IMG/VR virus record: IMGVR_UViG_3300035207_000016
Coordinates: 1 to 39,478 of that record
DNA length: 39,478 bases
DNA from: a virus
Strand: one strand, 5' to 3'
The notes below the pieces were generated by a model, which was given only the letters and a program-made list of their open reading frames with translations, did not search any database and was not told the origin of the DNA. How positions within the stretch are numbered: the stretch's first letter is position 1; the number at the start of each line of letters is the position of its first letter. The translations under genes and the position numbers were made by a program. Positions 1 to 39,478 of this stretch are shown here, one piece after another.

Positions 1-127
1 GACCCGCCACGAAACCATCATCGCCGCGGTGGCCGGGAGTACGACGGACGCCTATGCGCAGGTCGCACAGGATCTCGGCTGTCACGTCCGCACCGTCATC
101 CGCCACGTCGAACGCCACGCCGTGGGC
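1..127. repeat. Terminal direct repeat, left copy
   Basis: Identical to 39352-39478. The repeat lies inside one reading frame that continues correctly across the joined ends, so it marks a circular or circularly permuted map. A length of exactly 127 equals a common assembler k-mer, so an assembly overlap is more likely than a biological terminal repeat. Confidence 0.95.
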
Positions 128-193
128 GACTGTGGTTGCGATCCGGACGTGGTACTCCCCGGCGCCTTGACAGTCAGACAGCATAGGCGTTAA
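1..193 (+). CDS. HTH-type small DNA-binding protein, 3' part (gene crosses contig ends)
   Basis: This is the C-terminal part of the gene that starts at 39155; joined, it encodes 129 residues and stops at TAA 191-193. The visible part (codons from position 2) has a helix-turn-helix-like stretch (DAYAQVAQDLGCHVRTVIRH) followed by a CGCDP motif and a basic tail ending RQHRR. The gene at 1723-1929 has the same plan: HTH, CACDP, and a tail ending in LTDGQRKR. The last codons (167-196) double as a promoter for the next gene. A transcription-regulator role is inferred from the HTH and the embedded promoter; the target is unknown. Confidence 0.7.
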   Translation, partial: TRHETIIAAVAGSTTDAYAQVAQDLGCHVRTVIRHVERHAVGDCGCDPDVVLPGALTVRQHRR

Positions 194-196
194 GCT
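167..196 (+). promoter_or_regulatory. Promoter TTGACA-N18-TAAGCT
   Basis: TTGACA 167-172 and TAAGCT 191-196 are separated by 18 bases. The flanking bases (GCGTTA before and within the -10, TTGTC after it) match the promoter at 1903-1932, so the two sites are related. Transcription would start near 203 and give a leader of about 30 bases before the ATG at 235. Confidence 0.7.
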
Positions 197-234
197 TGTC
201 TTACAGCACGGGGGACACGGACAGGGAGACGGAC

Positions 235-753
235 ATGAACAAGATCGAGATCACCGAAGACAGGCCACTCAGCTACACGGCCCACGACGGCGCCGTGGTC
301 GTGGTCAGCGTGGCCGGGCCGGTCGAGCGGGTCTTCACGCTGACGATCAACGGCGACCGCATCACCAGCAGCAGGGACGAGAGCCACGTGCGCACCCTCG
401 CGCGCGGTTGGGCCGAGGCGCACAACGCGCGCGCCGCCGCCCCCGTGCAGATCGAATCGCCGCTGCCGGCCGTCGAGCGTCAGTCCTCCGGCCTGGCCGG
501 TGGCGGCGCGGCGGCCAACGCGATGTCGGCGCCGGTCCGCGACATGCTGGCCGTGGCCGCGGGCGCCCGCAACGGCACGATCTTCCGTGGGGCGCGCGAA
601 CACGGCGACTACACGTTCACGATGATGCGCGCCGCCATCCGGCGCGGCTGGCTCGACGCGGGCGGGACGGTCATGTTCCGCAGCGCCCGGATCACCCCGC
701 TCGGCCGCAAGGCGCTGGCGCGCGAACTGGCGTCGGTCGGCGGTGCGCGATGA
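235..753 (+). CDS. Hypothetical protein, 172 aa
   Basis: I do not recognise the family. The protein begins MNKIEITEDRP. Its N-terminal half looks like a small beta domain with acidic and aromatic residues. The C-terminal half (from about residue 100: SAPVRDMLAVAAGARNG, then MMRAAIRRGWLD and TPLGRKALARE) reads like a winged-helix domain: helix, helix, beta wing, with the typical ITPLGRKAL ending. The ATG at 235 is preferred over an upstream TTG because AGGGAGA lies just before it and the promoter at 167-196 leaves room for a leader. It is the first gene after that promoter and overlaps the next by ATGA. A DNA-binding role is inferred only from the winged-helix look. Confidence 0.75.
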   Translation: MNKIEITEDRPLSYTAHDGAVVVVSVAGPVERVFTLTINGDRITSSRDESHVRTLARGWAEAHNARAAAPVQIESPLPAVERQSSGLAGGGAAANAMSAPVRDMLAVAAGARNGTIFRGAREHGDYTFTMMRAAIRRGWLDAGGTVMFRSARITPLGRKALARELASVGGAR

Positions 754-1118
754 TCACCCGCGAAGATCTCGAACGTGCCGACCGCTGCACCGCTGGCGCC
801 GACTGTCCGGCGCACCGGATCAACGGCATTCACAGCCCGCTGGTGGGCGTCGACGTCATCGTGGAGGCGCTGGAGCAGGCCATGCCGGAGACGTGGGACG
901 GAGAGACGTCGTTCTCCGACATCGCGGCACGCTGGACTGCCCACATGGCCACCGCGCACGGCGCGCACTGTGCTGATCCGCACTGCAGTGCTACGGCCGG
1001 CACGCCGGCCTACGTTGGCGCGCTGCGTCGGGCGTACGCGATTGCTCCACGCTATGCGAGTGCCCGAGTTCTGATTGCCGACCTAGCGCACGAGTTGGGA
1101 GTTGATCTCGATGGCTGA
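750..1118 (+). CDS. Hypothetical protein with duplicated C-terminal tail, 122 aa
   Basis: Unknown function. It starts at ATG 750, overlapping the previous stop by four bases. It has a Cys/His-rich middle (CTAGADCPAHR near residue 11; HGAHCADPHCSA near residue 72), suggestive of zinc binding. The last 40 residues (PAYVGALRR ... DLAHELGVDLDG) recur at the end of the next gene, so the two are partial paralogues. The sequence coding for GVDLDG also carries the Shine-Dalgarno-like GGGAG and the ATG of the next gene. Confidence 0.75.
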   Translation: MITREDLERADRCTAGADCPAHRINGIHSPLVGVDVIVEALEQAMPETWDGETSFSDIAARWTAHMATAHGAHCADPHCSATAGTPAYVGALRRAYAIAPRYASARVLIADLAHELGVDLDG

Positions 1119-1449
1119 TATCGATCCGCTGCAACTGGAGATCGGCGCGGCACTGGCGCCGTTCCTGAGCTATGAGCTGCTGCAGCAGGACGTGATCCCG
1201 AGGGAGCCGGGCGACGATCTGTCGTTGCGGTGGTCTGAGAAGCGCCTCAGCGATGCCGCGTGGGCTGCGATCAAGCCGATCATGGAGCGCGCGACACTCA
1301 GGACCGCCAGCGCGCCGGCCTACGTCGGCGCGCTGCGGCGGATGTGGCGCAACGTCAGGCGGTACGACCCAGATGCCATCGCCCGCGCTGGCTATCGGGA
1401 CGCGATCCGCGATCTCGCACACGAGTTGGGGGTTGATCTCGATGGTTGA
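1111..1449 (+). CDS. Hypothetical protein, paralogue of upstream gene, 112 aa
   Basis: Starts MADIDPLQLEIG, reading out of frame from inside the upstream gene's final codons (overlap of eight bases). The C-terminal tail PAYVGALRR ... RDLAHELGVDLDG repeats that of the gene at 750-1118, while the N-terminal two thirds differ and lack the Cys/His cluster. No function is recognised. The shared tail may be a common interaction module or the trace of a tandem duplication followed by replacement of the N-terminus. Confidence 0.75.
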   Translation: MADIDPLQLEIGAALAPFLSYELLQQDVIPREPGDDLSLRWSEKRLSDAAWAAIKPIMERATLRTASAPAYVGALRRMWRNVRRYDPDAIARAGYRDAIRDLAHELGVDLDG

Positions 1450-1726
1450 CAAGACCTTCAACAGCGACGTCGAGCTGATCATGGATGCCTTCGCACATCA
1501 CGATCCAGAGGGCGACCTGGACACCGCAAAGGTGGCCCTGGCAGCGCTGGCCGGCGCTGAGCGTCTGCGCAGCGATGACCTGAGTGCCGTCAAGGACGCA
1601 CTTCATGCCGAGGTGGCCAATTGTCGGCACAGGCAAGACGAAGGCCCACGCGCCAATCGCGACTGGTGGAACGGTGGCCAGCACGCGTGCGAGCGGCTGG
1701 CCGAGCGGCTGGGGATCGAGCTGTGA
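1442..1726 (+). CDS. Hypothetical protein, 94 aa
   Basis: Starts MVDKTFNSDVELIM at ATG 1442, again out of frame inside the GVDLDG-stop sequence of the upstream gene, with GGGGG upstream as the ribosome-binding site. Largely helical, with two Cys residues and a His near the C-terminus (VANCRHRQ; GGQHACERLAERLG). It ends ERLGIEL, faintly like the HELGVDLDG tail of its neighbours. No family is recognised. It overlaps the next gene by GTGA. Confidence 0.7.
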   Translation: MVDKTFNSDVELIMDAFAHHDPEGDLDTAKVALAALAGAERLRSDDLSAVKDALHAEVANCRHRQDEGPRANRDWWNGGQHACERLAERLGIEL

Positions 1727-1929
1727 CGCGCCCGGTAGCCACGCGCGGGTGGGAGCTGCACCGCGAGCTCACGCGGCTCGCCGCGAAGTATCCAGAACTG
1801 TCGCCCAAGGCGCTGGCCAGGGCGGCCGGCTGCCTCGTAGCCACCGTGCACCTGCACCTCAAATGGAAATGCGCCTGCGACCCCGCCAACGTCGGTCAGC
1901 GCTTGACAGATGGACAGCGGAAGCGTTAG
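1723..1929 (+). CDS. Small HTH protein, 68 aa
   Basis: GTG start overlapping the preceding stop by four bases. It contains a helix-turn-helix-like stretch (SPKALARAAGCLVATVHLHL), then KCACDP and a basic tail LTDGQRKR. The overall plan matches the junction-spanning gene 39155..193. In both genes the final codons contain a TTGACA promoter for the next gene. Probably a DNA-binding regulator; the operator and role are inference only. Confidence 0.7.
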   Translation: MTRPVATRGWELHRELTRLAAKYPELSPKALARAAGCLVATVHLHLKWKCACDPANVGQRLTDGQRKR

Positions 1930-1932
1930 GCT
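1903..1932 (+). promoter_or_regulatory. Leaderless promoter TTGACA-N18-TAGGCT
   Basis: TTGACA 1903-1908 and TAGGCT 1927-1932 with an 18-base spacer, lying within the end of the HTH gene 1723-1929. Six bases separate the -10 hexamer from the ATG at 1939, so the mRNA would start at or next to the start codon. There is no Shine-Dalgarno sequence before that ATG, consistent with leaderless translation. Confidence 0.75.
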
Positions 1933-1938
1933 TGTCCC

Positions 1939-2124
1939 ATGACAACGACGCAGATCCGAACCGGGGACATGGTTAAGGTGGATGGACGCTGGTACGTGGT
2001 CGGACGCATCGCCCACTACTTCGGCACGGACCTGCCGACCGAAGTTGAGATCATCGACAACCGGGCCGGCCGTAAGGAGTACCGCTACGCCAGTGAGATC
2101 GCCGCACACGAAGCACGGTCATGA
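1939..2124 (+). CDS. Small SH3-like beta protein, 61 aa
   Basis: Sequence MTTTQIRTGDMVKVDGRWYV, then VEIIDNRAGRKEYRYASEI: short strands and a turn typical of a small SH3-like or KOW-like barrel. The next gene opens with nearly the same DNA and protein (MTTT..I..GD.V) and has the same I/YR-YA motif, so they are tandem paralogues. It follows a promoter set for a leaderless message and overlaps the next gene by ATGA. Function unknown. Confidence 0.75.
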   Translation: MTTTQIRTGDMVKVDGRWYVVGRIAHYFGTDLPTEVEIIDNRAGRKEYRYASEIAAHEARS

Positions 2125-2570
2125 CAACGACGCGGAACATCCACATCGGGGATCTGGTGCTGGACATGGTGGACGGCACGCGGGGGCGCGTCGTCGGCGC
2201 AAAGCCCTTCCCCCGCGGCCAGCTCTACACGGTTGAGCTGGCCGGCGGACACACCATCTTCCGCTACGCGCGGTGGCTTCTGCCGTTCGCGGACCGCCGT
2301 GCGTTCGTCCCTCAGGCAGCCCAGGAGGCAGAGATCATGATTACGGACATCAACGAAGACGAGATCGTTGTCGGCGCCAAGGTCGAGTACATCGGCACGG
2401 ATGACTTCGCGTACGGCATGGTCGGCTTTGTCGAGCAGATCACCACGGCCGGTTGCGTCGTGGTGGAGTTCGAAGGCCGGTTGGGCGAGACGTTCGACAT
2501 CCGCCCGAACCACCTCCGCGTGGTGCACGTCGACAACGCGGTTGAGATGATCTTCATCCGGGAGAGCTGA
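2121..2570 (+). CDS. Tandem SH3-like protein, 149 aa
   Basis: Residues 1-60 (IGDLVLDMVDGTRGRVVG ... YTVELAGG) parallel the preceding 61-residue protein. Residues 73-149 (DEIVVGAKVEYIGTDDFAYG ... VVVEFEGRL) look like a second barrel of the same kind. An in-frame ATG at 2337 has a strong GGAGG upstream, so the second half could also be made alone, or this could be two genes fused. Such barrels often bind nucleic acid or protein; no specific role is visible. Confidence 0.7.
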   Translation: MTTTRNIHIGDLVLDMVDGTRGRVVGAKPFPRGQLYTVELAGGHTIFRYARWLLPFADRRAFVPQAAQEAEIMITDINEDEIVVGAKVEYIGTDDFAYGMVGFVEQITTAGCVVVEFEGRLGETFDIRPNHLRVVHVDNAVEMIFIRES

Positions 2571-2571
2571 C

Positions 2572-2829
2572 ATGACCAACGAGGGGCTCGACGAAACGGT
2601 GGCCGAGATCCTGGACGGTCTCGGCCAGCCGGAGCGCGCCGCAATGATGCGCGCCAACCACCAGTCGGCCGAGGATCTGCACATCGAATGCACGGACAGC
2701 GATGCGCTCGCGGCCATCCTGGACGCCGTGCTGGATAGCGGACCACGCGTCAGGCACAGTGCCATGTGCTGGCGGACGCACGCCGCGTGCCTGCGCGACA
2801 GGATCTATGCTGATCTCGGGTGGGGGTGA
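2572..2829 (+). CDS. Hypothetical helical protein, 85 aa
   Basis: Last gene of the rightward unit. GGGAGAG lies upstream of ATG 2572. The protein is mostly helical, with Cys at about 54, 80 and 88 near the C-terminus (MCWRTHAACLRDRIYADLGWG). No family is recognised. Its TGA (2827-2829) abuts the stop of the convergent membrane-protein gene, leaving no space for a terminator. Confidence 0.7.
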   Translation: MTNEGLDETVAEILDGLGQPERAAMMRANHQSAEDLHIECTDSDALAAILDAVLDSGPRVRHSAMCWRTHAACLRDRIYADLGWG

Positions 2830-3093
2830 TCAGCGAACCCGGTTCAGGACCTTATGCATCGTTGCGGGGGAGTTGACGTGGCGCCGCGCCCACCAGGCCA
2901 CAACCTGAGGCGCGGCCAGCGCCAGCAGGACGGCTGCCGCCCCCTGCTGGTCGTGCGTCAGCGGCAGCCCGAAGCTGACCGCGGCGCCGACGATGGCGCC
3001 CGCAACGCTCGTGTAGAGCGCGCGCCCGCGCAGAGGTTCGCTGGCGTCGCCGGTCGCGACCGCAACATCGTCGACTGTCTTCTGCTCGGTCAT
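2830..3093 (-). CDS. Small membrane protein, holin candidate, 87 aa
   Basis: The N-terminal 25 residues are charged (MTEQKTVDDVAV), followed by two hydrophobic segments: about 27-45 (YTSVAGAIVGAAVSFGLPL) and about 50-68 (AAAVLLALAAPQVVAWWA). A basic tail (RRHVNSPATMHKVLNRVR) follows. This is typical of small actinophage holins. It is the last gene of the late operon, downstream of the endolysin. Which of the four small membrane proteins here is the true holin cannot be told from sequence alone. Confidence 0.65.
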   Translation of the reverse strand: MTEQKTVDDVAVATGDASEPLRGRALYTSVAGAIVGAAVSFGLPLTHDQQGAAAVLLALAAPQVVAWWARRHVNSPATMHKVLNRVR

Positions 3094-3106
3094 CTTGGCC
3101 GTCCTC

Positions 3107-3355
3107 CTACCAGGGAAGGGGGTGGCTCAGCGTCATCGTGCCGAACGTCATGTGGATCGTCAGCCACACCCCGAACAGCCCCAGTATGACGCGCCCGATC
3201 ACAATCAGCACGGTCGGGCGCCGGTCGTAGACGTGGAACGCCCGCCAGAACTGCTCGCTGAGCGTGTCACCCTCGCGCGTGTTCAGCAGCGCTACGCCCT
3301 CGGCCAGCAGGAGCGCACCGAGCCACCCGCACCACCACAACACCCACCCGTTCAT
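3107..3355 (-). CDS. Two-TM small membrane protein, 82 aa
   Basis: Starts MNGWVLWWCGWLGALLLAEG, a first transmembrane segment right at the N-terminus. A charged loop (NTREGDTLSEQFWRAF) and a second segment (TVLIVIGRVILGLFGVWLTI) follow. ATG 3353-3355 overlaps the upstream stop by ATGA. The position in the lysis cassette suggests a holin, antiholin or holin accessory; the family is not identified. Confidence 0.65.
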   Translation of the reverse strand: MNGWVLWWCGWLGALLLAEGVALLNTREGDTLSEQFWRAFHVYDRRPTVLIVIGRVILGLFGVWLTIHMTFGTMTLSHPLPW

Positions 3356-3606
3356 GGCGCGCATCCGAACTGTTGTCGCAGCGTGGCGATCGCGGCAGCG
3401 ACCCCCTGGCCCGTGCTGGTTGTCGGAGGCGCGGCCCGGTACTGCCGGTCGAGCGTCGTCAGCAGTGCGCACCAACGCCGGTCGGACCGCTCGGCCGAAC
3501 TGCGGGTATACGCGACACCGCCGAGCGCCAGCAGCGCCACGCTCAGCACGATTCCGCCCACCGTCCACCATGCGGACCGCGGCAGTTCACGCCCCGCGAC
3601 CATCAT
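3352..3606 (-). CDS. Single-TM small protein of the lysis cassette, 84 aa
   Basis: One hydrophobic segment at about residues 13-33 (WWTVGGIVLSVALLALGGVA), followed by a soluble tail with two Cys residues (DRRWCALL ... LRQQFGCAP). Topology is membrane anchor plus external or internal helical tail. Such proteins occur in actinophage lysis cassettes, where they may act as holin partners or spanin-like proteins; neither is proven here. ATGA overlap with the upstream holin-like gene. Confidence 0.6.
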   Translation of the reverse strand: MMVAGRELPRSAWWTVGGIVLSVALLALGGVAYTRSSAERSDRRWCALLTTLDRQYRAAPPTTSTGQGVAAAIATLRQQFGCAP

Positions 3607-3911
3607 GACGCGTCACCCCCGGAGGATGCTGGCGAGGGCGGCGGCGCCACTGAGCCCGAGGGCAGCGCCGGTGAGGATGGCGTAGACGGGCGTGACGACG
3701 CGTCCGTACCGGCCCCACCAGCCGTACCCGGTCGCAGCAGCCAGATGCCCGCCGCCGTGCGCGCCGCCAGGATCGAGGCGCACGTGAGCATGACCTCTCC
3801 GTCGATCTTCCCGTCGCGCCTGTGCGTCCAGATCTGCAACGCCATCGCCGCGCCGCTGCCCAGGATGATCGTCGCGTCCGCGATCAATGCGAGGATTCTT
3901 TCTGGCTTCAC
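3603..3911 (-). CDS. Holin-like protein, 102 aa
   Basis: GTG start with GGTGAG upstream. Two hydrophobic segments (ILALIADATIILGSGAAMAL, then MLTCASILAARTAAGIWLL) are joined by a short basic turn (WTHRRDGKIDGE), and a proline/serine-rich C-terminus follows. It is first after the endolysin gene, the usual place for a holin, and begins a chain of coupled membrane-protein genes. The 66-base gap before it shows no terminator. Confidence 0.6.
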   Translation of the reverse strand: MKPERILALIADATIILGSGAAMALQIWTHRRDGKIDGEVMLTCASILAARTAAGIWLLRPGTAGGAGTDASSRPSTPSSPALPSGSVAPPPSPASSGGDAS

Positions 3912-3977
3912 TACTCACCGTCACGTCCGTCCGTTCACACCCGTTACGGTGCCCAGTATGCGGGACTGCGCTGTCGC

Positions 3978-4997
3978 TCAGGCGACGGCACCACCCGCTG
4001 CGAAGCGCGCCTTGACGTCCGCCTTGACGCCCGCCGCCGCCGCGTTCACCGCGGCCACGATCGCGGCGGTGTCGGCGCTTCCGCCGGCCGAAGCGATCGT
4101 GTCGACGACGGCCTTGACGGCCGCGTCGCGGGCCGCGTCGGCGGCCTCCGCCGCTGCGATGTGCGCCTCGATGGCGGCCAGCCGCCCGGCCACGTCGACG
4201 CCCCAGGCATCCATGCCGGCCGGCGCGGTGCCGAAGCTGGCCACCTGGCCGTTGTTGCCGAGGTTGCCGAGCAGGCCGGCCTGGTGGGCCTGCGTGTTGC
4301 CGGCGCCGACAACGTCGGTCACCCGCACGCGCGTCAGCCCGTCGGCCAACCACACCGCGCCGGATGCGTCCGCCACCAGTATCTGCTGTCCCATTTCGCC
4401 CACTCCTGTCGGTATCGTGCCATTCAGATGTGCCTGGACCATCGGCAGGAAGACGTCCCACGGGAACTCAGGTCCGGGGTCTTCGTGATCCCCACCATCC
4501 TCGGGGTACGCCCGGGTGATGTCGACGTGCCCGACGATGCCGCGCGGTCCGGCTGAGTTCGCCGTGTACCAGGCCGCCCGCGTCTCGGCCACGCTCAACC
4601 GGCGCGCCGGCAGACCGTACTTACGGCAGTCCTCCGCCACCCACCGGGCGGCCTGACGCAGCGTCCCCAGTGAAGCGGCGTCGAGCCACTGCGCGCGGCT
4701 CTGCTGATTGCCGCACAGTTCGTGGTGAATGCCGAGCCTGTTGCCCTTGCTGAATGCGCTGTTGGCCCGATCCGTCGTCCGTACACATTGGACGGTCGAA
4801 TCCTGATCGTGAAAGAAATGGCAGGACGTTCCGTCCGTTCGTCGCGCATCGTACGCCGCGCCGTCCTCCGCCGAGGTCGAACGCTCGGAGCCTGCCGTGT
4901 AGTGGATCACGGAATACATCACCTTGCGTCCGTCGCGGCCGGAGCCGTACGCGGCTGGCGTGACAAACGGCAGCTCGGGATATTCGGGGCTTTGCAT
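3978..4997 (-). CDS. lysA: Endolysin, N-acetylmuramoyl-L-alanine amidase (Amidase_2)
   Basis: Cuts the amide bond between muramic acid and the stem peptide at lysis. Residues 1-180 form an Amidase_2/PGRP domain with the likely zinc ligands His32 (VIHYTAG), His157 (IVGHVDI) and Asp173 (DHEDPGPEFPW), and HHELCG at 91-96. Residues 195-230 contain a short beta linker. The C-terminal 100 residues are Ala-rich and helical with heptad-like spacing, a probable oligomerisation or wall-targeting region rather than a known binding domain. No signal peptide, so release depends on a holin. Coupled to the upstream tail gene by TAATG. Confidence 0.9.
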   Translation of the reverse strand: MQSPEYPELPFVTPAAYGSGRDGRKVMYSVIHYTAGSERSTSAEDGAAYDARRTDGTSCHFFHDQDSTVQCVRTTDRANSAFSKGNRLGIHHELCGNQQSRAQWLDAASLGTLRQAARWVAEDCRKYGLPARRLSVAETRAAWYTANSAGPRGIVGHVDITRAYPEDGGDHEDPGPEFPWDVFLPMVQAHLNGTIPTGVGEMGQQILVADASGAVWLADGLTRVRVTDVVGAGNTQAHQAGLLGNLGNNGQVASFGTAPAGMDAWGVDVAGRLAAIEAHIAAAEAADAARDAAVKAVVDTIASAGGSADTAAIVAAVNAAAAGVKADVKARFAAGGAVA

Positions 4998-5503
4998 TAG
5001 AGATCAACTCCGGTATCCGTCGCGGCCAGGCCGAGATCCTTCACCATGATGCGAAGCATATACGCGCTGGCCGCACTGCCGATGGAACAGTTACCGGAGC
5101 CGCCGGTCCGGATACCGGAGATCAGCAGCGACAGATTGCCGGTCGATCCGGGGGTGTACAGCCACGTGGCGCCGACCGCCTTCTGGTTGCCGCCGCCGGA
5201 GTTGGCCGTGTCGATCCGCGACCCGAGGTGCGTGCTCGTGATGGTCGCCGTAGCTCCGATGGCCACCCTCGCCCGCACCTCGATCAGGTCGGCCGCCACG
5301 CTGGAGTTGTACACGGTGGGCGTCATCGTGATCTCGTACTGCCGACCGGAGACGACCGGGATGCTGTCGCCGCGCAGAATCGGCTGCTCGGTCGTGGTGA
5401 ACGTGGACGACGCGGTGGCGCGCTCCAAAAACGCGATGATTGTGCCGGCCTTGTCGTTGATCCTGGTAACCGTGACGACGTCCGCCGCCGCGATGTCCGC
5501 CAT
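4997..5503 (-). CDS. Small beta-rich tail protein, 168 aa
   Basis: Lies between the tail-tip/adhesin gene and the endolysin and is coupled to both (TGATG and TAATG). The sequence is beta-rich (TVTRINDKAGTIIAFLERAT; VSGRQYEITMTPTVYNSS; ATWLYTPGSTGNLSLLISG) and resembles jelly-roll or fibre-tip domains of minor tail proteins. Probably a tail fibre or receptor-binding accessory. This is inferred from position and fold appearance; no catalytic motif is visible. Confidence 0.6.
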   Translation of the reverse strand: MADIAAADVVTVTRINDKAGTIIAFLERATASSTFTTTEQPILRGDSIPVVSGRQYEITMTPTVYNSSVAADLIEVRARVAIGATATITSTHLGSRIDTANSGGGNQKAVGATWLYTPGSTGNLSLLISGIRTGGSGNCSIGSAASAYMLRIMVKDLGLAATDTGVDL

Positions 5504-8319
5504 CAGCGTGCCCCTCTACCTGCGCGCCAGAGGCGGACGTCGCTCCCGGCCGGATGTGCAGTTACGGCGCCGTTGACGGCCCGCGTCAGTGTGAGCGTCT
5601 GCGCGTCACCGCAGAGCGTGACGATCGTGGCCAACGAGATGGCCGACGCGCCTCCGACCACGGTCGCCGTGCCGGCCGGGATGTCGGCCGCCGGGGACGT
5701 CTGGATCTGGTAGAACCACGCGATCCCCATGTCGCTGCCGAGCGTCGAGCTGGGCGAACCGATCAACGTGAAGCCGGCCGGCGCGGTGACCGACGTCCAG
5801 TCATCATCCTTCTGCAGGCAGAGCAGCGTCACGGTGCCCGTGCGCACGATCCCGTTGAGCGGATAGGCGATGTTGGCTGCCGACGCGTTGGCCATCGGGA
5901 CCGCCGCGGTGTGCGCCAGCGCCTGCGTGTAGCGGAAGCCGGCCATCTGCGCGATCACCGTATCGCCCGCCGCGCCGCCGAACGGCGTCAGCGTCGGCGC
6001 CGCGAAACCGCTGGCGTACTGGCGCCCATACAGTCGGAAGCTGCCGTTGACCCCGCCGAAGTTGGCCAGCGTCGTCCAGCCGGCCTGGTCGCCGGAGATC
6101 TCGGCGTACCTCCCGGACACCCCCGTCAGGAAGGCCGACCCCCCGGTGCCGCGCACGGCCGCCAGCAGGAACAGGCCGTCCCCCGCGGTCATGCCGGCCG
6201 GCACGCCGGGCGTCACCGGGCCGTAGTCGGCCGCCGCCGACGTACCCGCCGCGACGAACGTAGGCGCGTTGTTGGTCACGGCGGTGCAGGTGACGCGATC
6301 GTAGGTGCGCAGCGCCAGATCGTAGGGCAGGCTGGTGGTCGACCACTTGGCGGTCGGCTCGCCCGGGCGCCCGTCGGTGGCGACGATGGCGGACGTGCCG
6401 GCGCTGCCGAGGTCGGCCAGCAGGATCGAACCGGCGGTGTCCGCGCGGCTGGCGTTGCCCGCTCCCGTCTCCGCCGTCATGACCTGCCATACCGCCGCCG
6501 GTCGCGTGTTGAGCGTGACGTCGTATTCCTTTTCGGTCATCCTCTCCGTGATGCCCATGATCTGCTGGTCGATGGTGTCCAGCACCTCGTACGTCGGCGG
6601 GTTGGTGAGCTGGATACGCGACCCGATGTCCACAGTGGTCGACAGGTAGGCCGCCTTGAGCCCGGACGCCGGGCCCTCCAGGTGCAGCTCGATCAGGTAT
6701 CGCGGCTCCGGATAGGATGCCAGCGCCACTGCCAGTTGCGCCGCGCCGAGCAGTTGCGCGTCGTTTTCCAGATTGACGCTGATCGGCGCGTCGCGCGCCC
6801 AACCGACCGTCGCCGGATCGTACGGTGACGGAGCATCGACCACAATAGATGAACCGCTGGCGTTGCTTGCGGTGCAGCGGTTCGACTGCGACTGCATGTC
6901 GTCCACAATGGTCAGTGAGCCGACCTGCTTGTTGGCGCGATTGATGGTGAGCGCCACCGCCTGATTCTGCAACAGGTCGCGGGTGATCAGCCCCACCGCT
7001 CCGTCTGGACGCTCGAACAGTAGGCCGCCCTCGCTCCGCGCGGCCAGTCGCATTCGGGCGGCGGGGTTCGCGATCGGCCGCGCGCCGGTGGTGGACACCG
7101 TTGAGCCGGGAAGATAGACGTCCACACCCGCGTCGATGGCAGCGGTCAGGAATTCCGACGTCAGCGTCTGCCCGATCTGGCCGTTGAAATATACGAAGTC
7201 CATCTGGCCCGGTTCGTTGAACACGGCCCAGTGCGCCATGGTCCAGCCGTCCGGACCGCCGAGGGGGCCGGTGTTGACCGTGCCAACCGGCCCGTGCGTC
7301 GCAGCGGCCAGAGTGCCGGCCTGACCGAGCCCCGTATTGAAAGCATCCTGCGACGCGACGACGCGGATACTCCAGTCGATTCCGGTGCCATTCTGCGTGA
7401 CGCTCAGCTCGATACCGACGGTGCGCCCCCACGGCTCGTTGCCGTAGATGTCCGTGAAAGACGTGACCGTGGTGCCGGTCAACAGGTTGGTCCCAGCCGT
7501 GTCCTCGGCGCGGATATTCAGGGTGGCCGGTGACCCTGGGATGATCTGGAGTACCCAGCGCCACACCGTTCCGCTGGTCGGATAGACGCACAGGAACGTC
7601 TGCGTCCCGGCCGGCTCGACCGGCGCCTTGATGGCCAGCAGCACGCCCCAACGCTCCGGGTACAGCCGCGCGTAGGCCGGCACGGAGGCGATGACGTAGC
7701 CGCTGCCCTGGATCGTCCAGCCGCCCTTGGAGCCGAGCACGCTGGAATCTCCGCCGGGCGTGATCCCGACCATTGTCGTAATGTCGGCGCCACCAGGCAC
7801 GGCTGACCGCAGCCGGGTAGCGCCAGACGGGTCTTCACCGGGCCAGTAGGCGACAACGTGCTGCTGGTTGGGACCAGGCACCAACTGGTCGTACAGAACG
7901 CTGTTACCCTCGGGCTCCTCATCGAGTACATGCAGCCGGCCGAACGCCGTGACGTCCGCGAACCGGTAGGCGCCCGCGTCGGCGGTGCCGCTGATCGACT
8001 CTTCCAGGATGCCGAACGCGCGGACGGTCGTCCCACCATCCACCCTGGACACCCGGATAGGCGTGCGACGCTTGATGATCCGGCCGTAGTACGGGTTGTT
8101 CGGATTGTTCAGCGACCAGCGCAGGTCGGCATTCTTGCCACGGAAGCGGATCTCGGTAGGCGACACCTCGCCCGATCCGTCGCGGTAGCCGCGGAAGGTC
8201 TGGACTCCGGCGCCGCCGTCGAGCTCGACGGCCGACGTCCAATCGGTCCACGTGTAGTTGGCGGACGGGACGCTCGGGTCCGGATCATCGAGCGCGACCT
8301 CAACTTTGACCTTGGCCAC
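5503..8319 (-). CDS. Minor tail protein / tail-tip adhesin, 938 aa
   Basis: Large protein directly after the tape measure. Residues 1-150 resemble a distal-tail/baseplate N-terminus (RGYRDGSGEVSPTEIRF; NPYYGRIIKRRTPIRV). Residues about 155-390 look like a LamG/concanavalin-type sugar-binding insert (YWPGEDPSG; TMAHWAVFNEPGQMDFVYFN). Residues about 395-610 return to a tail-hub-like region. From about 680 there are one or two beta-sandwich modules (PAGMTAGDGLFLLAAVRGTG ... ; VTLLCLQKDDDWTSVTAPAG). It likely combines tip structure and host recognition in one chain. GTG start just after the tape-measure stop. Confidence 0.8.
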   Translation of the reverse strand: MAKVKVEVALDDPDPSVPSANYTWTDWTSAVELDGGAGVQTFRGYRDGSGEVSPTEIRFRGKNADLRWSLNNPNNPYYGRIIKRRTPIRVSRVDGGTTVRAFGILEESISGTADAGAYRFADVTAFGRLHVLDEEPEGNSVLYDQLVPGPNQQHVVAYWPGEDPSGATRLRSAVPGGADITTMVGITPGGDSSVLGSKGGWTIQGSGYVIASVPAYARLYPERWGVLLAIKAPVEPAGTQTFLCVYPTSGTVWRWVLQIIPGSPATLNIRAEDTAGTNLLTGTTVTSFTDIYGNEPWGRTVGIELSVTQNGTGIDWSIRVVASQDAFNTGLGQAGTLAAATHGPVGTVNTGPLGGPDGWTMAHWAVFNEPGQMDFVYFNGQIGQTLTSEFLTAAIDAGVDVYLPGSTVSTTGARPIANPAARMRLAARSEGGLLFERPDGAVGLITRDLLQNQAVALTINRANKQVGSLTIVDDMQSQSNRCTASNASGSSIVVDAPSPYDPATVGWARDAPISVNLENDAQLLGAAQLAVALASYPEPRYLIELHLEGPASGLKAAYLSTTVDIGSRIQLTNPPTYEVLDTIDQQIMGITERMTEKEYDVTLNTRPAAVWQVMTAETGAGNASRADTAGSILLADLGSAGTSAIVATDGRPGEPTAKWSTTSLPYDLALRTYDRVTCTAVTNNAPTFVAAGTSAAADYGPVTPGVPAGMTAGDGLFLLAAVRGTGGSAFLTGVSGRYAEISGDQAGWTTLANFGGVNGSFRLYGRQYASGFAAPTLTPFGGAAGDTVIAQMAGFRYTQALAHTAAVPMANASAANIAYPLNGIVRTGTVTLLCLQKDDDWTSVTAPAGFTLIGSPSSTLGSDMGIAWFYQIQTSPAADIPAGTATVVGGASAISLATIVTLCGDAQTLTLTRAVNGAVTAHPAGSDVRLWRAGRGAR

Positions 8320-8320
8320 C

Positions 8321-10459
8321 CTAGACCATCCTCACCCGTCCGCCGGACGAATCAATCAGCTTGATCGAACTGCTGAACAGGTACCGCATCAGGGTCGCCT
8401 GCGCGGAGGCCAGCATTCCCGCGTTGTTACCGGCGCCACCGATCACGATCGCCGTTCCGCCGTTGCCGCCTCCGCCGCCGCCGCCTCCGCCCGACGCCAA
8501 CGCCCGGCGCGTCTCCTGGAAGCTGTGCACGCGCCCCTGTTGCCAGTCGATCAGCTCTGGACCGCCGTCGTTCACCATCGTCAGCAGGCCACCACCGAGC
8601 CCGCCGGACGCCATGATGCGCCGGCCGCTCACGTGCCCCGTGTTGAGCGAGCCGCCTCCGGCCGCCGGCGCGGCCTCGCCGCTGCGGCTCACCTGCACGC
8701 GCACGTGCACATCCTTGTCCAGGATGGCCGCCAGCTCGGCGTTGACCTGTTCGCGGAACTTCGCGAACTCGGCCTGCGCTTGCTTCAACTTCGGGCCGAT
8801 GCCGGGAATCCATCCGAACGCGACCACGGCAGCGTCGATCAACATCTGGAATCCTGCCAGCCAGAACGTGACGACGGCCGCAAACATCTTTTTGGCGTTG
8901 TCCCACGCCCGGCCGATGAATCCGATCGCATCGATCAGCGTCATGATCGACACATAGATGATGCCAATTGCGGCCGGACCGACAACGGCCATCACATCCA
9001 TGATCAGTTTGCCGAACTTTTCGATCCCGACGTGGTTCTCTTCCCACTTCTTTTTGATGTTGTCGAGCATCGCGACGACGGTCGGCGCCACGTCGTTGGC
9101 GAACTTCTCGACCGCGGCGATCATCTTGTTGAACACCGGCACCAGCTTGTCGCCGATGTCCGCCTTGAACATCTCCCATTTGCGCTTGTACGCCTCGATG
9201 GCAGCCATGGGGGTGGCCGACAGGGTGGCCGCAGCTTTGTCCGCCGCGCCCGCGATCTGGCCGAGGCCCTCGACCGCTGTCTTCATGTCGAGGTTGAACA
9301 ATGCCTTTTGCATGTCCTCGGCTTTGGTGCCGAAGAGCTGCACCGCCAGCGCGGACTGCACGGCGGGGTCCTTGATCGCCTTAAGCTTGACCAGGACCAT
9401 GTCCAGTGCCTGCGCGGCGGACGGCCCGCCGGCAGCGAACATCGCCCCCAGCTTGGCCGCGTCGAGCCCGATCCCCTTGAACGCGTCCTGGGTTGACTTG
9501 CTGCCGTCCTGCGCGCGGATGGCGATCTCTTTCAGGCCGTCCGCGACCGTGTCCGCATCGCGCGCGCCGGCTTTGAGTCCCTGCGACAGCAGGCCCATCG
9601 CGGTCTGACCGTCCAGCCCGAGCTGTTTGAACTGCACACTGTATTCGATGAACGTGTCCAGTAGGTCATCCGCGCTGTCGACCCCGGCCGAGATGCCCGC
9701 GTGGATGAGGTCGAAAGCTTCTGTCGCACTCTTGGCCATGCCGGTCAGCAGCATGTGCTGAATGGCCACGCTGACCCGCTTGGTGTCCTCATCCATCGTG
9801 TCGGCCAGCGCCTGGACGCGCTCGGCCACCACGGCCAGTGTCGGCGCGATCTTGGCATCCATCACCGCGGGCGTCGGCATGATGAACAACGCCGCGTTGC
9901 GAACCGCTTCACCGGCCGACTTGATCGACTCGCCCCAGTTGTCCATGTAGACCTGACCGGCGATGCGACCAAACCGCGCCGCATCCGCCCCGGACACGCC
10001 GAGCACGGCTTTGCTCTGAGCCAGGTCGGCCGCCCTCGCGTTGGCCGCCTCGATGCCCTCGGCGAACAGCTTCACGGCCAGTGCCGCGCCGCCGATGGCT
10101 ACCCCGATGGCCGCCGCCGCCGCCTTGCCGTACGGGCCGAGCGCGCTCAGTGCCTCACCGGCCATGCCGGCGCGCCCCATCAGCCCGTCCAGCGCGCCGC
10201 CGGCCCGATCACGTAGCACGTTGAGCGCGCCGCCGGCCGACTCTCCCGACTCGCCTACGTCCTCGGTCGCGGCCGCCGCGCGCTCCATCGACTGCGTGAT
10301 TTCCTCGGCCGCCCGGCGGCCTTCCTCGCCGAGGCGGTCGGCGGAGCGACTGGCATCGTCGAGCGTCTGGTCGAGGCGGTCGACGTGGCGTTCGGCATCA
10401 CGGACGGCCGGCCCGGACCGGTCGTCGCCCTCGACGACGATGCGGATGACGTTCGGCAT
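8321..10459 (-). CDS. Tape measure protein, 712 aa
   Basis: Sets tail length and helps DNA delivery. The N-terminal 90 residues are charged coiled coil (DRSGPAVRDAERHVDRLDQT). Residues about 105-125 are hydrophobic (AAAAAIGVAIGGAALAVKLF), as are about 535-560 (VMAVVGPAAIGIIYVSIMTL) and about 575-600. A poly-glycine run of nine lies near residue 665. By the usual proportionality a 712-residue tape measure implies a tail of roughly 100 nm. It sits downstream of the frameshifted chaperone genes, as expected. Confidence 0.9.
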   Translation of the reverse strand: MPNVIRIVVEGDDRSGPAVRDAERHVDRLDQTLDDASRSADRLGEEGRRAAEEITQSMERAAAATEDVGESGESAGGALNVLRDRAGGALDGLMGRAGMAGEALSALGPYGKAAAAAIGVAIGGAALAVKLFAEGIEAANARAADLAQSKAVLGVSGADAARFGRIAGQVYMDNWGESIKSAGEAVRNAALFIMPTPAVMDAKIAPTLAVVAERVQALADTMDEDTKRVSVAIQHMLLTGMAKSATEAFDLIHAGISAGVDSADDLLDTFIEYSVQFKQLGLDGQTAMGLLSQGLKAGARDADTVADGLKEIAIRAQDGSKSTQDAFKGIGLDAAKLGAMFAAGGPSAAQALDMVLVKLKAIKDPAVQSALAVQLFGTKAEDMQKALFNLDMKTAVEGLGQIAGAADKAAATLSATPMAAIEAYKRKWEMFKADIGDKLVPVFNKMIAAVEKFANDVAPTVVAMLDNIKKKWEENHVGIEKFGKLIMDVMAVVGPAAIGIIYVSIMTLIDAIGFIGRAWDNAKKMFAAVVTFWLAGFQMLIDAAVVAFGWIPGIGPKLKQAQAEFAKFREQVNAELAAILDKDVHVRVQVSRSGEAAPAAGGGSLNTGHVSGRRIMASGGLGGGLLTMVNDGGPELIDWQQGRVHSFQETRRALASGGGGGGGGGNGGTAIVIGGAGNNAGMLASAQATLMRYLFSSSIKLIDSSGGRVRMV

Positions 10460-10474
10460 CTGGCCGACCTCCCC

Positions 10475-11052
10475 TCAGCTCTCGATCGGGCGTCCTAGCG
10501 ATTCGATCCGCAGCAACCGCAGCAGCTCCGCCGGTTCCCGTTTGAGCTGACTCGGCAGGCAGCCGAACCGCTCGCACAGCGACAGAATGGTGGTGGCGTA
10601 GCTGTAGTCCGGTGGTTCGGTCAGAGCAGTTCCATCGTCATTGGTACCTCCGGGGACGGCGCTCCATCGGGCGAGCTCCCGTCCAAAGGGCTGGCGGCCG
10701 CCGGCCCTGCCTGGATATCCATCCACGCCGCGACGATGGCGGTCGACAGTCCGAACTCCAGCGACAGCAGTCCGTCGTGCGTGCACGGCACGGCGTAGAC
10801 CTCACCGCTGCCGTTGCGCCGCTTGATGTTCCATCGCTCCAGCTTGCGCGCCAGCCACAGCAACGCGTACTCCGCGTACTCCTCACGCGCGGTCGCCTTC
10901 ATCTTGAGAAGCTGCAGCATCGTGCCCGTGTCGATGCCGCGCGCCCACACCTTGAGCCCGCCGCGGTTCGGGAACTCCAACAGGTAGACGTCGTCCAGTA
11001 CGTAGTCGTCATCGCTGTCGTCCACTGTGGACGAAACCAGGCTCAGGCCCAC
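10475..11052 (-). CDS. Tail assembly chaperone GT, -1 frameshift product
   Basis: The open frame ending at 10475 has no credible start of its own. It joins the upstream chaperone frame by a -1 slip at CCCTTTG (10690 to 10684). The fused protein would switch after the AAASP region into FGRELARWSAVPGG and continue to LLRLLRIESLGRPIES. This matches the G/GT arrangement of siphophages, where the longer form is made at low level and loads tape measure onto tail tube subunits. The feature covers both frames; translation is not colinear. Confidence 0.65.
10621..11052 (-). CDS. Tail assembly chaperone G, 143 aa
   Basis: Unshifted product: GTG 11052, GGGAC upstream, overlapping the tail-tube-like gene by ten bases. 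Begins MGLSLVSSTVDDSDDDYVLD. It has an acidic N-terminus, a helical middle (TMLQLLKMKATAREEYAEYA) and a C-terminus ending TMELL. Size, position before the tape measure and the downstream frameshifted partner identify it as the first chaperone gene. It binds unassembled tail proteins in the cytoplasm and is absent from virions. Confidence 0.7.
   Translation of the reverse strand: MGLSLVSSTVDDSDDDYVLDDVYLLEFPNRGGLKVWARGIDTGTMLQLLKMKATAREEYAEYALLWLARKLERWNIKRRNGSGEVYAVPCTHDGLLSLEFGLSTAIVAAWMDIQAGPAAASPLDGSSPDGAPSPEVPMTMELL
10684..10690 (-). promoter_or_regulatory. Candidate -1 ribosomal slippery heptamer C CCT TTG
   Basis: Read on the minus strand, CCCTTTG fits X XXY YYZ in the upstream frame (codons AGC CCT TTG). 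Slipping back one base gives CCC TTT GGA and enters the downstream open frame. It is the only such heptamer I found in the overlap of the two frames. Confidence 0.55.
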
Positions 11053-11459
11053 GTCGGTACCGTCCCGTCGGCCAGCACGCCCGGGGCGGTCCACGTGAAC
11101 TCGCCGCTCTGCGCGCGCGTGAGCGCGTAATCGGTGTAGAGCAGTTCGCCCGCCAGCGTCTTGCCGCCGACCGTGATGGTCGTGGTCCGGTTGACGCTCG
11201 TGCTCGGCACGGTCGCGAACACACCATGGGCGGTCGCGCTCGGCACCGCGCCGAGGTTGGCCACCCCGTTGAGCGTGATGCTGAAGTCGGCCAGCAGCAG
11301 CAGCCGCTCGATCGCGCTCTTGTCGATGCCGGTCACGTCCTGGACGGCCCGGGGCGTCGAGAAATTGAAGTTGGTCACGTCGTTGATGATGATGCGGACG
11401 GTCCCGCCGGAGTCATCGACGCTGAGCGTCGTCCAGCCGAGCCCGGTTTGCTTAGCCAT
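11043..11459 (-). CDS. Tail tube-like protein, 138 aa
   Basis: Short beta-rich protein (GLGWTTLSVDDSGGTVRIII; VTGIDKSAIERLLLLADFSI; TTTITVGGKTLAGELLYTDY) resembling small tail tube or tube-associated proteins. It stands immediately before the chaperone genes, the classical place of a tail tube gene. A longer tail candidate lies at 12276-13022, so which forms the tube and which is an accessory is open. It overlaps the upstream gene by eight bases. Confidence 0.55.
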   Translation of the reverse strand: MAKQTGLGWTTLSVDDSGGTVRIIINDVTNFNFSTPRAVQDVTGIDKSAIERLLLLADFSITLNGVANLGAVPSATAHGVFATVPSTSVNRTTTITVGGKTLAGELLYTDYALTRAQSGEFTWTAPGVLADGTVPTWA

Positions 11460-11664
11460 CGATGGGCCTCTCTTCCCTTACGATCTTCACGCCGTCGAGC
11501 GTGTGCTGCACGTCGAGAATCCGCCGGTCCGCGTACATTTCGACGTACGCGACGATCATGCCGCCAGGCTGGTAGTCGACCACCAGACGCGCGACCATGT
11601 TCGGATCGAGCCCGAACGCTTCGCACATCTGTGCCATAGGCGCCTTACTCAAGATCTTTTTCAT
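11452..11664 (-). CDS. Small tail-region protein, 70 aa
   Basis: Starts MKKILSKAPMAQMCEAFGLD: a basic helical N-terminus, then a short beta region (GGMIVAYVEMYADRRILDVQ) and an acidic end. It lies in the tail module with overlaps on both sides (ATGA upstream). The family is not recognised; size and location fit a small tail-assembly or tail-associated protein. Confidence 0.65.
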   Translation of the reverse strand: MKKILSKAPMAQMCEAFGLDPNMVARLVVDYQPGGMIVAYVEMYADRRILDVQHTLDGVKIVREERPIDG

Positions 11665-11861
11665 GATCTCCCCCGCGTCAGCAGGTACGACCGGTTGAGC
11701 CGGTACCGGTCACGCCAGGACAGGTCGGCCGCCCAGCGGGTCAGCAGGTCATCCGTCTCGGCGCTCAGGCGCGTCTGCAGGTCGAACGTCGGGCCGGGCC
11801 GCGTGGCCTTACGCCACGCCCGCCAGCGTGCGCGCCAGTGGTGGTGCGGGATCTCAACCAC
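11661..11861 (-). CDS. Small basic tryptophan-rich protein, 66 aa
   Basis: GTG start inside the end of the upstream gene (overlap of eight bases). Very basic and Trp/Arg-rich: HHHWRARWRAWRKATRPG, then AADLSWRDRYRLNRSYLL. No family is recognised. The composition suggests a nucleic-acid-binding or assembly role, but only its place in the tail module supports any function. Confidence 0.6.
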   Translation of the reverse strand: MVEIPHHHWRARWRAWRKATRPGPTFDLQTRLSAETDDLLTRWAADLSWRDRYRLNRSYLLTRGRS

Positions 11862-12276
11862 GGGCCACCCTCTCCGCCACGTCCTGCTGGTGCGTGCCGA
11901 ACCGATCCACCCACTCACCCTCGCGGTACACGCCGCGCCGGCCGGTGGGGTTGCCGCGGTGGTCGCCCCCGCGGACCACGTAGAGCGGCTCGCGGTCGGA
12001 CTGCACGTAGTGCTTGGTGAAACACTGCTGGCCGGCTTCGAACCGGAACGCCGTCAGCCCGCCCGGCAGCCGCTCTTCGTGGAACCGGCGCCGCGACTCG
12101 TACCGGATGTAGTGCGCCTGGGCGCGCCCGAGATCGGTCGACTCGTCGGCGCGGACGACCCACCCGCGCGCCTGGTACTCGCATCCGTACTCCGCGCAGG
12201 TCGCCTGGCGCTGGTGGCCGCGAATCGCGAACGTCTGGTACAGGTGGACCGGCCCGGCCGGCTCGATGCGGAACAT
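11854..12276 (-). CDS. Tail-region protein with Cys pair, 140 aa
   Basis: Starts MFRIEPAGPVHLYQTFAIRG with ATG overlapping the tail protein stop (TGATG). It has a Cys pair (ATCAEYGCEY), a helical middle (RAQAHYIRYESRRRFHEERL), a further Cys (GQQCFTKHY) and a charged end with GGDHRGNPTGRRGVYREGEW. Similar small proteins sit between tail tube and chaperone genes in actinophages; the exact role is unknown. Confidence 0.65.
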   Translation of the reverse strand: MFRIEPAGPVHLYQTFAIRGHQRQATCAEYGCEYQARGWVVRADESTDLGRAQAHYIRYESRRRFHEERLPGGLTAFRFEAGQQCFTKHYVQSDREPLYVVRGGDHRGNPTGRRGVYREGEWVDRFGTHQQDVAERVARG

Positions 12277-13022
12277 CAGAACGCCGTCGCTGTCAAGTTG
12301 CGGCAAGCGACCACGGCGAACGTCGCCTGGCTGAACGTTCCGGTCGTCACGCAGCGCAGCCAGCGCTTGATCGAGGTGACGCCCGTCGCGGCGCGTACCG
12401 CCGTAGGGCCGGCGGCCAGCGCGCCGGACGTGGCGCCCGCGATGTCCGTGTACGGGTCGCCCACGGCGTCGTCCGTGCTGTGCTGCAGCTTGATCGTGAC
12501 CGACGTGCCGGTGAAGCTGAACAACTGGACATGCATCTGCAGCCCGAACGCCGTCGTACCGACGGCCGCGCCGTAGTCGACGCTGGTGCCGTTGGTAGCG
12601 GCCACGTCGGAGCGCTGACCCGGCGTGAGCTGCTGGCCCCACTCGGCGCCGAAGCTGTTGCTCTGCACGTCCACGTTGAGCAGGAAGGCCCCGGCGTTGT
12701 CGCGGTTGCCGTCATAGTTGATCTGTTTGCAGACGATGCCGAACCCGGCCGCGCCGAGCGCCTGCGAGTAGTTGACCATGGTCAGCACGTCGCCGGTAGG
12801 CAGCGCCGACAGGAACGGGTGAGCGTTGGTCGGGTTGAAGTACGACGTCCAGGACAGCGCACCGGACCGCTCACCACCCTGGCGTTCGGGCGCGCTCTGC
12901 GTGATGTCCGTCATCTCGATCACGGCCGGCCCGCCGGACATCTTGCTGATCGAATTGGTGTCGCCCGACAGGTTGCGCCCGTTGGCGTAGAGGTACATCC
13001 CCAGTCCGCTGACCTTGGGCAT
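12276..13022 (-). CDS. Major tail protein candidate, 248 aa
   Basis: Begins MPKVSGLGMYLYANGRNLSG. The central part is typical of actinophage tail tube proteins (ITQSAPERQGGERSG; SWTSYFNPTNAHPFLSALPT), followed by a beta-rich C-terminal domain (VQLFSFTGTSVTIKLQHSTD). Placed right after the probable tail terminator, the standard order. Coupled to it by TAATG. The extra C-terminal domain may be surface-exposed on the tail. A second tube-like gene at 11043-11459 leaves slight doubt about which is the tube. Confidence 0.7.
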   Translation of the reverse strand: MPKVSGLGMYLYANGRNLSGDTNSISKMSGGPAVIEMTDITQSAPERQGGERSGALSWTSYFNPTNAHPFLSALPTGDVLTMVNYSQALGAAGFGIVCKQINYDGNRDNAGAFLLNVDVQSNSFGAEWGQQLTPGQRSDVAATNGTSVDYGAAVGTTAFGLQMHVQLFSFTGTSVTIKLQHSTDDAVGDPYTDIAGATSGALAAGPTAVRAATGVTSIKRWLRCVTTGTFSQATFAVVACRNLTATAF

Positions 13023-13504
13023 TACAGTGCCTCCGTCCAGGCGTCATCGACCACCATCGCTACGGTGATGGTGTTGACGCGGTTGAGCTGGTTGTCGATC
13101 TCCACGAAGCCGGTCACGCCCTTGACCGGCTCGCCGGTCTGGCCCTTGGGGTCGAACCATGCGTCAGCGGCAGCCGTGATGACGATGTCGGAAAAGAACG
13201 ACGCCAGGATCGCGTCGGCTGTCGCCAGGGTCTGACGCTCGCTGGCCGTCATGTCGGCCGCCGGCCCGAGCGCGTTGCGGTGCTGGCGGATCACCCACGT
13301 CAGACGTGCCGAAGTCGACGCCAGGCCGCCGCGCATCTGTAACGCCTCGATCTCGTTGAGCCAGATCGCCACCACGGTATCGACGTTCAAGCCCTTGTAG
13401 TCGATCGATTTCTTGGGCTCGTGCCCGAGGACGGCCGTCGTCCCGACGATCGTTCCGACGTGGTTGATCAACCAGTCCTGCAGCGCCACGGTATCGATGG
13501 CCAC
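13022..13504 (-). CDS. Tail terminator / completion protein candidate, 160 aa
   Basis: Starts MAIDTVALQDWLINHVGTIV, with strands such as LNVDTVVAIWLNEIEALQMR and NRVNTITVAMVVDD, fitting the small alpha/beta tail terminator family that caps the tail tube. Order supports it: connectors, completion protein, this gene, then the major tail protein. GTG or ATG choice: the ATG at 13504 follows the upstream stop by two bases. Confidence 0.6.
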   Translation of the reverse strand: MAIDTVALQDWLINHVGTIVGTTAVLGHEPKKSIDYKGLNVDTVVAIWLNEIEALQMRGGLASTSARLTWVIRQHRNALGPAADMTASERQTLATADAILASFFSDIVITAAADAWFDPKGQTGEPVKGVTGFVEIDNQLNRVNTITVAMVVDDAWTEAL

Positions 13505-13506
13505 CC

Positions 13507-13896
13507 TCAGCCCCCCAACTGCCGCACGGCGCGGGCCATGACCTCGTTGCCGATGCGGAGCGCCTGCCGCTCAGCGTCGTTCGCGGCGCGGCGCCAGTGC
13601 CAGTAGCCCTTGAACCGCGATCGCGCGTTGCGGCTTCCGGTGCCTTCCAGCCACGGGCCGTACACGCTGCTGGAGTCGTCCACCGTGATCAGGCCACGCT
13701 TGACGATGCGTAGCCGGGACCGGTAGTGCCCGGTCGGGTGCTTGAAATCGCTGGCGTTGTACGCCTTCACCCGCCACAGCGCGTACTCGGCTACGGCGGT
13801 CTGGATCTGGCGGGTGGCGGTGCCGGTCAGGGCGCGCACCTGTGCCGGGTGGAAGATCGGCCCGTCGACACGCGACGAAATCAGCCTGCGTGCCAT
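13507..13896 (-). CDS. HK97 gp10-like head-tail/tail completion protein, 129 aa
   Basis: Contains TRQIQTAVAEYALWRVKA, then HYRSRLRIVKRGLITVDDSS and VYGPWLEGTGSRNARSRFKG, the pattern of gp10-like neck proteins (tail-side completion). ATG 13896 has AGGGG six bases upstream; that site partly overlaps an 18-bp palindrome at 13903-13920, which could fold and limit translation. Its start lies inside the end of the small gene 13881-14060. Confidence 0.7.
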   Translation of the reverse strand: MARRLISSRVDGPIFHPAQVRALTGTATRQIQTAVAEYALWRVKAYNASDFKHPTGHYRSRLRIVKRGLITVDDSSSVYGPWLEGTGSRNARSRFKGYWHWRRAANDAERQALRIGNEVMARAVRQLGG

Positions 13897-14060
13897 GGCA
13901 CCCCTGCCCGCGCGGGCAGGATGTTCGAGGTGCGCACCCTGTCCCTTGCTTTCTTGGCGTCGTGCCGCGCCGGATTACAGCCGGTACGGTCCGTGGGGTA
14001 AGCGATCTTGAGTTGTTGCGCCCGCCGTGAGCGCCTTGGCGTGGCTTCCGGTGGGCGCAC
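13881..14060 (-). CDS. Small basic protein, 59 aa, non-ATG start
   Basis: An open frame fills the gap between two connector genes. From GTG 14060 it reads MRPPEATPRRSRRAQQLKIA and continues AYPTDRTGCNPARHDAKK to WHAG, ending 16 bases inside the next gene. A CTG two codons upstream has better spacing to GAGGG. The frame stays open 11 more codons upstream without any ATG. Strongly basic; family unknown. Support is the open frame, gap size and the coupled ending. Confidence 0.45.
   Translation of the reverse strand: MRPPEATPRRSRRAQQLKIAYPTDRTGCNPARHDAKKARDRVRTSNILPARAGVPWHAG
13903..13920. repeat. Perfect 18-bp GC palindrome
   Basis: CCTGCCCGCGCGGGCAGG is identical to its reverse complement. 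It sits just upstream of the start of the gp10-like gene on the minus strand and inside the coding sequence of the small gene 13881-14060. As RNA it could fold over part of the AGGGG ribosome-binding site. Confidence 0.8.
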
Positions 14061-14102
14061 GATCAGCGTACAACCCTCGACCTCTAGTTGAGGTAGAGAC
14101 TT

Positions 14103-14453
14103 TCAGTCATGCGCGCCGGAGATCTGCACCTCGAGGTGACTCGGGACGTTGGCCGCTCCGCCGTCCCAGCGCCTACTTAGCGTCGCGACGCCCACGGCGC
14201 CCGACGCCAGGGTCACCCGACTACCGGATGGGCAGTCCGTGTCGAGCGGCATCCGCAGGGTGGCCAGCGTCGTACCCTCATCGCCCGGCGTAGCCGAGCG
14301 GTCGATCTGATCGGTCTCCGCCTCGACGATGGCGCGCACCGTGGCTGCGGTCGCGTACGTCTCGATGCCTGCGACCACGCCCCCGTACGCCTCGATCGAG
14401 ACATTCTGCCCGAGCAGCCGGTACAGGCCGGCCGGGATGCGTCCGCGCGTCAT
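14103..14453 (-). CDS. Head-tail stopper candidate, 116 aa
   Basis: Begins MTRGRIPAGLYRLLGQNVSI and has the strands of a small beta-barrel (SIEAYGGVVAGIETYA; GSRVTLASGAVGVATL; HLEVQISGAHD) as in head closure or stopper proteins. It lies directly after the adaptor gene and overlaps it by ATGA. Assignment rests on gene order and fold impression, not on a diagnostic motif. Confidence 0.55.
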   Translation of the reverse strand: MTRGRIPAGLYRLLGQNVSIEAYGGVVAGIETYATAATVRAIVEAETDQIDRSATPGDEGTTLATLRMPLDTDCPSGSRVTLASGAVGVATLSRRWDGGAANVPSHLEVQISGAHD

Positions 14454-15175
14454 CGCAGGATCGCCCCCCACCAGGTGTACGGCAGCGGCGTGGCGCCGGT
14501 CAGGCCGGCCGCCCGCAGCGTCTCCATCGCGTCGGTGGAGTAGCGCGACGGGATGGCGCCGCCGCCCGGACCGTATGACCGGCCGAGCGTCACGGCGCCG
14601 ATAGTTACGCTCTGATATTGCTCCGTGCCGAGCCCGTACGGGTCTCCGATGTCGATCGCGTAGGCGGCCTGCTGGCATGTGGCGTCGCGCAGCGCCACCG
14701 CCACCGCCGCCTCGGTCGGCAGCAGCGTCACGCTGTCGGTGGCGTAGATGGCCCCGTGCAGCATCTCGTCCACCCTGGCGCTGGCCACCCTGAGCACGCG
14801 CCTCAGGCTGATGTCCGTCGGCGGCGTCTCGGGAATCGTGTTGGCGTAGTCGCCCGTGGTCGCGTACACCCGCGCGCCGGACGGCAGCGCGCCGGGATCG
14901 GCCGCGACCCACACGGTCTGGCGCGCCTTGCCCTTGCCGTCGCCCGTGATCGTGAACCGCTCGATCCACTCCCCGGCCTGCGTGAGTTCGTACGCCGCGC
15001 CGGTCCACGGGGTTGCCGTAGCGGTCGGCGCCCCGGCCGTCATCACCACGGCTGCGATCGTGCCGTCGGGCGCCTCAACCGCGCACGTAACGGTGCCGCC
15101 GGCCGGCAGTCCGGCGTCCGTGCTGATGCTGATAGTCGGGATGCGCCAGTCCCCGACGTCGCGCGTATCGGTCAC
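14450..15175 (-). CDS. Head-tail adaptor (gp6-like) with N-terminal beta domain, 241 aa
   Basis: Residues 1-115 form a beta-sandwich-like domain (GTVTCAVEAPDGTIAAVVMT; WIERFTITGDGKGKARQTVW). From about 125 a helical connector domain follows (RVASARVDEMLHGAIYATDS; LPTEAAVAVALRDATCQQAA), as in gp6-like head-tail adaptors that sit under the portal. The N-terminal domain is an addition compared with minimal adaptors of about 100-150 residues. GTG start overlapping the repeat protein's stop (GTGA). Confidence 0.65.
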   Translation of the reverse strand: MTDTRDVGDWRIPTISISTDAGLPAGGTVTCAVEAPDGTIAAVVMTAGAPTATATPWTGAAYELTQAGEWIERFTITGDGKGKARQTVWVAADPGALPSGARVYATTGDYANTIPETPPTDISLRRVLRVASARVDEMLHGAIYATDSVTLLPTEAAVAVALRDATCQQAAYAIDIGDPYGLGTEQYQSVTIGAVTLGRSYGPGGGAIPSRYSTDAMETLRAAGLTGATPLPYTWWGAILR

Positions 15176-16746
15176 GGCGTGCCCCCTGTTGTCTGATCGG
15201 CCGAGCGTCCACCTGCAGCGTAGGTCGCAGCCGGCCGTCCTGCCTGCGCGTACGTGGCCGCGCGCGCGTTGAGAGCGTAAATGCCGGGCCGCTCCGGCAC
15301 GCCGACGGGCGCGTACGCGGTCCCGGCGCCGTACGCACACTCGGCCACCGCGCCGGTCGAGCTGTAGGCGAGCGGCGTCGGATCGTTGGCCGCGCCGATC
15401 GAGGCGGCGTTGCCGGGCTGGCCGCCGACCGATGCCAGGGCGTTGTCCGCCGCGCCGGTCCCGGTGGCGACCTCGGCGGCGGCGGTGCTGGTCAGGATCG
15501 AGGTAGGATCGGGCGCCGCTCCGGTGCCGGTCGCCTGCTCAGCCTGCGAACTGACCAGCGCCCCCGGTGCCGGGGCGGTCCCGGTGGACGTCGCGTTCTC
15601 CGCCGCCGCCGTGACATCCGCAGCCGGATTGTCACTCGCCGCCGAGGCGGTCGCGCACTCAGCGTCGGCGAAGATGTTGCTGCCGGACTGCGCAGCCGGG
15701 TTGTCGGCCGCGCCGCTGCCGGTCGCGCACTCGGCGAACGCGAACACGCTCGCCCCGACGTCGCCCGCCGTGCCGACGCCAGCCGGTCCCCCGCTCTGAC
15801 CGGCGACCGACGCCAACGCGTTGTCGGCCGCGCCAGCGGCGGTCGCGTTCTCCGCCGCCGGGAACGCGCTGGCCGTGACCGTCGCGTCATTGGCCGTCCC
15901 GCTGCCGGCCGGACCCTCGGCATTGGCGACCACCGCGGCGGCGGCATCGTTGGCCGTCCCGCTGCCGGCCGGACCTTCGCTCTGACCGGACACGAGCACC
16001 TGCGCGTTGTCGGCCGCCGCCGTGCCGGCGGCGTTCTCAGCGTTGGCGCTGAGGTCGGAGCCTGCGGCCGGGACGATTTCGATGTACGTGAAGCTGATCG
16101 CGGTGGACGTGCCACCGTAGGTCAAGTTCAGCGTGGTCGAGCCGCCGTTGGTGCCATCCGCGCTGGAGCGCTTGACGAACCCGTAGCTGAACGCCCCGCC
16201 GGGCGAACCGGTGCCCGTGCTGGCCGGGTTGAGCGCGCAGCCGGTCCCGGCTGTCATGCTGCCCTTTGCGTCCCAGTCGGACACCGCGCCGAACGCCTGC
16301 GAACCGTTGGCCGTGCCGGTGACGGACTGCGCCAGCGCGCCGGACGATGCCGAGCCGCCCTTGCCGTGCGTGCCGTTCTGTGTCGCGTGCTGCCCGGTGA
16401 TCACGGTCACCCGCAGCGCGGCCTCACGGAAACCGCTGGTCGCCTGGTTGGTAACGGTGACTGTCATTGCCGCGCCGGTGACGATCGGCGCGGTCCACGT
16501 CGCGCTCTGGCCATCCTTGGTGGGGCTGTCGGCCTTGCTCTGCCAGTCGGCCAGCGTGTATGTCAGGTGTGCGCCGAGATTGTCCGTGATGGTGGGCTGC
16601 GCGGGCGTCGACGTGCTGTTCGCCGCCCACTCGATCAGCAGCAGCGAACCGCTCGGCGGGGTGAAGCTGGCTACGGCGACGGTCGCCGTAGCGCCGTTGG
16701 TCTGCGTTGCGACGGCCGGGGTCGACGCGTCGATCGCGAGTGCCAC
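15172..16746 (-). CDS. Beta-domain protein with degenerate 20-residue repeats, 524 aa
   Basis: The N-terminal 230 residues are a beta-sandwich-like region (FTPPSGSLLLIEWAANSTST; WTAPIVTGAAMTVTVTNQAT) similar in look to modules in the tail adhesin at 5503-8319. Residues about 235-480 are about twelve degenerate 20-residue units built on AE-ATGTGAADN-A-SV; at DNA level two neighbours repeat at exactly 60 bp. The C-terminus carries ATYAQAGRP and ATYAAGGRS. It lies in the head module, so a capsid fibre or decoration protein is the best guess. Confidence 0.65.
   Translation of the reverse strand: MALAIDASTPAVATQTNGATATVAVASFTPPSGSLLLIEWAANSTSTPAQPTITDNLGAHLTYTLADWQSKADSPTKDGQSATWTAPIVTGAAMTVTVTNQATSGFREAALRVTVITGQHATQNGTHGKGGSASSGALAQSVTGTANGSQAFGAVSDWDAKGSMTAGTGCALNPASTGTGSPGGAFSYGFVKRSSADGTNGGSTTLNLTYGGTSTAISFTYIEIVPAAGSDLSANAENAAGTAAADNAQVLVSGQSEGPAGSGTANDAAAAVVANAEGPAGSGTANDATVTASAFPAAENATAAGAADNALASVAGQSGGPAGVGTAGDVGASVFAFAECATGSGAADNPAAQSGSNIFADAECATASAASDNPAADVTAAAENATSTGTAPAPGALVSSQAEQATGTGAAPDPTSILTSTAAAEVATGTGAADNALASVGGQPGNAASIGAANDPTPLAYSSTGAVAECAYGAGTAYAPVGVPERPGIYALNARAATYAQAGRPAATYAAGGRSADQTTGGTP
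15308..16041 (-). repeat. In-gene degenerate 60-bp (20-codon) repeat array
   Basis: Low-complexity Ala/Gly/Thr/Asp repeat block of the 524-residue protein. The best preserved pair shares a 25-base run ending GCCGGCCGGACC at 60-bp spacing (about 15890-15915 and 15950-15975). Most units differ at several positions, so this is an old or diversified repeat. Confidence 0.75.
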
Positions 16747-16767
16747 CGCCGCGCCTCCCCGCCGCTA

Positions 16768-17103
16768 CTACAGGCCGGCCGTGATCTGGTTGCTGATGAC
16801 GTCCGCGTAGGTGTCCAGTCCGACCGCGTGCAACTGGCCGGCCGAATGGCTGTGGTCGCCCTCCTGGCACTGGATCTTGTGCGGGGCGTTCTCCGGCGAG
16901 CCGTCCCCGCCGACCCCGATCAGGATGCGACTGAACAGGCAGCCCGGATCGCGGTGCGTCGTCGCCCCCGTGATGTTGCCGGTCGTCTGGTTGTAATCGA
17001 TGACGATCGAGATGACCCGACTCGCGTAGTCCTCGCTGGACCACGCGTAGGGCGGCGCGGGGATGCCGCCCGGTGCTGGGCGGTCGATCTGCCGGCCGGT
17101 CAC
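16768..17103 (-). CDS. Hypothetical head-region protein, 111 aa
   Basis: GTG start overlapping the upstream stop by four bases. Features: APPYAWSSEDYASRVISIVI, DYNQTTGNITGATTHRDPG, then a His-rich end (EGDHSHSAGQLHAVGLDTYA). It lies between two beta-rich head-region genes. No family is recognised; a capsid-associated or fibre-associated role is inferred from position only. Confidence 0.6.
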   Translation of the reverse strand: MTGRQIDRPAPGGIPAPPYAWSSEDYASRVISIVIDYNQTTGNITGATTHRDPGCLFSRILIGVGGDGSPENAPHKIQCQEGDHSHSAGQLHAVGLDTYADVISNQITAGL

Positions 17104-17570
17104 AGCGTGAACCGGAAGATGCCGTTGGCGTGCCAGACGGCCGTGAACTGCCCGGCCGTGACGGACTGGCTGCCGCCGAAGTAGTTGAACGAGCAGCCCT
17201 GATCGGCTACCGGCGTTGTTAACGTGTCGTCGTACACGAGCGCGCCGAAGATGCCGGAGAGGGTGGCCGCCGAACCGGTCGCCGTGTCGGCGGCGTCAAA
17301 GAACACGACCGCCGACGTCGCGCTGTTCAGGCTCTGCGACGTGAGCGCGATGCCGCCGGCCGGAGACTGCGTGACCTGGCTGACCTCGTTCCCGGTCACC
17401 CACGCCGAGACCGCGTAGGCGCTGTTGGCGCTGGTCGCGTTCTGGTCCGGGGTGCCGGTGTTGCCGTACCAGGCGGCCTTGAACGAATCCGCGTCGTAGT
17501 CCATCGCGCAGGTGTTGCCCAGCACGTCGGCCAGCATCGGCCGGAAGATCTTGCTGTTACTCCAGGCCAT
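17100..17570 (-). CDS. Beta-rich head-region protein, 156 aa
   Basis: Begins MAWSNSKIFRPMLADVLGNT and continues with strands and small residues (KAAWYGNTGTPDQNATSANS; SATSAVVFFDAADTATGSAA; TAGQFTAVWHANGIFRFTL). This type is common in actinophage genomes after the capsid gene and may be a decoration or fibre component. It overlaps the upstream gene by 14 bases. Function not established. Confidence 0.65.
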   Translation of the reverse strand: MAWSNSKIFRPMLADVLGNTCAMDYDADSFKAAWYGNTGTPDQNATSANSAYAVSAWVTGNEVSQVTQSPAGGIALTSQSLNSATSAVVFFDAADTATGSAATLSGIFGALVYDDTLTTPVADQGCSFNYFGGSQSVTAGQFTAVWHANGIFRFTL

Positions 17571-17895
17571 CGGTCGACACCCCCGCCGCTTCCAGCTCTT
17601 CCGTGATGGCCCGCAGGTGTTCGTTGGCCTCGCGGTGCGCGTGCAGCGCGCCGTCCTGGGCTGCCTCCGCGCGCTGGTACGCGGTGACAGCCGACTGCAC
17701 CGCGCGATGCGCGTCGCACCAGAGCCGCGTCAGCATGGCGACGTGCGCCCCGTGCGCCGCGGTGCCCTCGACCTGGCGCTCCCGCTCATATCTGGCGTGC
17801 GCCAGGTCCTGTGTCGCGTCGAGATACGCCTGGATCTCCGGCGTCACCTCGACCGTCGCATCGTGCGCGGCACCCGCGCCGCCGGCCATGCTCAT
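17557..17895 (-). CDS. Helical hypothetical protein, 112 aa
   Basis: Long helices with heptad-like hydrophobic spacing (VTPEIQAYLDATQDLAHARY; HREANEHLRAITEELEAAG) suggest a coiled coil. It lies between a zinc-finger-like protein and a beta-rich protein in the head module. No known family; perhaps a scaffold or adaptor for a head-surface structure, by inference. Confidence 0.65.
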   Translation of the reverse strand: MSMAGGAGAAHDATVEVTPEIQAYLDATQDLAHARYERERQVEGTAAHGAHVAMLTRLWCDAHRAVQSAVTAYQRAEAAQDGALHAHREANEHLRAITEELEAAGVSTDGLE

Positions 17896-17898
17896 GTC

Positions 17899-18237
17899 CT
17901 ACCCCTCGATCCGCGCGGTCGCGCACGGCGCGTACGCCGCAGTGTCGTTGCTGCCGTCCGCTCGGCGGACGATGACCGACATGACCGGGCGCCCGTCCGC
18001 GTTGACCTGGACGCTTTCCCGACCGATGTAGTCCTGGCGCTCTACGGCCTCGATCGTGCAGTCGCTGCCGGCCGGGACCATCGGCGCCCACATGCCGGCC
18101 AGCCCGCCGCGCCCGCGACAGGCGTGAAAGCGGGTGTGTGGCGAGGCCTCGTGCGTGACGGCCGTCTGATCGCAGGCCGGACACTCCCAGCGCCGCTCGA
18201 CCGCCAGCAGCGTGGCACCGTTCGTGTTGACCGTCAT
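17899..18237 (-). CDS. Zinc-finger-like head-region protein, 112 aa
   Basis: Residues 18-40 carry ECPACDQ followed by SPHTRFHAC, a plausible CxxC...HxxxHxC zinc site. The C-terminal part is beta-rich (SVQVNADGRPVMSVIVRRAD). First gene after a 15-bp inverted repeat (18264-18304), with GGGAGAAGG upstream of its ATG. Role unknown. Confidence 0.65.
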   Translation of the reverse strand: MTVNTNGATLLAVERRWECPACDQTAVTHEASPHTRFHACRGRGGLAGMWAPMVPAGSDCTIEAVERQDYIGRESVQVNADGRPVMSVIVRRADGSNDTAAYAPCATARIEG

Positions 18238-18263
18238 CCTTCTCCCATCACTTCCCCTTCCGG

Positions 18264-18304
18264 CCGATCGTCCACAGGTTGCCGCACAGCCTGTGGACGA
18301 TCGG
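18264..18304. terminator. 15-bp perfect inverted repeat between head genes
   Basis: CCGATCGTCCACAGG (18264-18278) and its reverse complement (18290-18304) flank an 11-base loop. It lies in the 88-base gap between two leftward genes. No T-run follows in either direction, so it may be a factor-assisted or partial terminator, an RNA-processing site, or an operator rather than a classical intrinsic terminator. Confidence 0.6.
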
Positions 18305-18325
18305 TCACCCGGCGCTCGGTAAAGA

Positions 18326-18901
18326 TCAGGTGAGCACGAACCGCGGCACCACGAGCAGGGCCGTAGGGGTCGCGATGGTGCTCGGAGGTGCGGTCGTCAG
18401 GCCGGAGCCGGACGACTCGGCCAGGGCCGACTCCCCGGTGATCAGACCGGCCGGCGCGAAGCCCACGCCCAACAGGGTCGGAATCGTGGTCGCCGTGACG
18501 AACAGGCCCGCCCGGTAGATGCCGGACTTCGGCACGGTGTAGGTGCTCGCCAGCGCCAGCGTGACGTTGGTGTTGGCGGCCAGCGCGCCCGAGGTCTGGT
18601 CCGCCGATGCGCGGAGCAAGTTCGGAGTACTGGCGTCGTCGTACAGCCCGACGGCCCAGTGGGTCATCGTGCCGCCGGCGGTGCCGCCGACCGTGAAGCC
18701 GATGTTGGTGATGACGTCGCCCGCGCGCAGCGAGATCCGGGCGTTGGTGAACACGCCCGTTGCCGCGATGGCGACCGAGGTCAGCCCCCAGCGCGGAAGG
18801 TTGCTGCGGTAGAACGTGTCGGCGCTGCTCGGGTCAACGCAGTTCTGGAATTCGAACACGTTGCCCAGCACCCGCTTGTAGCCACCACGAGCCGCGGTCA
18901 T
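18326..18901 (-). CDS. Beta-rich capsid-region protein, 191 aa
   Basis: Begins MTAARGGYKRVLGNVFEFQN, then a beta-sandwich-like domain (ISLRAGDVITNIGFTVGG; MTHWAVGLYDDASTPNLLRA; TYTVPKSGIYRAGLFVTATT), an appearance shared with fibre and decoration proteins. It lies two genes after the capsid gene and is coupled by ATGA. A head decoration or head fibre protein is the most likely role; not proven. Confidence 0.65.
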   Translation of the reverse strand: MTAARGGYKRVLGNVFEFQNCVDPSSADTFYRSNLPRWGLTSVAIAATGVFTNARISLRAGDVITNIGFTVGGTAGGTMTHWAVGLYDDASTPNLLRASADQTSGALAANTNVTLALASTYTVPKSGIYRAGLFVTATTIPTLLGVGFAPAGLITGESALAESSGSGLTTAPPSTIATPTALLVVPRFVLT

Positions 18902-19281
18902 CGTGCACCACCCTTCGTGGTCCGGGCGCCGATCGGCGCCTTGTCCTCGACCTCGGTCGGTGCGCCGGCCCGCAGGCGGGCATTCTCGGCGCGAAGCTTG
19001 TCGAGGTCGGCCGCCCTGCTCAGGCGGGCGTTCTCGCGCTCCAGCGCCTCCGCCTCGTCGTGCGGCGTGAGCGTGGCGCTGCGGATGGCGTCCGCCGGCG
19101 CGACGTCGTCCAGCGCCTCGATGACGTAGCCGGCGCTGATGAAATACGACAGCCGGCCGGCGCTGCTGGCGTCGATGACGTCCAGCTCCGCCGCACCCTT
19201 GACGAACGCGGTTGCGCCCTCGCCTTCGCCGACGCTCCCGCTCCAGCCCGGGACGGGCGTCATGATCTTGAACTTGGCCAT
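18898..19281 (-). CDS. Capsid-adjacent protein with coiled coil, 127 aa
   Basis: The N-terminal 60 residues contain GWSGSVGEGEGATAFVKGAA and a helix-strand pattern. Residues 75-110 form a coiled coil (HDEAEALERENARLSRAADL, LRAENARLRAGA). Immediately follows the capsid gene; GGGAGGG precedes the ATG. It may be a capsid-associated or head-completion protein. Similar short proteins with a C-terminal coiled coil follow capsid genes in several actinophages. Confidence 0.65.
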   Translation of the reverse strand: MAKFKIMTPVPGWSGSVGEGEGATAFVKGAAELDVIDASSAGRLSYFISAGYVIEALDDVAPADAIRSATLTPHDEAEALERENARLSRAADLDKLRAENARLRAGAPTEVEDKAPIGARTTKGGAR

Positions 19282-19291
19282 GATCCCTCCC

Positions 19292-20287
19292 TCACTGAAC
19301 CGTGATCGAGCGGTAGACGCCGCAGCACCGCGTGCTGCGCAGCACGAATGCGGCCGGGCCGAGTTCGACCTCACCCAGCTTCACCGCGCCGGCCGTCGAA
19401 AAGTCGGGCAGGTAGGTGCGCACCAGCGGTGCTCCGGCGGCCGATGCCGCGTGCGCCGCGTCGAGCCCGAGCGACACCGCGAAGACCTCCGACACGTTGG
19501 CCGTGATCGGAATGATCGGGTTGGTGCCGTCCGCCCGGTCCCCGAGGTCGATCAGGCGCCAGCCGCGGTAGGACTCGATGTCCTGATCGAAGTTGTCCTT
19601 CGTCATGGTCGTCAGGTTGGCGAACCTGGCCATGCGTCGGAACTGAGCGAGGCTGACGCTGTTGAACAGCAGCGCGCGCACGCCCGCGGGAACGGCGCCG
19701 GGCTGACCCGGCGTCATCGAGCCGACCTTGCTGGCGACCATCTTGGCCAGCCACAGGTCGATCTTGTCGAACTCCAGCATGGCGTTGACGGCGGTCGCGA
19801 CGGTCGCCCAGTTGGTGGCCGTCGACAGTTCCGTGCTGGTGCCGGTGAGCGCCTTGCTCAGGCCGTCGAACGTCGCGGCGTCGACGGCCGTGTCGCCGTA
19901 CAGGAACTCCCTGACGAACCGTTCCCTGACCGCGATCATCGCTTCCATCATCTGGAAGGTCGTCTCGTTGGTGGCCGCCGGGCCGATGTTGGCCAGCGTC
20001 CTGTCCAGCTCGAAGCTGGAGCCCATCGGCTTGAGCGCGACGCTGTAGGTAGCGCGCGTGGCCTGCGACGGGACGTACTCGGTGTTGAACGGGCGCGGCG
20101 CGGCTGACGCGCCGGTGCTCTTGCGGACGTAGGTGTACCCGAGCGAACTCCCACCGGTCGCGGGCGTGGACGTGTCATCGAAAGTGATGTTGTCCATGAG
20201 CCACGAGTTGCGCCGGAAGTCATCGATCACGTTGAAATCGATGTCGTTGATCGTGTTGACCTGCGCCTGCGCCAAGGTGATCGGCAT
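19292..20287 (-). CDS. Major capsid protein, 331 aa
   Basis: HK97-fold capsid subunit by size, position and sequence character. N-terminal region MPITLAQAQVNTINDIDFNV; E-loop-like stretch (TGASAAPRPFNTEYVPSQA); spine-helix-like NETTFQMMEAMIAVRERFVR; P-domain stretch with DKIDLWLAKMVASKVGSM; and a late strand SLGLDAAHAASAAGAPLVRT. No protease or delta domain is present; a separate scaffold gene lies just upstream. Two Cys near the end (RSTRCCGVYRSI) are unusual. Confidence 0.85.
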   Translation of the reverse strand: MPITLAQAQVNTINDIDFNVIDDFRRNSWLMDNITFDDTSTPATGGSSLGYTYVRKSTGASAAPRPFNTEYVPSQATRATYSVALKPMGSSFELDRTLANIGPAATNETTFQMMEAMIAVRERFVREFLYGDTAVDAATFDGLSKALTGTSTELSTATNWATVATAVNAMLEFDKIDLWLAKMVASKVGSMTPGQPGAVPAGVRALLFNSVSLAQFRRMARFANLTTMTKDNFDQDIESYRGWRLIDLGDRADGTNPIIPITANVSEVFAVSLGLDAAHAASAAGAPLVRTYLPDFSTAGAVKLGEVELGPAAFVLRSTRCCGVYRSITVQ

Positions 20288-20312
20288 AGACGTTACTCTC
20301 TGTAGTCGGTGG

Positions 20313-20978
20313 CTAGCTGCTCTTTCTCATGCCCTGCAGGCCTTGCGCGATCGCCGCGGTCAGCCCCAACCGCTGACCGGTCGTCGGCGGTGTCTGGAAC
20401 CCGTTGGCCACGGGCGCCTGTCCGCCGGCCGGCGTCGTCGTCTCCAGCTTGAGCCGCGGGTTTGCCGCAACCTCCGCCTCGACCAGCGCCGACACGTCCG
20501 CCTCGAACGTGTCGGCAGCCGGGTCCAACTTGGCCAGCGCGGCGGCCTTACTGCGCGCCAACACCGCCCCTACCAGATCCTCGTCGGCGCCCGCCTTGCG
20601 CGCCGCGCGGTCGATCGCCCGGTCGACCTTGGCCATCCTGGCTTCGGTCTGTGCACTGGCGAGCTGTGCCGCGACCGCCGCGGGGTCGACATCCTTCGGA
20701 GCGATCCCGAGCGTCTTGGCGATCTCGGCCAACGCGTCGTTGCGTGCCGTCGCCCTCGCCGCGTCGCGCGCCTTGCCGCCCTCCTGGGCTGCGATGGCCT
20801 TGCGCTGTTCGGCCAGGTACGCCTTGACCTCCGGTGCCTCCGGATCGAACGTCGCGGCCGGCGCCGGAGTGACCGGAGTCGGTGCGGGCGTCGGCGGAAC
20901 TGCTGGCGGTGTCGGATCGGCTGTGATCGGCTCCGGCCCGCCGGGCGCCGTTCGGGTGATGTGTCCCCGTGATTTCAC
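20313..20978 (-). CDS. Scaffolding protein, 221 aa
   Basis: GTG start with GGGAG upstream. The N-terminus is Pro/Thr/Ala-rich and disordered (PTPPAVPPTPAPTPVTPAPA). A helical, highly charged middle follows (VKAYLAEQRKAIAAQEGGKA; LAEIAKTLGIAPKDVDPAAV), and the C-terminus ends GLTAAIAQGLQGMRKSS. This is the usual architecture of scaffolding proteins encoded directly before the capsid gene. It directs procapsid assembly and leaves the particle afterward. Confidence 0.8.
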   Translation of the reverse strand: MKSRGHITRTAPGGPEPITADPTPPAVPPTPAPTPVTPAPAATFDPEAPEVKAYLAEQRKAIAAQEGGKARDAARATARNDALAEIAKTLGIAPKDVDPAAVAAQLASAQTEARMAKVDRAIDRAARKAGADEDLVGAVLARSKAAALAKLDPAADTFEADVSALVEAEVAANPRLKLETTTPAGGQAPVANGFQTPPTTGQRLGLTAAIAQGLQGMRKSS

Positions 20979-21029
20979 TATGCGCGCTCCCTGGCTCGCT
21001 AACCGTAGCCACCGACCACGGTGAGCCGA

Positions 21030-22136
21030 TCATACCCCCGAAACCCTCAAGCCAAGGTTGAGACTTTCGCGCCGCGTGTCGCGACGAATGCCGAGGTCAC
21101 GAGTCTCCGCCACGTGCGCCGCGACGCGCTTCTGTGCTTCCTGGCGCGCCGCGCGGGCCTTGCCGAGCGCTGGGCCATCCATCGCGGCGGCCTCGCGCAG
21201 CCTCAGGGCACGCACCCGCCGCTCCAGTTCCCGTAGCCGGTCGCGCGCTTTCTGCCCCTCGGGGTCCGGACGGGTGACGGGACGGCCGGTGAGCCCGACG
21301 CGGTACACGCCGATGCGGCACCGGCATCGCGGATGGAATAGGCCCGACTGGCGCGCCTCAGCGAACGATCCCGACACGCGCACAGTGACCATCCGGCCAG
21401 GCGTCGCGGCCGACGGCAGCACCAGCGTTGCTCCACCGCTACCGCTCCCGTCCCGCGTCAGGATCTTGCCCATCCACTGTCGGCACCGCTCGCACTCCTG
21501 TGGGCCGGCCGACACAATGATCAGGTTCTGCCCGTCGCTGGCCATCTGCCCGAGTTGCCCGCCGATCACGGCCTCCGTCGCGGCCGTCTGCGCCGCCATT
21601 TCGACGTAGCCGGCCAGCGCCCACGAGCGGCCGGCGCGATCCGTGAACCCGGTGATCCCCTGCGCCATCGCCTGGTTGAGCGCGCGCTGTACGGATCGTC
21701 GGCGCGCCAGTTCCGTCGACCCCGTGCCCGTGAGTTGCAGTCCGCCGGCCAGGACGGCGCGGCGGTACGCCTGAGCGGCAGCGTCGGCCGCCCTGCGCTC
21801 GGCGCCCCGGAGGCGCTCATTGAGCGGTGTCAGGTAGCGGTCGGGATCGGATCGGTAGACCCGTCCCGTCGGCCGGCCCTGCGCTACGCCGTGCGCGAGT
21901 GCGGCGCCGATCATCGTCCGGGCTTCGCGGTCGGCCGCCGGGCGGAACGACGCCAGCACGCCGCCGGCCCAGCGCCGCACCGCGCCGACCTCGACCATCC
22001 GCCGCTCGGCCCAGTCGTCACCCGCGATGCCGCGCAGCAACCAACCGGCGATGCCGCTCACGATGCCAACCTCGACTCGCGCGTACAGGGCGGCCAACCG
22101 CTGGGCGGCCTCGGAGGCGAACGACCGGTCAGCCAT
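21030..22136 (-). CDS. MuF-like minor head protein, 368 aa
   Basis: The central region has ECERCRQWMGKIL, then GLFHPRCRCRIGVYRVGL, the Cys/His signature of Mu gpF-like head morphogenesis proteins. The N-terminal half is helical with Arg-rich segments (AAQRLAALYARVEVGI; RLRGAERRAADAAAQAYRRA). It follows portal, as usual, and is probably packaged in low copy number. Start chosen at ATG 22136 (MADRSF), coupled to the small Cys-rich gene by ATGGCTGA; an ATG at 22157 is possible. Confidence 0.8.
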   Translation of the reverse strand: MADRSFASEAAQRLAALYARVEVGIVSGIAGWLLRGIAGDDWAERRMVEVGAVRRWAGGVLASFRPAADREARTMIGAALAHGVAQGRPTGRVYRSDPDRYLTPLNERLRGAERRAADAAAQAYRRAVLAGGLQLTGTGSTELARRRSVQRALNQAMAQGITGFTDRAGRSWALAGYVEMAAQTAATEAVIGGQLGQMASDGQNLIIVSAGPQECERCRQWMGKILTRDGSGSGGATLVLPSAATPGRMVTVRVSGSFAEARQSGLFHPRCRCRIGVYRVGLTGRPVTRPDPEGQKARDRLRELERRVRALRLREAAAMDGPALGKARAARQEAQKRVAAHVAETRDLGIRRDTRRESLNLGLRVSGV

Positions 22137-22257
22137 CGTCCCGGTGATCGCAATCATCCGTTGCGGCGCACCATGGGCAGCGACCGGCTCGCAGTTCGCA
22201 AAGGATGCAGGTACCCGCTTCGCAGTCGCCGTGATCTAGCTCAAAATCGATTTCCAC
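22129..22257 (-). CDS. Small Cys-rich putative zinc-finger protein, 42 aa
   Basis: Fills the gap between portal and the MuF-like gene. GTG 22257 follows GGGAGG with five bases between. The protein reads MEIDFELDHGDCEAGTCILC and ends WCAATDDCDHRDDG, with Cys in CEAGTCILC and CPWC pairs plus DCDH: two plausible zinc knuckles. Family unknown. Its overlap with both neighbours supports that it is translated. Confidence 0.6.
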   Translation of the reverse strand: MEIDFELDHGDCEAGTCILCELRAGRCPWCAATDDCDHRDDG

Positions 22258-22259
22258 CA

Positions 22260-23849
22260 CTACCTCCCTGAACCGAACGGCACCATCACGGCCGGCGCGG
22301 GCTGGCTGCCGTTCGCGGTCGGATCGGGCGCCGGAGTGTCGAACGTGCCTGGATCGGCCGGCGCGGCGGACGCCTTCTCATCCTCGATGCGGGTCGCCTC
22401 TTTGTCGATCTCGATGTCGTCCCAGTCCGGATGGGCCATGCTGATCTTGGTACGCAGCGAGATGGCGCCTGCCGCGTCCAGCAATCCGATGATCTCCGCG
22501 TCCTTCTTGGGGTCCGGCGTCACGCCATCGGGGTACTGGACGGCCATCGGCAGGTCCGGCTTGCTGCCCTCGGCGGAGTAGTACCGCGCGTCGAGCTTAG
22601 CCAGCACCAGCGCCGTGCGCCGGAACGCCCGCGACGCGTAATCGACCTTGCGCGCCCTGGTGCTGACGGTCCGGGCGCCGCGCTGGCCGACCTCGGTCGC
22701 CGTTGCCTGCGCGCCGGAGGTCTCCTCGCCGAACGCGTCGGCGCTCAGCCCGGCGTTGCGCACGATGGTGCGCCAGTTGCCGGCGGCGGTCCGCTCGTAG
22801 CTGTCTACGTTGATCTCGAACTCCACCTTTTCGATCTGCAACGGCTGCTGTGGATCGAGCGACTTCACCGCGGTGAAGATCCGCTGCGCGGCATCGAACG
22901 TGGCCCCCTTGCCCGGCCCGAGACCGCGGGTGTACTCCTGCGGGACGATCAGGCGCGGCCGGGCCAGCCTCAGCGCATCCATCCACAGTGACCACGTCTC
23001 ATCGAGCGTCTGCATGGCCGGGATCGCGCCGTCATAGTCCGACCGGCCGATCGGCTCATCCGGCACGCGACGGTTGGGCAGCACGTTCGGGTGGTGGATG
23101 ACGTCCAGCACGTCGATGCCGGTCAGGATCGGGCCGCTGTCGCCTCCGAGCGTCGCCAGGCGGGCCGTCTCCTGGTGGTCGGCCAGCGACACCAGTGCGC
23201 CGAGGCGGTCATCGCTGCCGCGCCGGAGCTGGTGCTCGACGGTCCCGGGCTCGTGGCGTTCGAGGTGCCGCAGCACGCCGCCCTTGCCGTCGGTCGGCAA
23301 TGACCGCCAGAACGTGATGGCGGTCAGGTGCCCCGAGCTCCATTCGGGAATTGCGCAGTGCGGCGTCAGCGCCTCGGCTATCGGGTAGTCCGCCACCGCC
23401 TTGTCGACCGTGCACCGGATGTAGGACGACCCGTAGGCGCTGGCCAACTCGGCAGCCTGTGCCATCACCGCGTACACGCCACCCTCGGTCAGGATGGCCT
23501 GCATCCGCTCGGTGGCGCCCTCATCCTCGATGGTGACGGTGGGCGGCTCGCTGTAGAGCAGGTCGGCCGACAGCGAGCTGATGTTGGCCGCCGCCGGGAT
23601 GTGCATCCGCTCCATATCCCCGATGGTGCCGATGTCCGGCTGGCCCCAAAACATCCGCCCGAACCACCCGTACAGCCCGCTGGCGCGCTGCGACGGACGT
23701 ACCGCCAGGCCGTAGCCGGCGTTGGGGCTGTACCAGCGCGCCAGCTCCGCGGGATCGCCCACGTACCAGCGCCGATACTCCTCGAACAGGGTCGCGCAGT
23801 CCGTACGGCCCGGCGGCCAGTGCGTGTCAGGACCCCACGTGATCGGCAT
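22260..23849 (-). CDS. Portal protein, 529 aa
   Basis: SPP1 gp6/actinophage-type portal. The N-terminal part has LFEEYRRWYVGDP and RMHIPAAANISSLSADLLYS. The middle has IDVLDVIHHPNVLPNRRVPD and DETWSLWMDALRLARPRLIV, and the stem/clip region SGAQATATEVGQRGARTVST. It forms the dodecameric DNA gate at the capsid vertex. Start ATG 23849 lacks a strong ribosome-binding site; an in-frame ATG at 23903 inside palindromic element A would add 18 residues (MPGQRLEISALSGAYDRV). Confidence 0.85.
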   Translation of the reverse strand: MPITWGPDTHWPPGRTDCATLFEEYRRWYVGDPAELARWYSPNAGYGLAVRPSQRASGLYGWFGRMFWGQPDIGTIGDMERMHIPAAANISSLSADLLYSEPPTVTIEDEGATERMQAILTEGGVYAVMAQAAELASAYGSSYIRCTVDKAVADYPIAEALTPHCAIPEWSSGHLTAITFWRSLPTDGKGGVLRHLERHEPGTVEHQLRRGSDDRLGALVSLADHQETARLATLGGDSGPILTGIDVLDVIHHPNVLPNRRVPDEPIGRSDYDGAIPAMQTLDETWSLWMDALRLARPRLIVPQEYTRGLGPGKGATFDAAQRIFTAVKSLDPQQPLQIEKVEFEINVDSYERTAAGNWRTIVRNAGLSADAFGEETSGAQATATEVGQRGARTVSTRARKVDYASRAFRRTALVLAKLDARYYSAEGSKPDLPMAVQYPDGVTPDPKKDAEIIGLLDAAGAISLRTKISMAHPDWDDIEIDKEATRIEDEKASAAPADPGTFDTPAPDPTANGSQPAPAVMVPFGSGR

Positions 23850-23881
23850 GACGCGATCGTACGCGCCGGACAGCGCGCTGA

Positions 23882-23972
23882 TCTCAAGCCTCTGACCAGG
23901 CATTATGCAGCCGTTTCAACTCGCTCCGATCAAGTGAGTTTTCGGCCTTGCGTTTGCGCAGGTCAGAGGCTC
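23882..23972. repeat. Palindromic element, copy A
   Basis: About 91 bp, nearly identical to copy B (24391-24485); I counted about six base differences. Terminal inverted repeats AGCCTCTGACC (23887-23897) and GGTCAGAGGCT (23961-23971) flank an interior with AACTCG and GAGTT that can pair. The stop codon of the lipoprotein gene lies within its right arm. Confidence 0.85.
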
Positions 23973-24367
23973 GGAAACGGCAGAGCCGGACACAGTCGGG
24001 CGTGAGTGACGGCAAGAATCCGGCGCGCCACATCGAGCCCGAAGCCCTGATCAGCTTCCGGCGACGTGAATCGGGCGTTCACGTTGGCCAGCAGCCGCGC
24101 CGGCTCGATGCCCCGCTCCAGATCCGAGCAGACGTTGTGACCGCGGCCGAGCATGAGCGCCCGGCTGTGCCGGCCGACGATCCGCGGGTCGATGGCGCCG
24201 AGGTCGGCCAGCCATCCGTCGACGTCCTCACCGGCCGCGGCGAGCGTCGACCGGGCGACCGTCGTACCGGCGGGCTGCGCGGTAGGCGTCGTCGGCGTAC
24301 CGCAAGCCAGCAGAACTACCGTGATCACGAGCGCCGCACCGCACGCCCAACGACCGGAAACCCCCAT
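23963..24367 (-). CDS. Secreted lipoprotein, DUF732-like, 134 aa
   Basis: The N-terminus is a lipoprotein signal: basic (GVSGRW), hydrophobic (ALVITVVLLA), lipobox LLAC with Cys22. After a Thr/Pro linker a helical domain follows (DVDGWLADLGAIDPRI; GRGHNVCSDLERG; ADQGFGLDVARRILAVTHAR, LCP), the pattern of the DUF732 family of actinobacterial secreted proteins. Bracketed by palindromic elements A and B and foreign to the terminase-portal order, so it looks like a moron. A -10-like TATCCT lies seven bases before the ATG. A surface role such as superinfection exclusion is inference. Confidence 0.75.
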   Translation of the reverse strand: MGVSGRWACGAALVITVVLLACGTPTTPTAQPAGTTVARSTLAAAGEDVDGWLADLGAIDPRIVGRHSRALMLGRGHNVCSDLERGIEPARLLANVNARFTSPEADQGFGLDVARRILAVTHARLCPALPFPSL

Positions 24368-24390
24368 GGCATCGAGGATAGCCGATTGAT

Positions 24391-24485
24391 TCTCAAGCCT
24401 CTGACCAGGCATTATGCAGCCGTTTCAACTCGCTCCGATCAGGTGAGTTTTCGGCTCTGCGTTTGTGCAGGTCAGAGGCTTGAGA
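24391..24485. repeat. Palindromic element, copy B
   Basis: Perfect 16-bp terminal inverted repeat TCTCAAGCCTCTGACC (24391-24406) and its reverse complement (24470-24485). It directly abuts the stop codon of the terminase large subunit (24486-24488). The interior is nearly identical to copy A. On the minus strand it could form one long imperfect hairpin. Confidence 0.9.
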
Positions 24486-25814
24486 TCAGACCAGAAGCGG
24501 TGTCTCAAAGATGTCGTGATGCCAGATATGCCGTGAACTGTACGGCGCGTACCGCAGGCAGCCGTCAATGCCATGATCGTCGATCTTGAGGGGCTTCTCT
24601 TCGCCGAGCCTGGCCGCCCTCTCGTCCCAGACGTACCCCGGAATCTCGTCGATCAGCGCGGGGCACTCCTCGGCAACGATGATCTTGCCGGTGGCGATCA
24701 GCGAGCCCGCGACGCGCAGCGAGTCGGACACCTCGTTGTCGGCCGCCCTGGTAGGTAGGCCGTCGCGGTAGCACTGCACGCGGAAGCTGGCCGCGCTCGG
24801 GTCGACGGCCACCATGACGGGCGCGACGCCGCGCAGGTCGCCGCTGACGCCCGTCGGCTTGATCTCGCGCAGCCACTGACGCAGGCCGGCGCTGTACTCG
24901 ACATCGGAGAGCTGGCGCCGCTGGCGCCGCGAGTCCCAGCGGTACTCGTCCGTGACGTACAGCGCCTCACCGCTGCCGACGCGCACGTCCGGACCGATGC
25001 CGAGCATCCCGGCGTGAAACGGGTTGGACGTTCCGTAGTCGACCCCGACCGCCAGGTAATCCCGCATCTCAGGCATGGCCCGGCGCGGCATGACGTTACG
25101 CTCCGCGTCCCACTCCGCGAAGATCGCGCCCTCGGCCATGCACCATTCGCCCAAGATGTTCCGTTTGTAGAACACGCCGACGTACTCACGTTTGAGACGC
25201 GCGACGAACGTCGGATCGAGCGATGGATTGTCGTCAATGACAAAGGAGAATACGTTCATATCGAGCGCGTCATCCCCCCGTCGCTCGATCACGCTGCCGT
25301 CACGTTGGATCTGGTATCGAGCACGTTGAATGCGATCACGGTTCAGCCAGTGATTCTTAGCGTCCGGGTTGCCGGTTCCGAACCACTGCGCGCCGGTGAT
25401 CGATGTCCGTGTCGTCGCCATCGAAAAGACGTCCTCCGGCCACCGCGGGATCTCGTCGCCGTACCAACCTGCGAGCGTCATACCGGCGATCTTGTTCACC
25501 GCGCCGACATCGTTGGCGCCACACAGGTAGATCCGCCGACCGAGGATGTTGGCCTCCCCGCTGCCGGCGCTCAGCTTCGCCCGGCGCGGCCCGATCATCG
25601 CCACGATCGGATCGATGACGTTGCGCTTAAGCGTCCGCTCCGTCTTTCCGATCATCGCCAGTTCGCCCCGTGGACCGTCGATCAGAAACTCCAGCCACCT
25701 GATCAACGAGCAAACCGTCTTTGACGACCGGACGGCCCCTTCCCATAGGTTGCCGGCCGCCGTCGCGCGCTGGACGCTGGCGAGTTGCTTACCGATCAGG
25801 GGTGCGTAGCGCAT
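24486..25814 (-). CDS. terL: Terminase large subunit, 442 aa
   Basis: Packaging motor ATPase and nuclease. ATPase: Walker A-like EGAVRSSKT (25-33) and Walker B LAGWYGDE (114-121). Nuclease (RNase H-like fold): Asp259 in VGVDYGTSNP, Asp338 in VAVDPSAAS, and acidic residues 412-417 (IDDHGID). GAGGCG stands five bases before the ATG. Palindromic elements lie immediately before (C) and after (B) the gene. No intein or intron seen. Confidence 0.9.
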   Translation of the reverse strand: MRYAPLIGKQLASVQRATAAGNLWEGAVRSSKTVCSLIRWLEFLIDGPRGELAMIGKTERTLKRNVIDPIVAMIGPRRAKLSAGSGEANILGRRIYLCGANDVGAVNKIAGMTLAGWYGDEIPRWPEDVFSMATTRTSITGAQWFGTGNPDAKNHWLNRDRIQRARYQIQRDGSVIERRGDDALDMNVFSFVIDDNPSLDPTFVARLKREYVGVFYKRNILGEWCMAEGAIFAEWDAERNVMPRRAMPEMRDYLAVGVDYGTSNPFHAGMLGIGPDVRVGSGEALYVTDEYRWDSRRQRRQLSDVEYSAGLRQWLREIKPTGVSGDLRGVAPVMVAVDPSAASFRVQCYRDGLPTRAADNEVSDSLRVAGSLIATGKIIVAEECPALIDEIPGYVWDERAARLGEEKPLKIDDHGIDGCLRYAPYSSRHIWHHDIFETPLLV

Positions 25815-25875
25815 TCAGCGCCTCGATTCGCAGTGTGAAATCGCTGGCGCTACGCTGCTCTGACGTCAGCCCGAG

Positions 25876-25978
25876 CGGATCGCAAGCCTCTGACCTGCGG
25901 TTTTGCGCGCCCTGAAACTCGGGCTGCGGGAGCGAGTTGCGAAGGTCACAAAACCGCAGGTCAGAGGCTTGCGATCCG
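25876..25978. repeat. Palindromic element, copy C
   Basis: A perfect 30-bp inverted repeat: 25876-25905 (starts CGGATCGCAAGCCTC) and 25949-25978, with a 43-base interior containing a smaller hairpin AACTCG/CGAGTT. It shares CAAGCCTCTGACC termini and the AACTCG core with A and B but has a different interior. Its right end abuts the terS stop codon (25979-25981). Confidence 0.9.
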
Positions 25979-26533
25979 TCACTCACCATCGGACACATCA
26001 CCCCGTCCCGTCATGTTGCGAATCCAGGCGGTCACGGCGTCAGCCTCGCGCTGGTCGGAGTCGTACTGGTCGAGCATCTTGTGCTTGTCGATCGCCGTTC
26101 CGGCGATGATCATGAGGTTGCGTTGATCCTGGGTCGGCACGCAATCGATGACCCTCATTTCGAAAGTGTTATCTTTGCCCCCGAAGTTGAACACCTTCCA
26201 CGTCTGCGATTCCATGTCCGCGAGCGCCTTTTCGGCGGCGTGGACAAAGCGTTCGGCCAGCCTCTGCCGGCGCTCCGCGAGACTCAGTCTGGTAGCCTCG
26301 ATTGCATTTTGCATCTTGGCGCGTGTCTCGGGTGCGCCGAATTGCGGAGCATCCTCCGCCGCCGCGACGATCCGCCGCACGCTGGCCTCGGATATGCCGT
26401 GACGTGCGGCAACCTGCCGGACCGACCCGTCCGCCGTGCCTACGGTCCGTCGCGCGTCGGCCACCACGGCCTGACGCACCGCGTCGGAAATCGTACGCGG
26501 TGCGCCAGCCGGCTTGCGTGGACGCGAAGTCAT
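25979..26533 (-). CDS. terS: Terminase small subunit, 184 aa
   Basis: DNA-recognition subunit of packaging. The N-terminus is basic and Pro-rich (MTSRPRKPAGAPR). An HTH follows (GSVRQVAARHGISEASVRRI), then long helices for oligomerisation (IEATRLSLAERRQRLAERFV; HAAEKALADME). It sits directly before terL in transcription order. The ATG at 26533 has AAGGG very close; an ATG at 26563 inside the upstream HTH gene is an alternative start. Confidence 0.75.
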   Translation of the reverse strand: MTSRPRKPAGAPRTISDAVRQAVVADARRTVGTADGSVRQVAARHGISEASVRRIVAAAEDAPQFGAPETRAKMQNAIEATRLSLAERRQRLAERFVHAAEKALADMESQTWKVFNFGGKDNTFEMRVIDCVPTQDQRNLMIIAGTAIDKHKMLDQYDSDQREADAVTAWIRNMTGRGDVSDGE

Positions 26534-26549
26534 GCCCTTGATCGTAGCG

Positions 26550-26747
26550 TCATCTGCGACCATCACGGATCTGGTACAACCGCGCCTCGGTCAAGCCTGC
26601 CGCCTGCGCGATCGCGGCACGAGGCAGGCCGGCGGCCATCGCTGCGCGGATGAGGGCGTCACGCCGTATCCTGGCGCACTCGCCCTCGGCCACGATGATC
26701 TGCTCGAACTCGATATCGAACAGAAGCGCGTCGCTACTTTCGCTCAT
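26550..26747 (-). CDS. Small HTH protein, 65 aa
   Basis: Residues 30-62 form a compact helix-turn-helix (ALIRAAMAAGLPRAAIAQAA, GLTEARLYQIRDGRR). The N-terminus is acidic. Coupled by ATGA to the secreted-protein gene and overlapping or abutting terS. It may be a regulator of late genes or a DNA-binding partner of the terminase; no direct evidence for either. Confidence 0.7.
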   Translation of the reverse strand: MSESSDALLFDIEFEQIIVAEGECARIRRDALIRAAMAAGLPRAAIAQAAGLTEARLYQIRDGRR

Positions 26748-27031
26748 CCCCACGTGTCGTACCCCAACCCCTTGAACCGGCCGCAGGTCACGCCCCGACC
26801 GGTGTTCGTCTTCCCGGTCGCGCCGGCCGGCGCGCACCGGTCCCCCTGTCGTACCGGCCCGACCACGTGCAGCGTGCTGTAGGTCGGCGCCGGTGGCGGC
26901 GGCTTCTGTGCAGGCGCGACGTCGGAACACTGGGCCAGCGTCGCTCCGCCGAGCCCGAGTAGCGCAGCCACCGCCCCCACCGCGCCCAGGGCCAGCTTGA
27001 GACATCCGGCGTCCGGAGCCCGGTGCGCCAT
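26744..27031 (-). CDS. Secreted small protein with signal peptide, 95 aa
   Basis: The N-terminus is hydrophobic (CLKLALGAVGAVAALLGLGG) with a likely cleavage near ATLAQC; it could also remain anchored. A Pro-rich linker (PAQKPPPPAPT) leads to DRCAPAGATGKTNTGRGVTC, a pattern seen in small actinobacterial secreted proteins. Not a lysis gene by position. A possible envelope-modifying early protein; function inferred only from export. Confidence 0.65.
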   Translation of the reverse strand: MAHRAPDAGCLKLALGAVGAVAALLGLGGATLAQCSDVAPAQKPPPPAPTYSTLHVVGPVRQGDRCAPAGATGKTNTGRGVTCGRFKGLGYDTWG

Positions 27032-27183
27032 CAGCGGCACCCCCCGCAGGTCGACGGACGATCCTGGCCGCGGATCGTCTCGTCGTCCGGACACCACAGC
27101 ATCATCTGGTACATCAGCGTCAGCAGGACGGCCGCGACCATCCATGCCGTGACCTCGACCCGCGTCCGACCCCGGGCGGTCAT
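27031..27183 (-). CDS. Single-TM small protein, 50 aa
   Basis: One transmembrane segment (AWMVAAVLLTLMYQMMLW), then an acidic stretch and a C-terminal CGGCR. ATGA overlap with the upstream gene and TGATG with the downstream secreted protein, so the two exported products are translated together and may act together at the membrane. No family known. Confidence 0.65.
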   Translation of the reverse strand: MTARGRTRVEVTAWMVAAVLLTLMYQMMLWCPDDETIRGQDRPSTCGGCR

Positions 27184-27464
27184 GACTCGGCCTGCCGCAG
27201 TGCCGCCAGCGCAGCTTGCGCCTCTGTGATGAACCGCTCCAGTCCGGCCACCGCTTCCGCGTGCGTCGTGGCACTCCCGTAATAGCCAACGATGTCCCAA
27301 TCGTCGCACTGGTGAGGAAGCCCTACGCCCCACCGATCCGACGAGTGCCACGTCCCAGACGAATAAGGACGATGCAAAATGAACTCAAATTCCCCCCCGA
27401 GCGTTGCCTGGCCATTCTCGTCCCATTCAAGATTCACTGCACTCACAGCCCCTCCCGCGCTCAT
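27180..27464 (-). CDS. Hypothetical acidic protein, 94 aa
   Basis: Beta-rich N-terminus (AVNLEWDENGQATLGGEFEF; YSSGTWHSSDRWGVGL) and a C-terminal helix (AVAGLERFITEAQAALAALR). No recognised family; possibly an immunity or small regulatory protein type. In the chain of genes joined by four-base overlaps downstream of the resolvase. Confidence 0.65.
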   Translation of the reverse strand: MSAGGAVSAVNLEWDENGQATLGGEFEFILHRPYSSGTWHSSDRWGVGLPHQCDDWDIVGYYGSATTHAEAVAGLERFITEAQAALAALRQAES

Positions 27465-27859
27465 GCCCTCTCCAGTCCACTGATGATCTGCAACGCCCTG
27501 GTGATCGTCATCTTCGCCACCCCCGGCCGCCACGCGTTGAGGATGGCGACCCCCGTCCACGTCACGTCGGCCCCCGGGCGGAACGGGCGCGGCCGACCTG
27601 TGGGCGTCCTGGTCAGCGACACCCGGCGCCGGCGTTCGGAGCGTTGCCAGACCAGGAACACCCCGCCGGGCGACTGGACGCTGATGTTCTCCGCCAGCTC
27701 CCCGGTCGGCAGGAGTGCCACCGTGTGCAGCACCCCCACCCGTCGCCCCCGGTCGAGCAATGCATCGCGTGCCCGGGCGCACGCCGCCGGCAGCCGCGGG
27801 TCGTCCGGCGACCACTCCTCGACCAGCCCGACCCGCGGTGCCGACTGCGCAACGCTCAC
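27461..27859 (-). CDS. Hypothetical protein, 132 aa
   Basis: GTG start overlapping the RusA stop (GTGA). Contains WSPDDPRLPAACARARDALL, RGRRVGVLHTVALLPTGELA and an Arg-rich centre (QRSERRRRVSLTRT). It resembles actinophage hypothetical proteins adjacent to resolvases. Function unknown; basic character would allow nucleic-acid contact. Confidence 0.6.
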   Translation of the reverse strand: MSVAQSAPRVGLVEEWSPDDPRLPAACARARDALLDRGRRVGVLHTVALLPTGELAENISVQSPGGVFLVWQRSERRRRVSLTRTPTGRPRPFRPGADVTWTGVAILNAWRPGVAKMTITRALQIISGLERA

Positions 27860-28380
27860 GCGTCCGCCCCGAACATCGCACGACGGTAAGCCATCTCCGA
27901 CGCCTGTTGCGGCGCCCGGTCGGCCACCACCTCGGGCAGCGTCACGGCCCAGATGCCGATGTGCACGCCCGGTTGCCGGTAGGACATGTCGCCGGCCCAA
28001 CGCCGCGACCCCGCCCACTCGATCACCTGCGCATCGTCCTCCCACACACCGGCCTTGGAGCAGGCGTCCCATACCGCCCGGTCCAGCTTGTCCCCGTCGC
28101 GCGCTCCTGGCGCCCACAGCCCCCCGTAGACCTCGGCATCCGCGACCGGCACCGGAACCCAGTACCGGCACCGGACCATCGCACCCTCGGTCCGTTGGAC
28201 CGCCATCCAACAGGCGCCCAAACGACCGTTCATGTCCGCCAACACGGCCCGACGTACCGCATCCGACCACGCCGCGTACCCCTGCGCTGCCTGGCGCACG
28301 CCGGTACCGCCCCGGTTGACGTTAACGCTGCCTTTGGTGACCGGGATTCCCGGCACCCATACATCACACACCAGCCGCAT
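27856..28380 (-). CDS. rusA: RusA-family Holliday junction resolvase, 174 aa
   Basis: Cleaves four-way DNA junctions made in recombination and replication, probably to prepare DNA for packaging. The N-terminus VWVPGIPVTKGSVNVN is typical. The acidic active-site block is around residues 95-116: DGDKLDRAVWDACSKAG and VWEDDAQV. GGGAGG precedes ATG 28380, which overlaps the upstream gene by 17 bases. Confidence 0.85.
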   Translation of the reverse strand: MRLVCDVWVPGIPVTKGSVNVNRGGTGVRQAAQGYAAWSDAVRRAVLADMNGRLGACWMAVQRTEGAMVRCRYWVPVPVADAEVYGGLWAPGARDGDKLDRAVWDACSKAGVWEDDAQVIEWAGSRRWAGDMSYRQPGVHIGIWAVTLPEVVADRAPQQASEMAYRRAMFGADA

Positions 28381-28660
28381 GGCGGCCTCCCGTTCCGCCC
28401 GCCAGGTCGCGACCCTGACCGCGCAACGCCGCGCGGAACGACGCCACGATCTCCTCGACGCTGTCCACATCGGACGGTCGGGTGGTCCAGTAGTGCTCGG
28501 CCAGCGCGGTGATCTCCAGATTGGGCCGGCATTCATTGCGACCCGCGAACGTGACGTCGCCACACGCGAAGGCCACCACGCGCCAACACGTCGTGCAGCC
28601 CATCAACGCGCCCATGACGCGCAGCAGCGGCAGCCCGTGCGTCTCATGAATGCCCGTCAC
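28364..28660 (-). CDS. Hypothetical Cys-rich protein, 98 aa
   Basis: GTG start overlapping the upstream stop. It has HETHGLP followed by MGCTTCWRVVAFACG and NECRPNLEITALAEHYW, with four Cys that could bind zinc. The family was not recognised. It sits between an unknown helical protein and RusA, so it may join in DNA metabolism. Confidence 0.6.
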   Translation of the reverse strand: MTGIHETHGLPLLRVMGALMGCTTCWRVVAFACGDVTFAGRNECRPNLEITALAEHYWTTRPSDVDSVEEIVASFRAALRGQGRDLAGGTGGRHAAGV

Positions 28661-28977
28661 GTCCGACGCTCCAGCTCCGCCAGCCGCGCATACAGTACGT
28701 CGATGTGCTGCGACAGAATCGTGATGATCGTGCGCGCCTGCTGGTCGGAGGCCAGCGCGCTGTTCCACATGATCTCACTGATCACGATCGGCTCGACCGG
28801 CCGCTCGGCCGTCCGTTCGCGCTCACTCCGCTCCAGCGCGTCGAGCCGTGCCACGCTTTTGCCGATCACATCGGCAAAAAACAACATGCCGGCACCCATC
28901 GAAATCACGTTCGGAGTCTCGCCCTTAAGCCAGGCCTTCGCCTGATTGATGTATTGATCATGCATTCCCTGCATCAT
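28657..28977 (-). CDS. Hypothetical protein with C-terminal coiled coil, 106 aa
   Basis: Start at ATG 28977: AAGGGGG lies eight bases upstream, whereas a GTG at 28986 would overlap it. The N-terminal part has a moderately hydrophobic stretch (VISMGAGMLFFADVIGKSVA), and charged helices follow (LDALERSERERTAER; LSQHIDVLYARLAELERRT). First gene after the promoter at 29001-29030, so it begins the terminase-proximal operon. Function unknown. Confidence 0.65.
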   Translation of the reverse strand: MMQGMHDQYINQAKAWLKGETPNVISMGAGMLFFADVIGKSVARLDALERSERERTAERPVEPIVISEIMWNSALASDQQARTIITILSQHIDVLYARLAELERRT

Positions 28978-29000
28978 GACCGACACCCCCTTCGGGAATC

Positions 29001-29030
29001 AACGTACATCATGCGCTGTAGTGACGTCAA
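29001..29030 (-). promoter_or_regulatory. Leftward promoter TTGACG-N18-TACGTT
   Basis: On the minus strand TTGACG (29030-29025) and TACGTT (29006-29001) with an 18-base spacer, the same geometry as the promoters at 167, 1903 and 37859. It lies over the end of the SF2 helicase gene and fires into the coiled-coil protein, RusA and packaging genes, with a short leader carrying AAGGGGG. Confidence 0.65.
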
Positions 29031-30727
29031 GCGAACGTCAGCCACGGCAGTTGCGGCAACAGCTTGCCGTCGATACGACGCTCCGCCTCAGCCGCCGTGA
29101 TCATCTCGCTGACCTCGCCCATGCCGGCGCCCAGCGGCACATCGAGCCCGAGGCGCGCCGCGTACGCCAGCGATTTCTCGCTCGGCTGCTGCGACCGCCA
29201 GCCACGCCGCCGCCGGGCGACCGTCCGGTCAACCGCCTCGATGACGCTCTCGCCCACCCGCTGTGCCTCGGCAAGGGACGCCACGTTGAGCGCGATCGGC
29301 GTGCAACCGGCGTGCCAGCGCTGCGTCGTGACCACGTCGACGCCCCCGCCACGGGCGGGGTCGGCCGGCAGCAGGCAGACGAACCGCTCGTGACCGGGGA
29401 AGTACCAGACGCCCCGTGGCGTTCGGGACCATGCCGTATCCGAACCGGCGAACAAATCGACGATCTCAAATACCAGCTTGCCCTGCTGATCGTAGGCGCA
29501 TCCATCGCGGTCGAAATCCAGCTCGACGCCGGACTCGATGATCAACTCCTCAGGATCGACCGGCTCAGCGTCGGCGGGATCGACTTCCGGCGCTTCCAGT
29601 GCGTCGGCCGCCTCGACCCCGAACAGCTCCACCCGGGCGTCGAGCGTGTGTCGCGCCGCCGCGCCGGCCACGTCCAGCACCAGCGCGTCGACCTTGCCGG
29701 GCCAGAGCCTGAGCACACGCCCGACCATCTGGATATACAACCCAGAGTGCTTGGTCGGTCGCGCTATGACGCAGACCGACGCCATCGGCAGGTCGGTCCC
29801 CTCCGTGAACACTGCGCAGTTGCACAGCCATGCCACCTCCCCGGCCCTGTAGCGATCCAGGACGGCCGAACGCTCCCCCGCCGGGGTTCCACCATGCACC
29901 AGAGCCGCAGTGAAGCCCTCAGCGGTCAGAACATCCATGATCACCCGGGCGGAATCGACCGTCGGCGCGAAGACAATTCCCTGCCTATCGGGACATTGCT
30001 CGCGGATGGCCTCGGCGATCCGCTTCGGTGCCATCGAATCGGACAGCGCCCGACCGAGCGAGCCGTCCTGGTAGTCCCCGCGGGCGGTCTTCACCCGCCG
30101 CAGGTCGAGGTCGTCCACCGTCACCCGGATGCCGGTCGGCCGCACCAGCGTCGGGACGCCGTCATTGCCCTCGCCGCGGATGGCCTGCCCGATGGTGCGG
30201 CGGAAGACCACGTCCTGCCAGACGTCCCCCAGCGCCAGGTCATCCGACCGGCTCATGGTGGCCGTACAGCCGACGGCTACCGCCCGGCCGTCGTACGCGC
30301 CGAAGTGCCGCAGCAGCGACACGTACGACCGGGCAGCCGCCCGGTGCGCCTCGTCCACGACGATCAGGCCGACCCCGCGCAGCATGGCCCTCCTGCGCTC
30401 GCTGGCCAGGGTCTGCACGCTGCCCACCAGCACGGGCGGCAACGTGTCGTTGCGGCCGGCCATCACCACGCCGACCGGCACACCGTCCAACGCGTGCCGC
30501 AGCCGGTCGGCCGCCTGCTCGATCAGCTCGATGCGGTGCGCCACCACGAGCGCCCGCTTGCCGGGGTTCTCCGCCAGCCACGGCGCCACGATCTCGGCCG
30601 CGATCACCTGCGTTTTGCCCTCGCCGGTCGGCAGCACGTAGGCCGGCCTCGCCATGCCGCCGGCCCAGGCGTCGCGGACGGCCCGGCCGGCCTCGATCTG
30701 GTACGGCCGGCTGACGTGACGGCTCAT
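29027..30727 (-). CDS. SF2 DEAH-box helicase, 566 aa
   Basis: ATP-dependent helicase or translocase of superfamily 2. It begins SRPYQIEAGRAVRDAW with motif I PTGEGKT, motif II LIVVDEAHRAAARS, motif III GCTATMS, then the second RecA-like domain with IVFAPTVDSARVI, LVHGGTPAGER, motif V TEGTDLPMASVC and motif VI YIQMVGRVLRLWPGK. The C-terminal 190 residues are an accessory domain. Likely involved in replication or recombination. ATGA overlap with the small winged-helix gene upstream. Confidence 0.9.
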   Translation of the reverse strand: MSRHVSRPYQIEAGRAVRDAWAGGMARPAYVLPTGEGKTQVIAAEIVAPWLAENPGKRALVVAHRIELIEQAADRLRHALDGVPVGVVMAGRNDTLPPVLVGSVQTLASERRRAMLRGVGLIVVDEAHRAAARSYVSLLRHFGAYDGRAVAVGCTATMSRSDDLALGDVWQDVVFRRTIGQAIRGEGNDGVPTLVRPTGIRVTVDDLDLRRVKTARGDYQDGSLGRALSDSMAPKRIAEAIREQCPDRQGIVFAPTVDSARVIMDVLTAEGFTAALVHGGTPAGERSAVLDRYRAGEVAWLCNCAVFTEGTDLPMASVCVIARPTKHSGLYIQMVGRVLRLWPGKVDALVLDVAGAAARHTLDARVELFGVEAADALEAPEVDPADAEPVDPEELIIESGVELDFDRDGCAYDQQGKLVFEIVDLFAGSDTAWSRTPRGVWYFPGHERFVCLLPADPARGGGVDVVTTQRWHAGCTPIALNVASLAEAQRVGESVIEAVDRTVARRRRGWRSQQPSEKSLAYAARLGLDVPLGAGMGEVSEMITAAEAERRIDGKLLPQLPWLTFA

Positions 30728-30981
30728 GGGCGACTGTAGATCGCGCGCTGATGTCCCGGCCGCGGATCGGGGTAGACCACCCGCAGCTTGCCGGCACGCC
30801 GCGCCGCGCGCAGAAGATGCTTGGCGGTGCCCTCGACGATGCCGGCCCCGCACCCGATCTCGCAGAGCTGGCGGGTCGTCAACTCCCGGCCATCCCCCAG
30901 TGCGTCCCACATCGCCTGCCAGGCCGGGCCGATCAGCTCTCCGGCCATCGGGTAGTCACCCATGAAGTTCGGTGCGGTCAT
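30724..30981 (-). CDS. Small winged-helix-like protein, 85 aa
   Basis: Contains AWQAMWDALGDGRELTTRQL, EIGCGAGIVEGTAKHLL and AARRAGKLRVVYPDPRPG: helix, helix, wing, as in winged-helix DNA-binding domains. No Shine-Dalgarno site before ATG 30981. A -10-like TAACAT lies eight bases upstream, so the message may be leaderless, though the -35 is weak. Coupled to the SF2 helicase; may load or regulate it. Confidence 0.65.
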   Translation of the reverse strand: MTAPNFMGDYPMAGELIGPAWQAMWDALGDGRELTTRQLCEIGCGAGIVEGTAKHLLRAARRAGKLRVVYPDPRPGHQRAIYSRP

Positions 30982-31004
30982 AACGGGGGATGTTAGCACT
31001 GCAC

Positions 31005-31187
31005 TTAACCTCTCGCCAGGTAGGCGCGCACGCCGCAGCAGGCCGGCGTGAGCCCGACGAGATCGGTTCGACCATGGCACGGGCAGCGGCCGTTGGCACA
31101 CGCCCACCCGTCGCGGCTCTCCCGGCACCGGCACGGGTACGGCTGATCGATTGCCGTGCCCGTGATCAGCCACACACCTGTACGCAT
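31005..31187 (-). CDS. Small Cys-rich zinc-ribbon-like protein, 60 aa
   Basis: Cys pattern CRCRES, CANGRCPCHG and ACCGVRAY suggests metal binding. GGGGAGA lies about ten bases upstream of ATG 31187. First leftward gene after the iteron array. A small zinc protein beside an origin could help replication, but this is inference from position. Confidence 0.55.
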   Translation of the reverse strand: MRTGVWLITGTAIDQPYPCRCRESRDGWACANGRCPCHGRTDLVGLTPACCGVRAYLARG

Positions 31188-31245
31188 ATCTTGATGTCTC
31201 CCCTATCGTTGTGACTTTACGTTGCGACCTGTGACCTGTGACTGC

Positions 31246-31275
31246 TGACCGCACTACTACTTCGTAGTGCGGTCA
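31246..31275. repeat. 12-bp-stem hairpin at edge of iteron array
   Basis: TGACCGCACTAC (31246-31257) and GTAGTGCGGTCA (31264-31275) are perfect inverted copies around the six-base loop TACTTC. The right arm overlaps the first iteron. No T-run follows on either strand, so an origin structure or protein site is as likely as a terminator. Confidence 0.8.
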
Positions 31276-31462
31276 CAGCCTTTGGTCACACCCTCACGGG
31301 GTAGGTTGAATTGATCACGGTCACAGGTTGGTCACACGTTCGGTCACATGGGTTGAGCTGCACAAACGTCAAGATCTTTGATCATGGTCACAGGATGTCG
31401 ATCATGGTCACAGGCTCGGTCACAGCGGTGACTCTCTGTATCGGTCACAGCTACGGTCACAG
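31271..31462 (+). repeat. Iteron array, ten GGTCACA(G) repeats; candidate replication origin
   Basis: Direct copies start at 31271, 31284, 31319, 31330, 31342, 31386, 31406, 31418, 31443 and 31455. An inverted copy CTGTGACC lies at 31229-31236 and a 7/8 inverted match at 31236-31243. Neighbour spacings are 11-13 bases or longer steps (20, 25, 35, 44), mostly near whole helical turns. Some iterons sit in longer repeats (GATCATGGTCACAGG at 31380 and 31400). The tract is noncoding, starts right after the prim-pol stop, and looks less GC-rich than the genome. Confidence 0.8.
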
Positions 31463-31463
31463 G

Positions 31464-33827
31464 CTAAGTATTACTCTCCGTGACGTCCGTCAAAATGATC
31501 TCGAAACCGGTCGGTCCTTCGGAGATCAACTCGCCGGACTTCCCACGGTTCGGAGATAGGACACCATCGATTGATTGGTCGGCCAGCTCGACCACCTTGA
31601 ACCGGCCGGCACCGTACGACTTGGCGACCAGCCCAAGCTGGATCAGGTCGGCCCACGCCCTCGCCCACGCCTTGCGGAAGCCGGCGCCGGCCGGCCCGGA
31701 CGTCGGTCCCGGCCATGCGACGTCCGCGAATGCCTGCCGGATCTCCGCCAGCGTGCCGCCCATGCCGGGGTTGTACCGTCGGTGGACGACCGACCACAGC
31801 GCCCGAGCCCGCGTCGTCCGGGCGCTCTCCCGCGGTCCGTCCACCGCCACCGACACATCGCCACGCCAGGCTGGGGCGACCCCGAGGACGGCCACCGGTC
31901 CCGGCTCACTGAACCCCTCGACGCCCGGCGCGGCCACGTCGACAAGATCGAATACGGCGTCGTCCGGTTCGGCATCGTCCTTAACCTTCCCGGTCTTCAT
32001 GGTGATCTGCCGGCCGATCCTGGTCACCCCCAACTCGGTCTGCAGCGCGCCCGTCACGGCCGTCGAGCCGCGCCCGTGCGTGCCCGTGCGTCCGGTGTGG
32101 TGCACCAGCAGGACGCACGCACCGGTGGCCACCCTCAGGGCGTCCAGGGCGTCTACGAGCTGGCCCATCTCGCGCGCGTCGTTCTCGTCCGCCCCCACCG
32201 TCACCCGGGCCTGCGTGTCGACCACCACCAGCGCCGGCGCGATCTCGGCCAGCAGGTCGCACCACGCCGGCCACTCCGGACCGGCCGCCTGGACCGGCCG
32301 GGGCAGGAAGCGCACATCCGCGATTTCGCGACCGTGGTGCGCCTCCCAGGCGTCCACCCGCGCACCGACCCCTTCGTCGCCCTCGGCCACCAGATAGACG
32401 ACCGGTCCGGCGGTCGTCGCGCGCCCCGCCCACGCCATACCGGCGGCAATCCGAGCGGCCAGATCGAGCACGATGAACGACTTGCCGTGTCCGCTCGGGC
32501 CGTTGATCCGGGCCAGAGTGTTGCGGTAGAGCAGGCCGGCCACCAGCGGACGCAGCCTCGGCCGCGCCTTGAGTTGCGCCGCGCTCAGCAACTCCCCGCG
32601 CAGCCGCTCGCGCAGCGCGGCCCGGTCCCCGCCGCGCAGCTCCGCCAGGCGGAGGTCGGCAGCCTCGCGTATCAGCCGCCGGTTGACCTCCGCCTGAACC
32701 GCCGCCTCCCAGCGCGGGTCAATCGAAGGTGATGTTGTCGTAGAGCCAACGTGGGTGAGGGAACTGCTCGACAGCACTCCCGGCTCGCTGAACCCCGGGA
32801 TCGACATCGATGCCGCGCCGTTGGAGCTCGGCGAGAAAGGGAGCACACCTGCTGCATCCGTCGGCGGAGTCGGCCACACCTCCACCCGCAGTGGATCGGT
32901 CCACTCGGGCGGCAGCTCCGCCGGGCGGTCTCCGACGCGGTGCGTCGCGCTACGCCAGAGCGAGGCGACCTCGGCCATCGGCACGATGATGCCGAGCGGG
33001 TGGTCGCACGTCGCCGCTTCCCAGTCGTCGGCCGCGTTCCGACCGTCGCCCAACCAGCCAGCGTTGGTCAGCTCGATGATCCGGCACGCCGCCCGGAACG
33101 CAAGATCGTTACGGCTCGTCTGCGCGTTGCACAGCTCGGTCAGCAGTTCGCGCACTGCCGCGGTGGCGTATCGTTGTCCCCGGTCGTCGCCGTTTGAGGA
33201 AACCGAAGGCGACCAGCCGGCCGGCGGTTCTCTCGTGGGAGGGAGTACCGCCGGCCGGATCATGTCCAGCAGCCACCCCGGCGGCTTGTACGGCAGTGCG
33301 TCTGTCAGCTCGACGTACGCGCCCTTGCCGCTCACGCTCGGCGGAGCGACCACCTGGCCGCCCGTGCCGCGCACGTCCAGGCCGGCCGGCAGCGTGCCGC
33401 GCCGGTTGGTGACCTCGAGATCCGCCGGCATCCGGAAGCGCCAGTGATTTCCTCCGCCACCCGTTTCGACGTGCGGACCGCCGATCTCGGCGTTGACGCG
33501 CTGCACCAGCGAGCACGCCTCTCCGGGCGTGGCTCCGTCGTAATCGTTCGCCGGATCGTAGTCGAGTACCCAATGTCCGGACGGCGCGCCGGTCGCGATG
33601 CCGATATTCCACTGCGGTTGCCACAGCGCCGCATCGCGGACAAGGTTGAGCGGCGCGTGCCACTCCCGCCAGATCGGATGCTTGCCGGCGGACGGGCAGC
33701 GTTCCGCGCCGCGCGTGCACGTGCAGCCGTTGGGGCCGATCGAATGCAGTGGGACGAGCGCCCACCCGCGCGCCAGATAGGCATTGACAAACCTGAGCAT
33801 TTCTGTATGTACCGTGCTATCGTCCAC
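31464..33827 (-). CDS. Prim-pol / RepA-like helicase fusion, 787 aa
   Basis: Replication initiation protein. Residues 1-200 are a bifunctional primase-polymerase domain: Asp89 and Asp91 in WVLDYDP, His128 in GGGNHWRF, and GLDVRGTGGQVVAPPS near 149-164. A Cys/His cluster (CTCTRGAERCPSAGKH) may hold zinc. A helical middle and a linker with IPGFSEPG (FSEPG 346-350) follow. Next is a RecA-fold ATPase with Walker A GPSGHGKS (about 442), Walker B LVVVDT and LLVHHTGRTGTHGRGS. A second FSEPG is at 639-643, then a winged-helix end. GTG start chosen for the upstream GGAAGGAA. The iterons lie just 3'. Confidence 0.85.
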   Translation of the reverse strand: MDDSTVHTEMLRFVNAYLARGWALVPLHSIGPNGCTCTRGAERCPSAGKHPIWREWHAPLNLVRDAALWQPQWNIGIATGAPSGHWVLDYDPANDYDGATPGEACSLVQRVNAEIGGPHVETGGGGNHWRFRMPADLEVTNRRGTLPAGLDVRGTGGQVVAPPSVSGKGAYVELTDALPYKPPGWLLDMIRPAVLPPTREPPAGWSPSVSSNGDDRGQRYATAAVRELLTELCNAQTSRNDLAFRAACRIIELTNAGWLGDGRNAADDWEAATCDHPLGIIVPMAEVASLWRSATHRVGDRPAELPPEWTDPLRVEVWPTPPTDAAGVLPFSPSSNGAASMSIPGFSEPGVLSSSSLTHVGSTTTSPSIDPRWEAAVQAEVNRRLIREAADLRLAELRGGDRAALRERLRGELLSAAQLKARPRLRPLVAGLLYRNTLARINGPSGHGKSFIVLDLAARIAAGMAWAGRATTAGPVVYLVAEGDEGVGARVDAWEAHHGREIADVRFLPRPVQAAGPEWPAWCDLLAEIAPALVVVDTQARVTVGADENDAREMGQLVDALDALRVATGACVLLVHHTGRTGTHGRGSTAVTGALQTELGVTRIGRQITMKTGKVKDDAEPDDAVFDLVDVAAPGVEGFSEPGPVAVLGVAPAWRGDVSVAVDGPRESARTTRARALWSVVHRRYNPGMGGTLAEIRQAFADVAWPGPTSGPAGAGFRKAWARAWADLIQLGLVAKSYGAGRFKVVELADQSIDGVLSPNRGKSGELISEGPTGFEIILTDVTESNT

Positions 33828-33967
33828 TACGGATTCCTTCCCAAGGGTGATCCCCGACCGACCCCGTCCCACGCCCCCGGACCGCCGACCGTACGCCTGT
33901 GACACCCCCGTAGACCAGGCAGCACGTCCCGCGGTCGGGCCACGTGGCCGGCGGGGTCGCTTCGGCT

Positions 33968-34162
33968 CTAGATCTGATCGACGTAACTGCGGACCGACGC
34001 GCCGTCCAGCTCCTGGCACCCCCTGCGGGTGAGCCACCGGATCACGTCGGCGCGCTGAATCCGGCACCCCCGGTGCGCCTCGACCGCGGCCCGGACATCC
34101 TCAATCCAGCCCAGAATGTCTGGATCTTCCTGATATGTGACACTTCGCTTACGCTGCGACAT
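33968..34162 (-). CDS. Ribbon-helix-helix regulator, 64 aa
   Basis: A short N-terminal strand (RSVTYQED) followed by helix (PDILGWIEDVRAAVEAHRG) and helix (IQRADVIRWLTRRGCQELD): the Arc/CopG-type ribbon-helix-helix plan. It sits at the divergence point of the two transcription units, with its own -10-like TAGAGT seven bases before the ATG and no ribosome-binding site. It probably represses one or both divergent promoters; the operator was not identified with certainty. The 140-base gap that follows contains a 12-bp palindrome GGCCACGTGGCC at 33938-33949. Confidence 0.7.
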   Translation of the reverse strand: MSQRKRSVTYQEDPDILGWIEDVRAAVEAHRGCRIQRADVIRWLTRRGCQELDGASVRSYVDQI

Positions 34163-34169
34163 GCGGGTT

Positions 34170-34175
34170 ACTCTA
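34170..34175 (-). promoter_or_regulatory. Leftward -10 element TAGAGT
   Basis: On the minus strand TAGAGT fits TAnnnT and lies seven bases before the ATG of the ribbon-helix-helix gene. The position expected for a -35 (about 34193-34198) reads TGGTGC, a poor match, so activation or a weak promoter is possible. Confidence 0.45.
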
Positions 34176-34177
34176 GC

Positions 34178-34206
34178 TTGCTTCACTGTGCCGCACCATA
34201 TACAGT
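34178..34206 (+). promoter_or_regulatory. Rightward leaderless promoter TTGCTT-N17-TACAGT
   Basis: TTGCTT 34178-34183 and TACAGT 34201-34206 with a 17-base spacer; the ATG at 34213 is six bases after the -10. CGCACCAT occurs as a direct repeat at 34192-34199 and 34207-34214, overlapping the -10 and the start codon, and is a candidate operator. Confidence 0.6.
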
Positions 34207-34212
34207 CGCACC

Positions 34213-34494
34213 ATGACCGCTGTACCCCGTGAACCGACCTCCGACGAATGCACGTCCAACGCCGAGATCGACGGCGGGCGCGCCTGCTGGTACCCCTCGA
34301 TGGGCGGCTACGTCGCACGTGCCGTCGCCGTACCGAACAGTGTGAAGCGATCCGACGATACGTGCTGGTCGATCTACGTCTGGCACGACGGCGACTTCCC
34401 GTTCGGCGTTGACCGCTCACCGCGCGAGTTGCACCACTGCGACCCGTCCGACTTCATCCGCTTCGGCCGCCTGATCGAGAGTTTTGAGGAGTGA
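34213..34494 (+). CDS. Hypothetical early protein, 93 aa
   Basis: First gene of the rightward unit. Begins MTAVPREPTSDECTSNAEID. A Trp/Cys-rich centre follows (GGRACWYPSMGGYVARAVAV; DTCWSIYVWHDGDFPFG) and a His/Asp-rich end (ELHHCDPSDFIRFGRL). No family is recognised. The opening VPREPTS faintly echoes the FSEPT motif of the protein at 38077, and a 15-base DNA run is shared there (GTGAACCGACCTCCG). Confidence 0.65.
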   Translation: MTAVPREPTSDECTSNAEIDGGRACWYPSMGGYVARAVAVPNSVKRSDDTCWSIYVWHDGDFPFGVDRSPRELHHCDPSDFIRFGRLIESFEE

Positions 34495-34496
34495 TG

Positions 34497-35024
34497 ATGA
34501 CGAAAGTCGAGATCTGTACCGACGTCGAGCTGTATCCGGAAGTGACGATCACGGCGCCGGAGCATGACGTGTCCGGAGTCATTCCACCTGGCGCTTTCCG
34601 GTACGACGTGCCGGATCATCTTTACGACGCGTATCGAAACACGCTGCAAGCGCTCAGCGCGTTGGAGACGGCCATCCTGCGGTCGCTGGGATTCACGGAG
34701 GACCGGTACGGCGAATGGCGCCCACCGACCGGGGAGAGTGACGCTTTCGTGGTTCCCTCCGCGGAAGCGCGGTCCGGGGTGCAGGGGCGCGCCGACGCCT
34801 GGACCCCGGACACCCGGCCGCGGCGGGTCGGCTGCGCCGCCGTCGACCTGCTGGCCGCGCTCGCCGAGGTGACCGGCCGGCACCCCGGCGCCCGGCTGAT
34901 GCGGAACCGGGTCGGCAACCTGTCAGTGCTCGTCGCCGACCAGACGGCCGGCTTCCTGGACCTGACCACCGGGGAGTACGACGAGGGCGCCGACCCGCCC
35001 CGGTACCCGGACACGGCGCCGTGA
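34497..35024 (+). CDS. Hypothetical protein, 175 aa
   Basis: The start at ATG 34497 is set by GAGGAG with five bases between; ATG 34494 is too close. The N-terminal half starts MTKVEICTDVELYPEVTITA and is partly helical (AYRNTLQALSALETAILRSL). From about residue 90 the sequence becomes noticeably more GC-rich and reads like a different module (RRVGCAAVDLLAALAEVTGR; SVLVADQTAGFLDLTTGEYD). Function unknown. Confidence 0.65.
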   Translation: MTKVEICTDVELYPEVTITAPEHDVSGVIPPGAFRYDVPDHLYDAYRNTLQALSALETAILRSLGFTEDRYGEWRPPTGESDAFVVPSAEARSGVQGRADAWTPDTRPRRVGCAAVDLLAALAEVTGRHPGARLMRNRVGNLSVLVADQTAGFLDLTTGEYDEGADPPRYPDTAP

Positions 35025-35067
35025 GCGCGGACCGCCCGGACGATCCGGCGACGTGTTGGGACTGTCG

Positions 35068-35313
35068 ATGATCGTCGCTAAGCTGCCCTGGCTTGCGGTC
35101 CAGCAGTACGCGACCGTCGCGCTGGACGGCAAGCCGTACACGGTGGTCGATCCGCGATTGATGTCGACGATGGTGCTGCTACTCGACAATGAGGCGCGCA
35201 ACCGCCCCATATCGGTCGACCCGGGCGCCCTGGTGACGGTACTGATACCCGAGCACGACGACGCGATCCGAGCTCTCAAAGGGCAGTTCGACGTATCCAT
35301 AATGGAGGATTGA
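35068..35313 (+). CDS. Hypothetical protein, 81 aa
   Basis: ATG 35068 (MIVAKLPWLAVQQYATVALD) is favoured by GGGA seven bases upstream over a GTG at 35053. Alpha/beta sequence with KPYTVVDPRLMSTMVLLLDN and a final helix (DDAIRALKGQFDVSIMED). No known family. Coupled to the next gene by TGATG. Confidence 0.65.
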   Translation: MIVAKLPWLAVQQYATVALDGKPYTVVDPRLMSTMVLLLDNEARNRPISVDPGALVTVLIPEHDDAIRALKGQFDVSIMED

Positions 35314-35624
35314 TGAGTGACCTTCGCGAGCTCCTGGACGATCTGATCGCTTCAGCCGCGATGGATGCCGAAGAGAGCCGGGAGGACTACAGTCCGGCAA
35401 CCAACAGCATCCGCAACACGATCATTGAGCGGTACAGCCGGGGTGCCGACGCGCCCAGCGTCGCGCGTGCGTTCCACGAGACGTACGAACGGCTGGCGCC
35501 GGAGCACGGCTACCGGACCCGCGAAGCGAGTGCGGTCGGATGGGACGCCGTACCGACCGCGAACAGGGCACTGATGATCGCGACAGTGCAGCATCTGATC
35601 GACGCGGGAGTGATCAAATCATGA
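35313..35624 (+). CDS. Hypothetical helical protein, 103 aa
   Basis: ATG 35313 follows GGAGG at good spacing. Begins MSDLRELLDDLIASAAMDAE, then RNTIIERYSRGADAPSVARA and LMIATVQHLIDAGVIKS: acidic and helical, with an HTH-like middle possible. It overlaps the RecB-type nuclease gene by ATGA, suggesting joint translation and perhaps a partner role. Confidence 0.65.
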   Translation: MSDLRELLDDLIASAAMDAEESREDYSPATNSIRNTIIERYSRGADAPSVARAFHETYERLAPEHGYRTREASAVGWDAVPTANRALMIATVQHLIDAGVIKS

Positions 35625-37852
35625 GCAAGGCGAGTGAATTGGAAGAGAGGCGTCTGGCGGCCGAACGTGTCGCATCGCGTTGCGACGCACTGATCGTAAC
35701 CTCACGAAGTGCCGGCTTGGAGGGCGTAGAGATCCCTGGACAACTGACGGTTGTCGCAGAACTCCTTCTGGCCGAGGCGACGCACATCAGCGAGCAGCGT
35801 CGCAAGGGGTGGCAGTCCTCGATGCGTGAGTACGCCGCCGCCGGGCGCATCCTCGAGCAGTGGGCGAAGGATCTGGCGGCACACCTGGAACAGGACAAGC
35901 CGCCGGCCCGGCCGCCGATCGACCTCTCCGACCCCGCGCAGCGCAAGGCGCCGGACGGCACGCCGAGCGTGCGCGGGCTCATGGACATCGCGGCCGGCAG
36001 CAACGGCACGCCGGAAGCCTCCTGGCCGGAGGACGGCCCGATCACCCCGGATGCCGCGACCAGGGTCCGACTGGCGATCGAGGCGGGCAGCAAACCGACC
36101 GACGATGCCGTGCTGAGCGTCGCGTTCGACGTTCCGCCCATCGTCAATGAGACCGGCCTCGACCCGTCGGTCGTGGATCGGATGTCGGCGCTGCCGACGC
36201 TCGACGCCGCGTTCGGGCCGCCGGACCGGTTCACCGCGGCAGTTGAGCAGCATAGCGCCGTCGTCCGAAGCGCGGTCGACAAGATGCTGACCGCAGACAG
36301 GACATTCGGGCCGCAGTTGCTGATACACATCAGGGCAGCGCCGACCAACTACGCGTGGTGCTCCGCGACATACGGCCTGCGCGCCTACGTCAACACGGCC
36401 ACCTGTCCGGAGTGCATCGCGGCGTGGGACGCGCACCACGAGACGTTGTATGACGCCAAGACCGATCGACGCCATCCGGCCAGTCGGCTGGCCAGCGTCA
36501 AGCTGGACCCACCCGTGACAATCGAGGCGCCGGGCGCATACACGATGGCCGTCCTGAGCGCGCCGGACGGCACGGTGATCGACGCCTCGCTGACTCCGAC
36601 CATCCCGGCATTCAGTGAGCCCGGTCCGCCGCCGGCGCAACCGATCGATGACAAGGTGACGCGCGGACCGGAAGCGTGGCCGATGCTCGGCGCGGCGCAG
36701 TACGTGATCGAAGATCCCGCGCCATCCTCGGCTGTGGTCGACATTCACGGCAAGCCGCACTCCGTCGCGCTTCCGTCGCGCTTCCGTTCGGGCATTCTGG
36801 GAGTCGCCTACCTCATGTACGAGGATGGCCGCTGTGAGGTTCGCAGTATCGACTTCCGGCTCGACCCGCCGTCGCAACTGGAGATCATCGCAGCCTCGCG
36901 TACGCCGGACGTGCCACAGTTCAGCGAGCCCGGACCGGCGCCCGCCCGTCAGACCCAACAGCGCATGACGTTCGACGCGGTACGGGAACACGGCATGGCG
37001 CGCGCCCGCGGCGCCGATCACCGGTCCTACTCGCAGGTGACGTCGTTCGCCGAGTGCGGCGTGCGCTACGCACTGTCCGATCTGGACAACGCGCCGGCCT
37101 GGTGGAACGTGGGCGGTACGGCGCTGCACTATGCGCTGGAAGCCATCAACCTGCAGCGTGGTAGCGACACGTGGCCGGAGGCGTTCGGTCGGGCGATCTC
37201 GGAAGCGGTCGCGGAGTCCGGCGTCACCCCGGACCGCTGGCGCGCGGCGAAGAAAGGCGCCGAAGGGTACGACTGGTGGCGCGTGCAGGGTGGGGCGATG
37301 GTCGGCCGGTGGTTGCAGCGTCTCGGGCAGTTGCTCGGCGACGGGTGGACCATCGCCACCATCGACGGCAAGCCGGCCGTCGAGCTGTCGATTCCGATGA
37401 CGATCCAAACGTTCGCGGGCACTCCCGCGATGATGCCGAATGGCATCAAGGTCGAGAACGTCATCGATCTGGTGCTGGTCCGTGGCGACACGTTTCTGAT
37501 CGTCGACTTCAAGAGCGGCGCCAGCGCGCCCGATTCGACGTACCAACTCGGGCAGTACGCTCACGCGCTGGCCCGCGCGATCGAATCGGACAGTCGCATT
37601 CAGGCGACGATGCGCATCGTCGGCGCGTACTGGCTCGCCCGCAGCGACATGCTCTCACCCGTCGACGTGACAAAGAGCGACACGACGACAGACCTGCGCG
37701 ACCTGCATCCGTGGCCGGAGATCGAGTACCTGATCACGACCATGCACGCGGCCGAGTCGCAGGGGCTGTATCTACCGAACAAGAGCAAGAGCGATCGGTT
37801 CGGGTGCGGTTCGTGCGGCGTGGCCGGCCTGTGCCCGGTCGGCCCGTCATGA
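35621..37852 (+). CDS. RecB/Cas4-like PD-(D/E)XK nuclease with large N-terminal region, 743 aa
   Basis: The C-terminal 280 residues are a PD-(D/E)XK exonuclease: SYSQVTSFAECGVRYAL (about 469), KVENVIDLVLV, catalytic IVDFKSG (about 626), then YQLGQYAHALARA. The final Cys block (CGSCGVAGLC) with the Cys of FAEC fits an iron-sulfur cluster as in Cas4/AddB. The N-terminal 440 residues are unassigned: helical start, CPEC near 262 and two beta regions. Two linkers carry FSEPG (331-335, 434-438). Probably processes DNA ends in replication or recombination. Confidence 0.8.
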   Translation: MSKASELEERRLAAERVASRCDALIVTSRSAGLEGVEIPGQLTVVAELLLAEATHISEQRRKGWQSSMREYAAAGRILEQWAKDLAAHLEQDKPPARPPIDLSDPAQRKAPDGTPSVRGLMDIAAGSNGTPEASWPEDGPITPDAATRVRLAIEAGSKPTDDAVLSVAFDVPPIVNETGLDPSVVDRMSALPTLDAAFGPPDRFTAAVEQHSAVVRSAVDKMLTADRTFGPQLLIHIRAAPTNYAWCSATYGLRAYVNTATCPECIAAWDAHHETLYDAKTDRRHPASRLASVKLDPPVTIEAPGAYTMAVLSAPDGTVIDASLTPTIPAFSEPGPPPAQPIDDKVTRGPEAWPMLGAAQYVIEDPAPSSAVVDIHGKPHSVALPSRFRSGILGVAYLMYEDGRCEVRSIDFRLDPPSQLEIIAASRTPDVPQFSEPGPAPARQTQQRMTFDAVREHGMARARGADHRSYSQVTSFAECGVRYALSDLDNAPAWWNVGGTALHYALEAINLQRGSDTWPEAFGRAISEAVAESGVTPDRWRAAKKGAEGYDWWRVQGGAMVGRWLQRLGQLLGDGWTIATIDGKPAVELSIPMTIQTFAGTPAMMPNGIKVENVIDLVLVRGDTFLIVDFKSGASAPDSTYQLGQYAHALARAIESDSRIQATMRIVGAYWLARSDMLSPVDVTKSDTTTDLRDLHPWPEIEYLITTMHAAESQGLYLPNKSKSDRFGCGSCGVAGLCPVGPS

Positions 37853-37890
37853 CGACAGTTGACGATTTAACAGCGGACGACGTAGGATGA
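37849..37890 (+). CDS. Possible 13-residue peptide MTTVDDLTADDVG
   Basis: ATG overlaps the nuclease stop (ATGA) and the frame ends at TGA 37888-37890, five bases before the next GTG. Most of the frame is also the promoter at 37859-37888. It may only be chance, or a short coupling or leader peptide. Confidence 0.25.
   Translation: MTTVDDLTADDVG
37859..37888 (+). promoter_or_regulatory. Leaderless promoter TTGACG-N18-TAGGAT
   Basis: TTGACG 37859-37864 and TAGGAT 37883-37888 are separated by 18 bases. Six bases then lead to the GTG at 37895, so the transcript would begin at the start codon, as at 1939 and 34213. It would boost the SSB-like gene independently of the long nuclease mRNA. Confidence 0.7.
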
Positions 37891-37894
37891 TGCA

Positions 37895-38062
37895 GTGAGC
37901 AGCGACGACAAGGCCGGTTACCCGGTCGGCAACAGGCCGGAACGCCCGCACCACCCGGACGGATGGTTCCCGACGCGCCCGGCGGACGACGCATCCGACA
38001 CGATGCCGCCGCGCGGGCAACCCCCGGCCAGCGGTGAGCACGACCGCCCGCGCAAAGACTGA
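37895..38062 (+). CDS. Small disordered protein, 55 aa
   Basis: GTG start at a leaderless promoter. MSSDDKAGYPVGNRPERPHH, then DGWFPTRPADDASDTMPPRG and a charged end DRPRKD: rich in Pro, Asp and Arg, with no predicted fold. It lies between the nuclease and the proline-rich DNA-binding candidate. Function unknown. Confidence 0.55.
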   Translation: MSSDDKAGYPVGNRPERPHHPDGWFPTRPADDASDTMPPRGQPPASGEHDRPRKD

Positions 38063-38076
38063 GACGAGAGGCAGAC

Positions 38077-38856
38077 ATGCAACCCAACTACCAGCAGTAC
38101 GGCCCCCCTCCGGCCGCGCCGACGATGGCACCCATCCCGCAGTTCAGTGAACCGACCTCCGGCGGAGGCGGATCGCCACTCAAGATCCGTGAGCTGGAAG
38201 GGCGCGCCTGCGTTATCTACCCGGTGCGGCTCAACCCGGCCGTTCCCGGCAAGTCGTTCAACGGCAAGCCGGACACGGATTCGGTCGTCATCAACGTGTT
38301 GATCCTCGACGGTCCCGTGCCGCTGCAATACGGCGAGAGCCGCGCCACCGATGGCACGGGCGGGCCGCCGGTCTACCAGCTCGACGCCCTGCCGGCGCTG
38401 ATCGAAGGCGTCATGACCAACAACAGCGAAGTCGTGAAGAGTGTCCGGGCCGTCCTGGAGTCCGCCCCCGGCAACGTGATCCCGTGCCGGGTGATCCGCG
38501 GCACGCAGGGCAACCGGCCGTTCCTGCTGCACGCCCTCGGCGGAGCGCTGGACCCGCAGGCAGCGTCGGCCGGCCAGGTCCGCGAATACATGCTGTCGAT
38601 CCTGACAGCCATCGCGGGCGGTACGTTCGTCAACCCGACGCCGCGGGAGATCAACGGGGGTCCGCGGCAACCGGCACAGACGAGCGCCGCCGCTCCGGCA
38701 GCGCAGTACCCGCCGCAGCCCGCCGCGCAGGTCCAGTACCCGCCGGCCGCTCCGCAGCCCGTCGCGCCCGTGCCGCCCCCGCCCGCCGGCTGGGACCCCG
38801 GGCTCTGGCTCAGCCTCACGCCCGAGCAGCGCGCGCAGTTCCTGCCCACCCACTAG
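38077..38856 (+). CDS. Proline-rich candidate single-strand DNA-binding protein, 259 aa
   Basis: GAGAGG precedes ATG 38077. The N-terminus is disordered (MQPNYQQYGPPPAAPTMAPI) and carries PQFSEPT at 21-27. Residues about 32-150 form an OB-like beta domain (IRELEGRACVIYPVRLNPAV; SVVINVLILDGPVPLQYG; NVIPCRVIRGTQGNRPFLLH). The C-terminus is a Pro/Gln/Ala linker ending WDPGLWLSLTPEQRAQFLP. Architecture and neighbourhood fit an SSB or recombination mediator paired with the nuclease; no family signature is decisive. Confidence 0.6.
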   Translation: MQPNYQQYGPPPAAPTMAPIPQFSEPTSGGGGSPLKIRELEGRACVIYPVRLNPAVPGKSFNGKPDTDSVVINVLILDGPVPLQYGESRATDGTGGPPVYQLDALPALIEGVMTNNSEVVKSVRAVLESAPGNVIPCRVIRGTQGNRPFLLHALGGALDPQAASAGQVREYMLSILTAIAGGTFVNPTPREINGGPRQPAQTSAAAPAAQYPPQPAAQVQYPPAAPQPVAPVPPPPAGWDPGLWLSLTPEQRAQFLPTH

Positions 38857-38872
38857 CACGCCCGCAGCCCCG

Positions 38873-38888
38873 CGTGCCGGTCGGCACG
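38873..38888. terminator. Short hairpin after the SSB-like gene
   Basis: CGTGCCG and CGGCACG with a two-base loop, 17 bases after the stop codon, in a 101-base gap. No T-run follows. It may slow or partly stop transcription before the small membrane-protein gene. Confidence 0.4.
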
Positions 38889-38957
38889 GACCCGCCGCAC
38901 CTTCTCTGATGGCGGATGATCCCCGGCCGGCACGCGGCATATCTGAAAGGCACTCAC

Positions 38958-39158
38958 ATGCACAGAATGAAGCGTCCCGGCACGATGCCGTGGCCGACGC
39001 TACGGGCCGTCCTGCGCGCCGAGCGTGGCGAGGTCGACACTCCGCCGGCGCACCATGCCCGCTCGTATGACGGCGTCCTCGGCACGGTGCTGTTCCTGGT
39101 GGCCGCCCTCGCCATCGTCACCGTGTCGATCGCGGTCGGACTGGTGGCGTCGGCATGA
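38958..39158 (+). CDS. Small C-terminally anchored membrane protein, 66 aa
   Basis: ATG 38958 follows GAAAGG. The N-terminus is basic (MHRMKRPGTMPWPTLRAVLR), followed by a short acidic region, and then one transmembrane segment at the C-terminus (VLGTVLFLVAALAIVTVSIA, VGLVASA). Overlaps the junction-spanning HTH gene by ATGA. Role unknown. Confidence 0.65.
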   Translation: MHRMKRPGTMPWPTLRAVLRAERGEVDTPPAHHARSYDGVLGTVLFLVAALAIVTVSIAVGLVASA

Positions 39159-39478
39159 AAGCCCCAGCGTTGCAGCGCCTCACCGCGCGACAGGCGTGGG
39201 AGCGCGCCGGCATGACGCGCAACGCCTGGAATCTGGCACCGCGGACCCGAGCAGGACGGCCGCCGCCGGACGGTCACGATCTCGGCGTGGACTTCTGGTA
39301 CGCCGCGACGATCAACGACTGGATCGGCCGGCGCCGGGCGACCGCCGCCGGGACCCGCCACGAAACCATCATCGCCGCGGTGGCCGGGAGTACGACGGAC
39401 GCCTATGCGCAGGTCGCACAGGATCTCGGCTGTCACGTCCGCACCGTCATCCGCCACGTCGAACGCCACGCCGTGGGC
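39155..39478 (+). CDS. HTH-type small DNA-binding protein, 5' part (gene crosses contig ends)
   Basis: N-terminal 108 codons of a 129-residue gene completed at 1-193. Begins MKAPALQRLTARQAWERAGM, with an N-terminal helix pair (RQAWERAGMTRNAWNLAP), GHDLGVDFWYAATINDWIG, then the HTH near TDAYAQVAQDLGCHVRTV. Two possible HTH units in one chain. Its end contains the promoter at 167-196. Confidence 0.7.
   Translation, partial: MKAPALQRLTARQAWERAGMTRNAWNLAPRTRAGRPPPDGHDLGVDFWYAATINDWIGRRRATAAGTRHETIIAAVAGSTTDAYAQVAQDLGCHVRTVIRHVERHAVG
39352..39478. repeat. Terminal direct repeat, right copy
   Basis: Identical to 1-127. Removing one copy gives a 39,351-bp circle with an intact reading frame over the joint. 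Confidence 0.95.

Follow-up and report, generated by a model that had tools for sequence, protein, structure and literature searches.

The window analyzed here, that is, the entire stretch of 39,478 bases of an IMG/VR virus record (68.5% GC), carries a set of virion genes (terminase, portal, major head, major tail, tape measure, and endolysin) and, on its reverse strand, a gene for a prim-pol/RepA-like helicase that ends at a dense array of short repeats (Table 1). GGTCACA occurs ten times on the forward strand without mismatch (7 nt each, starting at 31271, 31284, 31319, 31330, 31342, 31386, 31406, 31418, 31443, and 31455), within 191 nt, and the nearest of these iterons ends 2 nt from the prim-pol stop codon (31464-31466, reverse strand). 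Elsewhere in the window, the heptamer is found on the forward strand 2 more times and on the reverse strand 2 times, one of the latter, at 31230, adjoining the array, whereas, in 2000 dinucleotide shuffles of 31201-31470, GGTCACA never exceeded 3 copies, and no 7-mer exceeded 5. Read from the prim-pol stop codon, the ten-iteron array is followed by a 12-bp hairpin, two or three inverted copies of the repeat, and a gene for a 60-aa product, the outermost partial repeat lying 22 nt from the next start codon. The two iteron clusters of the array are separated by a 37-nt spacer that is among the AT-richest parts of the tract (60% AT in 31353-31382), but the clearest symmetry of the array is about the hairpin rather than about this spacer. 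The initial annotation had described ten direct noncoding repeats that begin at the stop codon of a prim-pol/helicase gene, with inverted copies and a 12-bp-stem hairpin at one edge, and all these features are borne out, the stem being perfect. The bounds that it gave to the noncoding region, however, are better redrawn as in Table 1, and its statement that the repeats lie mostly one or two helical turns apart is only roughly true because the start-to-start spacings are 13, 35, 11, 12, 44, 20, 12, 25, and 12.

Table 1. Features of the putative origin region and adjoining genes (positions in the window; a dot marks features without strand)
Feature	Position	Strand	Basis or remark
Prim-pol/RepA-like helicase with C-terminal winged-helix-like domain; candidate initiator	31464..33830	-	start codon inferred from L338; open frame to 34067
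Prim-Pol domain PF09250	33300..33782	-	E 1.2e-22
RecA-fold helicase domain AAA_25 PF13481	32082..32582	-	E 1.2e-34; best solved match RSF1010 RepA
C-terminal domain, candidate iteron-binding	31587..31835	-	predicted helix-strand-helix-helix-strand-strand (winged-helix order)
Noncoding intergenic tract, putative origin	31188..31463	.	276 nt, 53% GC vs 68% in window; prim-pol stop to next ATG
GGTCACA iteron array, n=10	31271..31461	+	exact matches
Candidate unwinding site: iteron-free spacer between two iteron clusters	31349..31385	.	composition; role inferred
Perfect 12-bp hairpin, iterons converging from both sides	31246..31275	-	arms 31246-31257 / 31264-31275, 6-nt loop
Extended dyad, hairpin plus paired inverted iterons	31230..31290	.	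61 nt, -22.2 kcal/mol as ssDNA, z -8.2 vs shuffles
Inverted partial iteron TGTGAC	31237..31242	-	sequence match
Inverted iteron (TGTGACC on +), beyond hairpin	31230..31236	-	sequence match
Inverted partial iteron TGTGAC, outlying	31210..31215	-	sequence match
60-aa gene just past array	31005..31187	-	same place in L338; in L419 after one extra gene
DEAD/ResIII helicase, same replication module	29027..30910	-	syntenic in relatives

The Prim-Pol and AAA_25 domains named in Table 1 were both found in the gene that ends at the array. Neither an SF3 helicase nor a SaPI-type AAA+ Rep helicase was found in this candidate initiator; the domain search gives instead the RecA-fold, RepA-type AAA_25 domain, and the best structural matches of the protein model in a Foldseek search are to RSF1010 RepA (1nlf and 1g8y, E 3.6e-11 to 4.7e-11, TM 0.71-0.73 by target). 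In the AF2 model, the C-terminal domain shows the succession of elements listed in Table 1, with moderate confidence (pLDDT of about 76-91 over the main helices), and comparison with PDB produced no match by sequence and no significant match by fold (best E 0.29). The leftward replication/recombination cluster to which the gene belongs also encodes a RusA-like Holliday junction resolvase (27856-28563, reverse strand). A rightward cluster, which diverges from the prim-pol gene from about 34.2 kb on, includes a gene (35540-37852, forward strand) for a 770-aa protein with a C-terminal PD-(D/E)XK nuclease domain of phage exonuclease families. Searches of the window for a family A polymerase, a tyrosine integrase, ParA, and ParB were all negative.

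Single-sequence scans of viral and genome contigs recovered no close relatives of the prim-pol/helicase, and relatives had to be sought with alignments as queries; among annotated phages, DNA and protein comparison recovered distant relatives only, and 13 divergent proteins gave an alignment too weak to serve as a scan query. Alignment-based scans yielded two relatives over the full length of the protein, L338, from a 39.6-kb contig, and L419, from a 41.6-kb one; the L338 protein is 57% identical to that of the window over its whole length. The array and the hairpin are kept in place, directly past the stop codon, in both, and the comparison of the intergenic tract among relatives that the initial annotation had called for thus came out in its favor, with the qualification that, in L338, the repeat itself has been replaced. 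On the coding strand, the window repeat reads TGTGACC, that of L419 differs from it by one base (CGTGACC), and that of L338 (TCGTCGG) is unrelated. The helicase core of the window protein is closer to that of L338 (74% identity) than to that of L419 (52%), whereas, for the C-terminal domain, L419 is the closer one (66% vs 46%), and because the two identities rank oppositely, the iterons in this trio track the C-terminal domain and not the core. The downstream genes are common to the three genomes, and those of the window are closer to those of L419; on the whole, L419 is therefore probably the closer relative, with the core as the part that has been exchanged by recombination, but the comparison separates the core from the C-terminus even if the core has recombined. 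A second short motif, CAAGATC or GATC, lies between or beside the iterons in all three (31349-31397 in the window, 4906-5110 in L338, and 7460-7660 in L419) and could be a second binding site.

The association between the repeats and the C-terminal domain extends beyond this trio. Across 55 array loci, the similarity of iterons correlates with that of C-termini when the similarity of cores is given (partial r 0.48, 0 of 2000 permutations, with the C-terminus cut relative to the HH motif), although its magnitude is sensitive to the limits chosen for the domain: an earlier, cruder cut gave a weaker and less specific result, with partial correlations for both the C-terminus and the core. The converse relation, between iterons and cores given the C-terminus, is negative in the same 55 loci (partial r -0.27). 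When the cores are 0.4-0.6 similar, the mean repeat similarity is 0.82 for pairs with alike C-termini (0.45-0.70, 7 pairs) and 0.29 for pairs with unlike ones (<0.12, 85 pairs), these pair counts not being independent, given that the loci are related. Because the C-terminal domain and the array are adjacent on the DNA, part of the correlation could stem from their being inherited together, with no need for binding.

The survey from which these loci come included 160 viral contig loci with RepA-like helicases together with annotated phage and plasmid loci, and a dense array was defined as a 7-mer with at least 5 copies in the 300 nt located 3' of the helicase stop codon. Such arrays were detected in 55 of 110 non-redundant 3' flanks vs 3 of 159 other low-coding gaps of the same loci, so that the description of an iteron array as uncommon does not hold: half of the non-redundant loci with RepA-like helicases carry one. 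With a threshold of at least 6 copies, random windows gave 0/435 and 0/440, and flanks gave 34/77 and 15/80, the latter counted before the removal of redundancy. The repeat sequence varies by lineage, for example, TCGGCCA in L343, TGAGACA in L345, GGCGGAGAT in Rhizobium phage RHph_N65, GTATAAA in Roseobacter phage CRP-822, TGCGGAAG in a Caenibius plasmid with a terminase gene, and AAGTGCGGCA in a capsid-bearing element of Klebsiella; RHph_N65 and CRP-822 are among the array-bearing full tailed phages and have complete genomes and named hosts. The loci L042 and L045 share GGTCACA with the window, which may be due to convergence because their C-terminal domain is not alignable with that of the window beyond background. 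Related helicases without an array were found in Nocardia phages KYD2 and NBR1, mycobacteriophages Courthouse and Phelemich, and Tsukamurella phage TPA2, and the actinobacterial phages KYD2, NBR1, Phelemich, and TPA2 indicate that the helicase family does not force an array. DNA polymerase A was encoded near 0 of 55 array loci vs 8 of 38 comparison loci (p 5e-4), a difference that is only suggestive; the array-bearing RHph_N65 has a DNA polymerase gene elsewhere in its genome.

Several further arrays were noticed along the way. L342 (about 5989-7168) and L379 (about 5761-6028) have no array right after the helicase but contain dense 7-mer arrays, of 10 and 13 copies, respectively, away from the helicase stop codon, possibly relocated origins or parS sites. 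Arrays of the TGCGGCA type directly follow the helicase in L257 (4976-5300) and L252 (4961-5180), from Salmonella and Klebsiella records, in elements that combine a capsid gene with genes for an integrase and a RepA-family helicase and that resemble capsid-bearing satellites. L128, L131, L053, and L069 each have 11-14 copies of GGTCACA within 217 nt, and no relative of the window helicase was found there.

The hairpin, too, has recurrent properties. In 38 of 72 array loci, there are hairpins that are not built from the repeats themselves. These hairpins have a C-rich 5' arm (C minus G 1.93 vs -0.23 in controls) and frequently TA at the tip (59% vs 21%), and T-runs behind them are mostly absent. 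Across array loci, iteron orientations are distributed 178:36 before the hairpin and 35:48 after it, a tendency to flip that is nearly complete in the window, L338, L419, and the group of L362, L376, L390, and L398. A literature search, limited in coverage, found no description of such a convergent layout of iterons and hairpin, and a search of Rfam found no match. What the sequences establish is the anatomy of the tract, the constancy of its place despite replaced repeat sequences, the coupling of the repeats to the C-terminal domain, and the flip of iteron orientation at the hairpin.

On the strength of these sequence comparisons, we consider it very likely that the intergenic tract is the replication origin of this phage and that the protein encoded just before it is the initiator, the two making up a self-contained replicon. 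The iteron origin postulated in the initial annotation, with the prim-pol protein as the prospective binder of the iterons, thus gains support from conservation in place, tracking of the C-terminal domain, convergence on the hairpin, and the lack of the hallmarks of two rivals, a parS site and a terminator. The change in GC skew around 31.3 kb that had been proposed as a mark of the origin was not seen: the detrended skew, which follows gene direction, has its extremes at about 34.5 kb, where the gene direction changes, and at about 20.3 kb, and no switch occurs at the array in two complete array-bearing phages either. GC skew is neutral, speaking neither for nor against an origin.

The array might, alternatively, be a regulatory site without origin function, through which the replication protein or a phage repressor would control the genes at 29-31 kb; it does consist of several short operator-like sites upstream of co-directional genes, with a start codon close behind the outermost partial repeat. 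We regard this as improbable, given that the place of the array 3' of the helicase is fixed in unrelated loci with different downstream genes, that the repeats track the helicase C-terminal domain, that the convergent hairpin layout is unusual for operators, and that no promoter-like site was detected in 30900-31900, in a scan that covers GC-rich hosts poorly. Regulation by the same protein is a possible second role of the array. The origin could also be served by another phage protein, which would attach to the iterons and bring in the prim-pol helicase, much as in RSF1010, where iteron binding is the task of RepC and RepA only unwinds (PMC4234260), and two HTH-like open reading frames near 26-27 kb (25979-26566 and 26550-27005) might encode such a protein. 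That arrays adjoin the helicase gene in unrelated loci and that the iterons vary with the C-terminal domain of the helicase itself, over and above its core, make a separate initiator quite improbable.

In appearance, the closest rival is a parS-like partition centromere, likewise composed of short direct repeats beside a replication gene: parS of mycobacteriophage RedRock consists of 8-bp direct repeats, and in Miko and Rachaly, such parS are located directly downstream of repA (PMC7157519). Partition is nevertheless a highly improbable role here because the repeats track the helicase C-terminus and because neither a ParA-type ATPase (PF13614) nor ParB (PF02195) was detected in the window, possibly an incomplete record, by searches for which control genomes were positive. 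A strong hairpin downstream of a gene could, finally, be nothing but the transcription terminator of the prim-pol gene, with the repeats incidental. This explanation is scarcely credible in view of ten repeats that exceed chance, a scan that revealed no terminator-like site with a T-run, and the features of the other array hairpins, mostly devoid of T-runs but endowed with an oriented C-rich arm and a TA tip.

If the tract is an origin, replication would start with the binding of the winged-helix-like C-terminal domain to the GGTCACA iterons, and because these are oppositely oriented on the two sides of the hairpin, a helicase ring would come to lie on either side of it. Single strands would then be exposed as the AT-richer spacer melts, the hairpin is extruded, or both, on which the RepA-like RecA-fold helicase would load and unwind the DNA. 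The N-terminal prim-pol would make the first primers, perhaps at the hairpin, like the RSF1010 primase at ssi hairpins, which is the least certain step. Given the negative search of the window for a family A polymerase, chain elongation is probably performed by the host, perhaps an actinobacterium, judging from the GC content.

To our knowledge, the replication origins of most phages are unknown. We tentatively propose, with somewhat more doubt than conviction, that the window represents a large, undescribed class of phage origins, in which RepA-type helicases with a C-terminal winged helix would be served by private iterons directly 3' of their genes, with a conserved hairpin of fixed orientation (5' arm rich in C, TA at its tip) as their point of convergence and the start site, and in which the C-terminal domain and the array would form a specificity unit that changes independently of the core. 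If such a class exists, sequence alone could suffice to recognize both origin and initiator in many uncultured phages; its confirmation would also imply that one modular origin design is common to phages and satellites and that initiator-origin specificity is predictable and testable from sequence.

PICIs are satellites without a full set of virion genes, and the characterized SaPI Reps are AAA+ helicases; the SaPI replicon is said to have been described as a pri-rep-ori unit by Ubeda in 2007 and 2012, and older reports placed origins of streptococcal phages near primase genes. In PICIs, the origin follows rep immediately on its 3' side, and plasmid replication can be driven by rep-ori (PMC6092414). 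The window resembles the SaPI/PICI arrangement in having a putative iteron origin directly 3' of the replication gene, more than one iteron set, and an apparently self-contained replicon. SaPI/PICI Rep reads the origin via its C-terminus (PMC7581432), as we infer for the window protein. In SaPIs and PICIs, two iteron sets flank an AT-rich region; in the window, the two clusters flank the 37-nt spacer, but the clearest symmetry is that about the hairpin. Unlike these satellites, the window represents a tailed phage that encodes a terminase, portal, capsid, and tail proteins of its own, and the RepA-type RecA-fold helicase of this phage is fused to a prim-pol, with iterons converging on a hairpin.

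Other known systems share parts of this design. In SCCmec Cch2, the isolated C-terminal domain binds the 3' repeats (PMC7581432), so that here, too, a helicase C-terminal domain is paired with direct repeats just past its own gene, as predicted for the window; Cch2, however, is treated as a D5-family helicase, with three AAGTG repeats and a separate primase/polymerase (PMC7581432). The pRN1 ORF904 protein unites a prim-pol, a helicase, and a C-terminal winged helix (in the window, a predicted fold) and has an essential 3' stem-loop origin, comparable to the hairpin of the window, but its helicase is of the SF3 type, the stem-loop is about 100 nt long, there are no iterons, and the replicon is an archaeal plasmid (PMC4234260). 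RSF1010 (IncQ) has a helicase of the RepA-type fold, which the model of the window protein matches, as well as iterons and priming hairpins, but there, the helicase, the primase, and the iteron-binding protein are three separate proteins (PMC4234260). PrimQH-type AEPs combine a primase, a RepA-like helicase, and a C-terminal winged helix; in the parts of the source available to us, the C-terminal winged helices of prim-pol/RepA proteins are predicted to recognize origins, and no 3' iteron/hairpin origin is described (PMC5862659). The placement being already known from SaPIs and PICIs, what appears to be new here is that a probable 3'-adjacent iteron origin occurs in full tailed phages and is combined with a RepA-fold helicase and a conserved hairpin, and the phage of the window is best called not a PICI but a phage whose origin would work like a PICI replicon.
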